From Paucidesulfovibrio longus DSM 6739 (GTDB lineage: Bacteria > Desulfobacterota > Desulfovibrionia > Desulfovibrionales > Desulfovibrionaceae), in NCBI RefSeq assembly GCF_000420485.1, contig NZ_ATVA01000011.1, positions 248,001 through 312,000 of the forward strand: a DNA stretch of 64,000 nucleotides, written 5' to 3'. Of the stretch, positions 1-64,000 are shown in pieces (position 1 is the first letter of the stretch; every line of letters starts with the position of its first letter). The notes under the pieces were generated by a model that had not been told where the DNA came from, did not search any database, and saw only the letters and a list, made by a program, of their open reading frames with translations. The position numbers and the translations under genes were made by a program.

Positions 1-656
<656 letters not shown>

Positions 657-677
657 CCCTGAAAACGTAATGAATTC

Positions 678-709
678 AAAAGGCCGCCGGTTTTCCCGGC
701 GGCCTTTTT
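678..709 (+). terminator. Rho-independent terminator after dnaK
   Basis: A GC-rich stem (AGGCCGCCGG paired with CCGGCGGCCT around a TTTTCC-type loop) is followed by a T run, 22 bp after the dnaK stop codon. Confidence 0.9.
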
Positions 710-896
710 CATGTCTTCGCCCTGCTCGTGCGCCGTCCGGTTCGCTCCCCCGCGCGCTGGCGCAGGGAGCCGATCCCCAGGCAAAAGCCTTGCTCGGCCC
801 GGCACTTGCCTTGCGGCGTCAACCAGTATAGCCTGTCCCCGCCCGTTTCCAAGGGCTCATGCACGGTTCACGCACCACGCCAACCGGAAGAGATCA

Positions 897-2888
897 ATGA
901 TTCGAATGCAACACGAGATACCCCGCATTGCGGCCCTGATCCTGCTGGGAATCCTGCTCTTCGGCGCTACAGGCTGCCAGAGCGGAATGCAGATCAACCG
1001 GCGCTCCCTGGAGAGCGCCGCGACCCTGCCGACGCCTCAACTGAAGCAGGAGGCGGACACCGCCTTTGCCGAAAATCGTTGGGCGCAGAGCGAGTTCTAC
1101 TACCAGCGATTGGTGGAGCGCCAAGACCTTGCTGAAGAACAGCGGCCCGAAGCGCTCAAGCGCCTCGCGGACAGCGCCCTGCGCGCCGAGCACCCCATGC
1201 AGGCCCGCTTCGCCCTGGAACAGTGGGCCGCGATTCAGCCGGACGCGGCGAACGGCTGGCAATACAACGCCCTCCTGCTCGACGCCTACCGCGCCCTGGG
1301 CCGCGAAAGCGAGCTGGCCTCGCTCAAGGACAAGCTGCTCAACGACGCCTCCCTGACCTGGGCCTTGCGCCACCGCGCGGGCGTGCGCCTGGCCCTCGGC
1401 TACGCAGCGGAAGGGCAGAATGCCAAGGCCCTGCAGACGCTTGAGGAATTTTACGCCAAGGCGCCTTCGACCACAGCGCGCGGCGAGATGGAAGCGACGT
1501 TCTTCAAGGGCATGCAGGATCTTTCGAGCGTGGACGCGCTTGCCAAGGCCGTGCCCGCGGCGAAGCGTCTTTCCTTCCCTGGTGCCCTGGTGTTTTTCGA
1601 GCAGGCCCGGCGCGAAGCGCGCGGCGGCGAAAAGGGCTGGGACGCGGCCTGGAAGACCATGCGCGGCATCCTTTCCAACGCCGACCTTGCGGACAAGGTC
1701 ATGCTCGGCGACATCCTTCAGGCCCTGGAGCGCTCCAACGGCCAGCCCCGCACCGGAGTGGTCCTGCTCCTGCCCATCACCGGGCGCTACCAGGACGTGG
1801 GCCGCAAGATCGTGCGCGGCGCGGGCGCGGCCCAATGGATGCTCGCCAACCAAGGCGTGGAGCTGGACATCAAGGTCGTGAACACGGATGCGCCGGACTG
1901 GCTGGAACGGCTGCGCAACCTGCCGCCGGAATATGCCGTCGTGGGCGGGCCGCTGCGGGTTTCCAGCTTCAAGTCCCTGGAGGAGAGCGGCGAGCTGGCC
2001 CGGCGTGCCGTGTTCGGGTTCCTGCCTTCCCTGGGGGACGCCCAGGAAGGGCGGCAGGCCTGGCGCTTCTTCCCCTCGCGCGACGACGAAGTGCGCGCCC
2101 TGGTGCGCATCGCCTCCCAGCGTCTGGGCATCCGCAACTTCGGCGTGCTCAACCCCGCGGAGCCGTTCGGCACCGAGATGGCCGACATCTTCCGCAGGCA
2201 GGTCATGCTGGCGGGCGGCAACGTCACATCGCAGCAGTCCTATGCGCCCAAGGATTCTCCCAGCTGGGGGCGACGGATCGCCGCCCTGCTGAACGTCCCG
2301 TCCAGCTTCGACAAGGAGGCCCCCCTGCCGGAGGCGAATTTCGGCGCGGTCTTCCTGCCGGACGGCTGGTCCCAGGCGCAGCTGCTGGTGCCCAACTTCT
2401 TTTTCTACGACGCCACGGACATGGTCTTTCTCGGACCGAACCTCTGGAGCAGCGCCCTGGACCGCGTCACGGACGTGGAGGAAGCGTATTTCCGGCTGGC
2501 GATTTGTCCCGGCGCATGGAACCAGCAAAGCCTGGGCGCGGAAAAACTCCAGGCTCTGCTGGACTCCGAGGGGCTGGGGCAGGCCGATCTCTGGGTGGCC
2601 ATCGGATACGACTGGCTGCGCATGACGGCCGGGCTGGGAGCGTTGCCTTCCGGCTGGACCCCGGCGGACGTCAACGCCCGGCTGCAAAACCTGCACATGG
2701 AATTCAGCCTTGCGCCCATGACCTGGGACGCGGACGGCGTGACCTATCAGGACATGTATCTGTTTACGCCCGGCCCGAACGGCGGCACAGTGCTCGCCGA
2801 CCCGGACGCCATTGCCGAGCGGTTCGCGCGGGCCAAGGCCAAGCGCGAGGAACGCCGCAGGCTTTGGCGTCAGAACCAGAAAAGATAG
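897..2888 (+). CDS. LppC/LpoA-like penicillin-binding protein activator lipoprotein
   Basis: A 663-residue protein. The ATG at 897 is preferred over upstream in-frame starts because it follows a GGAAGAGA ribosome site and begins a signal peptide: basic [10 protein letters not shown], a hydrophobic stretch, then ATGC with Cys27 as the probable lipidated residue (Ala at -3 is slightly atypical). The N-terminal half has TPR-like helices (A/L/Y-rich repeats around residues 40-270). The C-terminal half, from [18 protein letters not shown], matches the periplasmic-binding-protein fold of the LppC/YraM (LpoA) family, which activates PBP1A from the outer membrane. The fold assignment is from family knowledge; PBP activation here is inferred. 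It is followed by gatC after 28 bp. Confidence 0.85.
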
Positions 2889-2916
2889 CAAGGCACAAGA
2901 GAAAGGAGCCCGACGC

Positions 2917-3201
2917 ATGAAGATCAGCCCCGAAGAGGTGGCCCGCGTGGCGCGCCTGGCCCGGCTCGACCTCTCCGAGGAGAAGGTGGAGCTGTTTTCC
3001 GGCCAGCTTGGCGATATTCTTGACTATATGGACAAGCTCGGCGAGGTGGAGACTGCGGAGGTGGAACCCCTCTACAGCCCCGTGGAGCACGTCACCGTGC
3101 TGCGGCCCGACGAAACCGCCAAGGAATACAGCCGCGAGGAAATCCTCTCCAACGCGCCCGAAACCGACGGCAGCCATTTCATCGTTCCGCGCATCGTCTG
3201 A
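2917..3201 (+). CDS. gatC: Asp-tRNA(Asn)/Glu-tRNA(Gln) amidotransferase subunit C
   Basis: A 94-residue GatC, the small subunit that stabilises the GatA-GatB complex in the indirect route to Gln-tRNA or Asn-tRNA. It begins [22 protein letters not shown], the typical helical GatC N-terminus, and carries the conserved [11 protein letters not shown] and VLRPDE motifs. The ATG at 2917 follows a GAAAGGAG ribosome site. It is directly upstream of gatA; gatB is not in the window, as is common in this lineage. Confidence 0.95.
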
Positions 3202-3236
3202 CGCCCGGCCCGCCACCTTTGCCCAACGGAAGAATC

Positions 3237-4697
3237 ATGTCCGAACTTCATCAAAAGACGTTGACCGAATTGCGCTCCCTGCTGCTCGCCGGGAAAGCCA
3301 CGGCCGAACAGGCCGTTTCCGACTGCCTGGGCCGCATCGAGGCCACCGAGCCCAGCGTGCGCGCCCTGCTCCAGGTGCGGGGCGAGGACGCCTTGGCCGA
3401 GGCCCGCGAACTGGACAAGGCCGGTCCGGATCCGCAGAAGCCGCTCTGGGGCATTCCCCTGGCCGTCAAGGACGTGCTCTGCACGCGCGGCCAGCGGACC
3501 ACCTGCGGTTCCAGGATTCTCGAGAATTTCACCCCGGTCTTCGACGCCACGGCCGTGGCCCGGCTGCGCGAGGCCGGCGCCGTGCTCGTCGGCAAGACCA
3601 ACATGGACGAATTCGCCATGGGCTCGTCCACGGAGAACTCCGCCTATTTCCCGACCCGCAACCCCTGGGCGCTCGACCGGGTTCCGGGCGGTTCGTCCGG
3701 CGGCTCCGGCGCCACGGTGGCCGCGCGGCAGTGCCCGGCGGCTCTGGGCACGGATACAGGCGGATCCATCCGGCTGCCCGCGTCCTTTTGCGGCCTGGTC
3801 GGCCTGAAGCCCACCTACGGAAGGGTTTCCCGGTTCGGAATGGTGGCCTACGGATCCTCCCTGGACCAGATTGGTCCCATGACCCGCTGCGTGGAGGACG
3901 CCGCCCGCGTGCTCGGAGTCATCGCCGGGCATGATCCGCGCGACTCCACGTCGGTGGACCGGCCCGTGCCGGACTACGTGGCCGCGCTGGAACAGCGCAG
4001 CGACCTTTCCGGCCTGCGCATAGGCCTGCCTGAGGAATACTGGGGCGAGGGCCTCGCGCCCGAAGTGGCCGCCGCCTGCGGCGCCGCCGTGGAGAAGATG
4101 CGCGCGCTGGGCGCGACCACCGTCCCTGTGAAGCTCTCCATGACGCAATACGCCATCGCCACCTATTATATAGTGGCCATGGCCGAAGCCAGCTCCAACC
4201 TGGCCCGGTTCGACGGCGTGCGCTACGGCTACCGCAACCGCGAGGCGTCCGAGCTGATCGACATGTACACGCGCAGCCGCACCGAGGGCTTCGGGGACGA
4301 GGTGCAGCGCCGGATCATCATCGGCACCTATGTGCTTTCGTCCGGTTACTACGACGCCTACTACCGCAAGGCCGCGCAGGTGCGCCGCCTGCTTCGCGAG
4401 GATTTTCTGAAAGCCTTCGAATCCTGCGATCTCATCGCCGGTCCGGTCTGCCCGACCACGGCCTTCAAGGTCGGCGACAAGGCCGATCCGCTTCAGATGT
4501 ATCTCATGGACATCTTCACCATTTCCGCGAACCTCGCGGGACTGCCGGGCATGAGCCTGCCTGTGGGCCTCGGCGCGGAATCCGGGATGCCCGTGGGCTT
4601 GCAGCTCATGGGACCGTCCTTCAGCGAGGAGAGCATGCTTGCGGCGGCGCATTGCCTGGAACAGGCTCTGCCTCCGCTGCCCGCGCCCTCGCTCTGA
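3237..4697 (+). CDS. gatA: Asp-tRNA(Asn)/Glu-tRNA(Gln) amidotransferase subunit A
   Basis: A 486-residue amidase subunit that releases ammonia from glutamine for transamidation of misacylated Glu-tRNA(Gln)/Asp-tRNA(Asn). The amidase-signature Ser-cisSer-Lys triad is visible: Lys78 (PLAVKDV), Ser153 (GGSSGGS) and Ser177 ([11 protein letters not shown]). The ATG at 3237, just after CGGAAGA, gives the standard start [16 protein letters not shown]; a TTG 18 bp upstream is less likely. It lies 35 bp after gatC in the same operon. Length is normal for GatA. Confidence 0.96.
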
Positions 4698-4737
4698 TCG
4701 CGGAGGGCGCCTGGGACCGGGAGGCCCGGAGGGGAGA

Positions 4738-5304
4738 ATGGGACGCGGCAAGACCGGAGCTTCGGACGGAGCGCAGGCTGGGGCGTCGGTCCATTGCGGA
4801 TTTTGCCTCGGCGGGCTGCTGGCCTGGGCCGCGGTAGCGGCTCCCCCGGCGTGCGCCGATGCGGGCGGACCGCTGCTCACGGCGGTCTTTCTGGACGCGG
4901 CGCTCTTTTCCTGGGGCGAGTTCGCCGCCGTGCTGGTGGAATGGATCTACCTGCGGATCTGGATCAAGGGGATTTCCACGGGCAGGGCGCTGTGGTGGTC
5001 CGTGCTGATCAATTCCCTGTCGGCGCTGCTGGGCATGCTGCTGCTTCTGGCGCTGCTCCCCCTTTTCCCGGAAATGCTCTCGGATCGCCCGGACATGCAC
5101 GAAACCAGCCTGCACATGTGGCTGACCCTGGGCCTGGTCCTGAGCTGGCTGGTCAGCGTGGGCTCGGAGCGCTGGCTCCTCGGCCTCCTGGCGCGCAGGC
5201 GGGGGCTGGCCCTGCGCCATCCCTGGCGCAACAGCATGTGCTTCAACGCGCTCAGCTACGTCGGGCTTTCGGGCATGGCGGTCTGGCTGCTGTATATCCT
5301 GTAG
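4738..5304 (+). CDS. Small integral membrane protein of unknown function
   Basis: A 188-residue protein I do not recognise at family level. The ATG at 4738 follows a GGAGGGGAG ribosome site and avoids overlap with gatA. The sequence shows an N-terminal hydrophobic segment (CLGGLLAWAAVAAPPACA) that could be a signal peptide or first helix, then several membrane segments: around residues 75-107, rich in L/A (SALLGMLLLLALLPLF); around 120-140 (LTLGLVLSWLV); and the C-terminus (VGLSGMAVWLLYIL). It sits between gatA and mnmA on the same strand, 15 bp from mnmA, which suggests co-transcription but gives no functional clue. Confidence 0.7.
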   Translation: MGRGKTGASDGAQAGASVHCGFCLGGLLAWAAVAAPPACADAGGPLLTAVFLDAALFSWGEFAAVLVEWIYLRIWIKGISTGRALWWSVLINSLSALLGMLLLLALLPLFPEMLSDRPDMHETSLHMWLTLGLVLSWLVSVGSERWLLGLLARRRGLALRHPWRNSMCFNALSYVGLSGMAVWLLYIL

Positions 5305-5319
5305 ATTTCAAGGAGACGA

Positions 5320-6405
5320 ATGCGTTCGAGCGATGCGAGGCGCGTGGTTGCGGCGGTCAGCGGCGGCATGGACAGTTTGCTGGCGCTGGCCCTGCTCAAG
5401 GAGCAGGGGCACGATGTCGTGGCCGCGCATGGACTTTTCCTGCCGGATTCCAGAGCGGATTCCCCTTCGGTGCAAGGGCTTGAGCGCCAGTGCGCCGGGC
5501 TGGGCGTGCCGCTGCGCGTGCTCGACATGCGCCGGGAGTTCCGTCGGTGCGTCACCGACGTCTTCGCTGCGGAATACCGCGCCGGGCGCACGCCCAACCC
5601 CTGCGCGTTGTGCAATCCCCGCATCAAGTTCGGGGCGCTTTTCGAGCTCGCTCGGGAGTTCGGAGCCGAGGCCGTGGCCACGGGACACTACGCCTGGCTG
5701 GACGCGGCCGAGGAGTATGGAGCGGGACCGCTCCTCCTGCGGGGCACGGACCTTTCCAAGGACCAGAGCTACTTTCTTTCGCTGCTTCCTCCGCGCGTGC
5801 TGGACAAGGTCATCTTCCCGCTGGGGGGGCTGCGCAAACGGGACGTACCCGCGGAGCTTGCGCGGCGCGGGCTTGTTCCGCCCCTGTCCGGCGAGAGCCA
5901 GGAGATCTGCTTCATCCCCGGCGACGATTACCGGGCCTGGCTTGAGGCGAACGCTCCGGACCTGCCGGGCGGCGGCGCCATGCTTGTCCGCAACGCCGAA
6001 GGCAAGGCGGAACAGGAGGTCGGGCGGCACGGCGGCCTCTGGCGATATACGCAGGGACAGCGGCGCGGGCTGGGCGTGGCCTGGAGCGAGCCGCTCTACG
6101 TCCTCGACAAGGACACGGCGCGCAACGCGCTGATCCTTGGGACGCGGGAACAGGGGAACTGCATGGCCTGCGAGGCCGGAGAGGCGAATTTGTTCGTCCC
6201 GGCGGAGAAGTGGCCGGAAAAGCTGCTGGTCCAGACCCGCTATCGGCAAAGGGCGGAGCCTGCGAAAGCCTGTCTGGTGGCGGGCCGGTTGCGGCTGCGG
6301 TTCGAGCGTCCGCACGAACGGCCCGCCCCGGGCCAGGTGGCCGCGCTCTACGACGAGCAGGGCCGCGTTCTGGCCGGGGGGATTCTGGACCGCGTTCTGG
6401 ATTGA
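5320..6405 (+). CDS. mnmA: tRNA-specific 2-thiouridylase MnmA
   Basis: A 361-residue enzyme that adds sulfur to C2 of U34 in tRNA-Lys/Glu/Gln. The PP-loop SGGMDS is at residues 14-19. The two catalytic cysteines are Cys98 (in NPCALCNPRIKFG) and Cys197 (in GESQEICFIPGDDY), and TGHYAWL and SKDQSYFLS are conserved MnmA motifs. The ATG at 5320 follows AAGGAGACGA. It closes a plus-strand run from gatC; the next gene is on the opposite strand. Size is typical. Confidence 0.96.
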   Translation: MRSSDARRVVAAVSGGMDSLLALALLKEQGHDVVAAHGLFLPDSRADSPSVQGLERQCAGLGVPLRVLDMRREFRRCVTDVFAAEYRAGRTPNPCALCNPRIKFGALFELAREFGAEAVATGHYAWLDAAEEYGAGPLLLRGTDLSKDQSYFLSLLPPRVLDKVIFPLGGLRKRDVPAELARRGLVPPLSGESQEICFIPGDDYRAWLEANAPDLPGGGAMLVRNAEGKAEQEVGRHGGLWRYTQGQRRGLGVAWSEPLYVLDKDTARNALILGTREQGNCMACEAGEANLFVPAEKWPEKLLVQTRYRQRAEPAKACLVAGRLRLRFERPHERPAPGQVAALYDEQGRVLAGGILDRVLD

Positions 6406-6411
6406 ATGGGT

Positions 6412-6924
6412 TTAGTTCTCGTCGACCTTGATCAAGAGCGACTTTTCGTTGCGCTGGTCGAGGCGGCCGCGCTCGTAGGCGGCTTCCATGCGCCGGATGA
6501 CCTCGGCGGCGTCGAGATTTCTCACCGAGGCGCGCTGCGCCTCCAGACGCACGGCTTCTCCTATCTTCTCATTGTCGTAGGGGCGGTAGTTCATGAGCCT
6601 TGCCAGCGCGCCTCCGGGGCCGGACTTGCCAATCTCGGTCAAGTCCAGATAGAAGGCGGCCTCCGGGTCGTCGGGCAGCTTCTGGAGCGCTTCGGTGAGC
6701 TGGGTTTCCGCTTCGGCGTATTCTCCGTTGTGGATCAAGGCCTTGCCGAGCATGATGCGCGTCCGTGCCGAATCGGGATGCTCAGACAGCGACTGTCTGT
6801 AGAGGGCCACGGCCTGGGCCGGATCGTCGGCCATGGCCATGGAGGCTTGGGTCCGGGTGGAGCAGGCGGTCAGGGTCATGATCGTCAGCAATAACGCGGC
6901 GGATATTTTTGATGTCTTGTTCAT
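6412..6924 (-). CDS. Tetratricopeptide-repeat lipoprotein, unknown function
   Basis: A 170-residue protein. The start MNKTSKISAALLL at 6924 is chosen because an AGGAGG-like site sits about 6 bp upstream; an in-frame ATG 18 bp earlier lacks one. The N-terminus is a lipoprotein signal with lipobox LTAC. Two or so TPR units follow (DPAQAVALYRQSLSEHPDSARTR, NGEYAEAETQLTEALQKLPDDPEAAF). It is probably anchored in the envelope and mediates protein contacts. It is convergent with mnmA (6 bp apart) and divergent from mtaB. Function unknown. Confidence 0.75.
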   Translation of the reverse strand: MNKTSKISAALLLTIMTLTACSTRTQASMAMADDPAQAVALYRQSLSEHPDSARTRIMLGKALIHNGEYAEAETQLTEALQKLPDDPEAAFYLDLTEIGKSGPGGALARLMNYRPYDNEKIGEAVRLEAQRASVRNLDAAEVIRRMEAAYERGRLDQRNEKSLLIKVDEN

Positions 6925-7017
6925 GGCGTGCCTCCTGGGCATGCGGGGTTACGGGACCGATGGTCCTGTGTTATTCTCCAAAGATAGGACGTTAGGGAAA
7001 AAAGTAAAGGGCTTCCG

Positions 7018-8301
7018 ATGGACAAACCCGCACGGCGCATATTCACGGCCACCCTCGGCTGCAAGATCAACCAGTACGAGACGCAGGCCATTGTCGAGGC
7101 CTGGCGCGACGGCGGATACGGGCACGCGGAACATGCCTCGGACGCGGATGTGATCCTCGTGAACTCCTGCGCAGTCACGTCCAAGGCCGTGGCCGACCTG
7201 CGCAAGACCGTGCGGCGGCTGCACCGCGAAAACCCGGAAGCGGGAATCATCGTCACTGGCTGCGCGGCCCAGGTCTTGCGCGAGGAGCTGGCCGAGTTGC
7301 CGGGCGTGGTCAGGGTCGTGCCCCAGGAAAGCAAATCCGAACTGCTGCGCCCCCGCTCCGGCTCCTTCTCCATCAGCGACTATCCCAGGGCTCGCGCTGT
7401 GGTCATGGTGCAGGACGGCTGCTCCCACGGATGCACCTATTGCATCGTGCCGCTCACGCGCGGCCCCTCGCGCAGCAGGGAAGTGGCCGAGATATTGGAC
7501 GAGGCCGAGAAGCTTTTGGAGGCTGGATTCCACGAGCTGATCCTCAGCGGCGTCAACCTGCGGCAATTCGGGCGCGACCTCGCCCCCGGCCCCTCCGGCG
7601 ATCATCCGGATTTCTGGGATCTGCTGCGGATGCTGGAAGAGCGGCTTTCCCGTTTCGCGGGCCGGGCGCGGCTCCGGCTCTCCTCGGTGGAGCCCGGCCA
7701 GCTCGGCGGCAAGGCGTTGGAGGTTCTCGGCGGGTCGAAGCTGGCCAGCCCGCATCTGCATCTGTCGCTTCAGGCCGGAGATCCGGAGGTGTTGCGGCGC
7801 ATGGGCCGGGGACACTACCGCGCCGAACAGGCCGAGGAGTTTCTGGAACGGCTTTCGACCCGCTGGCCGATATTCGGACTCGGTGCGGACCTGCTGACGG
7901 GCTTTCCGGGAGAAACCGAGGCCCAGTTCGAGAACACCCTGGACTTTTGTCGGCGTCTGCCTCTTTCCTACGCACACGTTTTCCCGTACTCTTCCAGACC
8001 CGGAACCCCAGCCGCGAACATGCGGGACAAGGTGCCGGCGGCGGAGAAGAAACGGCGCGCCGCGCTTCTGCGCGAACTGGCCGAAGCCCGGAAGACCGCC
8101 TTTTTGGAGCGCGTTTCCCGCCTGGAACGGGTGGACGTGCTCGTGCAGGATGTCCGGGGCAACGGGGTCTGCGAATATTACGCTCCCTGCCGGTTCACCC
8201 GGCCCGGACCCGAAATCGCGGCGCGGGCCTTGGTTCCCGCGCGTCCCGTGGGGGTGCGGCGCGGCGTGGTCCTGGTGGAGCCGCTGGAGCGGGCGGAATA
8301 A
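7018..8301 (+). CDS. mtaB: tRNA (t6A37) methylthiotransferase MtaB
   Basis: A 427-residue radical-SAM methylthiotransferase that converts t6A37 to ms2t6A37 in ANN-decoding tRNAs. The N-terminal MTTase domain has Cys15 (TLGCKINQYE), Cys51 (NSCAVTSKA) and Cys82 (TGCAAQ), ligands of the auxiliary [4Fe-4S] cluster. The radical-SAM CxxxCxxC is Cys135/139/142 (DGCSHGCTYCIVPLTRG). A TRAM-like tail ends the protein. The CKINQYE signature separates it from MiaB (GCQMNxxDS) and RimO. It is monocistronic, reading away from the TPR lipoprotein. Confidence 0.92.
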   Translation: MDKPARRIFTATLGCKINQYETQAIVEAWRDGGYGHAEHASDADVILVNSCAVTSKAVADLRKTVRRLHRENPEAGIIVTGCAAQVLREELAELPGVVRVVPQESKSELLRPRSGSFSISDYPRARAVVMVQDGCSHGCTYCIVPLTRGPSRSREVAEILDEAEKLLEAGFHELILSGVNLRQFGRDLAPGPSGDHPDFWDLLRMLEERLSRFAGRARLRLSSVEPGQLGGKALEVLGGSKLASPHLHLSLQAGDPEVLRRMGRGHYRAEQAEEFLERLSTRWPIFGLGADLLTGFPGETEAQFENTLDFCRRLPLSYAHVFPYSSRPGTPAANMRDKVPAAEKKRRAALLRELAEARKTAFLERVSRLERVDVLVQDVRGNGVCEYYAPCRFTRPGPEIAARALVPARPVGVRRGVVLVEPLERAE

Positions 8302-8392
8302 TGAAATTTAATGAAAGTCATATATTTTTAGATAGTTGAATTGTCAGTGGAATAATCGATACCCAGGGCGCGAGCCGCGCCAAGGAGTTCAT

Positions 8393-9274
8393 ATGCCCGT
8401 GAGCATGACTGGTTATGGCCGAAGCGAAGGCGGTGGTGACGGCTTCAGTTTCGTATGGGAACTGCGCAGCGTCAACGGCCGTTTTCTCGACGTGAAGTGG
8501 AAGCTGCCTCCCTCCATGCGCTGCAAGGAGCAGGAGTGGGAGAAGCTGTTGCGGTCGGTGGGGTCGCGGGGGCGGGTCGAGGCCAGCCTGAACCTGGAAG
8601 TGGCTTCTCCCGATCTGCTCGGCGTGCAGCTCAACGTTCCCCAGGTCCGGGCCATGATCGAACAGGTCCAGTCCCTGGCCGAAGGGTACGGAGAAACCTT
8701 CACGCCTGATTTCAATAGATTTTTGTCCATCCCGGCGCTCTGGCGAGACAATTCTTCGGAGCCGGATCCCAAGCTGGCCGCCGAGGTGGAGAAGGGGCTC
8801 GCCGCCTGCGTCGCGGACTGGCAGCGCAGCCGGGAAGCCGAAGGCAAGGCCCTGGTGGCGGACCTGCTGGCGCGCATCGAGGTGCTGGGAGGGCTGTCGG
8901 AGCGAATCGCCGAGCGCGTTCCCGTGGTGCTCGCGGAGAAGCGCGAGGGGCTGGTGCGGCGCATCCGCGAGATGATGGAAGCGTCGGAAGCGGTCTTCAG
9001 CGAGGAGCGCATGCTCCAGGAAGTGGCCATCCTCACGGATCGACTGGATGTTTCCGAAGAGTTGACCCGGCTCGCCGAACACCTCAAGCGCATGGCGGAA
9101 GTGCTCGGACGCGACGGGGATGTGGGCAAGCGGCTCGATTTCCTTCTTCAGGAAACCTTCCGGGAGATCAACACCTGCGGCAACAAGGCCCAGGATACCG
9201 AGGCCAGCCGTCTTGCCGTGGATTTCAAGGCCGAGCTGGAGAAATGCCGCGAGCAGGTGCAAAACATCGAGTAG
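8393..9274 (+). CDS. YicC-family endoribonuclease
   Basis: A 293-residue YicC/YloC-family protein. The start [13 protein letters not shown] at 8393, after AAGGAG, is the canonical YicC N-terminus; the upstream in-frame start at 8336 is rejected. Conserved blocks include [17 protein letters not shown] near the N-terminus and [16 protein letters not shown] plus [19 protein letters not shown] at the C-terminus. Members have been shown to be RNA endonucleases (family knowledge). It heads an operon with remA-like, gmk, pyrF, a TPR gene, an HDOD gene and recJ, with gaps of a few bases or overlaps. The 91 bp ahead of it are AT-rich and probably hold the operon promoter. Confidence 0.93.
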
Positions 9275-9281
9275 GGTCGGT

Positions 9282-9554
9282 ATGCAGAACATTTCAGCCA
9301 AGCAGCGGCTGCTGAACATTGGTTTCGGCAACTTCGTGGTCACGAGCAGGGTCATCGCCATCGTCAACCCGGCCTCCTCGCCCATGCGCAGGCTGCGCGA
9401 GGACGCGCGCCAGGAGGGCAGACTCATCGACTCCACCCAGGGCCGCAAGACGCGCTCCATCATCGTCACGGATTCCAATCACGTGATCCTTTCCGCCATC
9501 CAGGCGGAAACCATCGGCCAGCGCTTCATCGCGGAGGAGACGGTCAATGAGTAG
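9282..9554 (+). CDS. RemA-like protein (DUF370)
   Basis: A 90-residue DUF370/RemA-family protein. The core is [32 protein letters not shown] (residues ~28-59), with the [10 protein letters not shown] motif typical of the family. In Bacillus RemA is a DNA-binding activator of biofilm matrix genes; in Proteobacteria with a yicC-remA-gmk order the role is not established. It starts 7 bp after yicC and its last codons overlap the gmk start (ATG at 9547), so translation is probably coupled. Confidence 0.88.
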
Positions 9555-10224
9555 CCTGGAAGCGGACCGCGGGCGCGGCCCCGGAGCCGCGCCGGAAGAC
9601 CCGGAACGCCTTGGGCTCGTGCTGGTCATCTGCGCGCCTTCGGGCACGGGCAAGAGCACGCTGGTCCGCCGCCTCGTGGAGGAATTCCCGCGCTTCGCCT
9701 TTTCCGTTTCCTGCACAACGCGGGCGCCGCGCGGCCAGGAACGCGACGGAGTGGACTACCACTTTCTTTCCAAGGACGATTTTCTTTCCATGCGCGACAA
9801 GGGCGAGTTCGCGGAGTGGGCCGAAGTGCACGGCAACTACTACGGAACGCCGCTGGCCCCCTTGCGAAAGGAATTGGACCAGGGCAGGGACGTGCTCTTC
9901 GACATCGACGTTCAGGGGGCCATGCAGCTCAAGCGCAGCTTTTCGGACGGACTGTACGTCTTTTTGCTGCCGCCTTCGCGGGCGGAGCTGGAGCGCCGCC
10001 TGCGCGGGCGCGGCACGGACGCGGAAGAGGCCATCCGGCGACGGCTGGCCGGAGCCGCCAAGGAAATGCACGCCGCCACGGAGTTCGATCACTGGATCGT
10101 GAACGACGATCTGGACCGGGCCTACGAGGAACTGCGCGCCGTGTATCTCGCGGGACGCAGCAAGCCCGTGTTTCTGCCGGGCCTGCTGCGGGGCATCCTG
10201 CAAAGCTTCGAGGAGGAAGGATGA
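9547..10224 (+). CDS. gmk: Guanylate kinase
   Basis: A 225-residue enzyme that phosphorylates GMP/dGMP to GDP/dGDP. The P-loop PSGTGKST is at residues 31-38 and the GMP-binding motif [21 protein letters not shown] follows at once. The first ~22 residues (Gly/Pro/Glu-rich) extend beyond the usual Gmk N-terminus; the start at 9547 overlaps the upstream gene by 8 bp. An ATGA overlap links it to pyrF. Confidence 0.96.
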
Positions 10225-10937
10225 GCGAACTGGTGGTGGCCCTGGACTACCCGGAACCGAAACCCGCCCTGGAAATGGCGCGCGGCCTGCGCGGAGTCGC
10301 GCCGTGGGTCAAGGTGGGCATGGAGCTGTTCGGCGCGAGCGGCCCGGCCATCGTCGAGGAACTCAAGAAACTCGGCTTCAAGGTCTTTCTCGATCTCAAA
10401 TTCTTCGACATTCCCAATACCGTGCGGGGGGCCGTGCGCAGCGCGGGCAACGCGGGCGCGGACATGTGCAACATCCACGTGCTCGGCGGCGCGCGCATGG
10501 CCGAGGCCGCGCTCGCGGGCCGCTCGGATTCCCGCCCGGAGATGCTGCTCTTCGGCGTGACCCTGCTCACGAGCATGACCGAAGCGGACCTGCCCCTGGA
10601 TACCGGCGGGATACAGGGACCGGAATTGGCTCTGCGCCTTGCGGTAAGCGCGAAAGCGTATTATTTGGATGGTGTGGTCTGCTCCGGATTGGAAGTCGCG
10701 GGGATCAAGGCGGCCACCGCCGGAGACCTGCTCTGCCTGACGCCGGGCATTCGCCCGGACGGCGCGGAGCGCGCGGACCAGCGCCGCGTGGTCACTCCCG
10801 CGGAGGCTGTGCGGTTCGGATCGGATTTCCTCGTGATCGGGCGGCCCATAACGGGATCGACCCACCCGGAACGCGCCGCAGAGGCCATCGGCCTTGAGAT
10901 GGAACGGGCCGGGCGCGAAAACAGAGGAGAAGCATGA
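10221..10937 (+). CDS. pyrF: Orotidine 5'-phosphate decarboxylase
   Basis: A 238-residue enzyme catalysing the last step of UMP synthesis. The active-site block [14 protein letters not shown] contains Asp58, Lys60 and Asp63, and the phosphate-binding TPGIRP is near the C-terminus. The ATG at 10221 overlaps the gmk stop (ATGA) and follows GAGGAAGG. It ends in another ATGA-type overlap with the next gene, so gmk-pyrF-TPR are translationally coupled. Confidence 0.96.
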
Positions 10938-11842
10938 GCGATCAGCAGTCCCATTCCCAAGGCGAAGCCAAGCCTGAGCGCGGCAAGGTGGAAGGCGTCG
11001 GACGCGACAAGATCAAGGGCGTCTTCTCCACCCAGACCGTGGAAAAGGTCGGCACCGGCACGACGCAGCGCAAGGCCATCCAGAAGACCTACTGGTTCTG
11101 CGAGGAGGGCAAGGAGGACTTGATCCAGGTCCAGCCCCTGAACAAGAACTACGTTCCTTCCGGTCCCAGCCGCGCCGTGGCCAAGGAGGAGTTCCTGGGC
11201 AAGTTCAACCCGGAACCGGAATTTTACGTCCAGACGGTCTATCCGAAAATGCGCGAACTGGAGAACACCATCAAGCGCGGCGAGGACCACCGCGAGGCCG
11301 GAAGGGTCTATTCGGCCGAGCTGGAGTTCAAGGAAGCCACCACTGTGGACGAGGAAAACGTCCGCGCCAATTTCGGCCTGGGCCTGACCTATCTGGATCG
11401 CGGCGACGCGGTCAAGGCCAACGACATTTTCGAACGGCTCGTGAACCTGGAGGCGGCGTTCGACCAGGAACACAAGCACCTGTTCAACGACTTCGGCATC
11501 AACCTGCGCAAGAACAAGATGCTTGAGCAGGCCCTTGAATACTACCACCGCGCCGAGCGGCTGGAAGGCCACGACGAGAATCTCTTCCACAACATCGCCA
11601 GGGTCTACTACGAACTCGGCGATCTCGAACACTGCGTCGAATATCTGAAGCGCTCGCTCCAGCTCAACCCCGGCATGGAAGAAGGCAAGCTGTTCATGGA
11701 ATATCTCAAGAAGAACGGCTACGTCACTGTACTTCCCGACGGAACGGAAAAGATCGATCCCAATCCGGACGGCATCGTCGGCAGCGGCAAGGGCAAGGGC
11801 GACGGCAAGCCCATCGACGTGGACGGAGGCGCGAAGTTCTGA
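10934..11842 (+). CDS. Tetratricopeptide-repeat protein, cytoplasmic
   Basis: A 302-residue soluble protein without a signal peptide. The first ~120 residues are unlike known domains and contain [35 protein letters not shown]. Residues ~110-250 form TPR units ([37 protein letters not shown] and [33 protein letters not shown]). The tail is Gly/Asp/Lys-rich ([14 protein letters not shown]). It overlaps the pyrF stop and abuts the HDOD gene (the last A of its stop is the first base of the next ATG). Probably a scaffold working with the HDOD regulator; function not known. Confidence 0.8.
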
Positions 11843-12711
11843 TGCACAGCGACGACGCCAAGACGTTTCTGATCGGGCTGCCGGACGTGCGGCACGACCT
11901 GCCCTTCTCGCCCGGCCTGATGCACAAGCTCTTTGCCCAGACCGGGGAAAACTCGCTGGCCTCCCTGAACCAGGTGGCCGAGACCATATCCAAGGACCAG
12001 GGACTGACGGCCAAGATCCTGGCCGTGGCCAATTCCGCGTTCTACGGGCTTCAGGCGCGCGTGAGCACGGTGCAGCGCGCCGCGGCCGTGCTGGGGCTGG
12101 CGGAAATCCGCAACATCGTGGTCGCCTTCGGCATCCGCGCCCTGAGCCGCAAATTTTCCCTGCCCAAGTCTTTCAACCTGCTGGATTATTGGAAGCACCA
12201 GTTTTGCGTGGCCAACGTGGCCAAGGAATTGGCCCGGCGGGCCGGGAGTCCGGACGTGGCCAACCTCTTCACCGCCGGACTGCTCCACGACCTCGGCAAG
12301 CTGATCACCGCGCTCTATCGTCCCGAAGACTGGCAGGCCATGGAAGATCTCGCCAAGGTCAAGAAGCTGCCTCCGCATAAGGCCGAGGACGAATACTGGG
12401 GGCTGGACCACGGCGTGATCGGTTCCCTGGTGCTCAAGTCCTGGGATTTTCCCCCTGAACTTTACGAGCCCGTGAACTGGCACCATTCTCCGCGTCTGGC
12501 CGGGGTCTTCAGCGGCGACGCCGCCATGCTCGGCATGGCCGACGCCATTGCCCGCCGGATTTTCGACGGGGTGGACTCCGACCCGGAAGCCGAGGAGCAG
12601 ATCATCAAGACCTGCCGGCAGTTCGGCCTCGACCCGCAGGAAATCCTGGCCCAGGCCGGGGAGCTGCTCAACGACGAATCCATCGACAAGGTCGTGCACC
12701 TGCTCGTCTGA
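11842..12711 (+). CDS. HDOD-domain regulatory protein
   Basis: A 289-residue protein whose first ~220 residues are an HDOD domain: PFSPGLMHKLFAQTGENSLASLNQVAETISKDQGLTAKILAVANSAFYG, then an HD-like core FTAGLLHDLGKLI. HDOD proteins are usually adaptors in signalling, chemotaxis or DNA-repair regulation. Its GLLHDLGK keeps the HD pair, but the family is generally considered non-catalytic. It sits between the TPR gene and recJ, 11 bp before recJ, in the yicC operon. Confidence 0.88.
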   Translation: MHSDDAKTFLIGLPDVRHDLPFSPGLMHKLFAQTGENSLASLNQVAETISKDQGLTAKILAVANSAFYGLQARVSTVQRAAAVLGLAEIRNIVVAFGIRALSRKFSLPKSFNLLDYWKHQFCVANVAKELARRAGSPDVANLFTAGLLHDLGKLITALYRPEDWQAMEDLAKVKKLPPHKAEDEYWGLDHGVIGSLVLKSWDFPPELYEPVNWHHSPRLAGVFSGDAAMLGMADAIARRIFDGVDSDPEAEEQIIKTCRQFGLDPQEILAQAGELLNDESIDKVVHLLV

Positions 12712-12722
12712 CCGGAGGCGTT

Positions 12723-14438
12723 TTGCCGAACATCTGGAAGTTTCGCGAGCGGGGCGGCAGCCCCGCCGATTCGGATCGCATGGCCCAGGAACTGGGCGTT
12801 TCCCCTCTCATTGTGGAAATATTGTCCAGCCGTGGCTTGAAAACCCTCGGCGAGATGGATCGTTTCCTCAGTCCCCTGCTGCGCCACCTGGAGCGGCCCG
12901 GCTGCATCCCCGGCCTTGCCGAGGCTGCCCGCGTCCTGGCCCAGGGCATTGCCGAAGGGCTGCCCTTGGCCGTTTGGGGCGACTACGACGTGGACGGCGT
13001 CACCTCCACGGCGCTGGTGAAAAACTTTCTCGCGGAGCACGGGGTGGAGGTGCGCCACTTTCTGCCCAACCGTCTGGAGCACGGCTACGGCATGAACGTG
13101 GAAGGCGTGGAACAGCTTTACGAAGAGGGCGTCCGGCTGCTGCTCACCGTGGACTGCGGCATATCGGACCATGAGCCCGTGGCCCGCGCCCGCGAGCTGG
13201 GCATGGTCGTGGTGGTTTCGGACCATCACCTTCCCGGCGAGTTTCCGCCGGATGCCCAGGCCGTGTGCAACCCCAAGCTGGCCTGCGCGGACGGGGAATG
13301 TCCCTGCGCGGACCTGGCCGGGGTGGGGGTCGCGCTGCTGCTCATGGCCGAGCTGAACAGGCTGATGCCGAAACAGATTGATTGGCGGCCGTTGCTGGAC
13401 CTCGTCGCCCTGGGCACCGTGGCCGACGTTGTCCCGCTGACCGGGCCGAATCGCATTCTTGTCAAGAACGGCCTGCTTATGATCAAGGACGCCAAGCGTC
13501 CGGGCATCGGCGCGCTCAAGGAGGTCAGCGGCTACGATCGTCTGGCCGCGCTCGGCGCGGGGCAGATCGGCTTCGGCCTGGCGCCGCGCATCAACGCCGC
13601 GGGACGGCTCGGCGATCCGCAGACCGCCCTGGACCTGCTCCTGGCCCCGGACCTGGCCACGGCCCGGCCCCTGGCGGAAAAGCTGGACCGCATGAACGCC
13701 GAGCGCCGGAGCGAGGAAGACTCGATCCTCGCCGAAGCCCTGGAACAGGCCGAGCAGCAGCTCCGGCTCTTCCCCAAAGCCATGGGCCTCGTGCTCATGG
13801 CGCCGCACTGGCATCCCGGAATCATCGGCATCGTGGCCTCGCGGGTGGTCGAGAGGCATTATCGGCCCACGCTTCTGCTCTGCGAGGAGGGAGGCGTGCT
13901 CAAGGGGTCCGGCAGGAGCATCTCGGAATTCGACCTGCACGGCGCGCTTTGCGCATGCGCGGACCTGCTGGCCGGATTCGGCGGCCACAGACAGGCCGCC
14001 GGGCTTTCCCTGCCCGCGGAAAATCTGGATGCCCTGCGCGCAAGATTCCATGCGGCCTGCGTCGTCCAGCTCGGCGAGGAGCCGCTGACCCCGTCGCTCA
14101 AGGTGGACAGCGAACTGCCCCTTTCCGCCGTCGATTTCAACCTGCTCAAGAATCTGGAACAGCTCCAGCCTTTCGGCATGGGCAATCCCGAGCCGGTATT
14201 CGCGACCCCGCCCGTGCAGGTGCGCGAGCACCGCGTTTTCGGCAAGAACCACGTGCGCATGACCCTGGCCGACATGGAGGCCAAGGCGGTGCTCTCGGCC
14301 AAGGCCTGGCGCATGGCCGAACAGTTTCCCTACGACCTCAAGGGCAAGGTGCTGCGTTTCGCCTTCACGCCCAAGATCGACCGCTTCAACGGCGTGCCCA
14401 AGATCGAGCTGAACATCAAGGACTGGCGGGAAAAGTAA
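12723..14438 (+). CDS. recJ: Single-stranded-DNA-specific exonuclease RecJ
   Basis: A 571-residue 5'-3' ssDNA exonuclease for recombination and base-excision repair. The DHH phosphoesterase motifs are visible: I AVWGDYDVDGVTST, II LTVDCGISD, III VVSDHHLPGEFP and IV LVALGTVADVVPL, followed by DHHA1 (GFGGHRQAAGLSL) and a C-terminal OB domain. The start is a TTG at 12723, 6 bp downstream of GGAGG; no suitable ATG lies nearby before the conserved N-terminus. It is the last gene of the yicC operon. Confidence 0.94.
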   Translation: MPNIWKFRERGGSPADSDRMAQELGVSPLIVEILSSRGLKTLGEMDRFLSPLLRHLERPGCIPGLAEAARVLAQGIAEGLPLAVWGDYDVDGVTSTALVKNFLAEHGVEVRHFLPNRLEHGYGMNVEGVEQLYEEGVRLLLTVDCGISDHEPVARARELGMVVVVSDHHLPGEFPPDAQAVCNPKLACADGECPCADLAGVGVALLLMAELNRLMPKQIDWRPLLDLVALGTVADVVPLTGPNRILVKNGLLMIKDAKRPGIGALKEVSGYDRLAALGAGQIGFGLAPRINAAGRLGDPQTALDLLLAPDLATARPLAEKLDRMNAERRSEEDSILAEALEQAEQQLRLFPKAMGLVLMAPHWHPGIIGIVASRVVERHYRPTLLLCEEGGVLKGSGRSISEFDLHGALCACADLLAGFGGHRQAAGLSLPAENLDALRARFHAACVVQLGEEPLTPSLKVDSELPLSAVDFNLLKNLEQLQPFGMGNPEPVFATPPVQVREHRVFGKNHVRMTLADMEAKAVLSAKAWRMAEQFPYDLKGKVLRFAFTPKIDRFNGVPKIELNIKDWREK

Positions 14439-14471
14439 AAGCCGTGCCTCCGAGAGGGGCACGGCTTTTTT
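14437..14471 (+). terminator. Bidirectional terminator between recJ and lipA
   Basis: A perfect 12-bp stem, AAAAGCCGTGCC paired with GGCACGGCTTTT, overlaps the recJ stop and is followed by T's. The A/T flanks on both sides let it also stop transcripts arriving from lipA on the other strand. Confidence 0.92.
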
Positions 14472-14500
14472 CTGGATTCCGTCCGCCCGCTGTGCGGGCC

Positions 14501-15388
14501 TCAGTCTTCCGCAGGGCGTTTTTCGAGAAACTTCGCAGCATTGTAGCTGCTGCGCACCAGCGGGGCGCAATACATCTGCGGCACGCCCAGCTTCTTCCCT
14601 GCCTCGGCATACTCCTCGAAAACGTCCGGGTGCACATAGCGCCGCACTTCCGGGTGTTCGCGCGTGGGGCGCATGTACTGGCCCACGGTCACGATGTCGC
14701 AGCGTACCGCCGCAAGATCCTTGACCGCGCGCAGCAGTTCCTCGTCCGTTTCCCCCAGCCCGACCATCAGGCCGGACTTGGTGGGGATTTCCGGCGCGAT
14801 TTCCTTGGAGCGGGCCAGCAGGTCGAGGCTTTGGCGATACTCCGCCTGGGGCCGGATGCGGTCATAGAGGCCGGGCACGGTCTCCACGTTGTGGTTGAGG
14901 ATGTCCGGTCCGGCGTCGAGCACCGTCTTCAGGGCATCGCGGTCGCCCTGAAAGTCCGGGATGAGCACTTCCACGGTGCAGTCCGGCTGGGCGGCGCGCA
15001 GCGCCCGGATGGTGGCAGCGAAGTGCGCGGCCCCGCCGTCCGGCAGGTCGTCGCGGGTCACGGAGGTCACGACAACGTGCCGCAGGCCCAGGCGTTTCGC
15101 GCCTTCGGCCACGCGGCGCGGCTCGTCCGGGTCCAGGGGCTGCGGGCGTCCGGGCGTGATGTTGCAGAAGGCGCAGTTGCGCGTGCACTGGCTGCCCATG
15201 ATCATGAACGTGGCCACCTTGCGCGAGAAGCACTCCCAGCAGTTGGGGCATTTGGCGCTCTGGCAGACCGTGTTCAGGTGCAGGTCTTTGAGCAGTTCGC
15301 GCGTGCCGGAAAAGTTCGGGCTTTCGGGCAGCTTGACCCTAAGCCAGGGCGGGATGCGCAACGGCCTGGAATTCTTCTCGGAAGACAT
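14501..15388 (-). CDS. lipA: Lipoyl synthase
   Basis: A 295-residue radical-SAM enzyme that inserts two sulfurs into protein-bound octanoyl groups. The auxiliary cluster motif CX4CX5C is Cys42/47/53 ([13 protein letters not shown]) and the radical-SAM CX3CX2C is Cys68/72/75 ([13 protein letters not shown]). The C-terminal VRSSYNA carries the conserved Ser ligand of the auxiliary cluster. The ATG at 15388 follows GAGGTGAAAG. Its first ~17 codons overlap the end of lipB in another frame. Confidence 0.97.
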
Positions 15389-15971
15389 CTTTCACCTCGT
15401 GCATGGAAATCTCGCGCCCGGCCTCGGCCGAGAGCGAAGTGGGCCGCGCTCCCTGGATGCCGCAAGGCGTGATCAGGTCGAAAAGGGTGGTGTCGCTGGA
15501 AACGTTGAGGGCCAGGCCGTGGTAGCTGACCCATTTTTTCACGGCGATGCCGATGGAGCAGAGCTTGCCCTTGTCGGTCCAGACGCCGGGGTGGCCTTCG
15601 CGCCGCCGCGCGGCCACGTCGAAACGGGCGGCGGTCCGGATGACGCTTTCCTCGATGTCGAAGAAGAGCTGCTTCAGCCCGCCGGGTCGTTTTTCCACGG
15701 GCAGGATGGGGTAGCCCACGAGTTGGCCCGGAAAATGGCAAGTGATGTTGCCGCCGCGCGTGGTCCGCGCCAGCTCGATGCCGCGCTCGCGCAGAAAGGC
15801 TTCGGGCACGTGCAGGTTGGCAAGTCCGCCCTGCCGTCCCAGGGTGATCACCGGACGATGCTCCAGCAGAAAAAGGGTCGGCTCGCCTCCGGCCAGCACG
15901 TCGGCGTGGGTTTGCAGTTGGAGCTCCAGGGCCTGCTGGTAGGAAATCAATCCAAGGTCGATGACGTTCAT
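15339..15971 (-). CDS. lipB: Octanoyl-ACP:protein octanoyltransferase
   Basis: A 210-residue transferase that moves octanoate from ACP to lipoyl domains, making the substrate for LipA. Catalytic Lys136 ([19 protein letters not shown]) and Cys170 (LITPCGIQG) are in the expected spacing, and [17 protein letters not shown] is the conserved substrate motif. It begins 3 bp inside the end of the upstream Rsm22-like gene and overlaps lipA by 50 bp, so the three genes are one minus-strand unit. Confidence 0.96.
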
Positions 15972-17362
15972 GGCTTTTTAGGTTTGCGGCGCTTGTCCGA
16001 GCTGGGTTTGCGTTTGTCCGGGGCTTCCTGGCGGCGTTTTCCCGCCGGTGCGCTCCGTTCCTCTTTTCCCTCGCGGGGCTTGCGGCGGGGGGAAGCGGGC
16101 TTGGGGGCGCGTTCGTAGCGTTCGCCGATGCCGCCCTTGCCGGTGCCGGAGCGGGGCGTGCGCGCGGACTTGCCGCCGGACTCGTCCGGTTCGGCGGCGC
16201 GCGGTGCGGGGCGCGGCTTGCGTTCCGGGTCGAGCGGAAGGATCAGGGCGCCGGATTTGGGGTCGTTGTCAACGTGTTCCGGCCACTGCGGAACGAGCAG
16301 GTCGCCCGGCCAGCCGCCCCGGCTGAGATTCGGGGCCTGGATGAGCACGAGTCCGCGCTCGCAGCAGCCGTATTGGCCTGCTCCGTCCGGAATGGGAAAA
16401 ATATTCGAGACGGCGCGGACCCGGTCGGACTGGGGCGCGGCGGCGCGGCTCATGAACAGGAAGCTGATGCTTGTGTCGTTCTTGGGCAGTCCGGCCCGGT
16501 TGGACAGGGCCTGCAACCAGCGCGGAACGCCCGTGACGGGCAGTCGGAAATGGCACCAGGGCTTGCTGCCCGTGCCGGGCATGGGGCATTCCTCCGCGTG
16601 GGGGCAGGGGGAAAGCGGAGCAAAGCCCTGGTCCAGGCATTCGCGGCGCAGGTGGGAAAGGATGGTGCCGGAGCGCCGCGTTCCCGGCTCGATGATCAGG
16701 AGCTTTCCGTCGTCCGCCATGTTCTTGCGCAGGATGGAGGTCACGCGCTCGGCCTGGGTGGGCAGGCTGCCGCCCGGTCCCCAGTGCAGTTCGTTGAGCG
16801 CGTTGGCCGCCACGAGCAGGTCCGCCCGACCATGGATTTCCGTGTGCATGGGGCCTTTGACCAGATCGATCTTCCAGGGCAGTTCTTCGCCCGCCATTTC
16901 GCGCAGCAGGGCCAGGCCGTCGCGCATGATGCCGGGCGTGCGGTCGACGCAGACCAGGCGCAGGCGGCGCGTGCGCAATTCGGGCAGCGCGATCCAGAGG
17001 GCCAGAGGCACGGTCAGGGGACCGGAGCCGAGGTCGGCCACGGTGGCTCCCTCCGCAGGGGCGATGCCAAGGCCGTCGCGATCCAGGCCTTGAAAGAGCC
17101 GCACGAGCCGATAGAGGTTCCAGGGAAGGAAATAGCGCAGATAGGCGGTCCGGGAGCCGGGGTTGCCCATGTAGTCGTTGTTGATCTCGCCGCGCTCGTC
17201 CGTGAGCATCCGGGAGAGGTCGCGAATGCCGTAGGGCAGGGTTTCAAGGTGGCGTCCCTTGAGCGGGTGGATTTTGTCCAGCGCGCGGCCGAAAACCGCG
17301 AGGTGCGCGGTCACGGTCTCGTTGGGCTTGGGAAACAGGGTCGAAAGGCGTTTAGCGGACAT
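15968..17362 (-). CDS. Rsm22-family (METTL17-like) methyltransferase-fold protein
   Basis: A 464-residue protein starting MSAKRLSTLF at 17362, overlapping the upstream gene by 11 bp. It has a Rossmann SAM-binding motif (VADLGSGPLTVPLAL, ~108-122) and the family context LPYGIRDL...YLRYFLPWNLYRL. Four cysteines, Cys253, Cys259, Cys270 and Cys333 or Cys334 (PCPHAEEC, WCHFR, YGCCERG), match the four-Cys arrangement that binds [4Fe-4S] in mitochondrial METTL17. The last ~85 residues are a very basic, disordered Lys/Arg/Pro tail, fitting RNA or ribosome binding. The Rsm22 family assists small ribosomal subunit assembly; whether this bacterial member methylates anything is unknown. Confidence 0.85.
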   Translation of the reverse strand: MSAKRLSTLFPKPNETVTAHLAVFGRALDKIHPLKGRHLETLPYGIRDLSRMLTDERGEINNDYMGNPGSRTAYLRYFLPWNLYRLVRLFQGLDRDGLGIAPAEGATVADLGSGPLTVPLALWIALPELRTRRLRLVCVDRTPGIMRDGLALLREMAGEELPWKIDLVKGPMHTEIHGRADLLVAANALNELHWGPGGSLPTQAERVTSILRKNMADDGKLLIIEPGTRRSGTILSHLRRECLDQGFAPLSPCPHAEECPMPGTGSKPWCHFRLPVTGVPRWLQALSNRAGLPKNDTSISFLFMSRAAAPQSDRVRAVSNIFPIPDGAGQYGCCERGLVLIQAPNLSRGGWPGDLLVPQWPEHVDNDPKSGALILPLDPERKPRPAPRAAEPDESGGKSARTPRSGTGKGGIGERYERAPKPASPRRKPREGKEERSAPAGKRRQEAPDKRKPSSDKRRKPKKP

Positions 17363-18911
17363 GGGCGAAGACCATCCTTTGCATGAATTGACTGCCGAGT
17401 TCGGGGTCGGCGGCGAGGTCCACCAGCCGGGGCGGGGCCATGCCTTCCAGATCCTTGCGGACCTGGGGCGATTGGAGCAGCAGAACCGCCCCGCGCAGGG
17501 AGGTGTTGCCTTGCTTGCGCGTGCGTGCGGCCAGTCCCGCAGGCAGGAATCCCAGAGTTTCCAGATCCGCGAGGGAAACATGCTCTCCCATGGCTCCGGC
17601 CAGGTGCAGGGCCGCGAGGTCGCCCGGCAGCAACCCCGCCTCGGCCAGCAGGCGCGAAAAAGCCAGGTTGAAGGCGGCCTTGACCTTGAGAATCTGTTCC
17701 ACGTCCGAGGCGGGCAGGGCGAGGTCGTCGTTGACGCGAAACGCGGGCTCGTCCTGCGCCGTGAAGAGCCGGGCCGCGAGCCGTCCCAGCAGCGGAGTGG
17801 CCGCGTTTTGCGCGGCGTCGGCAAGGAAGCGCCCGTCGGTGCGCAGCAGTCCGGCCCGCAGCAGCAGGGCCACCAGGGAAAGATGTCCGGTTCCGGTGAT
17901 GCCGGGCGGGCCGTTCTGGTCGTTCTCGAAATATTGCGGAGTCGGTCCGGCCGGGCCGAGGGTGAAGCCGGTGACGGCGCCCGGTCCGGCGGTGCGGCCG
18001 CAGCGCAGTCCCACGCCTTCCAGGGCCGGGCCCATGGGCACGCTCGCGCAGAGCAATTCCGAGGGCGAGAGGGCCAGGATGAATTCCCCGTTGGTGCCCA
18101 GATCCGCCAAAAGGAAGGGGTATTCCGGCCGGGCGTCCGGTGCGAGGACCAGGGAGGCGAACCCCGCGGAAAGATCGGCTCCCACGAACGGCGCGTAGAG
18201 CGGCGGCAGATAGGCCGGGGGCAGGGCCGGATCGAGCCGTTCGAGGCTTCCGCCCCGCAGCGGCAGCGCGTAGGGCGAGGACGCCAGACAGGAGGCGTTT
18301 CTGCCGAGCAGCAGGGCGAGCATGGCCGGATTGCCCGCGATGCAGAGGGAATCCACCGGGATGTTCAGCGAAGCGGACAGGAGCTTGAGCTGGTCGAGAA
18401 CCAGGTTGCGGAGGATGTCCCCGCCGCCGGGCCGGAGGGAAAAGGCCAGCCGGGCCATGATTTCGCCGCCGAGGCCGATCTGCGCGTTCAGTTCCGAGCC
18501 GGACGCGGTGATCTTGCCGCCCTGCAAGGCGGCCCAGTGCAGGGTCGTCGTGCCGAGATCCACGGCCAGGGCCGTTTGTCCGCGCGCGTCGAGCCTGCCC
18601 TCGCGGCGCGGCCGGGCCGCGCGGGTCGGCTGCGGCAGTTCGATTTCGCAGGGGGTCGCGGGATGCAGGCAGGAGAGCCGCCAGCCCTTGTCCACGTCGT
18701 TCTGCCCCAGACGGGCGATTTCCTCCCGTCGAGGCGCGGGCGCGCTGCTGGTGAATCGCACGCGGCAGAGCCCGCATTTCCCCAGCCCGGAACAGAGCGG
18801 CACGTTTTCCCAGAGGCCGAGCAAAAATACGGCCTGCGCCAGGGTCTGGTTCGGATCCGTGGCGGTTTCCCGGCGGGTGCCTTCCGGCAGGGTGATGACG
18901 ATGCGTTCCAT
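17352..18911 (-). CDS. RACo-like [2Fe-2S] ASKHA-domain protein (DUF4445)
   Basis: A 519-residue protein with an N-terminal plant-type [2Fe-2S] ferredoxin domain (Cys40, Cys46, Cys49, Cys81 in CSGLGKCGLCRVRF and LSCLHPA). It is followed by an ASKHA actin/Hsp70-like ATPase fold with phosphate motifs ALAVDLGTTTLHWAAL (~113-128), FLLADLGTNGEFIL and HLAGAMGEHV. This is the architecture of RACo, the ATP-dependent reductive activator of corrinoid methyltransferase proteins. No corrinoid protein or methyltransferase gene is next to it, so its client is unknown. The stop overlaps the start of the Rsm22-like gene by 11 bp (GCCCATGTCCGCTAA), implying coupled translation. Confidence 0.85.
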   Translation of the reverse strand: MERIVITLPEGTRRETATDPNQTLAQAVFLLGLWENVPLCSGLGKCGLCRVRFTSSAPAPRREEIARLGQNDVDKGWRLSCLHPATPCEIELPQPTRAARPRREGRLDARGQTALAVDLGTTTLHWAALQGGKITASGSELNAQIGLGGEIMARLAFSLRPGGGDILRNLVLDQLKLLSASLNIPVDSLCIAGNPAMLALLLGRNASCLASSPYALPLRGGSLERLDPALPPAYLPPLYAPFVGADLSAGFASLVLAPDARPEYPFLLADLGTNGEFILALSPSELLCASVPMGPALEGVGLRCGRTAGPGAVTGFTLGPAGPTPQYFENDQNGPPGITGTGHLSLVALLLRAGLLRTDGRFLADAAQNAATPLLGRLAARLFTAQDEPAFRVNDDLALPASDVEQILKVKAAFNLAFSRLLAEAGLLPGDLAALHLAGAMGEHVSLADLETLGFLPAGLAARTRKQGNTSLRGAVLLLQSPQVRKDLEGMAPPRLVDLAADPELGSQFMQRMVFAHVR

Positions 18912-19060
18912 TCGGGTTCCTTTATGGGGCGATTACCGTATCCCAGGGGCCCGGTGCTGTAAATGGGCGGTGCTTGGAGTCCCGGTGGCGGGCGGACGGG
19001 CACGGGCGGCGGAGCCGGAGGACGGCGTCCCCGACAGGCGTTTTCGCGTCCGGAGAGGGG

Positions 19061-19852
19061 TCAGCAGCGTTGCAGGCGTTGTATTGCGTCGTGCAGATGC
19101 GCGAGCCATATCTTGGACAATTCCGGATGCTCGGCAGCGCCGAGGAGCACCACTTCGCACTCCAGGCCGGCCTCCGTGAGCAGGCTTTCCCAGGATTCCG
19201 GCCGGTCCCCGGCCAGGTCGCGCAGGGCGTGCCAGCCCGCGCCGAACAGAAAGGGAAGCAGGGCGGCCTTGCGGATGCCCAGGCGCGCCAGCTTGTCGCG
19301 GGCTTCGAGGATTTCGGGACCGTCGATGGGCGCCACGAACACGAGAGGGTTGTGCTCCTGGAGCAATTCGTTGAGGGCGTCGTAATATTCGCTGCCCGGA
19401 TGGCGGCTGCCGTGGCCCATGAAGAGCACGGCGCCCTCTTGGGGGGCGTGGCGTTCCGCGATGGTCAGCAGGGCCTTTGCAACGTGCTCCAGATCCTGCT
19501 CCCCGGCCAGGAGCGGAAAACCCACCTCGATGCGCTCGAAGCTTTCGTCGCGCAGGACCAGCTCGTTGGACAGGGACAGGATGTCGTGAAATTCCCGGCC
19601 CGGAATGACGTGCAGGGACTGAATGGCCACGCGGCGCAAGCCTTTGTCCGCGAGTTCTTCCAGGCGGGAGCGCAGGCCCGGAGCGGACTCGCCCTTTTCT
19701 TCCAGCATCTTGCGAACGTGCTGCGAAGTGTAGGCCACTTCGCAGGGCACGCCCGGATACTCGGCGCGGACCATGTCGCGGATGCGGCTCAGGGCGGCCT
19801 GGGCGTCGGGCTTGCGGGAGCCGTATGCGGCGAGAAGAATGGCGTAGTTCAT
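19061..19852 (-). CDS. cbiK: Sirohydrochlorin cobaltochelatase CbiK (cytoplasmic type)
   Basis: A 263-residue class II chelatase that inserts Co2+ (or Fe2+) into sirohydrochlorin, early in anaerobic cobalamin and possibly siroheme synthesis. The start MNYAILLAAYGSRKP at 19852 is the conserved CbiK N-terminus. Metal-binding histidines are seen in FMGHGSRHPG (His147) and FLFGAGWHAL (His208). There is no signal peptide, so this is the cytoplasmic form rather than the periplasmic haem-binding CbiK known in Desulfovibrio. It is 34 bp downstream of the CheA-core gene. Confidence 0.92.
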   Translation of the reverse strand: MNYAILLAAYGSRKPDAQAALSRIRDMVRAEYPGVPCEVAYTSQHVRKMLEEKGESAPGLRSRLEELADKGLRRVAIQSLHVIPGREFHDILSLSNELVLRDESFERIEVGFPLLAGEQDLEHVAKALLTIAERHAPQEGAVLFMGHGSRHPGSEYYDALNELLQEHNPLVFVAPIDGPEILEARDKLARLGIRKAALLPFLFGAGWHALRDLAGDRPESWESLLTEAGLECEVVLLGAAEHPELSKIWLAHLHDAIQRLQRC

Positions 19853-19886
19853 GTATCGGGCGGCTCCGGAAGGGGCTCGGCCGGAC

Positions 19887-21509
19887 TCAGGTCGCGGCGG
19901 GTTCCAGGCAGAAGGAGCGCAAAAGCGCTTCCACATCGACCACGAGGGCGTCGGATTCGCCCATCATGCCGAAGCCGAGGATGGGCAGGGAGAAGATTTC
20001 GCCCACGGGCAGCGTGAATTTGGTGATGACCACCTGCTGCTGGCGCAGAACCTCGTCCACGAGAATGGCGGTCTTGAGCTCGCCGACGCGGACGACCACG
20101 GCCTGGGCACGGGTCATGTCCTCGATATCCGTCGCGATGTCAAGGTAATCGCCCAGCCGGAGCAGGGTGTGCACCTCGCCCCGCACGTCCACGGTCTGCC
20201 TGCCGTCCGGCAGATCGACCATGTCGCGCTTGCGCGGCAGGTAGATCTCGACCACGTCCTGGCTGGGGATGATGAACAGTTCCTTGCCCAGGCGGCAGAC
20301 CAGCGCTTCCACGATTCCCTCGTTGGCCGAGCGGGAAAGGGGAATTTCCAGGGTGAAGGTCGAACCCCGCCCGTATTCGCTGGCGATGTCGATCTCGCCG
20401 TCCAGGGTGTTGCGGATGACGTTGAGCACGGCGTCCATGCCCACGCCGCGACCGGACACGTCCGTGACCTTTTCCGCGGTGCTGAAGCCGGAGGTCAGGA
20501 TGAGTCGGAAGATTTCGGATTCGCTGAGTTCCTCGTCCCCGGTGAGCAGCCCCTTTTCCAGGGCCTTGGAGCGGATGCGCTCCGGGTTCAGGCCGCGTCC
20601 GTCGTCGCGGATTTCGATGTAGGCGTTCTCCCCTCTGCGCGCGGCCGAGAGCCGGACTGATCCGGTAGGCGGCTTTCCGGCGGCCTCCCGTTCCTCCGGC
20701 ATTTCGAGGCCGTGGTCCACGGCGTTGCGCAGCAGATGCACCAGGGGTTCGTTGAGGCTCTCCACGATGGTCTTGTCCAGGGCCAGGCTGTCGCCCAGGA
20801 TCTCGAAGCTGATCTTCTTGCCCATTTTCTGGGCCAGGCTGTTCACGAGGCGGTGCATGGGCACGAAAATCTGCTTCAGCGGCACGAGGCGGACCGCGTT
20901 GACCTCGGTTTGCAGGTTGGTGATGATGATGTCCAGCTCGCGCAAGCTGCTGGCGGTTTGGCTGGCCCCGGTTCCCCCCGCCTGGGAGATGACCGCGTAG
21001 GTGACCATCAGCTTGCCGACCAGCTCGATGATCCTGTCCAGGCGCTCGGTGTCCACGCGGATGGAGGAAATGCTCGAAGCCTTGATGGCCTGGGCCGCGG
21101 CCTGCTGCTGCGTCTGGCCCTCGGATTCCGGTTGATCGGGCAAGGCTTCGCCGAGTTCGTCCGCTTCGGGTTCGGCGGCCACGGGTTTGGGGGCTATCGC
21201 CTCTTGCGGCGGTTCCGTCTGGACCTGGAGGGCGTTCATGGCCCCTTCTTCCAGAAGGCCGGACATGGCGAAGAGCAGCTTCTTGTACCCCTCGCAGATG
21301 CCCAGCAGGGCCGTGGTGATGTCGGCGCTGACCGGAGTGATGCCGTCCGCGAGCATGTCCATCAGGGCGATGACCTGCGCGGAGGGCAGCTTCACATGGG
21401 AGAGGCCAAGGCTGTCCAGGACGTCCTTGATGCCTGCGCCGCCGTTCTGCTCCGAATCCAGGATGCTGCGCTCGAATCCCTCGATGCATTTCTGGATGCT
21501 CTCGATCAT
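19887..21509 (-). CDS. CheA-type histidine kinase core lacking the phospho-accepting Hpt histidine
   Basis: A 540-residue protein starting MIESIQKCIEGFERS at 21509 (ATGA overlap with the upstream gene). The first ~95 residues are helical but lack the HxxKG motif of a P1/Hpt domain. Then come an Ala/Gln/Glu-rich linker, a dimerisation helix pair (VDTERLDRIIELVGKLMV), the HATPase with N box EPLVHLLRNAVDHGLE, G1 DDGRGLNPERI, F/G2 SGFSTAEKVTDVSGRGVGMD and G3 EYGRGSTFTLEIPLS, and a C-terminal CheW-like domain. It must phosphorylate in trans; the obvious acceptor is the Hpt protein encoded just upstream. Confidence 0.9.
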   Translation of the reverse strand: MIESIQKCIEGFERSILDSEQNGGAGIKDVLDSLGLSHVKLPSAQVIALMDMLADGITPVSADITTALLGICEGYKKLLFAMSGLLEEGAMNALQVQTEPPQEAIAPKPVAAEPEADELGEALPDQPESEGQTQQQAAAQAIKASSISSIRVDTERLDRIIELVGKLMVTYAVISQAGGTGASQTASSLRELDIIITNLQTEVNAVRLVPLKQIFVPMHRLVNSLAQKMGKKISFEILGDSLALDKTIVESLNEPLVHLLRNAVDHGLEMPEEREAAGKPPTGSVRLSAARRGENAYIEIRDDGRGLNPERIRSKALEKGLLTGDEELSESEIFRLILTSGFSTAEKVTDVSGRGVGMDAVLNVIRNTLDGEIDIASEYGRGSTFTLEIPLSRSANEGIVEALVCRLGKELFIIPSQDVVEIYLPRKRDMVDLPDGRQTVDVRGEVHTLLRLGDYLDIATDIEDMTRAQAVVVRVGELKTAILVDEVLRQQQVVITKFTLPVGEIFSLPILGFGMMGESDALVVDVEALLRSFCLEPAAT

Positions 21510-22258
21510 GCGCTGCGCTCCCGGCGTGCCTGCTGCCGTTGCAGATAGGCCTCGAGGTTGGAGTAGCTTTCGAAATACCTGTCGAAGCCCCAGGCGTAAA
21601 AGGTGGCGCGGCAGGATCCGCGCATGCCCGCCGCTGCGAGCTGAAGCCGGGCGGCGTGGCCCGTGATGCTCTGCCAGACCGAGGAGCCCATGGTGCGTAC
21701 CTCTTCCAGATCGAGAACGGCGTCCTCTCCGTCGGCGATCTTGCCCAGTTGCTCTCCGAGGGCCAGGCGATGTCCCTCCAGGTGCAGCCGGGGGCAGGTC
21801 ACGCGGATGATGGAGTATCCGTCTTGGCGAACGAGCCTGAAGCAGTCCGCGCTGGGGGCGAGCTCCTTGCGCTTGCCTCCGGCCGCGTCGGCCAGAAGCT
21901 TCAGGATCTCGTCGGCTTCCTGCTGGTTCAGCGCCCCTTCCGTCCGGATTTGCTCCAGAACCTGGAAGATCGCGGTCACGCCGCGTCCTGCCAGGGCGAG
22001 GTTTCCCTCGTTGCACTCGATCTTTTCCGCCTGGAGAGCCTTGAGAAAGTCTTCGACCTTGTGGGTGAAGGAGGAGGCCGGCTCGAATCCGCTCATGAAT
22101 CCGGCCACGCCCTTGATCGTATGGATCGGGCGAGCGAGGATCTCGATGCCTTCCGCGACGTTTCCGCTGTCGAGAAGTTCAAGTCCTTCGATGACTTGCG
22201 GATAGTACTTGTCGTTCACTTCCGCAAAAAATTCTTCGACCATGGGATCGATGGTCAT
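21506..22258 (-). CDS. Hpt-domain protein with a C-terminal STAS-like domain
   Basis: A 250-residue protein. The N-terminal ~110 residues are a P1/Hpt bundle: FFAEVNDKYYPQVIEGLELL, then ARPIHTIKGVAGFMSG with phospho-accepting His46 and the usual K49/G50. The C-terminal half (~140-235: HLEGHRLALGEQLGKIADGEDAVLDLEEVRTMGSSVWQSITGHAARL) resembles a STAS domain. It supplies the histidine that the adjacent CheA core lacks. It overlaps the CheA-core start by 4 bp and lies 12 bp after the CheY gene. The STAS call is from pattern only. Confidence 0.82.
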   Translation of the reverse strand: MTIDPMVEEFFAEVNDKYYPQVIEGLELLDSGNVAEGIEILARPIHTIKGVAGFMSGFEPASSFTHKVEDFLKALQAEKIECNEGNLALAGRGVTAIFQVLEQIRTEGALNQQEADEILKLLADAAGGKRKELAPSADCFRLVRQDGYSIIRVTCPRLHLEGHRLALGEQLGKIADGEDAVLDLEEVRTMGSSVWQSITGHAARLQLAAAGMRGSCRATFYAWGFDRYFESYSNLEAYLQRQQARRERSA

Positions 22259-22270
22259 GCGGATTCCTCG

Positions 22271-22666
22271 CTACTTGGCCAGCAGCCCGAGCTTTTCCAA
22301 TTCGCCGTAGAGCTTGTCCTTGTCCACAGGCTTGACGATGTACCCGGAAGCTTCGCCGTCGTGGAATGATCGGATGACGGTCTTGGGGTCGTCGAGGGCC
22401 GTGGTCATGATCACCTTGACGGGATTGGCGATGTCCAGCTCGCGTTCCATGTCGCGGATACGCTCCAGAGCTTCCATGCCGTCCACTTCGGGCATCATGA
22501 TGTCCATGAGGATCAGTTCGTATGGGTTGCCTTCCTTGTGGGCCAGGCGAAAGGCATCCAGGGCTTCCTTGCCGTTGACCACGACTTCGACCTCGAAGGC
22601 GGTGGTCAGGAAGGAGCGCAGAACTTTGCGACTCAGGAATTCATCTTCGACGATAAGCGCACGCAT
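22271..22666 (-). CDS. CheY-like single-domain response regulator
   Basis: A 131-residue receiver domain with no output domain. The acidic pocket is E8/D9 (IVEDEF), the phospho-acceptor is Asp55 (LILMDIMMPEVDGME) and the conserved Lys is K112 (YIVKPVDK). It is the first gene of the minus-strand operon CheY - Hpt-STAS - CheA core, and is the likely output of that phosphorelay. There is no methyl-accepting receptor nearby, so the input is not visible. Confidence 0.93.
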   Translation of the reverse strand: MRALIVEDEFLSRKVLRSFLTTAFEVEVVVNGKEALDAFRLAHKEGNPYELILMDIMMPEVDGMEALERIRDMERELDIANPVKVIMTTALDDPKTVIRSFHDGEASGYIVKPVDKDKLYGELEKLGLLAK

Positions 22667-22800
22667 GTCGTCCTCGCGTCGATGGGAAAAAGTGTTGTTG
22701 CATCGTCAGCCACGTTATCAAAAAACAATGGGAATACAAAGGGGAAATTCGAAATCCCGTGCATCTTGCGCGCAAAGGCATAATCGGGTAGGCACGCGAC

Positions 22801-23391
22801 ATGCCACGAGAGATTACTCCCCAGCGGCTGGAGCGCATCCGCGACGTGTTGCGGCTCCGCCAAAAAGATCTGACCCTGATTATGGATAACATCTGGGATC
22901 CGCACAATGTTTCCGCTGTGCTGCGCAGTTGCGACGCCTTCGGCGTGCTCGGCGTTCATCTATATTATACGACTGCAAAGTGGCCCGATATCGGCAAAAA
23001 GTCTTCGGCATCGGCGCTCAAATGGGTCGACCGCACGCGCCACGACAGCGCGGCGGAAATGATAGGCGGGCTTCGTTCGCAGGGCTATCAGATTTTGCGG
23101 ACGGGCTTCTCCGAGACGGCGCACGAACTCGCGGAATGCGATTTCACGCGGCCCACGGCGGTGATCCTTTCCAACGAGCATCGCGGCACCTCTCCGGAGC
23201 TTGCCGAACTCGTGCCCGACGAGATCTATATCCCCATGCGCGGCATGATCCAGAGCTTCAACGTATCCGTCGCCGCCGCCTTGATCCTCTACGAGGCGTC
23301 CAGCCAGCGCGACGCCAACTCCATGTACGACATCCCCTCCCTCAGCGATGAGGAACTCCTGGAATACGAGGCGCTCTGGCGCGAGCGCTAG
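22801..23391 (+). CDS. trmH: tRNA (guanosine-2'-O-)-methyltransferase TrmH
   Basis: A 196-residue SPOUT-family methyltransferase, likely forming Gm18 in tRNA. The three SPOUT motifs are present: IMDNIWDPHNVSAVLRSCDAFGV, VILSNEHRGTSPEL and IPMRGMIQSFNVSVAAALILYE (the knot that binds SAM). The short length and N-terminal PREITPQRLERIRDVLRLRQKDLTL match TrmH (SpoU) rather than RlmB. It is divergent from the CheY operon and monocistronic. Confidence 0.93.
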   Translation: MPREITPQRLERIRDVLRLRQKDLTLIMDNIWDPHNVSAVLRSCDAFGVLGVHLYYTTAKWPDIGKKSSASALKWVDRTRHDSAAEMIGGLRSQGYQILRTGFSETAHELAECDFTRPTAVILSNEHRGTSPELAELVPDEIYIPMRGMIQSFNVSVAAALILYEASSQRDANSMYDIPSLSDEELLEYEALWRER

Positions 23392-23487
23392 CGCTACGGC
23401 ATGGCGGCTCGGCGTTGCCTGCCGCCTTTGCCCGCGTCGGGTCCGCCCTTTTCGCGCGATGCGGGGCGGGCCGATTCGGCTTGCGGT

Positions 23488-25176
23488 TCATTCTTCGCAG
23501 GTTTGCGGCGGCAGCCCCTGAAGCAGGGCCTTGCGCCGGGCGAGCAGATCGGTCCAGAGCGTTTCCCGGTGCCTGTCGCCGAGCGCCTTGATCTCCTCGC
23601 GCCCGTACTTCCCCTCCAGCTTGATGCGGTTGCCGAAGACGTGGCCTATGCCCGCCAGGGTCTGGGCCTTGGCCAGGCTGGAGTGCTGGACGTGCCGCAC
23701 GGCCAGTCGCCCTTCGTAGACCACCTTCATGCCGTTCAGCCCAACGCGCAGGTCGCGTTCCAGGTCGTCGAACTGGGTCGGAGAGAAGCGGATGTCGAAG
23801 TCTCCGGCCCGGCGCACCCCCTCCATGCTCAGCAGGTGGCAGCAGCCGGACACGGAAAGCGCCGGGCGACGGTAGCTGAAAAGCCCCAGGTCCAGGGCGT
23901 TGGCGCAATTGTCGAAGATCAGGATGTTGTCTTCGCGTTCCTGGAAGGTGGACGGACACTGGCCGGGAGGGAGCAGGTGGTAGTCCGCGGACTGGATGCA
24001 GGCGGGCGCCGAGGCCGAAATGATTCTGCACCCGGCCACGTCCGCGCCGCTTTCATCCATGGCCCTGCCGAGACGCACCAGCCAGTCCGCGGGCAGGAGC
24101 ACGTCGTCGTCCAGAAAGGCGGCCCTGCGGCAGGCGCGGACTTCCGGCAGGGAGAGCAGCCAGTTCCGCGCGGCGGGCGCGCCCACGTTCACGGGCAGGC
24201 GCACGTCCAGGAAACGGCCCGGAGCGAACAGCGAACGGCAGCGGCGCACCGTTTCCGCAGTGGCGTCGGAGGAGCCGTTGTCCAGGGCCACGACCAGGGC
24301 GCGGCGCAGGTCGCTGGCCGCGAGGCTGCGCAGGGTCTGCTCCAGCAGTTCGGCCTTGTTCCATGAATAGACCAGGACGCAGGTGTCGGAATAATCCTCG
24401 TCCGAGGCCGGAACGGGCGGTTCGAGCAGATTGGAGAGCTTCAGGGTCAGCTGGGGATGCCAGGGCAGCCGTCGCCAGACGCCGGCGAGCAGCCGGATTC
24501 CTTCGGCCCGTTCATCCATGCGCAGGGGAAGCTCCGCGCGGAGATAGTCGGAGAAGGGGGACCAGAGTTCCGGGCTCAGCGCCTGCGCGTGGGCCAGGGC
24601 CTGCTTCGGGGGCAGGTAGTGCAGCGCCCACTCGGCCCGGAGCCGGTTCTTGAGCGGAAGCAGGTCGGGCTCCACGTCCGCGGCGTCCAGAAGCGAGGGG
24701 GGAAGATCCTCCCGCCCAAGACGCAGCAGCCAGTCCCAGGAGGCCGCGAGCCAGAAGATTCCTTCGCCGGGCTGGCGCACGCGCAGCAGCAGGTGCTTGA
24801 GCGCCAAGGCCTGTTCCCCGGCGTCCATGGCCGCGCGGAGCGGTTCGCTGTCCAGCGGGCGGGCCAGGGCCGCGTGCAGCTTTCGCAGGAAGCGGGGCAG
24901 CGGCGGGGTGAAGGGTTGCGTCCGGCCCGCTTCGAGTAGGGGCGTCAGGGCGTCGAGGCTCAGCGGGCGGCGCTGCCAATTCCAGAGCAGCAGCTCCCGC
25001 GCCGCCGGAAGCAGCGCGGGAGCGCGTTCGACGCCCATGCGCAACATGCCGTGCCCAAAAGCCAGGGCGGTGCGGTCCTCTTCGATGCCCAGGGGCCATG
25101 TCGGCGCGGCGGGCCGCAGGGTCTGGAGCACGGATTCTCCGAAGTCGGGATCGCAATGTATAGGGGATGCGGACAT
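23488..25176 (-). CDS. Family 2 glycosyltransferase with a large N-terminal domain
   Basis: A 562-residue protein starting at 25176 after an AGGAGG site. Residues ~263-500 are a GT-A glycosyltransferase: VLVYSWNKAELLEQTLRSL, LDNGSSDAT and the metal-binding AAFLDDDVLLP (Asp356-358). The first ~260 residues are Leu/Ala/Arg-rich helices I cannot assign. The donor and acceptor are unknown; a surface-polysaccharide or protein-glycosylation role is inferred only from the fold. It is flanked by unrelated genes (trmH and a TsaC-like gene). Confidence 0.82.
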   Translation of the reverse strand: MSASPIHCDPDFGESVLQTLRPAAPTWPLGIEEDRTALAFGHGMLRMGVERAPALLPAARELLLWNWQRRPLSLDALTPLLEAGRTQPFTPPLPRFLRKLHAALARPLDSEPLRAAMDAGEQALALKHLLLRVRQPGEGIFWLAASWDWLLRLGREDLPPSLLDAADVEPDLLPLKNRLRAEWALHYLPPKQALAHAQALSPELWSPFSDYLRAELPLRMDERAEGIRLLAGVWRRLPWHPQLTLKLSNLLEPPVPASDEDYSDTCVLVYSWNKAELLEQTLRSLAASDLRRALVVALDNGSSDATAETVRRCRSLFAPGRFLDVRLPVNVGAPAARNWLLSLPEVRACRRAAFLDDDVLLPADWLVRLGRAMDESGADVAGCRIISASAPACIQSADYHLLPPGQCPSTFQEREDNILIFDNCANALDLGLFSYRRPALSVSGCCHLLSMEGVRRAGDFDIRFSPTQFDDLERDLRVGLNGMKVVYEGRLAVRHVQHSSLAKAQTLAGIGHVFGNRIKLEGKYGREEIKALGDRHRETLWTDLLARRKALLQGLPPQTCEE

Positions 25177-25262
25177 GCGGCCTCCTGTTACGGCTTGGTA
25201 CGATATTTCGGATTCCTTGAAAAGCCGCTGACCCGGGAACTCTTTTCTGCTAGAGGGTTCCC

Positions 25263-25868
25263 ATGCGAAGCGTACTTCAGACCCTGCGCGACGGCGGAGT
25301 GGTCATCTACCCTACGGAAACCCTCTACGCCCTCGGCTGCCACGGGCTTTCCAGGGATTCGGCGCTGCGGGTGCTGCGCATCAAGCAGCGGCCCGAAGCC
25401 AAACCCCTGCCCCTGATCATCGGGGCCCCGGACATGCTCGAACTGGTGGCCGAGGTCGTTCCCGACTGCGTCCGCGCATTGGCCGAAGCCTTCTGGCCCG
25501 GCCCGCTCTCCATTCTGGTCCGCGCCTGCGCCGAAGTGCCCAGGCCCATCCGCGACTCCCTCGGCTTCGTCTCGGTCCGCTGCACGCCGCATCCGCTGGC
25601 GGCGGCGCTCTCTCGCGAGCTGCATGCCCCGCTGGTGGCCACCAGCGCGAATTTCAGCGGGTGTCCCGCTGCGGGGAGGCCCGAAGAACTCGATCCGGAC
25701 CTGATCGCCCGCGCGGACGCCGCGCTTCTGGCGCAGCCCTATCCCGAAGGGGGCGCTCCTTCCACCCTGGTCATGCCCCACCCGGACGGGCGCATTCAGG
25801 TTCTTCGTCACGGCGCAGTGCCGCTGTCCGCTCTTCATGCGCAAGGCTTCGCGTTTCTTGACGACTGA
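25263..25868 (+). CDS. Sua5/YciO/YrdC-family threonylcarbamoyl-AMP synthase
   Basis: A 201-residue protein of the TsaC/YrdC family, which makes threonylcarbamoyl-AMP for t6A37 tRNA modification. Conserved blocks: IYPTETLYALGCHG, IKQRPEAKPLPLIIG, FWPGPLSILV, VSVRCTPHP and VATSANFSG. The single-domain length fits TsaC/YciO rather than the long Sua5; TsaC and YciO are hard to separate by eye. The ATG at 25263 is just after TTCCC. It is divergent from the glycosyltransferase gene. It provides the substrate modification used by MtaB, encoded at 7.0 kb. Confidence 0.88.
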   Translation: MRSVLQTLRDGGVVIYPTETLYALGCHGLSRDSALRVLRIKQRPEAKPLPLIIGAPDMLELVAEVVPDCVRALAEAFWPGPLSILVRACAEVPRPIRDSLGFVSVRCTPHPLAAALSRELHAPLVATSANFSGCPAAGRPEELDPDLIARADAALLAQPYPEGGAPSTLVMPHPDGRIQVLRHGAVPLSALHAQGFAFLDD

Positions 25869-25953
25869 GCCGCGCCGCCTGTCGGGAAAAGAGAGCTTTA
25901 CTGCGCCCGGTCATTTTGGCAAGCTGCGGAATCCTGATACGCTGTGAGACTGA

Positions 25954-27417
25954 ATGAAACCAATGCCGGTTCCCAACATCCTTGTCATCGAGGACAGCAA
26001 GTCCGTTCAGGCGGAATTGGTGCGGCGCATTGAAAAGGATCTCCGGTTCAATGCCCAGGCCGTGGGCACCCTGGCCGCGGCGCGCACCGCCCTCGCGGAA
26101 GGCGAATGGTTTCTCGCCATCGTCGATCTGGCGCTGCCGGATTCGGACGACGGAGCAGTGGTGGACGCCGTGCTGGAGCACGGCCTGCCCTGTCTCGTGT
26201 TCACCTCGGACATCACCCAGGAAACCCGGCAGCGCATTCTGGCCAAGAGCGTGACCGACTACGTGGTCAAGAACCGTCACGCCGTGGACAATCTCGTGAC
26301 CGCGGTGGGGCGGCTGCACCGCATTCGCGGACGCAAGGCCCTGGTGGTGGACGATTCCCGCTCCATGCGGCGCTATCTCAAAAACCTTCTTTCCCTGCAT
26401 CTTCTGGACGTGGTCACCGTGGAATCGGGCGAGCAGGCTCTGGCCTTGCTCCAGGAGGATCCCCATTTCCTGCTGGCCGTGGTGGACTACGAGCTGGATG
26501 GCATGGACGGCGTGGAGCTGACCGTCAAGATCCGCGCCCGCAGGGAACTCAAGGATCTGGGGATCATCGGCATTTCTTCCTTCAGCGGCGAGCCGCTTTC
26601 AGTGCGGTTCATCAAGAACGGCGCCAATGATTTTCTTCGCAAGCCCTTCGAGCGGGAGGAATTCCAGGCCCGCATGTTCCAGCTGGTGGACACGGTGGAG
26701 CGGCAGCGACGCCTGCGGGAACTGGACGAAATCAAGAACCGCCTGCTCGGCATGGCCGCCCATGATCTGCGCAACCCCATCAACGCCGTGAACGGCTTCG
26801 CCGGCATCCTGCTCCAGACCGCCAAGAGCGCCCTGGACGAGAACCAGCAGAAAATGCTCGAATACATCCAGCTGGCCGGCTGGCAGATGAACGCCCTGGT
26901 CAGCGATCTTCTCGATATATCGGTCATCGAGAGCGGCAGGCTGGAGCTCTGCTGCCAGCAGGAGGACATCGCCTCGCTGATGGTCGAGCGCGTGGACATG
27001 GCCCAGCTGATGGCCGGGGACAAGAACATCGAGATCCGCATCGACCGCAACGAGGCCTTGTCCGCCAATGTGGACCGCCGCCGCATCGGACAGGTCATCG
27101 ACAACCTGCTGACCAACGCCATCAAGTTTTCTTCCCCCGACACCCTGGTGAGCGTGGAGTCCTGGAGCGAGGACGAAAACGTCTGCTTCCAGGTTCGCGA
27201 CCAGGGCCCGGGAATTCCCTCGACAGAACGCGACAAGCTTTTCGTCTCCTTCCAGAAGCTGACGAACCGGCCCACGGCGGGCGAGGTCAGCACCGGCTTG
27301 GGGCTGGCCATCGTCAAGAAGATCGTGGAGGCGCACCAGGGCCGGGTGCAGGTGGAAAGCGAGCGCGGCAAGGGAACCTGCTTTCGTGTTTGTCTGCCGC
27401 TGCAATCCCACTGCTGA
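25954..27417 (+). CDS. Soluble hybrid histidine kinase with two N-terminal receiver domains
   Basis: A 487-residue protein with no membrane segment. Domains in order: REC1 (~7-122, phospho-acceptor Asp58 in AIVDLALPDSDDG), REC2 (~127-245, Asp178 in AVVDYELDGMDG, Lys230 in FLRKPFERE), a HisKA helix with His270 (GMAAHDLRNPINAVNGF), then HATPase with N box DNLLTNAIKFSS, G1 VRDQGPGIPS and G2 TGLGLAIVKKIVEAHQG. The receivers precede the kinase, so it is probably controlled by phosphorylation from another kinase. No partner gene is adjacent. A terminator follows directly. Confidence 0.9.
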   Translation: MKPMPVPNILVIEDSKSVQAELVRRIEKDLRFNAQAVGTLAAARTALAEGEWFLAIVDLALPDSDDGAVVDAVLEHGLPCLVFTSDITQETRQRILAKSVTDYVVKNRHAVDNLVTAVGRLHRIRGRKALVVDDSRSMRRYLKNLLSLHLLDVVTVESGEQALALLQEDPHFLLAVVDYELDGMDGVELTVKIRARRELKDLGIIGISSFSGEPLSVRFIKNGANDFLRKPFEREEFQARMFQLVDTVERQRRLRELDEIKNRLLGMAAHDLRNPINAVNGFAGILLQTAKSALDENQQKMLEYIQLAGWQMNALVSDLLDISVIESGRLELCCQQEDIASLMVERVDMAQLMAGDKNIEIRIDRNEALSANVDRRRIGQVIDNLLTNAIKFSSPDTLVSVESWSEDENVCFQVRDQGPGIPSTERDKLFVSFQKLTNRPTAGEVSTGLGLAIVKKIVEAHQGRVQVESERGKGTCFRVCLPLQSHC

Positions 27418-27443
27418 TGGAACCACATTGAGGGTTGAATTTT

Positions 27444-27478
27444 TTGAACCGGGTGCCGTTGCCCGGTTCAACTTTTTG
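27444..27478 (+). terminator. Terminator after the hybrid kinase gene
   Basis: A 10-bp stem, TTGAACCGGG paired with CCCGGTTCAA, with an 8-nt loop, followed by C and five T's. It lies 26 bp after the stop codon. Confidence 0.9.
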
Positions 27479-27614
27479 TTCTACAGCAATCTTGGCGTGT
27501 TATGCGCTTGCGGCACCCCGGACAGAACTGGAGCGCGATTCTCCGGTATAAAAAATTGATCGGCTTTCATGGAGCGGCGGGCGGGGAATGGAATTTGTTT
27601 TCTTGCGCAATATC

Positions 27615-27643
27615 TTGATTATGCTCATCTTTCAACAAATAAT
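27615..27643 (+). promoter_or_regulatory. Possible sigma-70-type promoter in the 27.4-27.9 kb gap
   Basis: TTGATT (27615-27620), a 17-bp spacer, then AATAAT (27638-27643). The match is good for a GC-rich genome, but it lies just upstream of the stronger sigma-54-type element and no gene follows directly. A transcript from here would end at the terminator at 27723-27752, giving about 100 nt. Confidence 0.35.
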
Positions 27644-27660
27644 GTCCAGGCCCTGAAGTC

Positions 27661-27676
27661 TGGCACGAAGACTGCT
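27661..27676 (+). promoter_or_regulatory. Near-consensus sigma-54 (RpoN) promoter
   Basis: TGGCACGAAGACTGCT matches the -24/-12 consensus TGGCACG-N4-TTGCW at all but one defined position (C for the first T of TTGC), with GG and GC exactly 10 nt apart. The expected start is about 27687. The only thing immediately downstream is a short pyrimidine-rich stretch and a strong terminator; the next gene (NUDIX) starts at 27904. Confidence 0.7.
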
Positions 27677-27686
27677 AATAACAAAT

Positions 27687-27752
27687 TATCCTTCTTCTTT
27701 TGCAGACACAGTGTTCGAATGAGGCTCTCCGGGTGGTCCGGAGAGCCTTTTT
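27687..27752 (+). ncRNA. Candidate sigma-54-dependent small RNA
   Basis: Inferred transcript of about 65 nt running from the sigma-54 start site to the terminator T run. The 5' half contains an unpaired CU-rich stretch (CCTTCTTCTTTTGC at 27690-27703) that could pair with purine-rich Shine-Dalgarno sequences; the 3' half is the intrinsic terminator hairpin. The one overlapping open frame runs straight through the terminator and has no resemblance to a protein. The existence of the RNA is an inference from promoter plus terminator; the alternative is a leader attenuator of the NUDIX-glgA operon. The rest of the 486-bp gap (27418-27903) shows nothing else I can support. Confidence 0.4.
27723..27752 (+). 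terminator. Strong orphan terminator upstream of the NUDIX gene
   Basis: Perfect 10-bp stem GGCTCTCCGG / CCGGAGAGCC with a 5-nt loop GTGGT and five T's. No coding gene ends before it: the previous gene has its own terminator 250 bp upstream. Confidence 0.88.
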
Positions 27753-27903
27753 CGTTTTTCGGTGGCGGGGATTGCGTAAATTTGAAGAACTCTTCGAAAC
27801 AGATGCGCAATCGGTTGTCATCCGTAGACAGTATGCTATGAATAGAACCAGATGATCGTCGCGAGAATGCACGGCATGAAAAGCGGCGATTCGGGGGGCT
27901 TGG

Positions 27904-28380
27904 ATGAAGACGGCGCGATCCTGCCCGCATTGTGGCCGGGAGGTGGAGTTTTATCGAAATCCGCTTCCGACCGTGGACGTGGTCATCCATGTGCCCGGTC
28001 GGGGGGTGGTGCTTGTGGAGCGCGCCAACGAGCCGCACGGCTGGGCCTTGCCCGGCGGTTTCGTGGACTACGGCGAAAGCTGCGAGGCGGCCGCCCTGCG
28101 CGAGGCGCGCGAGGAAACGAGTCTGGACGTGATCCTGACGGGTCTTGTGGGAGTCTATTCCGATCCGTTGCGCGACCCGCGCCACCATACCCTCAGCGTT
28201 GTCTACGCGGCCGCGGCTGCGGACCCTTCCCGGCTGAAGGCGGGAGACGACGCCGCCGGAGTGCGGATATGGCCCCTGGACGACCTGCCCTCCCTGGCAT
28301 TCGACCACGCACGCATTCTTGAAGACTACCGCAGGAGCCTGCCCGGCGCCGCTGCGGACCTGAACCGGAGGCATGGGTGA
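27904..28380 (+). CDS. NUDIX hydrolase with N-terminal CxxC
   Basis: A 158-residue NUDIX protein. The Nudix box is at residues ~51-72 ([10 protein letters not shown]...REAREET), with the final Gly replaced by Thr. A lone CPHC pair at Cys7/Cys10 looks like half of a zinc knuckle. The substrate cannot be read from sequence; ADP-ribose or ADP-glucose-type NDP-sugars are plausible given the glycogen genes that follow. Its stop overlaps the GTG start of glgA (GTGA), so the two are translationally coupled. Confidence 0.88.
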
Positions 28381-29924
28381 CGGACGAAACCACCAACAGG
28401 CCGCGCATCGTTCTCCTGACCTCGGAGATGTTTCCCTTTTCCAAGAGCGGCGGCCTCGGCGACGTCATGGGGGCGCTGCCCTTGGCCCTGCACTGCAAGG
28501 GGGCCGAGGTCTGCGTGATAACGCCGTTCTATGGCCGCCTGAGCACCGCCGGACACGAGATCCGCCTGGTCCGGTCCGATTGTCCCGTGGGATATCCGTG
28601 GAGCCCCGTCACTGCCGAGATCTACCGCACGGACTACCAGGGCGTGCCGATCTATTTCGTGGCGCGCGGCGAATACTTCGACCGCCGCGCCTACTACAAC
28701 ACCTATGACGGCGATTATTTCGACAATTGCGAACGGTTCACGTTTTTCGTGCGCGCGGCCCTGTCCTGGTGCCGCCAGTTCGAGACGCCCCCCGCCGTGA
28801 TCCATTCCCACGACTGGCAAAGCGCGCTTGCGCCCGTTTTCCTGCATTTCCTGCGGCAGACCGATCCGTTCTGGAAGGACACGAAATCGGTCATGACCAT
28901 CCACAACCTGGCCTTTCAGGGACGGTTCTCCTTTCGGCTTTTCGAAAACTGCGGCCTGCCGGGGGAGGCCTGGAACCTCGACGGCGTCGAGTATTACGGC
29001 GACTTCAACCTGCTCAAGGGCGGCATCGCCTATGCCGACGCCGTGACCACGGTCAGCCCGGCCTATGCGCGCGAGATTCTGTCCCCGGCCTTCGGCTGCG
29101 GGCTGGAAGGAATTCTCCAGAAGCGAAGCGACAGGCTTCGGGGCATTCTGAACGGAGCGGACTATTCGGTCTGGGATCCGGACAGCGACAAATATCTGCC
29201 CTGTGCGTATGCGCCCGAATCCATGGACGGGAAACGCGTCTGCAAGCGCGCCCTGCTGCGGGAGTTCTATCTCGCGGACCAGCTGGAGGACCGGCCCCTG
29301 CTTTGCTTCATCGGCAGGCTGCGAAGGCAGAAGGGCATCGACCTGCTTTTCGAGATCCTTCCGGAGCTGATGCGCAACGAGGTCGGGGTCATCGTCCTCG
29401 GCGAGGGCAATCTTGAGTTCGAAGCCCGGCTCCAGGAACTCGTGGAGCAATACCCCGGCAGACTGGGCGGGGCCATCGGCTATTCCGAGGATCTTGCCCA
29501 CCGCATCCACGCGGGGTCGGACATCTTCCTGATGCCTTCGCGGTACGAGCCCTGCGGCCTGACCCAGATGTACGCGCTGCGCTTCGGCACGCCGCCCGTG
29601 GCCACGGCCGTGGGCGGGCTCATCGATACCATCATCTCGCACCCCAGCCCCTATTGCACGGGCTTCACCTTTGCCAAGCCGGAGCCGGGCCTTTTCCTGG
29701 ACGCGGTGAACCGCGCGCTGCGGCTCTGGAACGACAAGACCGCCTGGCAGGGTATGATGGAGCGGGCCATGCGCCAGGCATTCACCTGGGAGCTGGCCGC
29801 GGAGAAGTACCTCGACCTCTACGCCTCCCTGGGCGCGGAATTCCGGTCCGATGTCGGGCCGGAAGCCTCCCCGGAAGACGAAGCCGTTCTGCAATGCAAC
29901 CCCCGGACGCTCCGGGGCGCATAA
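28377..29924 (+). CDS. glgA: Glycogen synthase
   Basis: A 515-residue GT5 glycogen/starch synthase that transfers glucose from ADP- or UDP-glucose to a growing alpha-1,4-glucan. The N-terminal donor motif [10 protein letters not shown] (Lys23) is present, along with [32 protein letters not shown] and the C-terminal [33 protein letters not shown]. The start is a GTG overlapping the NUDIX stop, 7 bp after CGGAGG. It is followed by the CBM48 protein and glgB. Confidence 0.95.
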
Positions 29925-29934
29925 GGAGTGGAAG

Positions 29935-30243
29935 ATGCCGCTTTCCAAGAAATATTTAAAGAGCAAGCCGGTCTGCAAGGTCACCTTCAAGGTGTCCAAG
30001 AGCACGGCGCAGGGGGCCAAGAGGATTTTCCTCGTGGGCGAGTTCAACAAGTGGAACACGAAGAACCTGCCCATGCAGCAGCTCAAGGACAATTCCTTTT
30101 CCGTGACCGTTGACCTCGAAGTGGGCCGGGACTACCAGTATCGGTACCTTACGGATGATGGCGTCTGGCTGAACGATTCCAAGGCCGACCGCTACGAGTA
30201 CAGCGCCTTTGCGGGCGGCGACAATTGCGTGGTCACCACTTGA
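29935..30243 (+). CDS. Stand-alone CBM48/isoamylase-N-type glycogen-binding domain protein
   Basis: A 102-residue protein beginning [20 protein letters not shown] at 29935, after AAGGAGTGGAAG. The body matches the early-set domain seen at the N-terminus of GlgB and in AMPK beta: [20 protein letters not shown], then [34 protein letters not shown]. It has no catalytic domain. Encoded 10 bp after glgA and 47 bp before glgB, it probably binds glycogen or helps recruit the synthase/branching enzyme. Its lone CBM48 form is unusual beside full-length GlgB, which has its own copy. Confidence 0.85.
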
Positions 30244-30290
30244 GGCATGGCCCGGCTTCTCTTGGTCCGACCGAACAGCAACGAGGAACA

Positions 30291-32186
30291 ATGCCCGAAA
30301 CCACCCGCCCCGTCTATATCGCCCCCTTCGACCTGCATCTCTTCGGCAAGGGCGAGCATTGGGATTTATACCGTATTCTCGGAGCGCACCCCGCCGTGGG
30401 CGAGGACGGCGCTCCGGGCTATCGGTTCGCGGTCTGGGCGCCCAACGCCCGGAGCGTCAGCGTGCTCGGCGCGTTCAACGACTGGACTCCGGGACGGCAC
30501 CCGCTTTTCCCCGTGGGATCCTCGGGCATCTGGGCCGGATTCCTTCCCGAAATAGGGCGCAACGTCTCCTACAAATACGCCGTGGAGCAGCAGGGCGGGC
30601 GGGTGATCTTCAAGACCGACCCCTTTGCCTTGGCCACGGAGTCGCGTCCCGGCAACGCGGCCGTCACCGGGACGCTGGACGGCTACGTCTGGGGCGACGA
30701 GGACTGGATGGAGTCCCGCCGCAAGAACGAGCTGCCCCTGGCGCGTCCCGTGTCGGTCTATGAAGTCCATGCCGGATCGTGGCGCAGGCCGGACGGCAGG
30801 TTCCCCACGTATGCGGAGCTGGGCGACGAGCTGATTCCCTACGTCCTGAACCTGGGGTTCACGCATGTGGAGTTTATGCCCCTGGCGGAGCACCCCCTGG
30901 ACGAATCCTGGGGCTATCAGACTTCCCACTACTTTGCGCCGACCTCCCGTTTCGGCTCGCCCGACGAGTTCCGCTCCCTGGTGGACCGTTTCCATCAGGC
31001 CGGGCTGGGAGTGTTTCTGGACTGGGTGCCCGCGCATTTTCCCAAGGACGAATGGAGCCTGGGCCGCTTCGACGGCACGGCCCTCTACGAGCACCAGGAT
31101 CCGCGCCTGGGCGAGCATCCGGACTGGGGCACCTACATCTTCAACTACGGCCGTTATGAGGTCGCCAACTTCCTGCTCAGCAACGCCCTCTATTGGCTCA
31201 AGGAATTCCACATCGACGGCCTGCGCATCGACGCGGTGGCCTCCATGCTCTACCGGGACTATTCTCGCGAGCACGGCCAGTGGCTGCCGAACCAGTACGG
31301 CGGCAACGAGAACATCGAGGCCATCGAGTTTCTGCGTCGGCTGAACACCGTGGTCCACGCTCATTATCCCGGCGCCTGCGTCATCGCCGAGGAGTCCACC
31401 TCCTGGCCGGGAGTGTCGCGGCCCGTGTATGCGGGCGGACTGGGATTCACCTTCAAATGGAACATGGGCTGGATGAACGACACCCTGGCTTATTTCCGCA
31501 AGCAGCCCATCCATCGTTCGCATCATCACCAGAACCTGACCTTCTCCATGCTGTATGCCTTCACGGAGAATTTCCTCTTGCCCATTTCCCATGACGAGGT
31601 CGTGCACGGCAAGGGCGCGCTGCTTTCCAAGATGCCCGGCGATTCCTGGCAGCAGTTCGCCAACCTGCGGCTTTTTCTGGCCTACCAGTGGGCTCATCCC
31701 GGCAAGAAGCTGCTCTTCATGGGCTGCGAGTTCGGACAGTGGAACGAATGGAATTGCAGCCGCGAACTGGACTGGATTCTTATGACTTTCGACACCCACA
31801 GGGGCGTCTCGCACCTCGTGGGCGACCTGAACAGGCTGCTGCGCGAGCAGCCTGCGCTGCATGCGCACGACCATGACTGGGACGGGTTTCAGTGGCTCGA
31901 TTTTGCGGATCACAACGCCTCGGTGATCAGCTTTTTACGCAAGTCGCCCGGAGCGGCTCCCGTGCTTTGGGTCTTCAACTTCACGCCCGTGCCCCGCGAG
32001 AACTACGCCGTGCCCTGCCCCCTGGAAGGGGAGTGGCGCGAGCGGCTGAACACGGACGCGGGCTGCTATGGCGGCACGAACCTGGGCAACGGCGGCGCGG
32101 TCCTGGCGCGCCCGGAAAACGGCGGCCCCACTCTGCGGCTGACCCTGCCTCCCCTGGCGGCGCTGGCTTTCGTTTACCAGGGCTGA
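30291..32186 (+). CDS. glgB: 1,4-alpha-glucan branching enzyme
   Basis: A 631-residue GH13 enzyme that makes alpha-1,6 branches in glycogen. The start [23 protein letters not shown] at 30291 follows ACGAGGAAC. An N-terminal CBM48 ([20 protein letters not shown]) precedes the catalytic barrel with nucleophile Asp314 ([14 protein letters not shown]), acid/base Glu367 ([15 protein letters not shown]) and stabiliser Asp435 ([11 protein letters not shown]). It lacks the extra N1 domain of longer GlgBs. No glgC or glgP is present in the window. Confidence 0.96.
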
Positions 32187-32249
32187 CCCCCTCCGTTTCG
32201 CGGGGACGGCGAGAAAGTGCTTTTCTCGGCTGCCGCGAATCCGTAATCT

Positions 32250-33317
32250 ATGCGGATGAATACCATCCTGATCACGCTGGGCGACACGGGCGGGCTTGGG
32301 CCGGAACTGGTGGTGCGCCACTTCCTTGAGGCGGCTTCTGACCCCTGCGGCCTGGAGGCGGCGGGCCAGGGCGACGCGGGCGGGGATTCCTGCGACATCG
32401 GCTTACGCTATCTGCTGCTCGGCCCGGAATCGGCCCTGCGGACGCATCTGGGTGCCGGAGAACCTTTCTGGACGCGGCTGGAAGCGCCGGAAGAGCTCTT
32501 GGAGCTGGGGCCGGGAGTCTATCTTTTCGAGCCGGAGGAGCTCGCCGGGCTGGCCTGCCCCCTGGGCACGCCGAGCGTGGCGGGCGGAACCTGCGCCGGG
32601 GTGAGCCTGGAGCTGGCCGTGCGCCTTCTGCGGGACGGAATCGGCCAGGGACTCTGCACCTGCCCGCTGAACAAGGCCATGCTCCAGGATGCGGGCTTCG
32701 ATTTTCCCGGCCATACTGAATTTTTGGCCGAGCGCCTGGGCGTGGGGCGCGAGAACGTCTGCATGCATCTGGGCGGACCGGTGCTGCGCGTCAGCCTCGT
32801 GACCACCCACCCGCGATTGCGGGACGTGGCCGACTTGATCACCCAAGAGCGCATTTTGCACTGTCTGCGGCTGACGGCCGCGCACATGCGCGCTCTGGGC
32901 GTGGCCGGACCCATCGCGGTCTGCGGGTTGAACCCGCACGCGGGCGAGTCCGGGAAGATCGGAAGCGAGGAAATCGAGATCATCGCTCCCGCGCTGGAAG
33001 TGGTCCGCGCCGAGGGGCTGGACGTGGTCGGTCCCCTGCCGGGCGATACGGTTTTCCATTTCGCCGCGCGCGGAGCCTATGCGGCTGTCCTGGCCATGTA
33101 CCACGACCAGGGCCTGGCCCCGCTGAAGCTGATGCATTTTTCAGAGGCCGTGAACGTGACCCTGGGCTTGCCGTATCCGCGCACGTCTCCGGACCACGGC
33201 ACGGGGTACGATCTGGCGGGCAAAGGCTCGGCCAGCCTGGAGAGCTTCCGGGCCGCCTTGCGGATGGTCGAGCGCATGGTGGAGGTGCGGGAAGAGGTTC
33301 GGGCCGTGGCCGAATGA
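32250..33317 (+). CDS. pdxA: 4-hydroxythreonine-4-phosphate dehydrogenase-family protein PdxA
   Basis: A 355-residue PdxA-family dehydrogenase of pyridoxal-5'-phosphate synthesis. Family motifs: GHTEFLAERLGV, LNPHAGESGKIGSEEIE, MYHDQGLAPLKLMHF and RTSPDHGTGYDLAGKG (metal-binding His residues). The N-terminal motif reads GDTGGLGPEL instead of the common GDPAGIGPE, and a ~25-residue Gly/Asp-rich stretch (DPCGLEAAGQGDAGGDSC) follows it. ATG codons at 32250 and 32256 are both possible starts. A PdxA2-type role on phosphothreonate or similar acids cannot be excluded. Confidence 0.85.
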   Translation: MRMNTILITLGDTGGLGPELVVRHFLEAASDPCGLEAAGQGDAGGDSCDIGLRYLLLGPESALRTHLGAGEPFWTRLEAPEELLELGPGVYLFEPEELAGLACPLGTPSVAGGTCAGVSLELAVRLLRDGIGQGLCTCPLNKAMLQDAGFDFPGHTEFLAERLGVGRENVCMHLGGPVLRVSLVTTHPRLRDVADLITQERILHCLRLTAAHMRALGVAGPIAVCGLNPHAGESGKIGSEEIEIIAPALEVVRAEGLDVVGPLPGDTVFHFAARGAYAAVLAMYHDQGLAPLKLMHFSEAVNVTLGLPYPRTSPDHGTGYDLAGKGSASLESFRAALRMVERMVEVREEVRAVAE

Positions 33318-33341
33318 CCGATTCGGGCGTTCGCCGCCGGG

Positions 33342-34553
33342 TCAGACGTTCATGGCGAGCCGGGCCGCGGCCTCGCCCGCGCGTTTGCCGTAGACCTGGG
33401 TGGCGGTGACCATGGCTCCGCCGAGGCGGTTGGCCCCGTGCATGCCCGTGGCGCATTCGCCGCAGGCGAACAGGCCCGGCAGGGGCTGATCGGTTCCGGC
33501 GGCCAAAACGGCTCCGTGGGCGTTGATGAGCGCGCCGCCGTTGCCCGCGTGGGCGAAGAGCGCGGCCTCCTCCCAGTCCCCCTTGCCGATCTTGACCCGC
33601 ACCACGCCGCGTTCGTTCGCCTGGGCCTGGAGCCACTGGTCCATGCCGTAGTCGTGGACCTCTTCCCCTTCGTATTCCACCGGTCCCCAGGCCGCGGGGC
33701 AATGCGTGCGGCGCGCGTCCGCCAGGGCCAGCACCTTGGCCGAGGGCGCGACCTCCCGGCCGTCCGGGGTCATGGCCACGGCGTCCGGCCCGGCGATTTC
33801 CGCCGGGGAGCGAAAGCGCAGTTCCGGCAGACTCATCCAGAAATATTGCAGATAGTCCGTGTTTTCCATGCGCGCTCCGGCGTCCTGGAGCATCTGCCAG
33901 GAAAGACCGGGATTGCCCGGTCCGGCCGTGTGCCGTTCGGCCAGAGGGGCGGGGCCGCCCAAGGCCATGACCACTGCCTTGGCCCGGATAAGAATCGGAT
34001 CGCCTATGCCGTCTGCCTCGGAGCCGGGCCTGGGGCGCAGTCGCGCTCCGGCGACGCGTCCGGATTCGATCTCCAGGCCGAGCACCTCCAAACCGGACCG
34101 GAACCTGACGCCGAGGCCGACGGCCTTGTCCTGAAAGAGTCCGTGCGCGTGCGCCAGATCGTCGAAGACCGCTGCCCTCGGAAACGGGCTGAAGCAGCCG
34201 TTGCGGCGCAGCAGCCTGCCGTCCGCGCCGTAGCGGAATTTCAGGCCCAGGGCTTCCAGTTCGCGGAAGCGCGGTTCGGCCTCGTTGGCCAGGATCTGAA
34301 CGAGAGCATGATCGACCATGCCCGGACTGGCCAGCCAGACGGCCTCGCGCACGAAACGCTCTCGTTCGCGCTCGCCCAGGGGCAGCTGCATGCCGAGATT
34401 GCCGTTGCGGTTGGCAAAGGAGGAGCCCGAAGGACCGGGCAGCAGCGTGGCCAGCGTCACCTCCAGTCCGGGGCAGGCTTCGGCTGCGGCCCAGGCGGCC
34501 CGGAGTCCCGCGAGGCCTGCGCCGAGAATGAGAACATCGGTGCGACTATGCAT
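33342..34553 (-). CDS. FAD-binding protein of the succinate dehydrogenase/L-aspartate oxidase superfamily
   Basis: A 403-residue flavoprotein. The dinucleotide motif LILGAGLAGLRAAWAAAEA is at the N-terminus, and the second FAD motif PLPGLFACGECATGMHGANRLGGAMVTATQVYGKRAGEAAA ends the protein. It therefore has the FAD and capping domains but stops where NadB, SdhA and AprA continue into a C-terminal helical domain (usual lengths 520-650). The catalytic HxxxR-type region cannot be assigned by eye. It is convergent with pdxA (24 bp apart) and stands alone. Substrate unknown. Confidence 0.8.
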   Translation of the reverse strand: MHSRTDVLILGAGLAGLRAAWAAAEACPGLEVTLATLLPGPSGSSFANRNGNLGMQLPLGERERERFVREAVWLASPGMVDHALVQILANEAEPRFRELEALGLKFRYGADGRLLRRNGCFSPFPRAAVFDDLAHAHGLFQDKAVGLGVRFRSGLEVLGLEIESGRVAGARLRPRPGSEADGIGDPILIRAKAVVMALGGPAPLAERHTAGPGNPGLSWQMLQDAGARMENTDYLQYFWMSLPELRFRSPAEIAGPDAVAMTPDGREVAPSAKVLALADARRTHCPAAWGPVEYEGEEVHDYGMDQWLQAQANERGVVRVKIGKGDWEEAALFAHAGNGGALINAHGAVLAAGTDQPLPGLFACGECATGMHGANRLGGAMVTATQVYGKRAGEAAARLAMNV

Positions 34554-34644
34554 GACGGCAGGGTAAGGGAAAAACTCCCGGGAGGGAAGGGGATGAGCGG
34601 GCTTTGCGCTGCGATGTCATGGAATTGCGGGCGGATGCGCAGGC

Positions 34645-34677
34645 GAGAAGAAACAAGGAAGCCGCCCGAAGGCGGCT
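34645..34677 (-). terminator. Terminator of the HD-ddl-waaA-kdsB-carA-TPR operon
   Basis: On the minus strand, stem AGCCGCC / GGCGGCT with a TTCG loop is followed by a T-rich stretch (TCCTTGTTTCTT). It lies 25 bp beyond the stop of the TPR gene. Confidence 0.6.
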
Positions 34678-34701
34678 GCCGGTCTGCTGCTGAAAGCGGA
34701 T

Positions 34702-35499
34702 CTAAATCTTTTTCAAGGCGTATTGCCGCATCTTTTCCGCCTCTTTGAAGGCGGGATTGATGCCCAGTGCCTTTTCCGCCGCGTCCTTCATCTTGGCCCA
34801 CTGCCGCCAGTCGAAATAGAGGCGGCCGAGGTTGAAGTAGAGGTATTCGTCCTTGTCCGTGTATTCCAACGCCTTGAGATAATAACGTTCCGCCGCGTCG
34901 AACTGCTTGAGCTTGCGCAGCACGATGCCGATCCGGTTGTAAAGGAACAGGGCCTGGGGATCGTTTTTGAGCGCGTCTTCAAGCAGGCCGAGGGCGTCGT
35001 CGTAAAGGTCGGCCTTGAGATAGCGGTCCGCGATGTCGGCCTTGAGTTCCGTGTCGCCCTTGAAGGTGCGCATCAGGCCGTTGAAGGTGCTGCGGGCCTT
35101 GTCGATGGCCTTGGCGTCCAGGAAGGCCTGGCCTTTTTCCAGCTCTTCGGCCTTGACGTGTTCCTTGTTGGCGATCTCGTGCTGGGCTTCCTCGGTGACG
35201 TGGTTTTCCAGTTCGCCCACGAGTTCGAGCATGGTCTGGTAGAGTTTCTTCTCGTCGCCCGGTTTGTAGGGGATGACCAGCGGATAGAGCCGCCGCAGTT
35301 CCTTGTCCTGGTTCAGGGTGTACACCGCCTGCTCGATGAGCACCGAGAACTCGTCCCGCTCGTTTTTCATCAGCGGGTTTTTCAGGATGGTCAGCAGCGC
35401 CTGGGTGACCGCCTGGGCGGCGGCCATGGGTTTTCCCTGCTTGAGCAGGCCGTTGACCTCGGTCAGACGCTTGCGTGCTTTGATCAGTTCGACGGACAT
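34702..35499 (-). CDS. Tetratricopeptide-repeat protein, cytoplasmic
   Basis: A 265-residue soluble protein. The N-terminal ~120 residues are helical with an uncharacterised pattern (MSVELIKARKRLTEVNGLLKQGKPMAAAQAV). Residues ~120-260 contain four TPR-like units, e.g. YDDALGLLEDALKNDPQALFLYNRIGIVL and FDAAERYYLKALEYTDKDEYLYFNLGRLYFDW. It is the last gene of a minus-strand run, 28 bp after carA. The role is not known; it is likely an adaptor. Confidence 0.78.
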   Translation of the reverse strand: MSVELIKARKRLTEVNGLLKQGKPMAAAQAVTQALLTILKNPLMKNERDEFSVLIEQAVYTLNQDKELRRLYPLVIPYKPGDEKKLYQTMLELVGELENHVTEEAQHEIANKEHVKAEELEKGQAFLDAKAIDKARSTFNGLMRTFKGDTELKADIADRYLKADLYDDALGLLEDALKNDPQALFLYNRIGIVLRKLKQFDAAERYYLKALEYTDKDEYLYFNLGRLYFDWRQWAKMKDAAEKALGINPAFKEAEKMRQYALKKI

Positions 35500-35526
35500 G
35501 CCGCTCCTATGAAAACAAAGGCCTGG

Positions 35527-36648
35527 TTATTTTCCGGTTTCCTGCCGGACCAGATCCCGGAAGCGGGCGAAGAAGTAGCCGCTGTCGTGCGGACCGGGCG
35601 CGGCCTCCGGGTGGAACTGAATGGCGATGATGGGCTTGTCGCGATGGGCAAAGCCTTCCAAGGTGTCGTCGTTCAGATTCCTGTGCGTCATCTTAAGATG
35701 ATTCAGACCGGAAATGTCAACGCAAAAGCCGTGGTTTTGAGAGGAAATCTCGATTTTTTCCGATTCCAGGTCCATGACCGGGTGGTTGCAGCCGTGGTGG
35801 CCGAAGCCGAGCTTGAAGGTCGTTCCGCCCAGGGCCAGGCCGAGAATCTGGTGTCCGAGGCAGATTCCCGCCACGGGCAGATCCTGGCAGAAGTCCCGCG
35901 TGGCCTCGACCGCACCCGTGACCACCGCAGGGTCGCCGGGACCGTTGGAAAGAAAAATGGCGTCCGGCTCAAGCGCACGGGCCTCGGCCGCGCTCATGGA
36001 CGAAGGCACGGTGAGCTGCACGAACCCCTGGGCCGCGAGCAGGCGGTGAATGTTCCACTTGATGCCGAAGTCGTAGACGATGACGCGCGGGCCGCCTTCG
36101 GGCCAGGCGAAGTCCTTCAGGTTCACGGGAACCGGTCCCTGGTCGGTCCAGAGGTAGGGCTCGGTGGTGGAGACGCGGTCGGCCAGGTTCAGGCCCTCCA
36201 TGGGGGCGAGCCCCTTGGCCCGGCGCACCAGCTCCGCGGCGTCGTCAACCGAGGTGGAGATGACGCCGCGCATGGCGCCGTGAATGCGCAGGTGGCGGGT
36301 CAGGGCGCGCGTGTCCACGCCTTCGATGCCGGGAATGCCCGCTTCGCGGAGATAGTCGGGCAGGGACTTGTGGGCGCGCCAGTTGCTCGGCTGCTTGCAG
36401 CATTCCTTGACGATGAACCCGGCGACCTGGACCTTGGGGGATTCCACGTCTTCGACGTTCACGCCGTAGTTGCCGATCAGCGGGTAGGTCATGCAGACCA
36501 TCTGGCCGGTGTAGGAGGGGTCGGTGAGGACTTCCTGGTACCCGGTCATGCCGGTGTTGAAGATGACCTCGCCGCCCGCTTCGATGGGGCCGGTGAAGGA
36601 TTCGCCCGGAAAGAGGGTGCCGTCTTCGAGGGCAAGGATCGCTTTCAT
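35527..36648 (-). CDS. carA: Carbamoyl-phosphate synthase small subunit
   Basis: A 373-residue glutamine amidotransferase subunit that supplies ammonia to CarB for carbamoyl phosphate (pyrimidines and arginine). The class I triad is visible: Cys263 ([15 protein letters not shown]), and the His and Glu of [14 protein letters not shown]. The N-terminal half has [20 protein letters not shown] and [12 protein letters not shown]. Its ATG overlaps the kdsB stop (ATGA). carB is not in the window. Confidence 0.96.
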
Positions 36649-37388
36649 AATTGCTCCCTGAGGATGTTCGTAACTCCGGCCAGATCCTCTTCGCGGTCCA
36701 CGCCGTGGCAGGCGTGCCGCGTCAGGCTGACCCGGATGGGGATGCCGTTCTCCAAGAGCCGGAGCTGCTCCAGCTTTTCCCTGCGTTCCAGGGCGCCCGG
36801 AGGCAGGGCCGCGAAGGCCCGCAGCGCTTCCATGCGGAAGGCGTAAAGCCCGATGTGCAGCAGGTAGCCGTCGCCCGAACCGTCGCGGTCGAAGGGGATG
36901 GCCGATCTGGAAAAATAAAGCGCGTTGCCGTTCGTGGCAAGGGCCACCTTGACGCGGTCCGGCGAGGCGGCCTCTGCGGCGTCGATGCGTCCGGCCAGCG
37001 TGGCCACGCGCACCTCCGGCTCGCGGAACGGGCGCAGCAGGTCCGTGAGCATGGCCGGTTCCAGGCAGGGTTCGTCGCCCTGGATGTTGGCCACCACCGC
37101 GTCCGGCTCGACTCCGATCAGCTCGGCCGCTTCCAGAACGCGGTCCGTGCCGCTGGCGTGGTCGGGCCGCGTCATGACGGCGGGCACGCCAAGTTCTTCC
37201 GCCTTGGCCCGGATGCGCTCGTCGTCCGTGGCCAGGAGCACGCGCGCCAGCTCAGGGCAGCGCCGCGCCCGGTCGTAGACGTGCCAGAACATGGGCTTGC
37301 CCAGGATGTCCGCCAGGGGTTTGCCCGGAAGGCGCGAGGAGGCGTAGCGCGCGGGAATGATGCCGTAGCATTTCGGAAATTCTTTCAT
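36645..37388 (-). CDS. kdsB: 3-deoxy-manno-octulosonate cytidylyltransferase
   Basis: A 247-residue enzyme that activates Kdo as CMP-Kdo for lipopolysaccharide core synthesis. The nucleotide-binding start [33 protein letters not shown] at 37388 is diagnostic; [11 protein letters not shown] and [17 protein letters not shown] follow. It lies 17 bp downstream of waaA, which uses its product, and overlaps carA by 4 bp. Confidence 0.96.
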
Positions 37389-37405
37389 TGGGCCGGTTGC
37401 GCTTC

Positions 37406-38704
37406 CTATCTTCTTTTGAGGGAATGGGCAATATGGAGACAGGCGGTCGCCGTGCCGCCCCGTCGCTCGGAAACATAGGCCTGAAAGCGCGCCCGCACCG
37501 CATCGCGGTCCGGCGGGGCGTCCAGAAGGCTCAGAAGCTCGGCCAAAGCGGCCGCGGTGTCGGGCGTTTTGCGCACCAGACCCGCCTGGAGAATATCTTC
37601 GCCCACCCAGGCGAAATTCTTCCAGTGCGGGCCGATGACCGGAATCAGGCCGTGCGTCAGCGGCTCCAGGAAATTCTGTCCGCCGAGGGGAGCCAGGCTG
37701 CCGCCGACGAACGCGGCCGAGGCCTCGGCAAAGGCGCCTTCCAGTTCGCCGATGCGGTCCCAGAGCAGCACGGTGCCGGGGCGGACCGGCTCTTGCGCCC
37801 GCGAACGCAGCACATGGGGGATTCCCGCGCCGGAAAGCAGTTCGCTCCAGGCGTCGACGCGTTGCAGGTGGCGGGGAAAAAGTCCGGGCAGGCAGTCTGG
37901 CCGGGCCGCGAGCAGGCCGCGCAGCAGCTTGAGCGCCTCGGCTTCCTCCTGCTCGCGCACGGAGGCCAGCACGACGAAGGGCGTCGCGTCCCCCGGCAGG
38001 AGTCCGTCCAGGGCGGCGGATTTGGCCGCAGGATCGCCGGCCTTGGGAATGCGGTCGAACTTGATGTTCTGCATCAGCTCCACGCGGCCGTGCCCGTAGA
38101 GCGTGGAAAAGCGCGCGCCGTCCGCTTCGGACATGGCCAGGATCTTGTCCGGGGCGATGCGCCGGAAAAAGGAGGGAAACTTGAGGTAGCCCCGCAGGCT
38201 GCGTTCGCTCATGCGGCCGTTGACCAGCAGAAGGCGGACGTTCTGGTCGCGGCAGGAGGCCATGAACCCCGGCCACATTTCGGACTCCAGCAAGACCGCC
38301 GCGCGGGGCTGGACCCGCATCAGGGCCTTGCGCATCAGCCGGGGGCGGTCCAGGGGGAAATAGGCGGCGCGCAGGTTCAATTCCGGGCGCAGGGGGCGCA
38401 GCTCGGCCATGAGGGCGTCCAGGCGTTCCATGCCCTCGGCCGTATTGGTGGTCAGCAGCACGGACAGCGGCTCCCCTTCGGGCTGGTCCGAGGGCAGGTG
38501 CAGCCGCCGCAGGATCTCGCCCGCGAGAAAGGCCTCGCCCACGCTGGCGGCCTGGATCCAGAGGTCGCAGGGGCCGGGGTAGGGCTCTCGCTGGACGCGC
38601 TGGCCCCAGCCGTGGCGCAGGCGCTGATTGCGGCGCAGAAAAAAGAGCGCCGGACCCCAGACGAGGTCATAGAGACGAAAGAGGGTGGTGCGGGTCAGTG
38701 CCAT
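37406..38704 (-). CDS. waaA: 3-deoxy-D-manno-octulosonic acid (Kdo) transferase
   Basis: A 432-residue inner-membrane-associated GT30 enzyme that adds Kdo to lipid A precursor. The N-terminal [17 protein letters not shown], the catalytic-region [39 protein letters not shown] and the GT-B motif [32 protein letters not shown] are clear. It sits 6 bp after ddl and upstream of kdsB, forming an envelope-biogenesis block. Confidence 0.95.
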
Positions 38705-38710
38705 TCGGGC

Positions 38711-39613
38711 CTACCGCTCCAGGCCCAGGCGGATCAGCTCGGCGATGAGCTGGTCGAACTCCAGACCCGCGGTGCGCGCGGAGCGCGGCAGCAGGCTGGT
38801 GGCGGTCATGCCGGGGAGCGTGTTCATCTCCAGCAGGTAGGGCTTGCCGTCCGCGGAGACCATGAAGTCGCCGCGCGAGTAGCCCCGGCAGCCGAGGGCG
38901 CGGTGCGCGGCCAGGGTCATGGCCTGGACTTCCTCGGCCAGGGCGTCGTCCACGGGGGCCGGGCAGATCTCCTCGGCGCCGTCTTCGTCATATTTGTTCT
39001 GGAAATCGAAGTAGGCCGCTCCGTGCTTGGGCCGGATCATGATCAGGGGCAGGGGGGACTCGCCGAGAATGCCGCAGGTGACCTCCACTCCCGGAATGGA
39101 GGCTTCCACCAGGGCCTCCTCGCCCAGCGCGCCGACCTTTTCCAGCGCCTGGAGAAGATCCACCTCGCGCTCCACGAGGCTCATGCCCAGGCTGGAGCCG
39201 CCCATGTTCGGCTTGACGAAGACGGGGTAGCGCAGGCCGATCTTGGCGTTGCGGGGCGGCAGGGGCCAAAGCTCCCAGCGAGGGGTGCGGATGCCCGCGT
39301 CCTGGAAGATCGCCTTGGACGCGGCCTTGTTCAGGGCCAGAAACGAGGCCGCCGGACCGGAACCCTGGTAGGGGCAGCCCACGCGGTCGAGCGCGGCCTG
39401 GACCAGTCCGTCCTCTCCGGGCGAGCCGTGCAGGCCGATGAAGGCGAAGTCGCATTCCTTGGCCAGCTGGATCAGGGCGGCATAGCCGTCGAGCAGATCC
39501 AGGAAGGTCACTTCGTGGCCGAGATGCTCCAGGGCGCGACGGATGTTGCGGGCGCTGGAAAGGGATACGTCGCGCTCAGTCGACCATCCGCCCGCGATCA
39601 AAAGTATCTTCAC
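38711..39613 (-). CDS. ddl: D-alanine--D-alanine ligase
   Basis: A 300-residue ATP-grasp enzyme that makes the D-Ala-D-Ala dipeptide for peptidoglycan. Motifs: GGWSTERDVSLSSARNI, GLHGSPGEDGLVQAALD, YPVFVKPNMGGSSLGMSLV, CRGYSRGDFM and YLLEMNTLPGMTATSLLP. Its start codon lies inside the 3' end of the HD gene (38-bp overlap), and waaA follows after 6 bp. Confidence 0.96.
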   Translation of the reverse strand: MKILLIAGGWSTERDVSLSSARNIRRALEHLGHEVTFLDLLDGYAALIQLAKECDFAFIGLHGSPGEDGLVQAALDRVGCPYQGSGPAASFLALNKAASKAIFQDAGIRTPRWELWPLPPRNAKIGLRYPVFVKPNMGGSSLGMSLVEREVDLLQALEKVGALGEEALVEASIPGVEVTCGILGESPLPLIMIRPKHGAAYFDFQNKYDEDGAEEICPAPVDDALAEEVQAMTLAAHRALGCRGYSRGDFMVSADGKPYLLEMNTLPGMTATSLLPRSARTAGLEFDQLIAELIRLGLER

Positions 39614-40202
39614 TCAGGTCCACCTTGCATGTTTTGCTGAAGAGCCGTTCCACTTCCATGGCCTGCTCGTGCGTGACCGCGATGCGTTCCCTGATCAGCT
39701 GCGTCTTGCCGTAGCGCTCGAGCAGATCCTGGAAGCGGTCTTCCAGGGAGACGATGCGGTCGTGGGCGACGCGCTTGTCGCCGTAGATGACGGCCAGAGG
39801 CAGAACGTGGCCGGGCAGCTCCAGGTCGAAGGGCCAATAGACGTGGTGCATCACGCCGTGGGCCAGGGCCGGGTTGCCGGTCACCGCCATGACCCAGGAG
39901 GCGCCGAGCTGGCTGTGATTGCCGCCGTGGTGGATCGTGTATGCCTTGGCGATGTCGTGCAGCAGGGCGGAGGCGCGCACCTCGGCCACGTCCACGTCCA
40001 GCCCGGCCTCCTTGGCCAGCACTGCGAGATGGGTGGCGACGCGGGCCACCATGCCGCTGTGTGCGCGGATGTGGTCGGGCATTTCGTAACGGTCCCAGAG
40101 CCGGACGCATTCCGCATGGTCCGGAACCCTCGCGCGGCGGCTTTCCGGCGGGGGCGGCGGAGTGTCCAGTGGCGGCAGGAATGGTTGCAGCGGGTTCTTC
40201 AT
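39576..40202 (-). CDS. HD-domain phosphohydrolase-like protein
   Basis: A 208-residue protein. The start MKNPLQPFLPPLDTPPPPP at 40202 is preferred to an upstream in-frame ATG. A Pro-rich N-terminus is followed by an HD domain with metal ligands His48 (IRAHSGMVARVATHLAVLA) and His82-Asp83 (ALLHDIAKAYTIHHGGNH). The substrate is unknown; nucleotide or tRNA ends are typical for small HD enzymes. It heads the HD-ddl-waaA-kdsB-carA-TPR operon and is divergent from dsrC. Confidence 0.82.
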   Translation of the reverse strand: MKNPLQPFLPPLDTPPPPPESRRARVPDHAECVRLWDRYEMPDHIRAHSGMVARVATHLAVLAKEAGLDVDVAEVRASALLHDIAKAYTIHHGGNHSQLGASWVMAVTGNPALAHGVMHHVYWPFDLELPGHVLPLAVIYGDKRVAHDRIVSLEDRFQDLLERYGKTQLIRERIAVTHEQAMEVERLFSKTCKVDLSEDTFDRGRMVD

Positions 40203-40362
40203 GGCGTTTTTTCTTGAGGGGTTGGTCTCGGCGCAGCGCCGGAACAAATTGACAGTATCAGCAGGGATTATAAAAGTCCAAGGGCGACTGCGCGTTTCGA
40301 AGCGGAGAAATCCTCGTCGGACGGGAGGAATCGATCAGAATCCGAGAAGAGAAATATTTTCC

Positions 40363-40391
40363 TTGATCTAATTCGCACCGGGAATTAATAC
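40363..40391 (+). promoter_or_regulatory. Likely dsrC promoter
   Basis: TTGATC (40363-40368), a 17-bp spacer and TAATAC (40386-40391) lie in an AT-richer gap, leaving an untranslated leader of about 85 nt before dsrC. The choice is by eye; the remaining part of the 281-bp gap back to the HD gene shows no gene. Confidence 0.45.
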
Positions 40392-40483
40392 TCGGCAACC
40401 GACTTCGGGCTGCGGGCCCGAATCCTGCCCCGGCAGGTCCCTTTGAGATTATTATTTCCACAACGCATTGAGGAGGTTTAGGA

Positions 40484-40801
40484 ATGGCTTCTATCGAGTA
40501 CAAAGGCAAATCCTTTGAGGTTGACGAGGACGGTTTCCTGCAGAGCTTCGACACCTGGACCCCGGACTGGGTCGAGTACGTCAAGGAGCAGGAAGGCATC
40601 GCCGAGATCTCCGAAGACCACCAGAAGGTCATCGAGTTCCTGCAGGACTACTACAAGAAGAACGGCATCGCCCCGATGGTGCGCATCCTCTCCAAGGTCA
40701 CCGGCTTCAAGCTGAAGCAGATCTACGAACTGTTCCCGTCCGGCCCCGGCAAGGGAGCCTGTAAGATGGCTGGCCTGCCCAAGCCCACCGGCTGCGTGTA
40801 A
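40484..40801 (+). CDS. dsrC: Sulfur carrier DsrC (dissimilatory sulfite reductase gamma)
   Basis: A 105-residue DsrC that carries sulfite-derived sulfur as a trisulfide between DsrAB and the membrane DsrMKJOP complex during sulfate respiration. The flexible C-terminal arm has both redox cysteines, Cys93 and Cys104, 11 residues apart (GACKMAGLPKPTGCV), the signature of true DsrC rather than TusE. It starts 9 bp after a strong AGGAGG site and has its own promoter region and terminator, consistent with the high, independent expression known for dsrC in Desulfovibrio. dsrAB are not in the window. Confidence 0.97.
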   Translation: MASIEYKGKSFEVDEDGFLQSFDTWTPDWVEYVKEQEGIAEISEDHQKVIEFLQDYYKKNGIAPMVRILSKVTGFKLKQIYELFPSGPGKGACKMAGLPKPTGCV

Positions 40802-40822
40802 CCCACGTATTTCGGTCTTTTC

Positions 40823-40853
40823 GGCGGGAGCTTCGGCTCCCGCCTTTTTTTTT
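40823..40853 (+). terminator. Strong terminator after dsrC
   Basis: Stem GGCGGGAGC / GCTCCCGCC with a TTCG tetraloop and nine T's, 21 bp after the stop codon. Confidence 0.95.
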
Positions 40854-40980
40854 GTCCCGCGGAAGGCGGTTTTCCCTCCGCAGTCCGCGCATCCTGCCGA
40901 TAAGATTTGCTTCGCACGCTCCAAAGGAGTATGAAGGTCCGCACCTCATTCAACGCGGCACTTCAACGTGGAGAAATGCT

Positions 40981-42075
40981 TTGAGCCTCACACTGCTTGA
41001 GAAATTTCACGATCCGGACCTCTGCAAGGGACTTCTCGACAAGCTGCACTCCCTGGTGGACCGGGAATTCCGTTTCATGGAAGTTTGCGGCACCCACACC
41101 GTGGCCATCTTCCAGAGCGGCCTGCGCTCGCTTCTGCCCGAGAAAATCGTGCATCTTTCCGGGCCGGGCTGCCCGGTCTGCGTGACCCATGAATCCGAGG
41201 TCAACGCCTTCATCGATCTGGCCGGGCGCGACGACGTGATCGTGGCCACTTTCGGCGACCTCATGCGCGTGCCCGGAAGCAAGGGCCGCAGCCTGAAAAA
41301 GGCCCAGGCCGACGGCGCCAAGGTCGCGGTCGTCTACTCCCCGCCGGACGCGCTCAAGCTCGCGGCGGACCACCCGGACAAGACCGTTGTCTTTCTCGGC
41401 GTCGGCTTCGAGACCACGGCTCCGGCCGTGGCGGGAACGCTGCTCATGGCCCGCGAACAGGGCCTGAAGAACTTCAAGGTGCTTTCCTTCCACAAGCTCG
41501 TGCCCCCGGCTCTCGGCGCGCTGATGACCGATCCGGAGGTGAACATCGACGCCTTTGTCATGCCCGGACACGTTTCGGCCATCATCGGCCTGGAGCCGTA
41601 TCGGCCCGTGGCCGAAGTCTTCGGCAAATCCGCAGCCGTGACCGGATTCGAGCCCGTGGACATCCTCGGCTCCCTCGTCTTCCTTGTGGAGGCCTGGAAG
41701 AGCGGCGAACCCAAGGTCGCCAACCTGTATCCGCGCATCGTTCGGGACGGCGGCAACGCCAAGGCCCGCGCGGTCATGGAGCAGGTCTTCCGGACCTCGG
41801 ACGCGCTCTGGCGCGGCATCGGCCTGATTCCCGGCTCCGGCCTGGAAATGCGCGACGAGTTCGAAGATCACGACGCCAAGAAGGCTTTCGGCATCGAGAT
41901 CGTCGAATCTCCGGCCCTGCCCGGCTGCCGCTGCGGCGACGTGCTCAAGGGCAAGCTGCGCCCGGACCAGTGTCCCCTGTTCAAAAAGGCCTGCACCCCG
42001 GCCAGCCCGGTCGGCCCCTGCATGGTTTCCACCGAAGGCTCCTGCGCCGCCTACTTCAAATACAGCATGGACTAA
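40981..42075 (+). CDS. hypD: Hydrogenase maturation protein HypD
   Basis: A 364-residue [4Fe-4S] protein that works with HypC to assemble the Fe(CN)2CO unit of [NiFe]-hydrogenases. Conserved cysteines: Cys36 (FMEVCGTHT), Cys64/Cys67 (GPGCPVCVT) and a C-terminal set (GCRCGDVLKG, CPLFKKAC, GPCMVS). The start is a TTG at 40981, 7 nt after a GTGGAG site, giving MSLTLLEKFHDPDLC; the longer frame from 40852 overlaps the dsrC terminator and is rejected. hypE follows after 5 bp. Confidence 0.93.
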   Translation: MSLTLLEKFHDPDLCKGLLDKLHSLVDREFRFMEVCGTHTVAIFQSGLRSLLPEKIVHLSGPGCPVCVTHESEVNAFIDLAGRDDVIVATFGDLMRVPGSKGRSLKKAQADGAKVAVVYSPPDALKLAADHPDKTVVFLGVGFETTAPAVAGTLLMAREQGLKNFKVLSFHKLVPPALGALMTDPEVNIDAFVMPGHVSAIIGLEPYRPVAEVFGKSAAVTGFEPVDILGSLVFLVEAWKSGEPKVANLYPRIVRDGGNAKARAVMEQVFRTSDALWRGIGLIPGSGLEMRDEFEDHDAKKAFGIEIVESPALPGCRCGDVLKGKLRPDQCPLFKKACTPASPVGPCMVSTEGSCAAYFKYSMD

Positions 42076-42080
42076 GCATA

Positions 42081-43085
42081 ATGAGCGACAAGGTTCTTCT
42101 CGACTACGGCAGCGGCGGGCGCGCTTCCCAGCGCCTTATTTCCGAGCTTTTCCTCAAGCACTTCGCCAACCCGGAACTGGACCGCCTCAACGACGCCGCG
42201 CGTCTGGAGCTGGACGGTCCCCTGGCCGTGAGCACCGATTCCTTCACCGTGGACCCGATCTTCTTTCCCGGCGGCGACATCGGCTGCCTGGCCGTGCACG
42301 GCACGGTCAACGACGTGGCCATGCTCGGCGCCGAACCGCTCTACCTGACCTGCGGCTACATCATCGAGGAAGGGCTGCCCATGGAGGATCTGGAGCGCAT
42401 CGTCGTGTCCATGGGCGCGGCCGCGCGCCACGCGGGCGTGCGCATCGTCACGGGGGACACCAAGGTGGTGCCGCGCGGAACCGTGGACAAGATTTTCATC
42501 AACACCACGGGCATCGGCCGCATCGTGGCCGACCCCATGCCCAGCGGCGACCGCGCCGCGCCCGGCGACGCCGTGCTCATCTCCGGAACCATGGGCGACC
42601 ACGGCCTGACCATTCTCGGCACCCGCGAAGGGCTTTCCTTCGAGGCCGCCGTGCAGAGCGACTGCGCCTCCCTGAACCATCTGCTGCTCAAGCTGGTGCG
42701 GGAAATCCCGTCCGTCCACGTCCTGCGCGACCCCACGCGCGGCGGCCTGGCCACCACCCTGAACGAGATCGCCATCAGTTCCGGCGCGGGCATCGAGGTC
42801 CAGGAGAAGTCCGTGCCGGTGCGTGCCGAGGTTTCGGGCGGCTGCTCCGTGCTGGGGCTCGACCCGCTCTACCTCGCCAACGAGGGCAAGTTCATCTGCA
42901 TCCTGCCCGAAGCGGACGCGGAAAAAGCCCTGGAGATCATGCGCGCGGACGAACTCGGCGGCGACGCCTGCCGCATCGGTTCGGTCACGGAGCAGAATCC
43001 CGGCAAGGTTTCCCTGGTCACGCCCCTGGGAGGCAAGCGCCTGCTGAACATGCTGGAGGGCGAGCAGTTGCCGCGCATCTGCTGA
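42081..43085 (+). CDS. hypE: Hydrogenase maturation protein HypE
   Basis: A 334-residue HypE that dehydrates the thiocarbamate made by HypF to thiocyanate, the cyanide donor for the hydrogenase iron. The acceptor is the C-terminal cysteine in the invariant tail PRIC (Cys334). The PurM-like ATP-binding motifs LDYGSGGRASQRLI, VSTDSFTVDPIFFPGGDIG, GTVNDVAMLGAEP and DPTRGGLATTLNEIA are present. It is co-transcribed with hypD; hypABCF are elsewhere. Confidence 0.96.
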   Translation: MSDKVLLDYGSGGRASQRLISELFLKHFANPELDRLNDAARLELDGPLAVSTDSFTVDPIFFPGGDIGCLAVHGTVNDVAMLGAEPLYLTCGYIIEEGLPMEDLERIVVSMGAAARHAGVRIVTGDTKVVPRGTVDKIFINTTGIGRIVADPMPSGDRAAPGDAVLISGTMGDHGLTILGTREGLSFEAAVQSDCASLNHLLLKLVREIPSVHVLRDPTRGGLATTLNEIAISSGAGIEVQEKSVPVRAEVSGGCSVLGLDPLYLANEGKFICILPEADAEKALEIMRADELGGDACRIGSVTEQNPGKVSLVTPLGGKRLLNMLEGEQLPRIC

Positions 43086-43108
43086 CCCCGGCCGCGACCC
43101 GCAATGAA

Positions 43109-43155
43109 AAACGTCCGCAACGGCTTCACCCCGTTGCGGACGTTTCGTTTTTTTT
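43109..43155 (+). terminator. Bidirectional terminator between hypE and the YbjN-like gene
   Basis: Perfect 15-bp stem AAACGTCCGCAACGG / CCGTTGCGGACGTTT, followed on the plus strand by CG and eight T's; the A run on the left serves the minus-strand gene. Confidence 0.95.
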
Positions 43156-43166
43156 CTGGCGGATTG

Positions 43167-43649
43167 TTACCAGCCGATGTGCTTCGAGAATTCGTTGAGC
43201 ACGATCTTCCATGTGCTCAGGAGATTGCGGAAATGCTGCTCGGAGACGCCGCCCGTGGCCAGGGCGTCCATCTCGACGCGGCTGTTGCCTTCGCTGTCCA
43301 GATAGGCGCGGCCGAAACGGTTGTGGGTGTTCCAGGTGTTGATGGAGCTTTGGCTCGGATTCTTCGCCTGGGTGAAGCCGCTGTAGAACTGAACCGCCTC
43401 GCAGACATCCTTGGTGCAAGCGTAGAAGAATATCTGAAAATTCAGATTGCCGTCGCTGGAACTGATCAACGGATCTCCGGCATCGTCCTTGGTCAGTTCC
43501 GTCTTGAATCCCATGTTTTGCATGATGCGCTGCATCTCCGCTCCGGAAATTCCGTCGTAGAGTGTCTGCGCGCGGCAATCCGCGGCGAAGTTCGCGCCGC
43601 AAAGGGCCACGGCGAGCAGCATGGCGAAGCACAACTTGAATCGTCTCAT
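43167..43649 (-). CDS. Exported YbjN-like protein
   Basis: A 160-residue protein starting MRRFKLCFAMLLAVALCGANFAADCRA at 43649 (after AAGGAAAGAG), a clear Sec signal peptide with likely cleavage after the AxA. The mature part (GISGAEMQRIMQNMGFKTELTKDDAGDPLISSSDGNLNFQIFFYAC and CEAVQFYSGFTQ, then RFGRAYLDSEGNSRVEMDALATGGVSEQHFRNLLSTWK) follows the YbjN-domain pattern, a type-III-chaperone-like fold. Two Cys (FYACTKDVCEA) could form a disulfide. Periplasmic; role unknown. The first part of the 178-bp gap upstream is shared with the divergent Phe-leader operon. Confidence 0.75.
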   Translation of the reverse strand: MRRFKLCFAMLLAVALCGANFAADCRAQTLYDGISGAEMQRIMQNMGFKTELTKDDAGDPLISSSDGNLNFQIFFYACTKDVCEAVQFYSGFTQAKNPSQSSINTWNTHNRFGRAYLDSEGNSRVEMDALATGGVSEQHFRNLLSTWKIVLNEFSKHIGW

Positions 43650-43827
43650 TACTCTTTCCTTGTTGAAGTGGGGTGAAAGGGTATCCAACAGTAGAGTTCC
43701 GAATAATTCATGAATGAGTTTGCGGTCAAGAGCAGAGAGCACCGTGGCGTCTGCTTCATGCGGGCAAATCCGTGCAGAAGGCTTGCTTTTGCTTGACGCT
43801 GCAACCGCGCTGATGTAAACGGTGTTC

Positions 43828-43917
43828 ATGAAGACCACTCAGCTAGGCCACAACTTCTTTTCTTTTTTCTTCTTTTTTATCTTTACCCTCGCCTGTGGCC
43901 TGGAGGGGACTGTCTAG
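43828..43917 (+). CDS. Phenylalanine-rich leader peptide of a transcription attenuator
   Basis: A 29-codon open frame, ATG to TAG, with eight Phe codons between positions 43855 and 43884: residues 10-19 read FFSFFFFFIF. This is the hallmark of a ribosome-stalling leader such as E. coli PheL. The stop lies 22 nt before the terminator hairpin, and codons 21-26 overlap the antiterminator's left arm. There is no obvious Shine-Dalgarno site. A TTGACG (43793-43798)/TAAACG (43816-43821) promoter with 17-bp spacing would put the start of transcription at or next to the ATG, so the leader may be read from a leaderless RNA; that promoter is weak on the -10 side. Confidence 0.9.
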   Translation: MKTTQLGHNFFSFFFFFIFTLACGLEGTV

Positions 43918-43980
43918 CTGCATCCAAAGACAAGACCAAAACCGGGCCGCAGGCGAAAGCTGGCGGCCCGGTTCTTTTTT
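43889..43980 (+). promoter_or_regulatory. Phe attenuator: mutually exclusive antiterminator and terminator hairpins
   Basis: Antiterminator: 43889-43903 pairs without a break with 43942-43956 (15 bp, two of them G-U). Terminator: 43940-43950 (AACCGGGCCGC) pairs with 43963-43973 (GCGGCCCGGTT), continues through a few more pairs to a GAAA tetraloop, and is followed by C and six T's. The two structures share 43942-43950, so only one can form. A ribosome stalled on the Phe codons leaves 43889-43903 free and favours read-through; a ribosome reaching the stop at 43915 covers it and allows termination. Pairing is read directly from sequence. Confidence 0.9.
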
Positions 43981-44025
43981 GTCCGCCAGCCGTAGCCAGG
44001 GGCCTCCAAAACCGGAGGAGAGGTT

Positions 44026-44220
44026 ATGATGTTGGGACTCGGGAGCGCGGAGATCGCACTGGCCTTCTGGCTGGTGATCGCAAGCGCGCTGTTGTGCATC
44101 GGCTACGGCGTGGCGAAATGGAATTCCGGAGGGCAGGAGGACGCGGTGGACCCGGAGCGGGAGGAAGCGCAGGCCGCAGGGGCCGCTGTTTCCAGAACCG
44201 CTGAGGAGGCCGCGAAATGA
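44026..44220 (+). CDS. Symporter small accessory protein
   Basis: A 64-residue protein with one membrane helix: LGLGSAEIALAFWLVIASALLCIGYGVAKWN, then a charged, Ala/Glu-rich cytoplasmic tail. The pattern (LGxxxxxLAxxLxxxSxLLCxxYGxxxWN) is that of the small accessory proteins encoded directly before SSS-family symporters. ATG at 44026 or 44029 follows GGAGGAGAGG. Its stop overlaps the symporter start (ATGA), so the two are made together. It is the first full gene after the Phe attenuator. Confidence 0.85.
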   Translation: MMLGLGSAEIALAFWLVIASALLCIGYGVAKWNSGGQEDAVDPEREEAQAAGAAVSRTAEEAAK

Positions 44221-45815
44221 TTTCCAAAATCATCGTCAGCGTACTCTATTTCGCAGTAGTCTTCTACCTCGGCTACAAAGGCTGGCAGAACACCCGCAAG
44301 GCATCGGACTACATGCTGGCGGGCCGCAGGATGAACCCCTTTGTCATGGCCATGAGCTACGGGGCCACGTTCATCTCCACCTCGGCCATCATCGGTTTCG
44401 GTGGAGCCGCCGGACTCTTCGGCTTTTCCCTGCTCTGGCTCACCGTGGCCAACGTCTTCATCGGCATCTTCCTGGCCATGACCGTATTCGGCCGCCGCAC
44501 GCGGCGCATGGGCCTTTGCCTCAACTGCCACACCTTCCCGGAGCTGCTCGGCAGGCGTTTCGACTCCTCGTTCATCCAGGGCTTTTCCGGCCTGATCATC
44601 TTCCTGTTCATCCCGGTCTACGCGGCAGCGGTGCTCATCGGCATTTCGCGCATGCTCGAAGTCTCGCTGAACATCCCCTATGACTGGGCTCTCATCGGCA
44701 TGACCGCGATTCTCGCCGTCTACGTGGTCACGGGCGGGCTCAAGGCCGTGATGTACACGGACGCCTTCCAGGGCGGGATCATGATGGTCATGATGATCAT
44801 CCTGCTTTACTACACCTATTCCGCCCTGGGCGGGGTGACCAGCGCGCACCAGACGCTCACGGACATGGCCGCCATGATGCCGGAGAAGCTCCAGAAGGGC
44901 GGCATGCTCGGCTGGACCCAGGGCGCCAAGTTCGGGACGCCGCTCTGGCTGGTCATCTACACGACCATCATCTACGGAGTGGGCATCGGCGTGCTGGCCC
45001 AGCCGCAGCTGGCCGTGCGCTTCATGACCGTCAAGAGCGACAAGCAGCTCAACCGGGCCGTGCTCTTCGGCGGCATCTTCATTCCGTTGATGACCGGGGT
45101 GGCCTTCATCGTGGGCGCGCTTTCCAACGCGGTGTTCACCGCGCGCGGCGGAAAGATCGCCATTGCCCAGGCCGGGGGCAACATCGACAAGATCATTCCC
45201 ACCTACATCGAACAGGTCATGCCGGACTGGTTCGCCGGATTGTTCCTGCTCGGCATGTTCGCGGCGGCCATGTCCACGCTCAGCTCGCAGTACCATGTCG
45301 GCGGCACCTCCCTGGGCCGCGACGTGATCGAGCGCGGGCTGTTCAAGCGCGTGGGCACCTCGGCCAAGGCCTCGCAGATCGGCGTGACCGTGACCATCCT
45401 GGCCACCCTGGTCTGGGCCTGGGTCTTGCCGGAATCGATCATCGCCCGCGCCACGGCCTTCTTCTTCGGCCTGTGCGCGGCCTCGTTCCTGCCCGTTTAC
45501 CTGCTCGGCCTCTACTGGAAGGGCATCACCAAGGTGGCGGCCAAGGTTTCCATGGTCGGCGGATTCGCGGGGTCCATGCTCTGGCTCCTGTTCGTGCACG
45601 AAAAGGAAGCGGCCGGTCTGGGGATCTGTCAGTGGCTCACGGGTCAGCCCACTCTCGTCTCCGCGGCGACCAAGGGCTCCTGGGTTTGGCTTCTGCAATG
45701 GGTCGATCCCAACGTGGTGGCCCTGCCGATCAGCTTCCTGCTGGCCGTGGGCGTGAGCCTGATGACCAAGCCCATGCGCCAGGAGCACCTGGAGCAGTGC
45801 TGGGCCAACTTCTAG
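44217..45815 (+). CDS. Sodium:solute symporter (SSS family), probably controlled by phenylalanine supply
   Basis: A 532-residue inner-membrane protein with about 13 hydrophobic helices, the LeuT-like SSS fold. Family signatures: the N-terminal KASDYMLAGRRMNPFVMAMSYGATFISTSAIIGFGG, GGLKAVMYTDAFQGGIMM and the Na2-site helix GMFAAAMSTLSSQYHVGG with its Ser/Thr residues. SSS substrates range from sugars and proline to monocarboxylates, so sequence alone does not fix it. The upstream Phe attenuator indicates expression when charged tRNA-Phe is short, pointing to phenylalanine or a closely related aromatic compound as substrate (inference). Confidence 0.9.
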   Translation: MISKIIVSVLYFAVVFYLGYKGWQNTRKASDYMLAGRRMNPFVMAMSYGATFISTSAIIGFGGAAGLFGFSLLWLTVANVFIGIFLAMTVFGRRTRRMGLCLNCHTFPELLGRRFDSSFIQGFSGLIIFLFIPVYAAAVLIGISRMLEVSLNIPYDWALIGMTAILAVYVVTGGLKAVMYTDAFQGGIMMVMMIILLYYTYSALGGVTSAHQTLTDMAAMMPEKLQKGGMLGWTQGAKFGTPLWLVIYTTIIYGVGIGVLAQPQLAVRFMTVKSDKQLNRAVLFGGIFIPLMTGVAFIVGALSNAVFTARGGKIAIAQAGGNIDKIIPTYIEQVMPDWFAGLFLLGMFAAAMSTLSSQYHVGGTSLGRDVIERGLFKRVGTSAKASQIGVTVTILATLVWAWVLPESIIARATAFFFGLCAASFLPVYLLGLYWKGITKVAAKVSMVGGFAGSMLWLLFVHEKEAAGLGICQWLTGQPTLVSAATKGSWVWLLQWVDPNVVALPISFLLAVGVSLMTKPMRQEHLEQCWANF

Positions 45816-45834
45816 ATTCCGCATGCGGAAAAGG

Positions 45835-45876
45835 ACCGGGCGCGCGTCGAACGTGCGTGGCGCGCGCATCGGTTTT
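45835..45876 (+). terminator. Possible terminator after the symporter gene
   Basis: ACCG and CGCGCG arms pair with CGCGCG and CGGT across small internal loops, ending in TTTTG, 20 bp after the symporter stop. The U tract is short, so confidence is limited. Confidence 0.45.
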
Positions 45877-45878
45877 GT

Positions 45879-45921
45879 CCCTCCTCCAGCGGGGCTTCGG
45901 CCCCGCACAGGGGGAGGAGGG
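45879..45921. repeat. Nested GC-rich inverted repeat
   Basis: Outer 9-bp arms CCCTCCTCC / GGAGGAGGG enclose a 7-bp hairpin GCGGGGC-TTCG-GCCCCGC. There is no T run on either side, so it is unlikely to be a simple terminator; it may be an RNA 3' stabiliser or a cruciform. Confidence 0.7.
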
Positions 45922-45953
45922 CAGGTTCGCGGAATCGCGTGAATGAAAACAGC

Positions 45954-45987
45954 AAGGCGGAACGCCGGATGTCCGGCGTTCCGCCTT
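45954..45987. terminator. Perfect 16-bp inverted repeat, probable bidirectional terminator
   Basis: AAGGCGGAACGCCGGA, a 2-nt spacer TG, and the exact reverse complement. It sits between the convergent symporter and GNAT genes. On the minus strand it is followed by GCTGTTTTC. Position and stem strength favour a terminator; the flanking T runs are poor. Confidence 0.6.
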
Positions 45988-46012
45988 GTCGTTGGGCGGG
46001 GTTCAGGAAGCC

Positions 46013-46483
46013 TCAGCCTCGGCGGGCCTTGCGCATGAAGACCACGGTCAGGCCGGGGCGGACCTGCTGCGTAAGGTATTCCTCGTAGCCGAGTCGGCGA
46101 TAGAGGCGCAGGTTGCCCTCGCTTTTGTGGCCGGTGAAGATTTCGAAGTGTTCCGCATCCGGAAAGCGGGTTTCTATGGCGTCCATGAGCCGCGAGCCGA
46201 TGCCGCGCCTCTGGAGGGCAGGGGCCACGACGAGCCGCCCGATGCGGCAGGTGCCGCCGTCGAGATTGGCGCGGACCGAGCCGGCGATGCGCCCCTCGTC
46301 CATGGCCTTGAGGAAAAGATGGCCGCGCATGGCATCGCGCATCTGCTCAAGGCTTTCCAGCATGGCCGGGACCGCGTCCATGCCGTAGAGCATGGCCTCG
46401 GACTGAAAGGCGGCCTTTTGCAGGGCGAGCAGTTCTTCGGCGTCGTTGGCCTGGGCCTGGCGGATGCGCAGCGGGGCGTTCAT
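46013..46483 (-). CDS. GNAT-family N-acetyltransferase
   Basis: A 156-residue GNAT protein. The acetyl-CoA-binding motif A is IGRLVVAPALQRRGIGSRLMDAIETRF (~82-108), and the family's C-terminal EGNLRLYRRLGYEE follows. The acceptor is unknown; the size is typical of small-molecule or protein-N-terminus acetylases. Its ATG overlaps the stop of the dus gene (ATGA). Confidence 0.9.
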   Translation of the reverse strand: MNAPLRIRQAQANDAEELLALQKAAFQSEAMLYGMDAVPAMLESLEQMRDAMRGHLFLKAMDEGRIAGSVRANLDGGTCRIGRLVVAPALQRRGIGSRLMDAIETRFPDAEHFEIFTGHKSEGNLRLYRRLGYEEYLTQQVRPGLTVVFMRKARRG

Positions 46484-47484
46484 GAGGGAATGATCTCCGA
46501 AGGATCGAAACGTCCGGGATCGGCGGGAATCATGTCCGCGATGCGCGCGGCCGCGGATTCCAATGCCTCCCAGGTCTCGCAGGCGGCGAGTTCGCTGCGC
46601 AGGATGCGGATGTCGCGCAGGCCCTTGGCGTAGCGTGGAATGAAGGAGCGCAGCTTGCGGAACGCCCGTTCCGTCCCGTCCAGATCGCGCGTCAGGCGGA
46701 TGTGCCTGTTCACGATGGCGCCCAGGTGCGCCCCGGTGCGGGCGGGAGGCTCCTCCCCGCGCAGCAGGGCGTGGAAGCGTTCGAACACGGCCGGATCGAA
46801 CATGGCTCCGCGCGCGAACATGACCGCGTCGATGCCGGTTTCGCGCAGGCAGCGCACGCCGTCGTCGGCGGTATAGATGTCGCCGGAGCCGACCACGGGA
46901 ATGGACACGGCCCGCTTGAGTTCGGCCAGCCGGGACCAGTCCGCGTCGCCCATGAACATCTGCTTGCCGTAGCGGGGGTGCAGGGTCAGCCAGGCCACGC
47001 CCAGGTCCTCAAGACGACGGCCCACGTCCACGAACACGTCCAGCCCTCTTTCCCAGCCGAGGCGCGTCTTCACGCCGACACGGCCCGGTCCGGCCTTGCG
47101 GACCATGACCTCGGCCAGGGCGCAGAGGCGGTCGGGATCTTCCAGCAGGCGCGATCCGGAACCGGACTTGGCGACCTTGCGGACGGGGCAGCCCGCGTTG
47201 AGGTCGAAGAAGCGGAAGCCCATCTCCAGCACCTTGTCCATGGCCGCCTCGAAAATCTCCGGCTCCGCTCCGAAGAGCTGGAGCACGAGAGGCTCGTCGT
47301 TGGGGTGCGTGTCCAGGAGGTTGGTGGTGCCTCTGTTCATATAAAAAAGGCCCTTGGCCGAGACCATTTCCGTGTTGGTCACGGCGGCGCCGTATCCGCG
47401 GCAGAGCATGCGGAAGGGGAGGTCGCTGTAGCCCGCGAGCGGGGCCAGCCAGGGCTTTTCTGGTCGGATGTCGAGCGTGTTCAT
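46480..47484 (-). CDS. dus: tRNA-dihydrouridine synthase
   Basis: A 334-residue FMN enzyme that reduces uridines to dihydrouridine in tRNA D-arms. The start MNTLDIRPEKPWLAPLAGYSDLPFRMLCR at 47484 is the typical Dus N-terminus; the longer frame to 47712 runs into the tRNA-Thr gene and is rejected. Catalytic Cys99 is in DLNAGCPVRKVAKSGSGSRLL, and TLHPRYGKQMFMGDADW and PVVGSGDIYTADDG bind tRNA and FMN. It reads away from the tRNA cluster. The position specificity (DusA/B/C class) is not assigned. Confidence 0.93.
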   Translation of the reverse strand: MNTLDIRPEKPWLAPLAGYSDLPFRMLCRGYGAAVTNTEMVSAKGLFYMNRGTTNLLDTHPNDEPLVLQLFGAEPEIFEAAMDKVLEMGFRFFDLNAGCPVRKVAKSGSGSRLLEDPDRLCALAEVMVRKAGPGRVGVKTRLGWERGLDVFVDVGRRLEDLGVAWLTLHPRYGKQMFMGDADWSRLAELKRAVSIPVVGSGDIYTADDGVRCLRETGIDAVMFARGAMFDPAVFERFHALLRGEEPPARTGAHLGAIVNRHIRLTRDLDGTERAFRKLRSFIPRYAKGLRDIRILRSELAACETWEALESAAARIADMIPADPGRFDPSEIIPS

Positions 47485-47697
47485 GGCCGTCTGGAAATAG
47501 GCCCAGCCGGAGCCGCTGTCAAATGCGGAGATGTTTTTTGAAAGGAAGGCGAAAAAAATGCTGGACAAAGCAAACTTGAACTGGCAATAGCGTGGGCCGC
47601 AAGCAAGCGCAGGGACTTTTGAAAGTTTCCCGTTGGGAAGGTGAAAATAATCCTTGCGTTTTCGATGAGGGACGAGTAGTTTCCCTCGTTCACGCTG

Positions 47698-47773
47698 GCT
47701 GGCGTAGCTCAATTGGTAGAGCAGCTGATTTGTAATCAGCCGGTTGCGGGTTCAAGTCCCATCGCCAGCTCCA
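47698..47773 (+). tRNA. tRNA-Thr (anticodon TGT)
   Basis: 76 nt with acceptor GCTGGCG / CGCCAGC, anticodon loop TTTGTAA (TGT), T loop GGTTCAAGTCC and an encoded CCA end. First of four tRNAs upstream of tuf. Confidence 0.96.
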
Positions 47774-47785
47774 GTCAGCGCATTT

Positions 47786-47871
47786 GGTGGGGTTCCCGAG
47801 TGGCCAAAGGGAACAGACTGTAAATCTGTCGGCGAACGCCTTCGGAGGTTCAAATCCTCCCCCCACCACCA
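47786..47871 (+). tRNA. tRNA-Tyr (anticodon GTA)
   Basis: 86 nt with a long variable arm (class II), acceptor GGTGGGG / CCCCACC, anticodon loop CTGTAAA (GTA) and an encoded CCA. Confidence 0.96.
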
Positions 47872-47926
47872 CTTTGAAATGAAATGCTGTAGGAGGCGGT
47901 AATCCGCCGGTGACTACGGATAATGA

Positions 47927-48003
47927 GCGGGAATAGCTCAATTGGCTAGAGCATCAGCCTTCCAAGCTGAGGGTTGCGGGTTCGAGTCCCGTTTCCCGCT
48001 CCA
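47927..48003 (+). tRNA. tRNA-Gly (anticodon TCC)
   Basis: 77 nt with acceptor GCGGGAA / TTCCCGC, anticodon loop CTTCCAA (TCC), T arm GGGTTCGAGTCCC and an encoded CCA. Confidence 0.96.
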
Positions 48004-48044
48004 GCCGTTATCCAGCCGATTCACCTCCTTTCAGTATTGCCAAA

Positions 48045-48120
48045 GCCCACGTAGCTCAGTAGGTAGAGCACATCCTTGGTAAGGATGAGGTCACCGGTTC
48101 AAATCCGGTCGTGGGCTCCA
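48045..48120 (+). tRNA. tRNA-Thr (anticodon GGT)
   Basis: 76 nt with acceptor GCCCACG / CGTGGGC, anticodon loop TTGGTAA (GGT), T arm CGGTTCAAATCCG and an encoded CCA. It ends 68 bp before tuf. Confidence 0.96.
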
Positions 48121-48188
48121 CTGGTATTTTAGATAATTGAATTTAACCATTAAAATTGCTGAACAGAACTTTATAGGGGGATTCCAAC

Positions 48189-49382
<1,194 letters not shown>

Positions 49383-49385
49383 GAC

Positions 49386-49535
49386 ATGCGCGTCAACATC
49401 CAGTTGCAGTGCACGGAGTGCAAGCGTAAGAACTACGCTACCTCCAAGAACAAGAAGAATACTACTGGACGCCTGGAAGTGAAGAAGTATTGTCCCTGGG
49501 ACAAGAAACACACGGTCCACAAAGAGTCCAAGTAG
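49386..49535 (+). CDS. rpmG: 50S ribosomal protein L33
   Basis: A 49-residue protein beginning [23 protein letters not shown]... and ending [10 protein letters not shown]. It contains the zinc-type pairs CTEC (Cys9/Cys12) and a single downstream Cys36 followed by PWDKK, so the second half of the zinc knuckle is incomplete. It starts 3 bp after tuf and is followed by tRNA-Trp after 10 bp. Confidence 0.93.
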
Positions 49536-49545
49536 TTTCGAACGC

Positions 49546-49622
49546 AGGGGTGTAACTCTAACGGCTAGAGTGCCGGTCTCCAAAACCGGAAGTTGGGGGT
49601 TCGAATCCCTCCACCCCTGCCA
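49546..49622 (+). tRNA. tRNA-Trp (anticodon CCA)
   Basis: 77 nt with acceptor AGGGGTG / CACCCCT, anticodon loop CTCCAAA (CCA), T arm GGGGTTCGAATCCCT and an encoded CCA. It lies between rpmG and secE inside the operon, so it must be cut out of the polycistronic RNA. Confidence 0.96.
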
Positions 49623-49642
49623 TCTTTTATAGGACGGTCCGA

Positions 49643-49900
49643 ATGGCCAGAAAGAAAATCAAGGACTCCGGCAGTCAGCAGGCCCAGAAGGTCTCCCCGG
49701 CGAGCCTGGGGGCCAAGATCTCGCAACTGAAGGACTTTTTCGAAGAGTCCAAGGTCGAGATCAAGAAAGTCGTCTGGCCCAGCCGGAAGGAAACTGTCGC
49801 CACCAGCATCGCCGTCGTGGTCTTCACGGTGGTGGTTGCCCTGTTTCTGGGGGTTGTCGACCTTGGGCTGTCCCAGCTCATCAGCGTCATCCTGTCCTAA
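49643..49900 (+). CDS. secE: Preprotein translocase subunit SecE
   Basis: An 85-residue SecE of the SecYEG channel. The amphipathic QLKDFFEESKVEIKKVVWPSRKETVATS precedes a single C-terminal membrane helix (IAVVVFTVVVALFLGVVDLGLSQLI). nusG follows, the standard arrangement. Confidence 0.96.
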   Translation: MARKKIKDSGSQQAQKVSPASLGAKISQLKDFFEESKVEIKKVVWPSRKETVATSIAVVVFTVVVALFLGVVDLGLSQLISVILS

Positions 49901-49925
49901 CCGCGGCGCGTAAGGACAACGGACT

Positions 49926-50489
49926 ATGAGTGAACTTGAGCTTACAGGCGACGCCAAGATGCGCGCCCGCTGGTATATTCTGCATACCTACTCCGGGTTT
50001 GAGCAGCGGGTTGAGCAGACGATCAAAGAGATGATGCGTACCGGCCAGGACAACGGTCTGATCGAAGAAGTGGTCATGCCCACCGAGAAGGTCGTTGAAA
50101 TGGTCAAGGGCGAGAAGCGGACCACCACGCGCAAATTCTATCCCGGATATGTCATGATCAAGATGGTCATGACGGACGAATCCTGGCACCTGATTCAGGA
50201 CATCCCGAAGGTTACAGGGTTTGTTGGCGGCAAGAACCGCCCTACGCCCATGCGCGACAGCGAGGCGCAGACTATCCTGAAAATGATGGAGAGCCGCCAG
50301 GAGCAGCCCCGTCCCAAGTTCAACTTCGGACGCGGCGACGAAGTCCGGGTCATCGACGGCCCCTTCTCCGGTTTCAACGGAGTGGTCGAGGACGTCAACT
50401 ACGACAAGGGCAAGCTTCGGGTCAGCGTATCCATCTTCGGTCGACAGACGCCTGTCGAGTTGGATTTCGTCCAGGTGGACAAAGGCTGA
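49926..50489 (+). CDS. nusG: Transcription termination/antitermination factor NusG
   Basis: A 187-residue NusG with an NGN domain (RWYILHTYSGFEQRVEQTIKE, then FYPGYVMIKMVMTDESWHLI and VTGFVGG) and a C-terminal KOW domain (GDEVRVIDGPFSGFNGVVEDV). It binds RNA polymerase and couples transcription to Rho or the ribosome. This coupling factor is relevant to the attenuator found at 43.9 kb. Confidence 0.97.
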   Translation: MSELELTGDAKMRARWYILHTYSGFEQRVEQTIKEMMRTGQDNGLIEEVVMPTEKVVEMVKGEKRTTTRKFYPGYVMIKMVMTDESWHLIQDIPKVTGFVGGKNRPTPMRDSEAQTILKMMESRQEQPRPKFNFGRGDEVRVIDGPFSGFNGVVEDVNYDKGKLRVSVSIFGRQTPVELDFVQVDKG

Positions 50490-50534
50490 TCCGGGCCGAT
50501 CCCTACGTCTAAAAGGCACCGCAAGGATTGAAAA

Positions 50535-50960
50535 ATGGCCAAGAAAGTCATCGGAAAAATTAAGCTGCAGATCGCCGCAGGCGCTGCCAACCCGTCGCCG
50601 CCCGTCGGCCCGGCTCTTGGTCAGCACGGCGTGAACATCATGGAGTTCTGCAAGGCGTTCAACGCCCGCACGCAGGACCAGAAGGGTATGATCATCCCCG
50701 TGGTCATCGAGGTCTACGCGGACCGGTCGTTCTCCTTCATCACCAAGACCCCGCCCGCCGCGGTGTTGCTGGTCAAGGCCGCCAAGCTCGACAAGGGCAG
50801 CGGCGAACCCAACAAGACCAAGGTCGGAAAGGTGACTCGCGCCCAGGTGCGGGAAATCGCCGAACTGAAGATGCCCGACCTGACCGCCGCGGACATCGAC
50901 GCCGCCATGCGCAGCATCGAAGGCACCGCCCGCAGCATGGGCATCGAAGTTAAAGGCTAG
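50535..50960 (+). CDS. rplK: 50S ribosomal protein L11
   Basis: A 141-residue L11 of the GTPase-associated centre. Conserved [41 protein letters not shown] and [14 protein letters not shown]. Begins the rplKAJL block, 45 bp after nusG. Confidence 0.98.
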
Positions 50961-50975
50961 TTGGAGAAGCGAACC

Positions 50976-51683
50976 ATGCCGAAACACGGAAAGAAATTCA
51001 GAAGCGCCGTCGAGGGAAAAGACCTCACCCAGCGCGTGTCCGTCGAGGAAAGCGTGAAGCTGGCCGTCGAGGCCTCTTTTGCCACCTTTGACGAGACCGT
51101 GGATGTGGCCATCAACCTCGGTGTCGATCCCAAATATTCCGATCAGATGGTGCGCGGCGCCGTCATCCTGCCCAACGGTCTGGGCAAGGACGTCCGCGTT
51201 GCCGCCTTCTGCAAGGGCGACAAGGAAGCCGAAGCCAAGGAAGCCGGAGCCGACGTCGTCGGCGGCGACGACCTGATCGAGAAGATCCAGGGCGGCTGGC
51301 TGGAGTTCGACAAAGCTGTCGCTACTCCGGACATGATGGCCCAGGTCGGCAAGATCGGCCGGGTGCTCGGTCCTCGCGGCCTGATGCCCAACGCCAAGAT
51401 CGGTACCGTCACCTTCGACATCGGGAAGGCCGTCAAGGAACTCAAGGCCGGTAAGGTCGAGTTCAAGGTCGATAAGGCTGGCGTGCTCCACGCCCCCATC
51501 GGCAAGGTCTCCTTCGGCGCGGACAAGCTCTGCGAAAACCTCAAGGCCCTGCTGGAGACGGTCAACCGCATCAAGCCCTCCTCCAGCAAAGGCACCTACA
51601 TGCTCTCTCTTGCCGTGGCCACCACCATGGGCCCCGGCTTCAAGGTGGACGTGTCCACCATCCGCAAGTTCCTGGAAGCGTAA
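50976..51683 (+). CDS. rplA: 50S ribosomal protein L1
   Basis: A 235-residue L1 of the ribosomal stalk near the E site. The start [16 protein letters not shown] at 50976 follows TTGGAGAAG; a start 15 bp upstream in frame is not preferred. The [15 protein letters not shown] motif is diagnostic. L1 also represses its own operon in other bacteria. Confidence 0.98.
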
Positions 51684-51833
51684 GGGACAACCCCGCCTCG
51701 GTCGGACCGGGGCGGGTCGAGATATACAACAGGAAGGCGAGTCGCAGACAGCAGGCGGGGTTTCGGCCCCTTAATCCGTCCTGCCGAGACGAGTTCTAGA
51801 CTTGCTTTCCGGGCCAACTGATGAGGAGTGTCG
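51684..51833 (+). promoter_or_regulatory. L10-type leader RNA ahead of rplJ
   Basis: The 150-nt gap between rplA and rplJ can fold, for example GGCGGGG-TTTCGG-CCCC within AGCAGG...CCTGCC, and sits where the autoregulatory L10(L12)4-binding leader lies in most bacteria. The call rests on position and folding potential; I did not match the conserved kink-turn base by base. Confidence 0.5.
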
Positions 51834-52361
51834 ATGAACAGGCAAGATAAAGCCCAGATCATTGAGCAGCTTTCTGAGAAAGCTTCTCGGGCGAGCATTG
51901 CCGTCGTCACCGGCTTCGCCGGTCTGACCGTGGAACACACCACTGTTCTGCGCAAGGATCTCCGCGAGTCCGGAGTCGACTTCCAAGTCGTCAAGAACAC
52001 CCTGGCCCGGTTAGCTCTCAAGGATACCGATCACGGGGTCCTCTGTGAGCATTTCAAGGACAACTGCGCTGTCGCCCTCGGGTACGAAGATCCCGTTCCC
52101 CTGGCGAAGGCGCTGGCCGAATTTGCGAAGAAGAACAAAAAGTTCGAAATCAAATTCGGTAGCCTTGAAGGGCGCTATCTTGACGAGAACGGCTTGAAGG
52201 AGCTCGCCAAGCTGCCCGGTAAGCCCGAGCTGCTTGCGTCGGTCCTCGGCACCATGAATGCCGTACCGACCAACTTTGTGGGTCTGTTCGCGAACCTGCT
52301 GCGCAATACCCTCTACGCCTTGACTGCGATCAAGGAGCAGAAGGAAAAAGAAGCGGCGTAA
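51834..52361 (+). CDS. rplJ: 50S ribosomal protein L10
   Basis: A 175-residue L10, the base of the L7/L12 stalk. The ATG at 51834 ([32 protein letters not shown]) lies 5 nt after GAGGAG; a GTG 6 bp upstream overlaps that ribosome site and is rejected. Its C-terminal helix binds L7/L12 dimers encoded by the next gene. Confidence 0.97.
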
Positions 52362-52413
52362 CGGATCCGAGTGCTCACGACCAAGTAAGGTTACCCCCAA
52401 GGAGGACAACGAA

Positions 52414-52803
52414 ATGGCTGATATCACTAAAGATCAGGTTGTCGATTTTATCGCCAACATGACTGTGCTTGAGCTCTCCGAGTTCATCAAGGAACTCGAG
52501 GAGAAGTTCGGCGTCTCTGCCGCCGCTCCCATGGCCGCCATGGCCGTCATGCCCGCCGGTGGCGGCGAAGCCGCTGCCGAAGAGGAAGAGAAGACCGAGT
52601 TCGACGTCATCCTCACCGGTGCCGGCGACAACAAGATCGGCGTCATCAAGGCCGTCCGCGCCCTCACCGGCCTGGGCCTGAAGGAAGCCAAGGCGCTGGT
52701 CGACGAGGCTCCGAAGCCCGTCAAGGAAGGCGTGTCCAAGGACGATGCCGCCGAAGCCAAGAAGCAGCTCGAGGAAGCGGGCGCCAGCGTTGAAGTTAAA
52801 TAG
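52414..52803 (+). CDS. rplL: 50S ribosomal protein L7/L12
   Basis: A 129-residue stalk protein with an N-terminal dimer domain ([18 protein letters not shown]), an Ala/Gly hinge and a C-terminal domain ([39 protein letters not shown]) that recruits translation GTPases. It starts after an AAGGAGG site. Confidence 0.98.
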
Positions 52804-52822
52804 TTAGAATCAAATAACAGCC

Positions 52823-52859
52823 AAAGAGCGCAATCCCCAACGGGGGAGTTGCGCTCTTT
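52823..52859 (+). terminator. Hairpin between rplL and rpoB (attenuator or processing site)
   Basis: An 11-bp stem AAAGAGCGCAA / TTGCGCTCTTT encloses a smaller CCCC/GGGG pairing, 20 bp after rplL. Only three T's belong to the stem and none follow, so it probably reduces rather than stops transcription into rpoBC, as the rplL-rpoB attenuator does in E. coli. The following ~150 bp up to rpoB contain no gene. Confidence 0.6.
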
Positions 52860-53013
52860 GCGCTGTATCTGTATAGAATTTTTTAGCGTTTTAATTTACC
52901 ATCCGCATTTCCCGTGAATACCGGCTCCCCGCCGGTTTTTGGCCCGAACGGGGTCGCTGGAGCTGCGCAAGGCAGTCCGTACCTAAACGCCAAACGTATC
53001 GCACGAGGGTACA

Positions 53014-57111
<4,098 letters not shown>

Positions 57112-57191
57112 GGCGTTCGGCGATATTCGATTGTAACCGGCCCGGCCGAAAGGCCGGGCCAGTTAGAAATTCATAACCCCAAGGGGCAGCC

Positions 57192-61346
<4,155 letters not shown>

Positions 61347-61373
61347 AACACGTCCCAAGCTATTCGAACCAAT

Positions 61374-61400
61374 GGAGAGGCTCCGGCCTCTCCTTTTTTT
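61374..61400 (+). terminator. Terminator after rpoC
   Basis: Stem GGAGAGG / CCTCTCC with a 6-nt loop and seven T's, 28 bp after the stop. The rpsL unit therefore starts from its own promoter in the following 125 bp. Confidence 0.95.
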
Positions 61401-61525
61401 GGGCAGTGGCGGAGCAGGGGAGCCCCAAGTATAAAGTGGCGTCCGAGCCTTGACAAAGCCAAGGTTCTTGACGTACATCCCCGTCTCTTTGACTAGGATT
61501 CAGTAACACTTGTTTTGGAGGAGAT

Positions 61526-61897
61526 ATGCCGACTATCAATCAGTTGATCCGCAAGCGCCGGAATGCCGTGGGCAAGCGGAAAAAGACCCCGGCTCTCCAG
61601 GAATGCCCCCAGCGGCGCGGCGTGTGCACTCGCGTGTACACCACCACGCCGAAAAAGCCGAACTCCGCGTTGCGTAAGGTCGCCCGTGTGCGCCTGACCA
61701 ACGGCATCGAAGTTACGGCTTACATTCCCGGTGAGGGCCACAACCTTCAGGAGCACTCCGTCGTGCTGATCCGTGGCGGCCGTGTGAAAGACCTTCCCGG
61801 TGTTCGCTACCACATCGTGCGTGGTACCCTGGACACCGCTGGTGTTTCCGATCGCCGTCAGGGCCGTTCCAAGTACGGAGCAAAGCGTCCCAAATAA
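61526..61897 (+). CDS. rpsL: 30S ribosomal protein S12
   Basis: A 123-residue S12 of the decoding centre. The streptomycin-relevant loops [15 protein letters not shown] and [17 protein letters not shown] carry lysines at the wild-type positions. The ATG at 61526 follows GGAGGAG. First gene of the str operon (rpsL-rpsG-fusA). Confidence 0.98.
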
Positions 61898-62014
61898 GGC
61901 TTTTCGGAGCCCGTTTTCGTCTGAGTGACTCAATGTCCGGGGAGCGATGCCCACAAGTAGGGTTTTCCGGCGTCCTGAAATAACGTCCCCCCGGCCAGAA
62001 CCAAGGAGAGCAAA

Positions 62015-62485
62015 ATGCCGCGCAAAGGACCAGCGCCGAAGAGGCAGGTCAATCCCGACCCGATTTACGGGAGCCGCCTGGCGTCCCGTTTCATCAACCG
62101 CTTGATGCTCCAGGGAAAGAAGAGCGTAGCGGAAAGAATTTTTTACCAAGCCCTGGAGAACCTCGGCAAGGCTTCTTCCGAGGATCCCCTGAAGGCCTTT
62201 GAAAAGGCCCTGGAAAACGCCAAGCCGCACGTCGAGGTCAAGTCCCGCCGTGTTGGCGGCGCCACCTACCAGGTGCCCATGGAAGTCCGGCCCGAGCGCC
62301 AGTCTGCCCTGGCCATCCGCTGGCTCATCAACTTCGCCCGCAATCGTGGCGAGAAAGGCATGGTCGCGCGCCTCTCCGGCGAGCTTCTGGATGCCTACAA
62401 CAATCGTGGTGGAGCCGTGAAAAAGCGGGAAGACGTACACAAGATGGCCGAAGCCAACAAGGCCTTCGCCCATTACCGCTGGTAG
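62015..62485 (+). CDS. rpsG: 30S ribosomal protein S7
   Basis: A 156-residue S7, a primary 16S rRNA binder of the 30S head. It begins [31 protein letters not shown] and has [27 protein letters not shown]. It follows rpsL by 117 bp; that gap carries no gene. The ribosome site is AAGGAG. Confidence 0.98.
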
Positions 62486-62500
62486 CGGAGGAGAGAGATC

Positions 62501-64000
62501 GTGGCCAGACAGGTTCCCAGGGAAAAGCAGCGCAACATCGGCATCATGGCTCACATCGATGCCGGTAAGACCACTACCACGGAGCGCATCCTGTTCTACA
62601 CCGGCGTCTCGCACAAGATCGGCGAGGTGCATGACGGCGCAGCCACCATGGACTGGATGGTGCAGGAACAAGAGCGTGGAATCACGATCACCAGCGCAGC
62701 CACGACCTGCTTCTGGCGCGATCACCGCATCAATATCATTGATACGCCCGGTCACGTGGACTTCACCATGGAGGTGGAGCGTGCCCTTCGCGTACTCGAT
62801 GGAGCCATTGCGGTCTTCGATGCGGTTGCCGGTGTGGAGCCCCAGTCCGAGACGGTCTGGCGGCAGGCGGACCGCTACAAGGTCCCCCGCATGGCTTTCG
62901 TGAACAAAATGGACCGGATCGGCGCGGACTTCTTCCGATGCGTCGATATGATCAAGACCCGCCTGGGCGCCAAGCCCGTGCCCCTTCAGATCCCCATCGG
63001 CGCCGAGGACGAGTTCCAGGGCGTGGTGGACCTCATCGAGGGCAAGGCGATCATCTTCGACAAGCCCGAGTCCCTTGGAATGGAATTCTCCACCACGGAC
63101 GTCCCGGAGGACATGCAGGAGCTTTACGAGACCATGCGTCTCGAGATGCTCGAAGCTGTCGCCGAAGAGGACGAGTCCCTGATGGAAAAATATCTCGGCG
63201 GTGAGGAACTGACCGCCGAGGAACTGCGCGAGGGCGTGCGCAAGGCCACCGTGGCCCTGACCATCTGCCCCGTGCTCTGCGGCACCGCCTTCAAGAACAA
63301 GGGCGTGCAGCAGCTGCTCAACGCAGTCGTGGATTACCTGCCTTCTCCGCTCGACGTCGTCGCCATCAAGGGCGTGCACGCCGACACCGGCGAAGAGGTG
63401 ACCTGCCCCTGCGAAGACGACAAGCCCCTCTCGGCTCTGGCTTTCAAGCTCATGACCGACCCGTTCGTTGGCCATCTGACCTTCCTGCGCCTCTATTCCG
63501 GACACATCGAGTCCGGACAGTCCGTTGTGAACACCCGCAGCGGCAAGAAGGAGCGCATCGGTCGTCTTCTGAAGATGCATGCCAACAAGCGTGACGAGGT
63601 CAAGGAAGCCTGGGCGGGTGACATCGTCGCCGCCGTCGGCCTGAAGATCGTCGCCACGGGCGACACTCTGGCCGATCCCAAGCTGCCCGTGGTTCTGGAG
63701 TCCCTGGACATCCCGGAACCGGTCATCGAGGTGGCCATCGAGCCCAAGACCAAGGCCGACCGCGATGTTCTCACCGACAGCCTGGCCAAGCTGGCCAAAG
63801 AGGATCCGAGCTTCCGCGTCAAGACCGACGAGGAAACCGGACAGACCCTCATCGCCGGCATGGGCGAGCTGCACCTCGAGATCATCGTCGACCGCCTGCT
63901 CCGCGAGTTCAACGTCAATGCCAACGTGGGCGCTCCCCGCGTCGCTTACCGCGAAACCATTACAAAAGCGGTCAAGGTTGACGTCAAGCACGCCAAGCAG
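62501..64000 (+). CDS. fusA: Elongation factor G, N-terminal 500 codons
   Basis: The 5' part of fusA; the gene runs off the right edge. The start is a GTG at 62501, after GGAGGAGAG, giving (M)[35 protein letters not shown]1 AHIDAGKTT, switch [16 protein letters not shown]3 DTPGHVDFT and G4 [10 protein letters not shown] are visible, then domain II and the beginning of domain III ([19 protein letters not shown]). EF-G translocates tRNA and mRNA on the ribosome. It lies 15 bp after rpsG. Confidence 0.98.

Follow-up and report, generated by a model that had tools for sequence, protein, structure and literature searches.

Why a gene for a sodium/solute symporter (SSS) should be preceded by a short ORF rich in Phe codons, and what such a symporter would import, are the questions raised by this locus. 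Substrates of SSS carriers are hard to predict, and leader codons naming the sensed amino acid offer an independent clue. In the E. coli pheL-pheA and pheST systems, a run of Phe codons in a short ORF and alternative antiterminator and terminator structures respond to charged tRNA-Phe. Attenuation by Phe at E. coli pheL and pheST is also covered in the available portions of a published account (PMC11802643). The locus was analyzed in the window, that is, the whole stretch of 64,000 nucleotides, and in related genomes. The interpretation we prefer, with a probability of roughly 0.78, is a ribosome-mediated attenuator of the pheL type governing an importer of phenylalanine and perhaps of other aromatics, in which ribosome stalling, read-through and substrate are what we infer from the sequence. 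Control by charged tRNA-Phe through transcription attenuation is, taken separately, very probable.

Organization of the locus

The following features were identified.

43793..43798, + strand, -35 box TTGACG, first nucleotide 35 nt 5' of the leader ATG
43816..43821, + strand, -10 box TAAACG, first nucleotide 12 nt 5' of the leader ATG, 17-nt spacer
43828-43917, + strand, Phe leader peptide MKTTQLGHNFFSFFFFFIFTLACGLEGTV*, 29 codons, 8 of them Phe, predicted leaderless mRNA
43843..43852, + strand, arm 1, 10 bp with 43894-43903 as protector hairpin in the MFE fold
43889..43903, + strand, arm 2, upstream half of the antiterminator, within the leader ORF
43942..43956, + strand, arm 3, downstream half of the antiterminator, also the 5' part of the terminator
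43940..43980, + strand, intrinsic terminator, hairpin 43940-43973, one C, six T (43975-43980)
44014..44023, + strand, Shine-Dalgarno-like GGAGGAGAGG before the accessory gene, read directly
44026..44220, + strand, symporter small accessory protein, 64 aa, NF045580 (46.5 bits, cut-off 35)
44217..45815, + strand, sodium/solute symporter (SSS), 532 aa, PF00474 and TIGR00813

Every element of the original prediction was present, namely the 29-codon leader with eight Phe codons, the 15-bp antiterminator, the overlapping terminator, the 45-bp gap and the two genes, and the matches to NF045580 and PF00474 bear out the assignment of the target as an SSS symporter with its small accessory protein. The accessory gene begins 45 nt 3' of the T run, and its stop codon overlaps the symporter start in the sequence ATGA at 44217-44220. 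Read from the sequence, the antiterminator (43889-43903 with 43942-43956) comprises 15 pairs, two of which are G-U. The hairpin of arms 1 and 2, which flanks the Phe codons on both sides, was absent from the original prediction. The energy of the MFE fold was -54.8 against -42.1 (sd 3.8) for 200 shuffles, none of which was as good (z = -3.33). No T-box, described riboswitch or other Rfam leader was matched at the gathering score, the Rfam scan of the window having returned five tRNAs only.

Leader peptide and promoter

The chance of at least eight Phe among 28 residues is ~4e-6 at a background of 3.55% Phe, determined from six-frame ORFs of at least 300 aa in the window, some of which may not be genes. 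A run of Phe codons by itself is not rare, since a five-Phe-codon pattern gave eight matches in the whole genome versus ten in the reversed control. Among the eight, only the match at the symporter is a leader; the remaining matches, read individually, are not. An ORF with five aromatic residues among nine at leader distance was obtained in 22/1240 dinucleotide shuffles, and the same kind of ORF with a correctly spaced TTGAC box in 0/1240. The five-Phe-codon pattern missed another leader of this genome, before the gene for 2-amino-3,7-dideoxy-D-threo-hept-6-ulosonate (ADH) synthase, in which the Phe codons form runs of three and four and which was recovered with the RNA model described below.

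Among 57 aligned leaders, TTGAC starts 35-38 nt 5' of the ATG in 56 and a TA dinucleotide lies 10-14 nt 5' of it in all 57; a Shine-Dalgarno-like motif was found in only five. Since the promoter boxes are fixed relative to the leader ATG, the leader mRNA is probably leaderless, and the transcription start is predicted at the A of the ATG or an adjoining nucleotide. A precedent for a leaderless leader-peptide mRNA is trpL of Sinorhizobium meliloti, the transcript of which begins with the ATG of the leader ORF according to the available portions of PMC7298713; that system differs in being regulated by Trp and in having a biosynthetic target.

Support for the competing hairpins

Pairing was evaluated with an alignment, designated A1, of 57 rows (56 distinct). 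Standard pairs made up 88.7% of the terminator, helix 2 of which was 93.8% paired in the 56 distinct rows, and nine terminator pairs were changed on both sides. Cells with both-side changes numbered 55 versus 16.1 in shuffles (0/500 as high), and 2-20 when the helix was slid. For the antiterminator, standard pairs were 81.9% versus 80.1% in shuffles, with the core helix 88.0% paired and the outer pairs frequently broken (helix 1, 42.9% paired). Cells with both-side changes numbered 22 versus 11.9 in shuffles (0/500 as high); the covariation score was equalled in 52/500 shuffles and the number of pair types in 262/500. Sliding the antiterminator by -1 gave 37 such cells, but with only 36.7% paired. 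Variation in the antiterminator is limited because arm 3 is shared with the terminator. Covariation of the two hairpins had been proposed as a check on the prediction, and the comparison of sequences supports the terminator strongly and the antiterminator only moderately.

The last control codon ends 1-13 nt 5' of the arm 2 core at all 57 loci, and the leader stop codon lies 11-25 nt 3' of that core in 56/57 aligned leaders, indicating that the geometry ribosome stalling would require is kept across loci. The logic of a pheL-type attenuator, as originally recognized at this single locus, thus recurs with covariation across related loci. The protector hairpin of arms 1 and 2 lay 1 sd below shuffles at 24/57 loci and support for its pairing was weak.

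In the mechanism we propose, RNA polymerase would start at or beside the leader ATG and a ribosome would translate the leader. A shortage of Phe-tRNA would stall this ribosome in the Phe run, 5' of arm 2, leaving arm 2 free to pair with arm 3, so that no terminator forms and transcription continues into the accessory-symporter operon. With ample Phe-tRNA, translation would proceed to the stop codon and the ribosome would cover arm 2, allowing arms 3 and 4 to form the terminator. The symporter would then import L-phenylalanine, perhaps also other aromatics, with Na+.

Distribution of the leader at symporter loci

Of 297 genomes sampled from the host order, 70 encode the symporter at E values up to 1e-60, and the upstream region was read for at least one symporter copy per genome in all 70. 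A Phe-rich leader was found 5' of the symporter in 58/70, the 58th being G076 with the leader read at locus L204. No such leader was found in 11/70 (G006, G047, G082, G138, G148, G190, G217, G218, G227, G236 and G251), and in G282 the region was cut at the contig end. Leaders were present in G012 and G027, which belong to family f2 of the order, indicating a distribution beyond a single family; the leader of G012 is mixed, with four Phe and five Tyr codons. Second symporter copies occur with their own Phe leader in G170 and without one in G245 and G289, and G076 has an additional tandem copy without a leader (L031). A partial second copy is present in G047.

Eight of the 11 genomes without a symporter leader were included in the RNA-model search, and each of them has the attenuator before ADH synthase, indicating that its absence is specific to the symporter locus. 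Outside the host order, 35 symporter matches were found, and an aromatic leader passing the strict detector was detected at 0/29 of the loci read. Conservation of the Phe codons, which had also been proposed as a check, therefore held in 58/70 genomes of the order and failed in 11/70 and at the 29 loci outside it; orthologues lacking the Phe run, originally named as a finding that would refute the attenuator, do occur. These orthologues without a leader, within and outside the order, indicate that the symporter can function without attenuator control. At two of the outside loci (L092 and L099) an upstream ORF has five aromatic residues among nine; both fail the stricter detector.

A symporter tree of 108 rows was built by a quick method and has weak forks and long branches. 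It leaves out four distant loci (L009-L012), and the rows dropped were L079 at a contig end, L104, the first symporter of G076, which is truncated, and L003, which duplicates locus L014. On this tree the Phe label needs three changes (shuffled mean 36.2) and the Tyr label, carried by sister copies described below, needs one. Nine of the 11 genomes without a leader fall outside the fork holding the Phe rows (support 88) and two inside. One or a few gains of the Phe leader agree with the tree, and losses may also have occurred.

The attenuator at aromatic operons

A covariance model, R1, spanning arm 2 to the T run was built without Tyr leaders. In the genome of origin it gave three strong matches, of 73.6, 58.8 and 51.7 bits, the next scoring 32.2. 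The best match is the symporter attenuator. The match of 58.8 bits precedes a stand-alone gene for ADH synthase, with the leader MNTRIRNAFFFSFFFFRCACGLGVSL containing seven Phe codons, and that of 51.7 bits precedes genes for ADH synthase, dehydroquinate synthase II and pheA, with the leader MNSLRDLGVFASFYFWYWFSRVCGHGRGTA containing Phe, Tyr and Trp codons. The pheA product of this cluster has a PDT domain. The alternative aromatic pathway begins with ADH synthase. TTGAC is located 35-36 nt 5' of the ATG in each of the three leaders. With E values up to 10 the search returned 27 matches, of which 11 besides the symporter were read, the remaining 15 scoring at most 24 bits. Nine of those read (at most 32.2 bits) were judged by eye to be ordinary terminators or chance; the 32.2-bit match appears to be an ordinary terminator adjoining a tRNA. 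Two of the nine adjoin a tRNA or an apparent tRNA remnant.

In 79 genomes of the host family, at least one R1 match at 1e-6 was found in 60, with 85 matches in total. All but one were read, the exception in G147 being the symporter leader of L013, and 84/84 sit 5' of the symporter operon (13), ADH synthase with dehydroquinate synthase (50), ADH synthase (19) or a trpE-type gene (2). For the 19 loci assigned to ADH synthase only, the stretch read was often ~1.5 kb and dehydroquinate synthase may lie further on; the trpE-type gene scores 405 bits to TIGR00564, below the cut-off of 517.7. The leader codons, as read from these sequences, follow the target gene. Where ADH synthase is accompanied by dehydroquinate synthase, 44 leaders combine Trp with Phe and Tyr and five have Phe and Tyr only; at one locus no leader was found. 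Those before ADH synthase only were Phe only (8), Phe/Tyr (4) or with Trp (7). Leaders of the 13 symporter operons were Phe in 11, four of which have Trp only beyond the run, and Tyr in two, while both trpE-type leaders have a pair of Trp codons. L233, of the Phe/Tyr class, is mostly Tyr, as is L242, which is counted with the Trp-containing leaders for one Trp outside its run. The leader finder returned no credible peptide for the R1 match at L244, and the match at L186, at a contig end, includes only part of ADH synthase.

That the symporter imports an aromatic compound, as the original prediction had allowed, is highly likely given an attenuator class common to aromatic biosynthesis genes and the existence of Tyr-led sister copies. 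The set presents a single attenuator design re-coded and used across the operons of one pathway, and in bacteria with the ADH synthase route, transport would become part of how aromatic amino acids are controlled.

Properties of the symporter and the Tyr-led sister copies

The symporter scored 190.5 bits to PF00474 (cut-off 22.8) and 198 to TIGR00813 (cut-off 184). Scores to the equivalog models were below the cut-offs, at 180.1 versus 515.5 for PutP and 171.3 versus 328.05 for PanF, and 56 and 49 bits were obtained against MctC (monocarboxylate) and ActP (acetate). Since PutP and PanF are nearest yet far below their cut-offs, the substrate is not readable from the family. The predicted structure (mean pLDDT 86.9) had SGLT and SiaT as best fold matches, and SMCT1 was also matched. 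In a profile alignment S353-T354 align with S364-S365 of vSGLT, which we take to be Na2-site residues, and this match makes Na+ coupling plausible.

Six genomes of one genus (L042, L043, L044, L045, L049 and L052) have tandem symporters with separate leaders, one resembling MNKLTTIIFFAFFGFRG... and the second resembling MNTINRHMNSYFYAYYGYRV..., which has five Tyr and a single Phe. Two of these genomes, G128 and G130, were included in the R1 search; in them each tandem copy is accompanied by an accessory gene and matched by R1, with 63 and 59 bits for the Tyr leaders. The Tyr-led symporters form one clade (support 98), and the Tyr-led sister copy most likely imports tyrosine, judging from its codons. 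Such paired copies provide a natural comparison with which to locate specificity residues. Residue 297, picked from 31 columns separating the two sister sets, is the only one of them invariant in all rows of both, being Phe in 57/57 Phe-led and Tyr in 6/6 Tyr-led symporters; because the Tyr copies are a single clade, the difference counts as one event. In rows without a leader, this residue is Phe in nine and Tyr in eight. Its place in the profile alignment is eight residues C-terminal to that of vSGLT residue 294, the lysine mutated in 2xq2, which presumably binds sugar.

For the Desulfovibrionaceae as a whole, we hold it somewhat better than an even chance that one attenuator type has had its leader codons swapped according to target and that the symporters are SSS aromatic importers with their specificity marked by residue 297, which is predicted on the transmembrane helix bearing the substrate lysine of sugar symporters. 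Under this scheme Phe codons would serve the symporter and the Phe-type ADH synthase, Tyr codons the symporter duplicate and some few of the ADH synthases, Trp codons trpE, and all three kinds combined the common aromatic operon. If so, the symporters would form a branch of the SSS family dedicated to importing aromatic amino acids, new against the literature searched, with Phe and Tyr specificities readable from leaders.

Alternative explanations

Permeases for monocarboxylates and for phenylacetate are known among SSS carriers. The attenuator could act as proposed on a symporter that takes up an aromatic precursor such as phenylacetate or phenylpyruvate (the corresponding hydroxy compounds in the case of the Tyr-led copy), and reductive carboxylation and transamination would then yield Phe or Tyr. 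The fold matches include SMCT1, and a Phe/Tyr leader pair suits phenylacetate and 4-hydroxyphenylacetate no less than Phe and Tyr. The symporter is nevertheless nearer to PutP and PanF (180 and 171 bits) than to MctC and ActP (56 and 49), and the two-gene operon contains no enzyme gene; we consider precursor uptake unlikely, and phenylalanine itself, rather than phenylacetate or phenylpyruvate, the probable substrate.

Less likely still is a leader copied from an aromatic biosynthesis operon that senses the supply of Phe at a symporter with a non-aromatic substrate, for example another amino acid or an acid used during limited protein synthesis. The arms closely resemble those at ADH synthase, so the element may move between operons, and orthologues outside the order (29 loci) have no leader. 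Retention of the leader with covariation through deep divergence, and the switch to Tyr codons at a duplicated symporter, would however be hard to explain if the substrate were not aromatic. Conservation in 58/70 genomes, covariation, the fixed promoter and stop geometry and the result of 0/1240 shuffles make it scarcely credible that the leader and its hairpins are without regulatory function, as a relic or by chance. The preferred reading remains an attenuator of the pheL type controlling import of phenylalanine.

Relation to known attenuators

The locus resembles E. coli pheL-pheA and pheST in its short ORF with a Phe run, its competing hairpins and the logic of charged tRNA-Phe, which is inferred here. 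It differs in that the target is an SSS symporter operon instead of biosynthesis or synthetase genes, that the leader mRNA is predicted to be leaderless, and that the arms are common to other aromatic operons of the same genome. An attenuator was predicted for the Desulfovibrio vulgaris aroA'-aroB'-pheA-aroF-tyrA-trp supraoperon (PMC1173090, Table 7), which is the same operon type as that with the Phe/Tyr/Trp leader here; in the available portions of that paper, no leader peptide, codons or transporter attenuator are given. AroR of Corynebacterium glutamicum, a Phe-Tyr-Phe leader before aroF for the first aromatic step, is comparable to the Phe leader at the stand-alone ADH synthase, but it belongs to another phylum and enzyme, Tyr supply was without effect and no transporter is involved, as far as the available portions extend (PMC11802643). 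Leader-peptide attenuation of an amino acid transporter has been proposed for His, with candidate attenuators located 5' of the his operon and/or the hisZ*YX transporter; the accessible text (PMC9413887) concerns histidine, an ABC transporter and Gram-positive lineages.

Neither a Phe/Tyr attenuator before an SSS gene nor a codon-swapped attenuator set was found in the literature searched, with subscription papers mostly outside it; the former was absent from the available portions of PMC2965389, PMC9413887, PMC7298713, PMC11802643, PMC1262725 and PMC1173090, and the sources searched, as far as their text was available, contained no attenuator with a Tyr-only leader peptide. What appears new against the literature searched is therefore not the mechanism, which is classical, but its SSS target and the codon-swapped set.

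R1 matches beyond the host order

In 198 genomes of the phylum, R1 matches with E values up to 1e-5 were found in 17, ten of which are outside the host order. Four of the outside matches (L255, L257, L259 and L261) are likely chance. That of 60.5 bits at L249 precedes a putative permease, named by eye; at L258 a gene judged leuA-like by eye follows a Leu-rich ORF, and L260 has an ORF with an Ala run. These non-aromatic or unclear matches indicate that outside the family the arms are not confined to aromatic operons. Aromatic targets assigned by eye comprise ADH synthase with a Phe/Tyr leader (L251) and trpE-type genes with Trp leaders (L254 and L256).

Related and candidate attenuators in P. 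longus and other genomes

A second Phe attenuator of the P. longus genome lies outside the window, around 1450-1635 of locus L142 (G000:C15, about 19.7-19.8 kb), and its target is a stand-alone gene for 2-amino-3,7-dideoxy-D-threo-hept-6-ulosonate (ADH) synthase, which appears to be a Phe-type isozyme for the initial step of the aromatic pathway. Also outside the window is the attenuator at L121:3102-3305 (G000:C11, about 65.1-65.3 kb), the leader of which mixes Phe, Tyr and Trp codons and is followed by an ADH synthase/dehydroquinate synthase II/pheA cluster. Mainly Tyr leaders precede the ADH synthases at loci L233 and L242 (PYYYGYS and YAYYYYY, respectively), which appear to be Tyr-type isozymes.

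Trp-codon leaders (WW, WRW) were found before trpE-type genes at L231 and L240 and, outside the order Desulfovibrionales, at L254 and L256, all matching the same covariance model (R1) as the symporter attenuator. Also outside the order, the model matched L249:1501-1599 (genome G338) with 60.5 bits upstream of a putative permease; the ORF found at this locus shows no clear run of control codons. At L260 (G317), an Ala-codon run in a leader-like ORF is followed by a terminator and then another gene, the match of 36.5 bits being possibly due to chance. The leader-like ORF at L258 (G362) is rich in Leu and lies upstream of a gene resembling, by eye, that for isopropylmalate synthase.

Genomic surroundings of the symporter

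The symporter is followed, about 2-4 kb downstream, by five genes for tRNAs at 47698-49622 of the window, which are specific for Thr, Tyr, Gly, Thr and Trp. That two of these tRNAs serve aromatic amino acids is probably coincidental.
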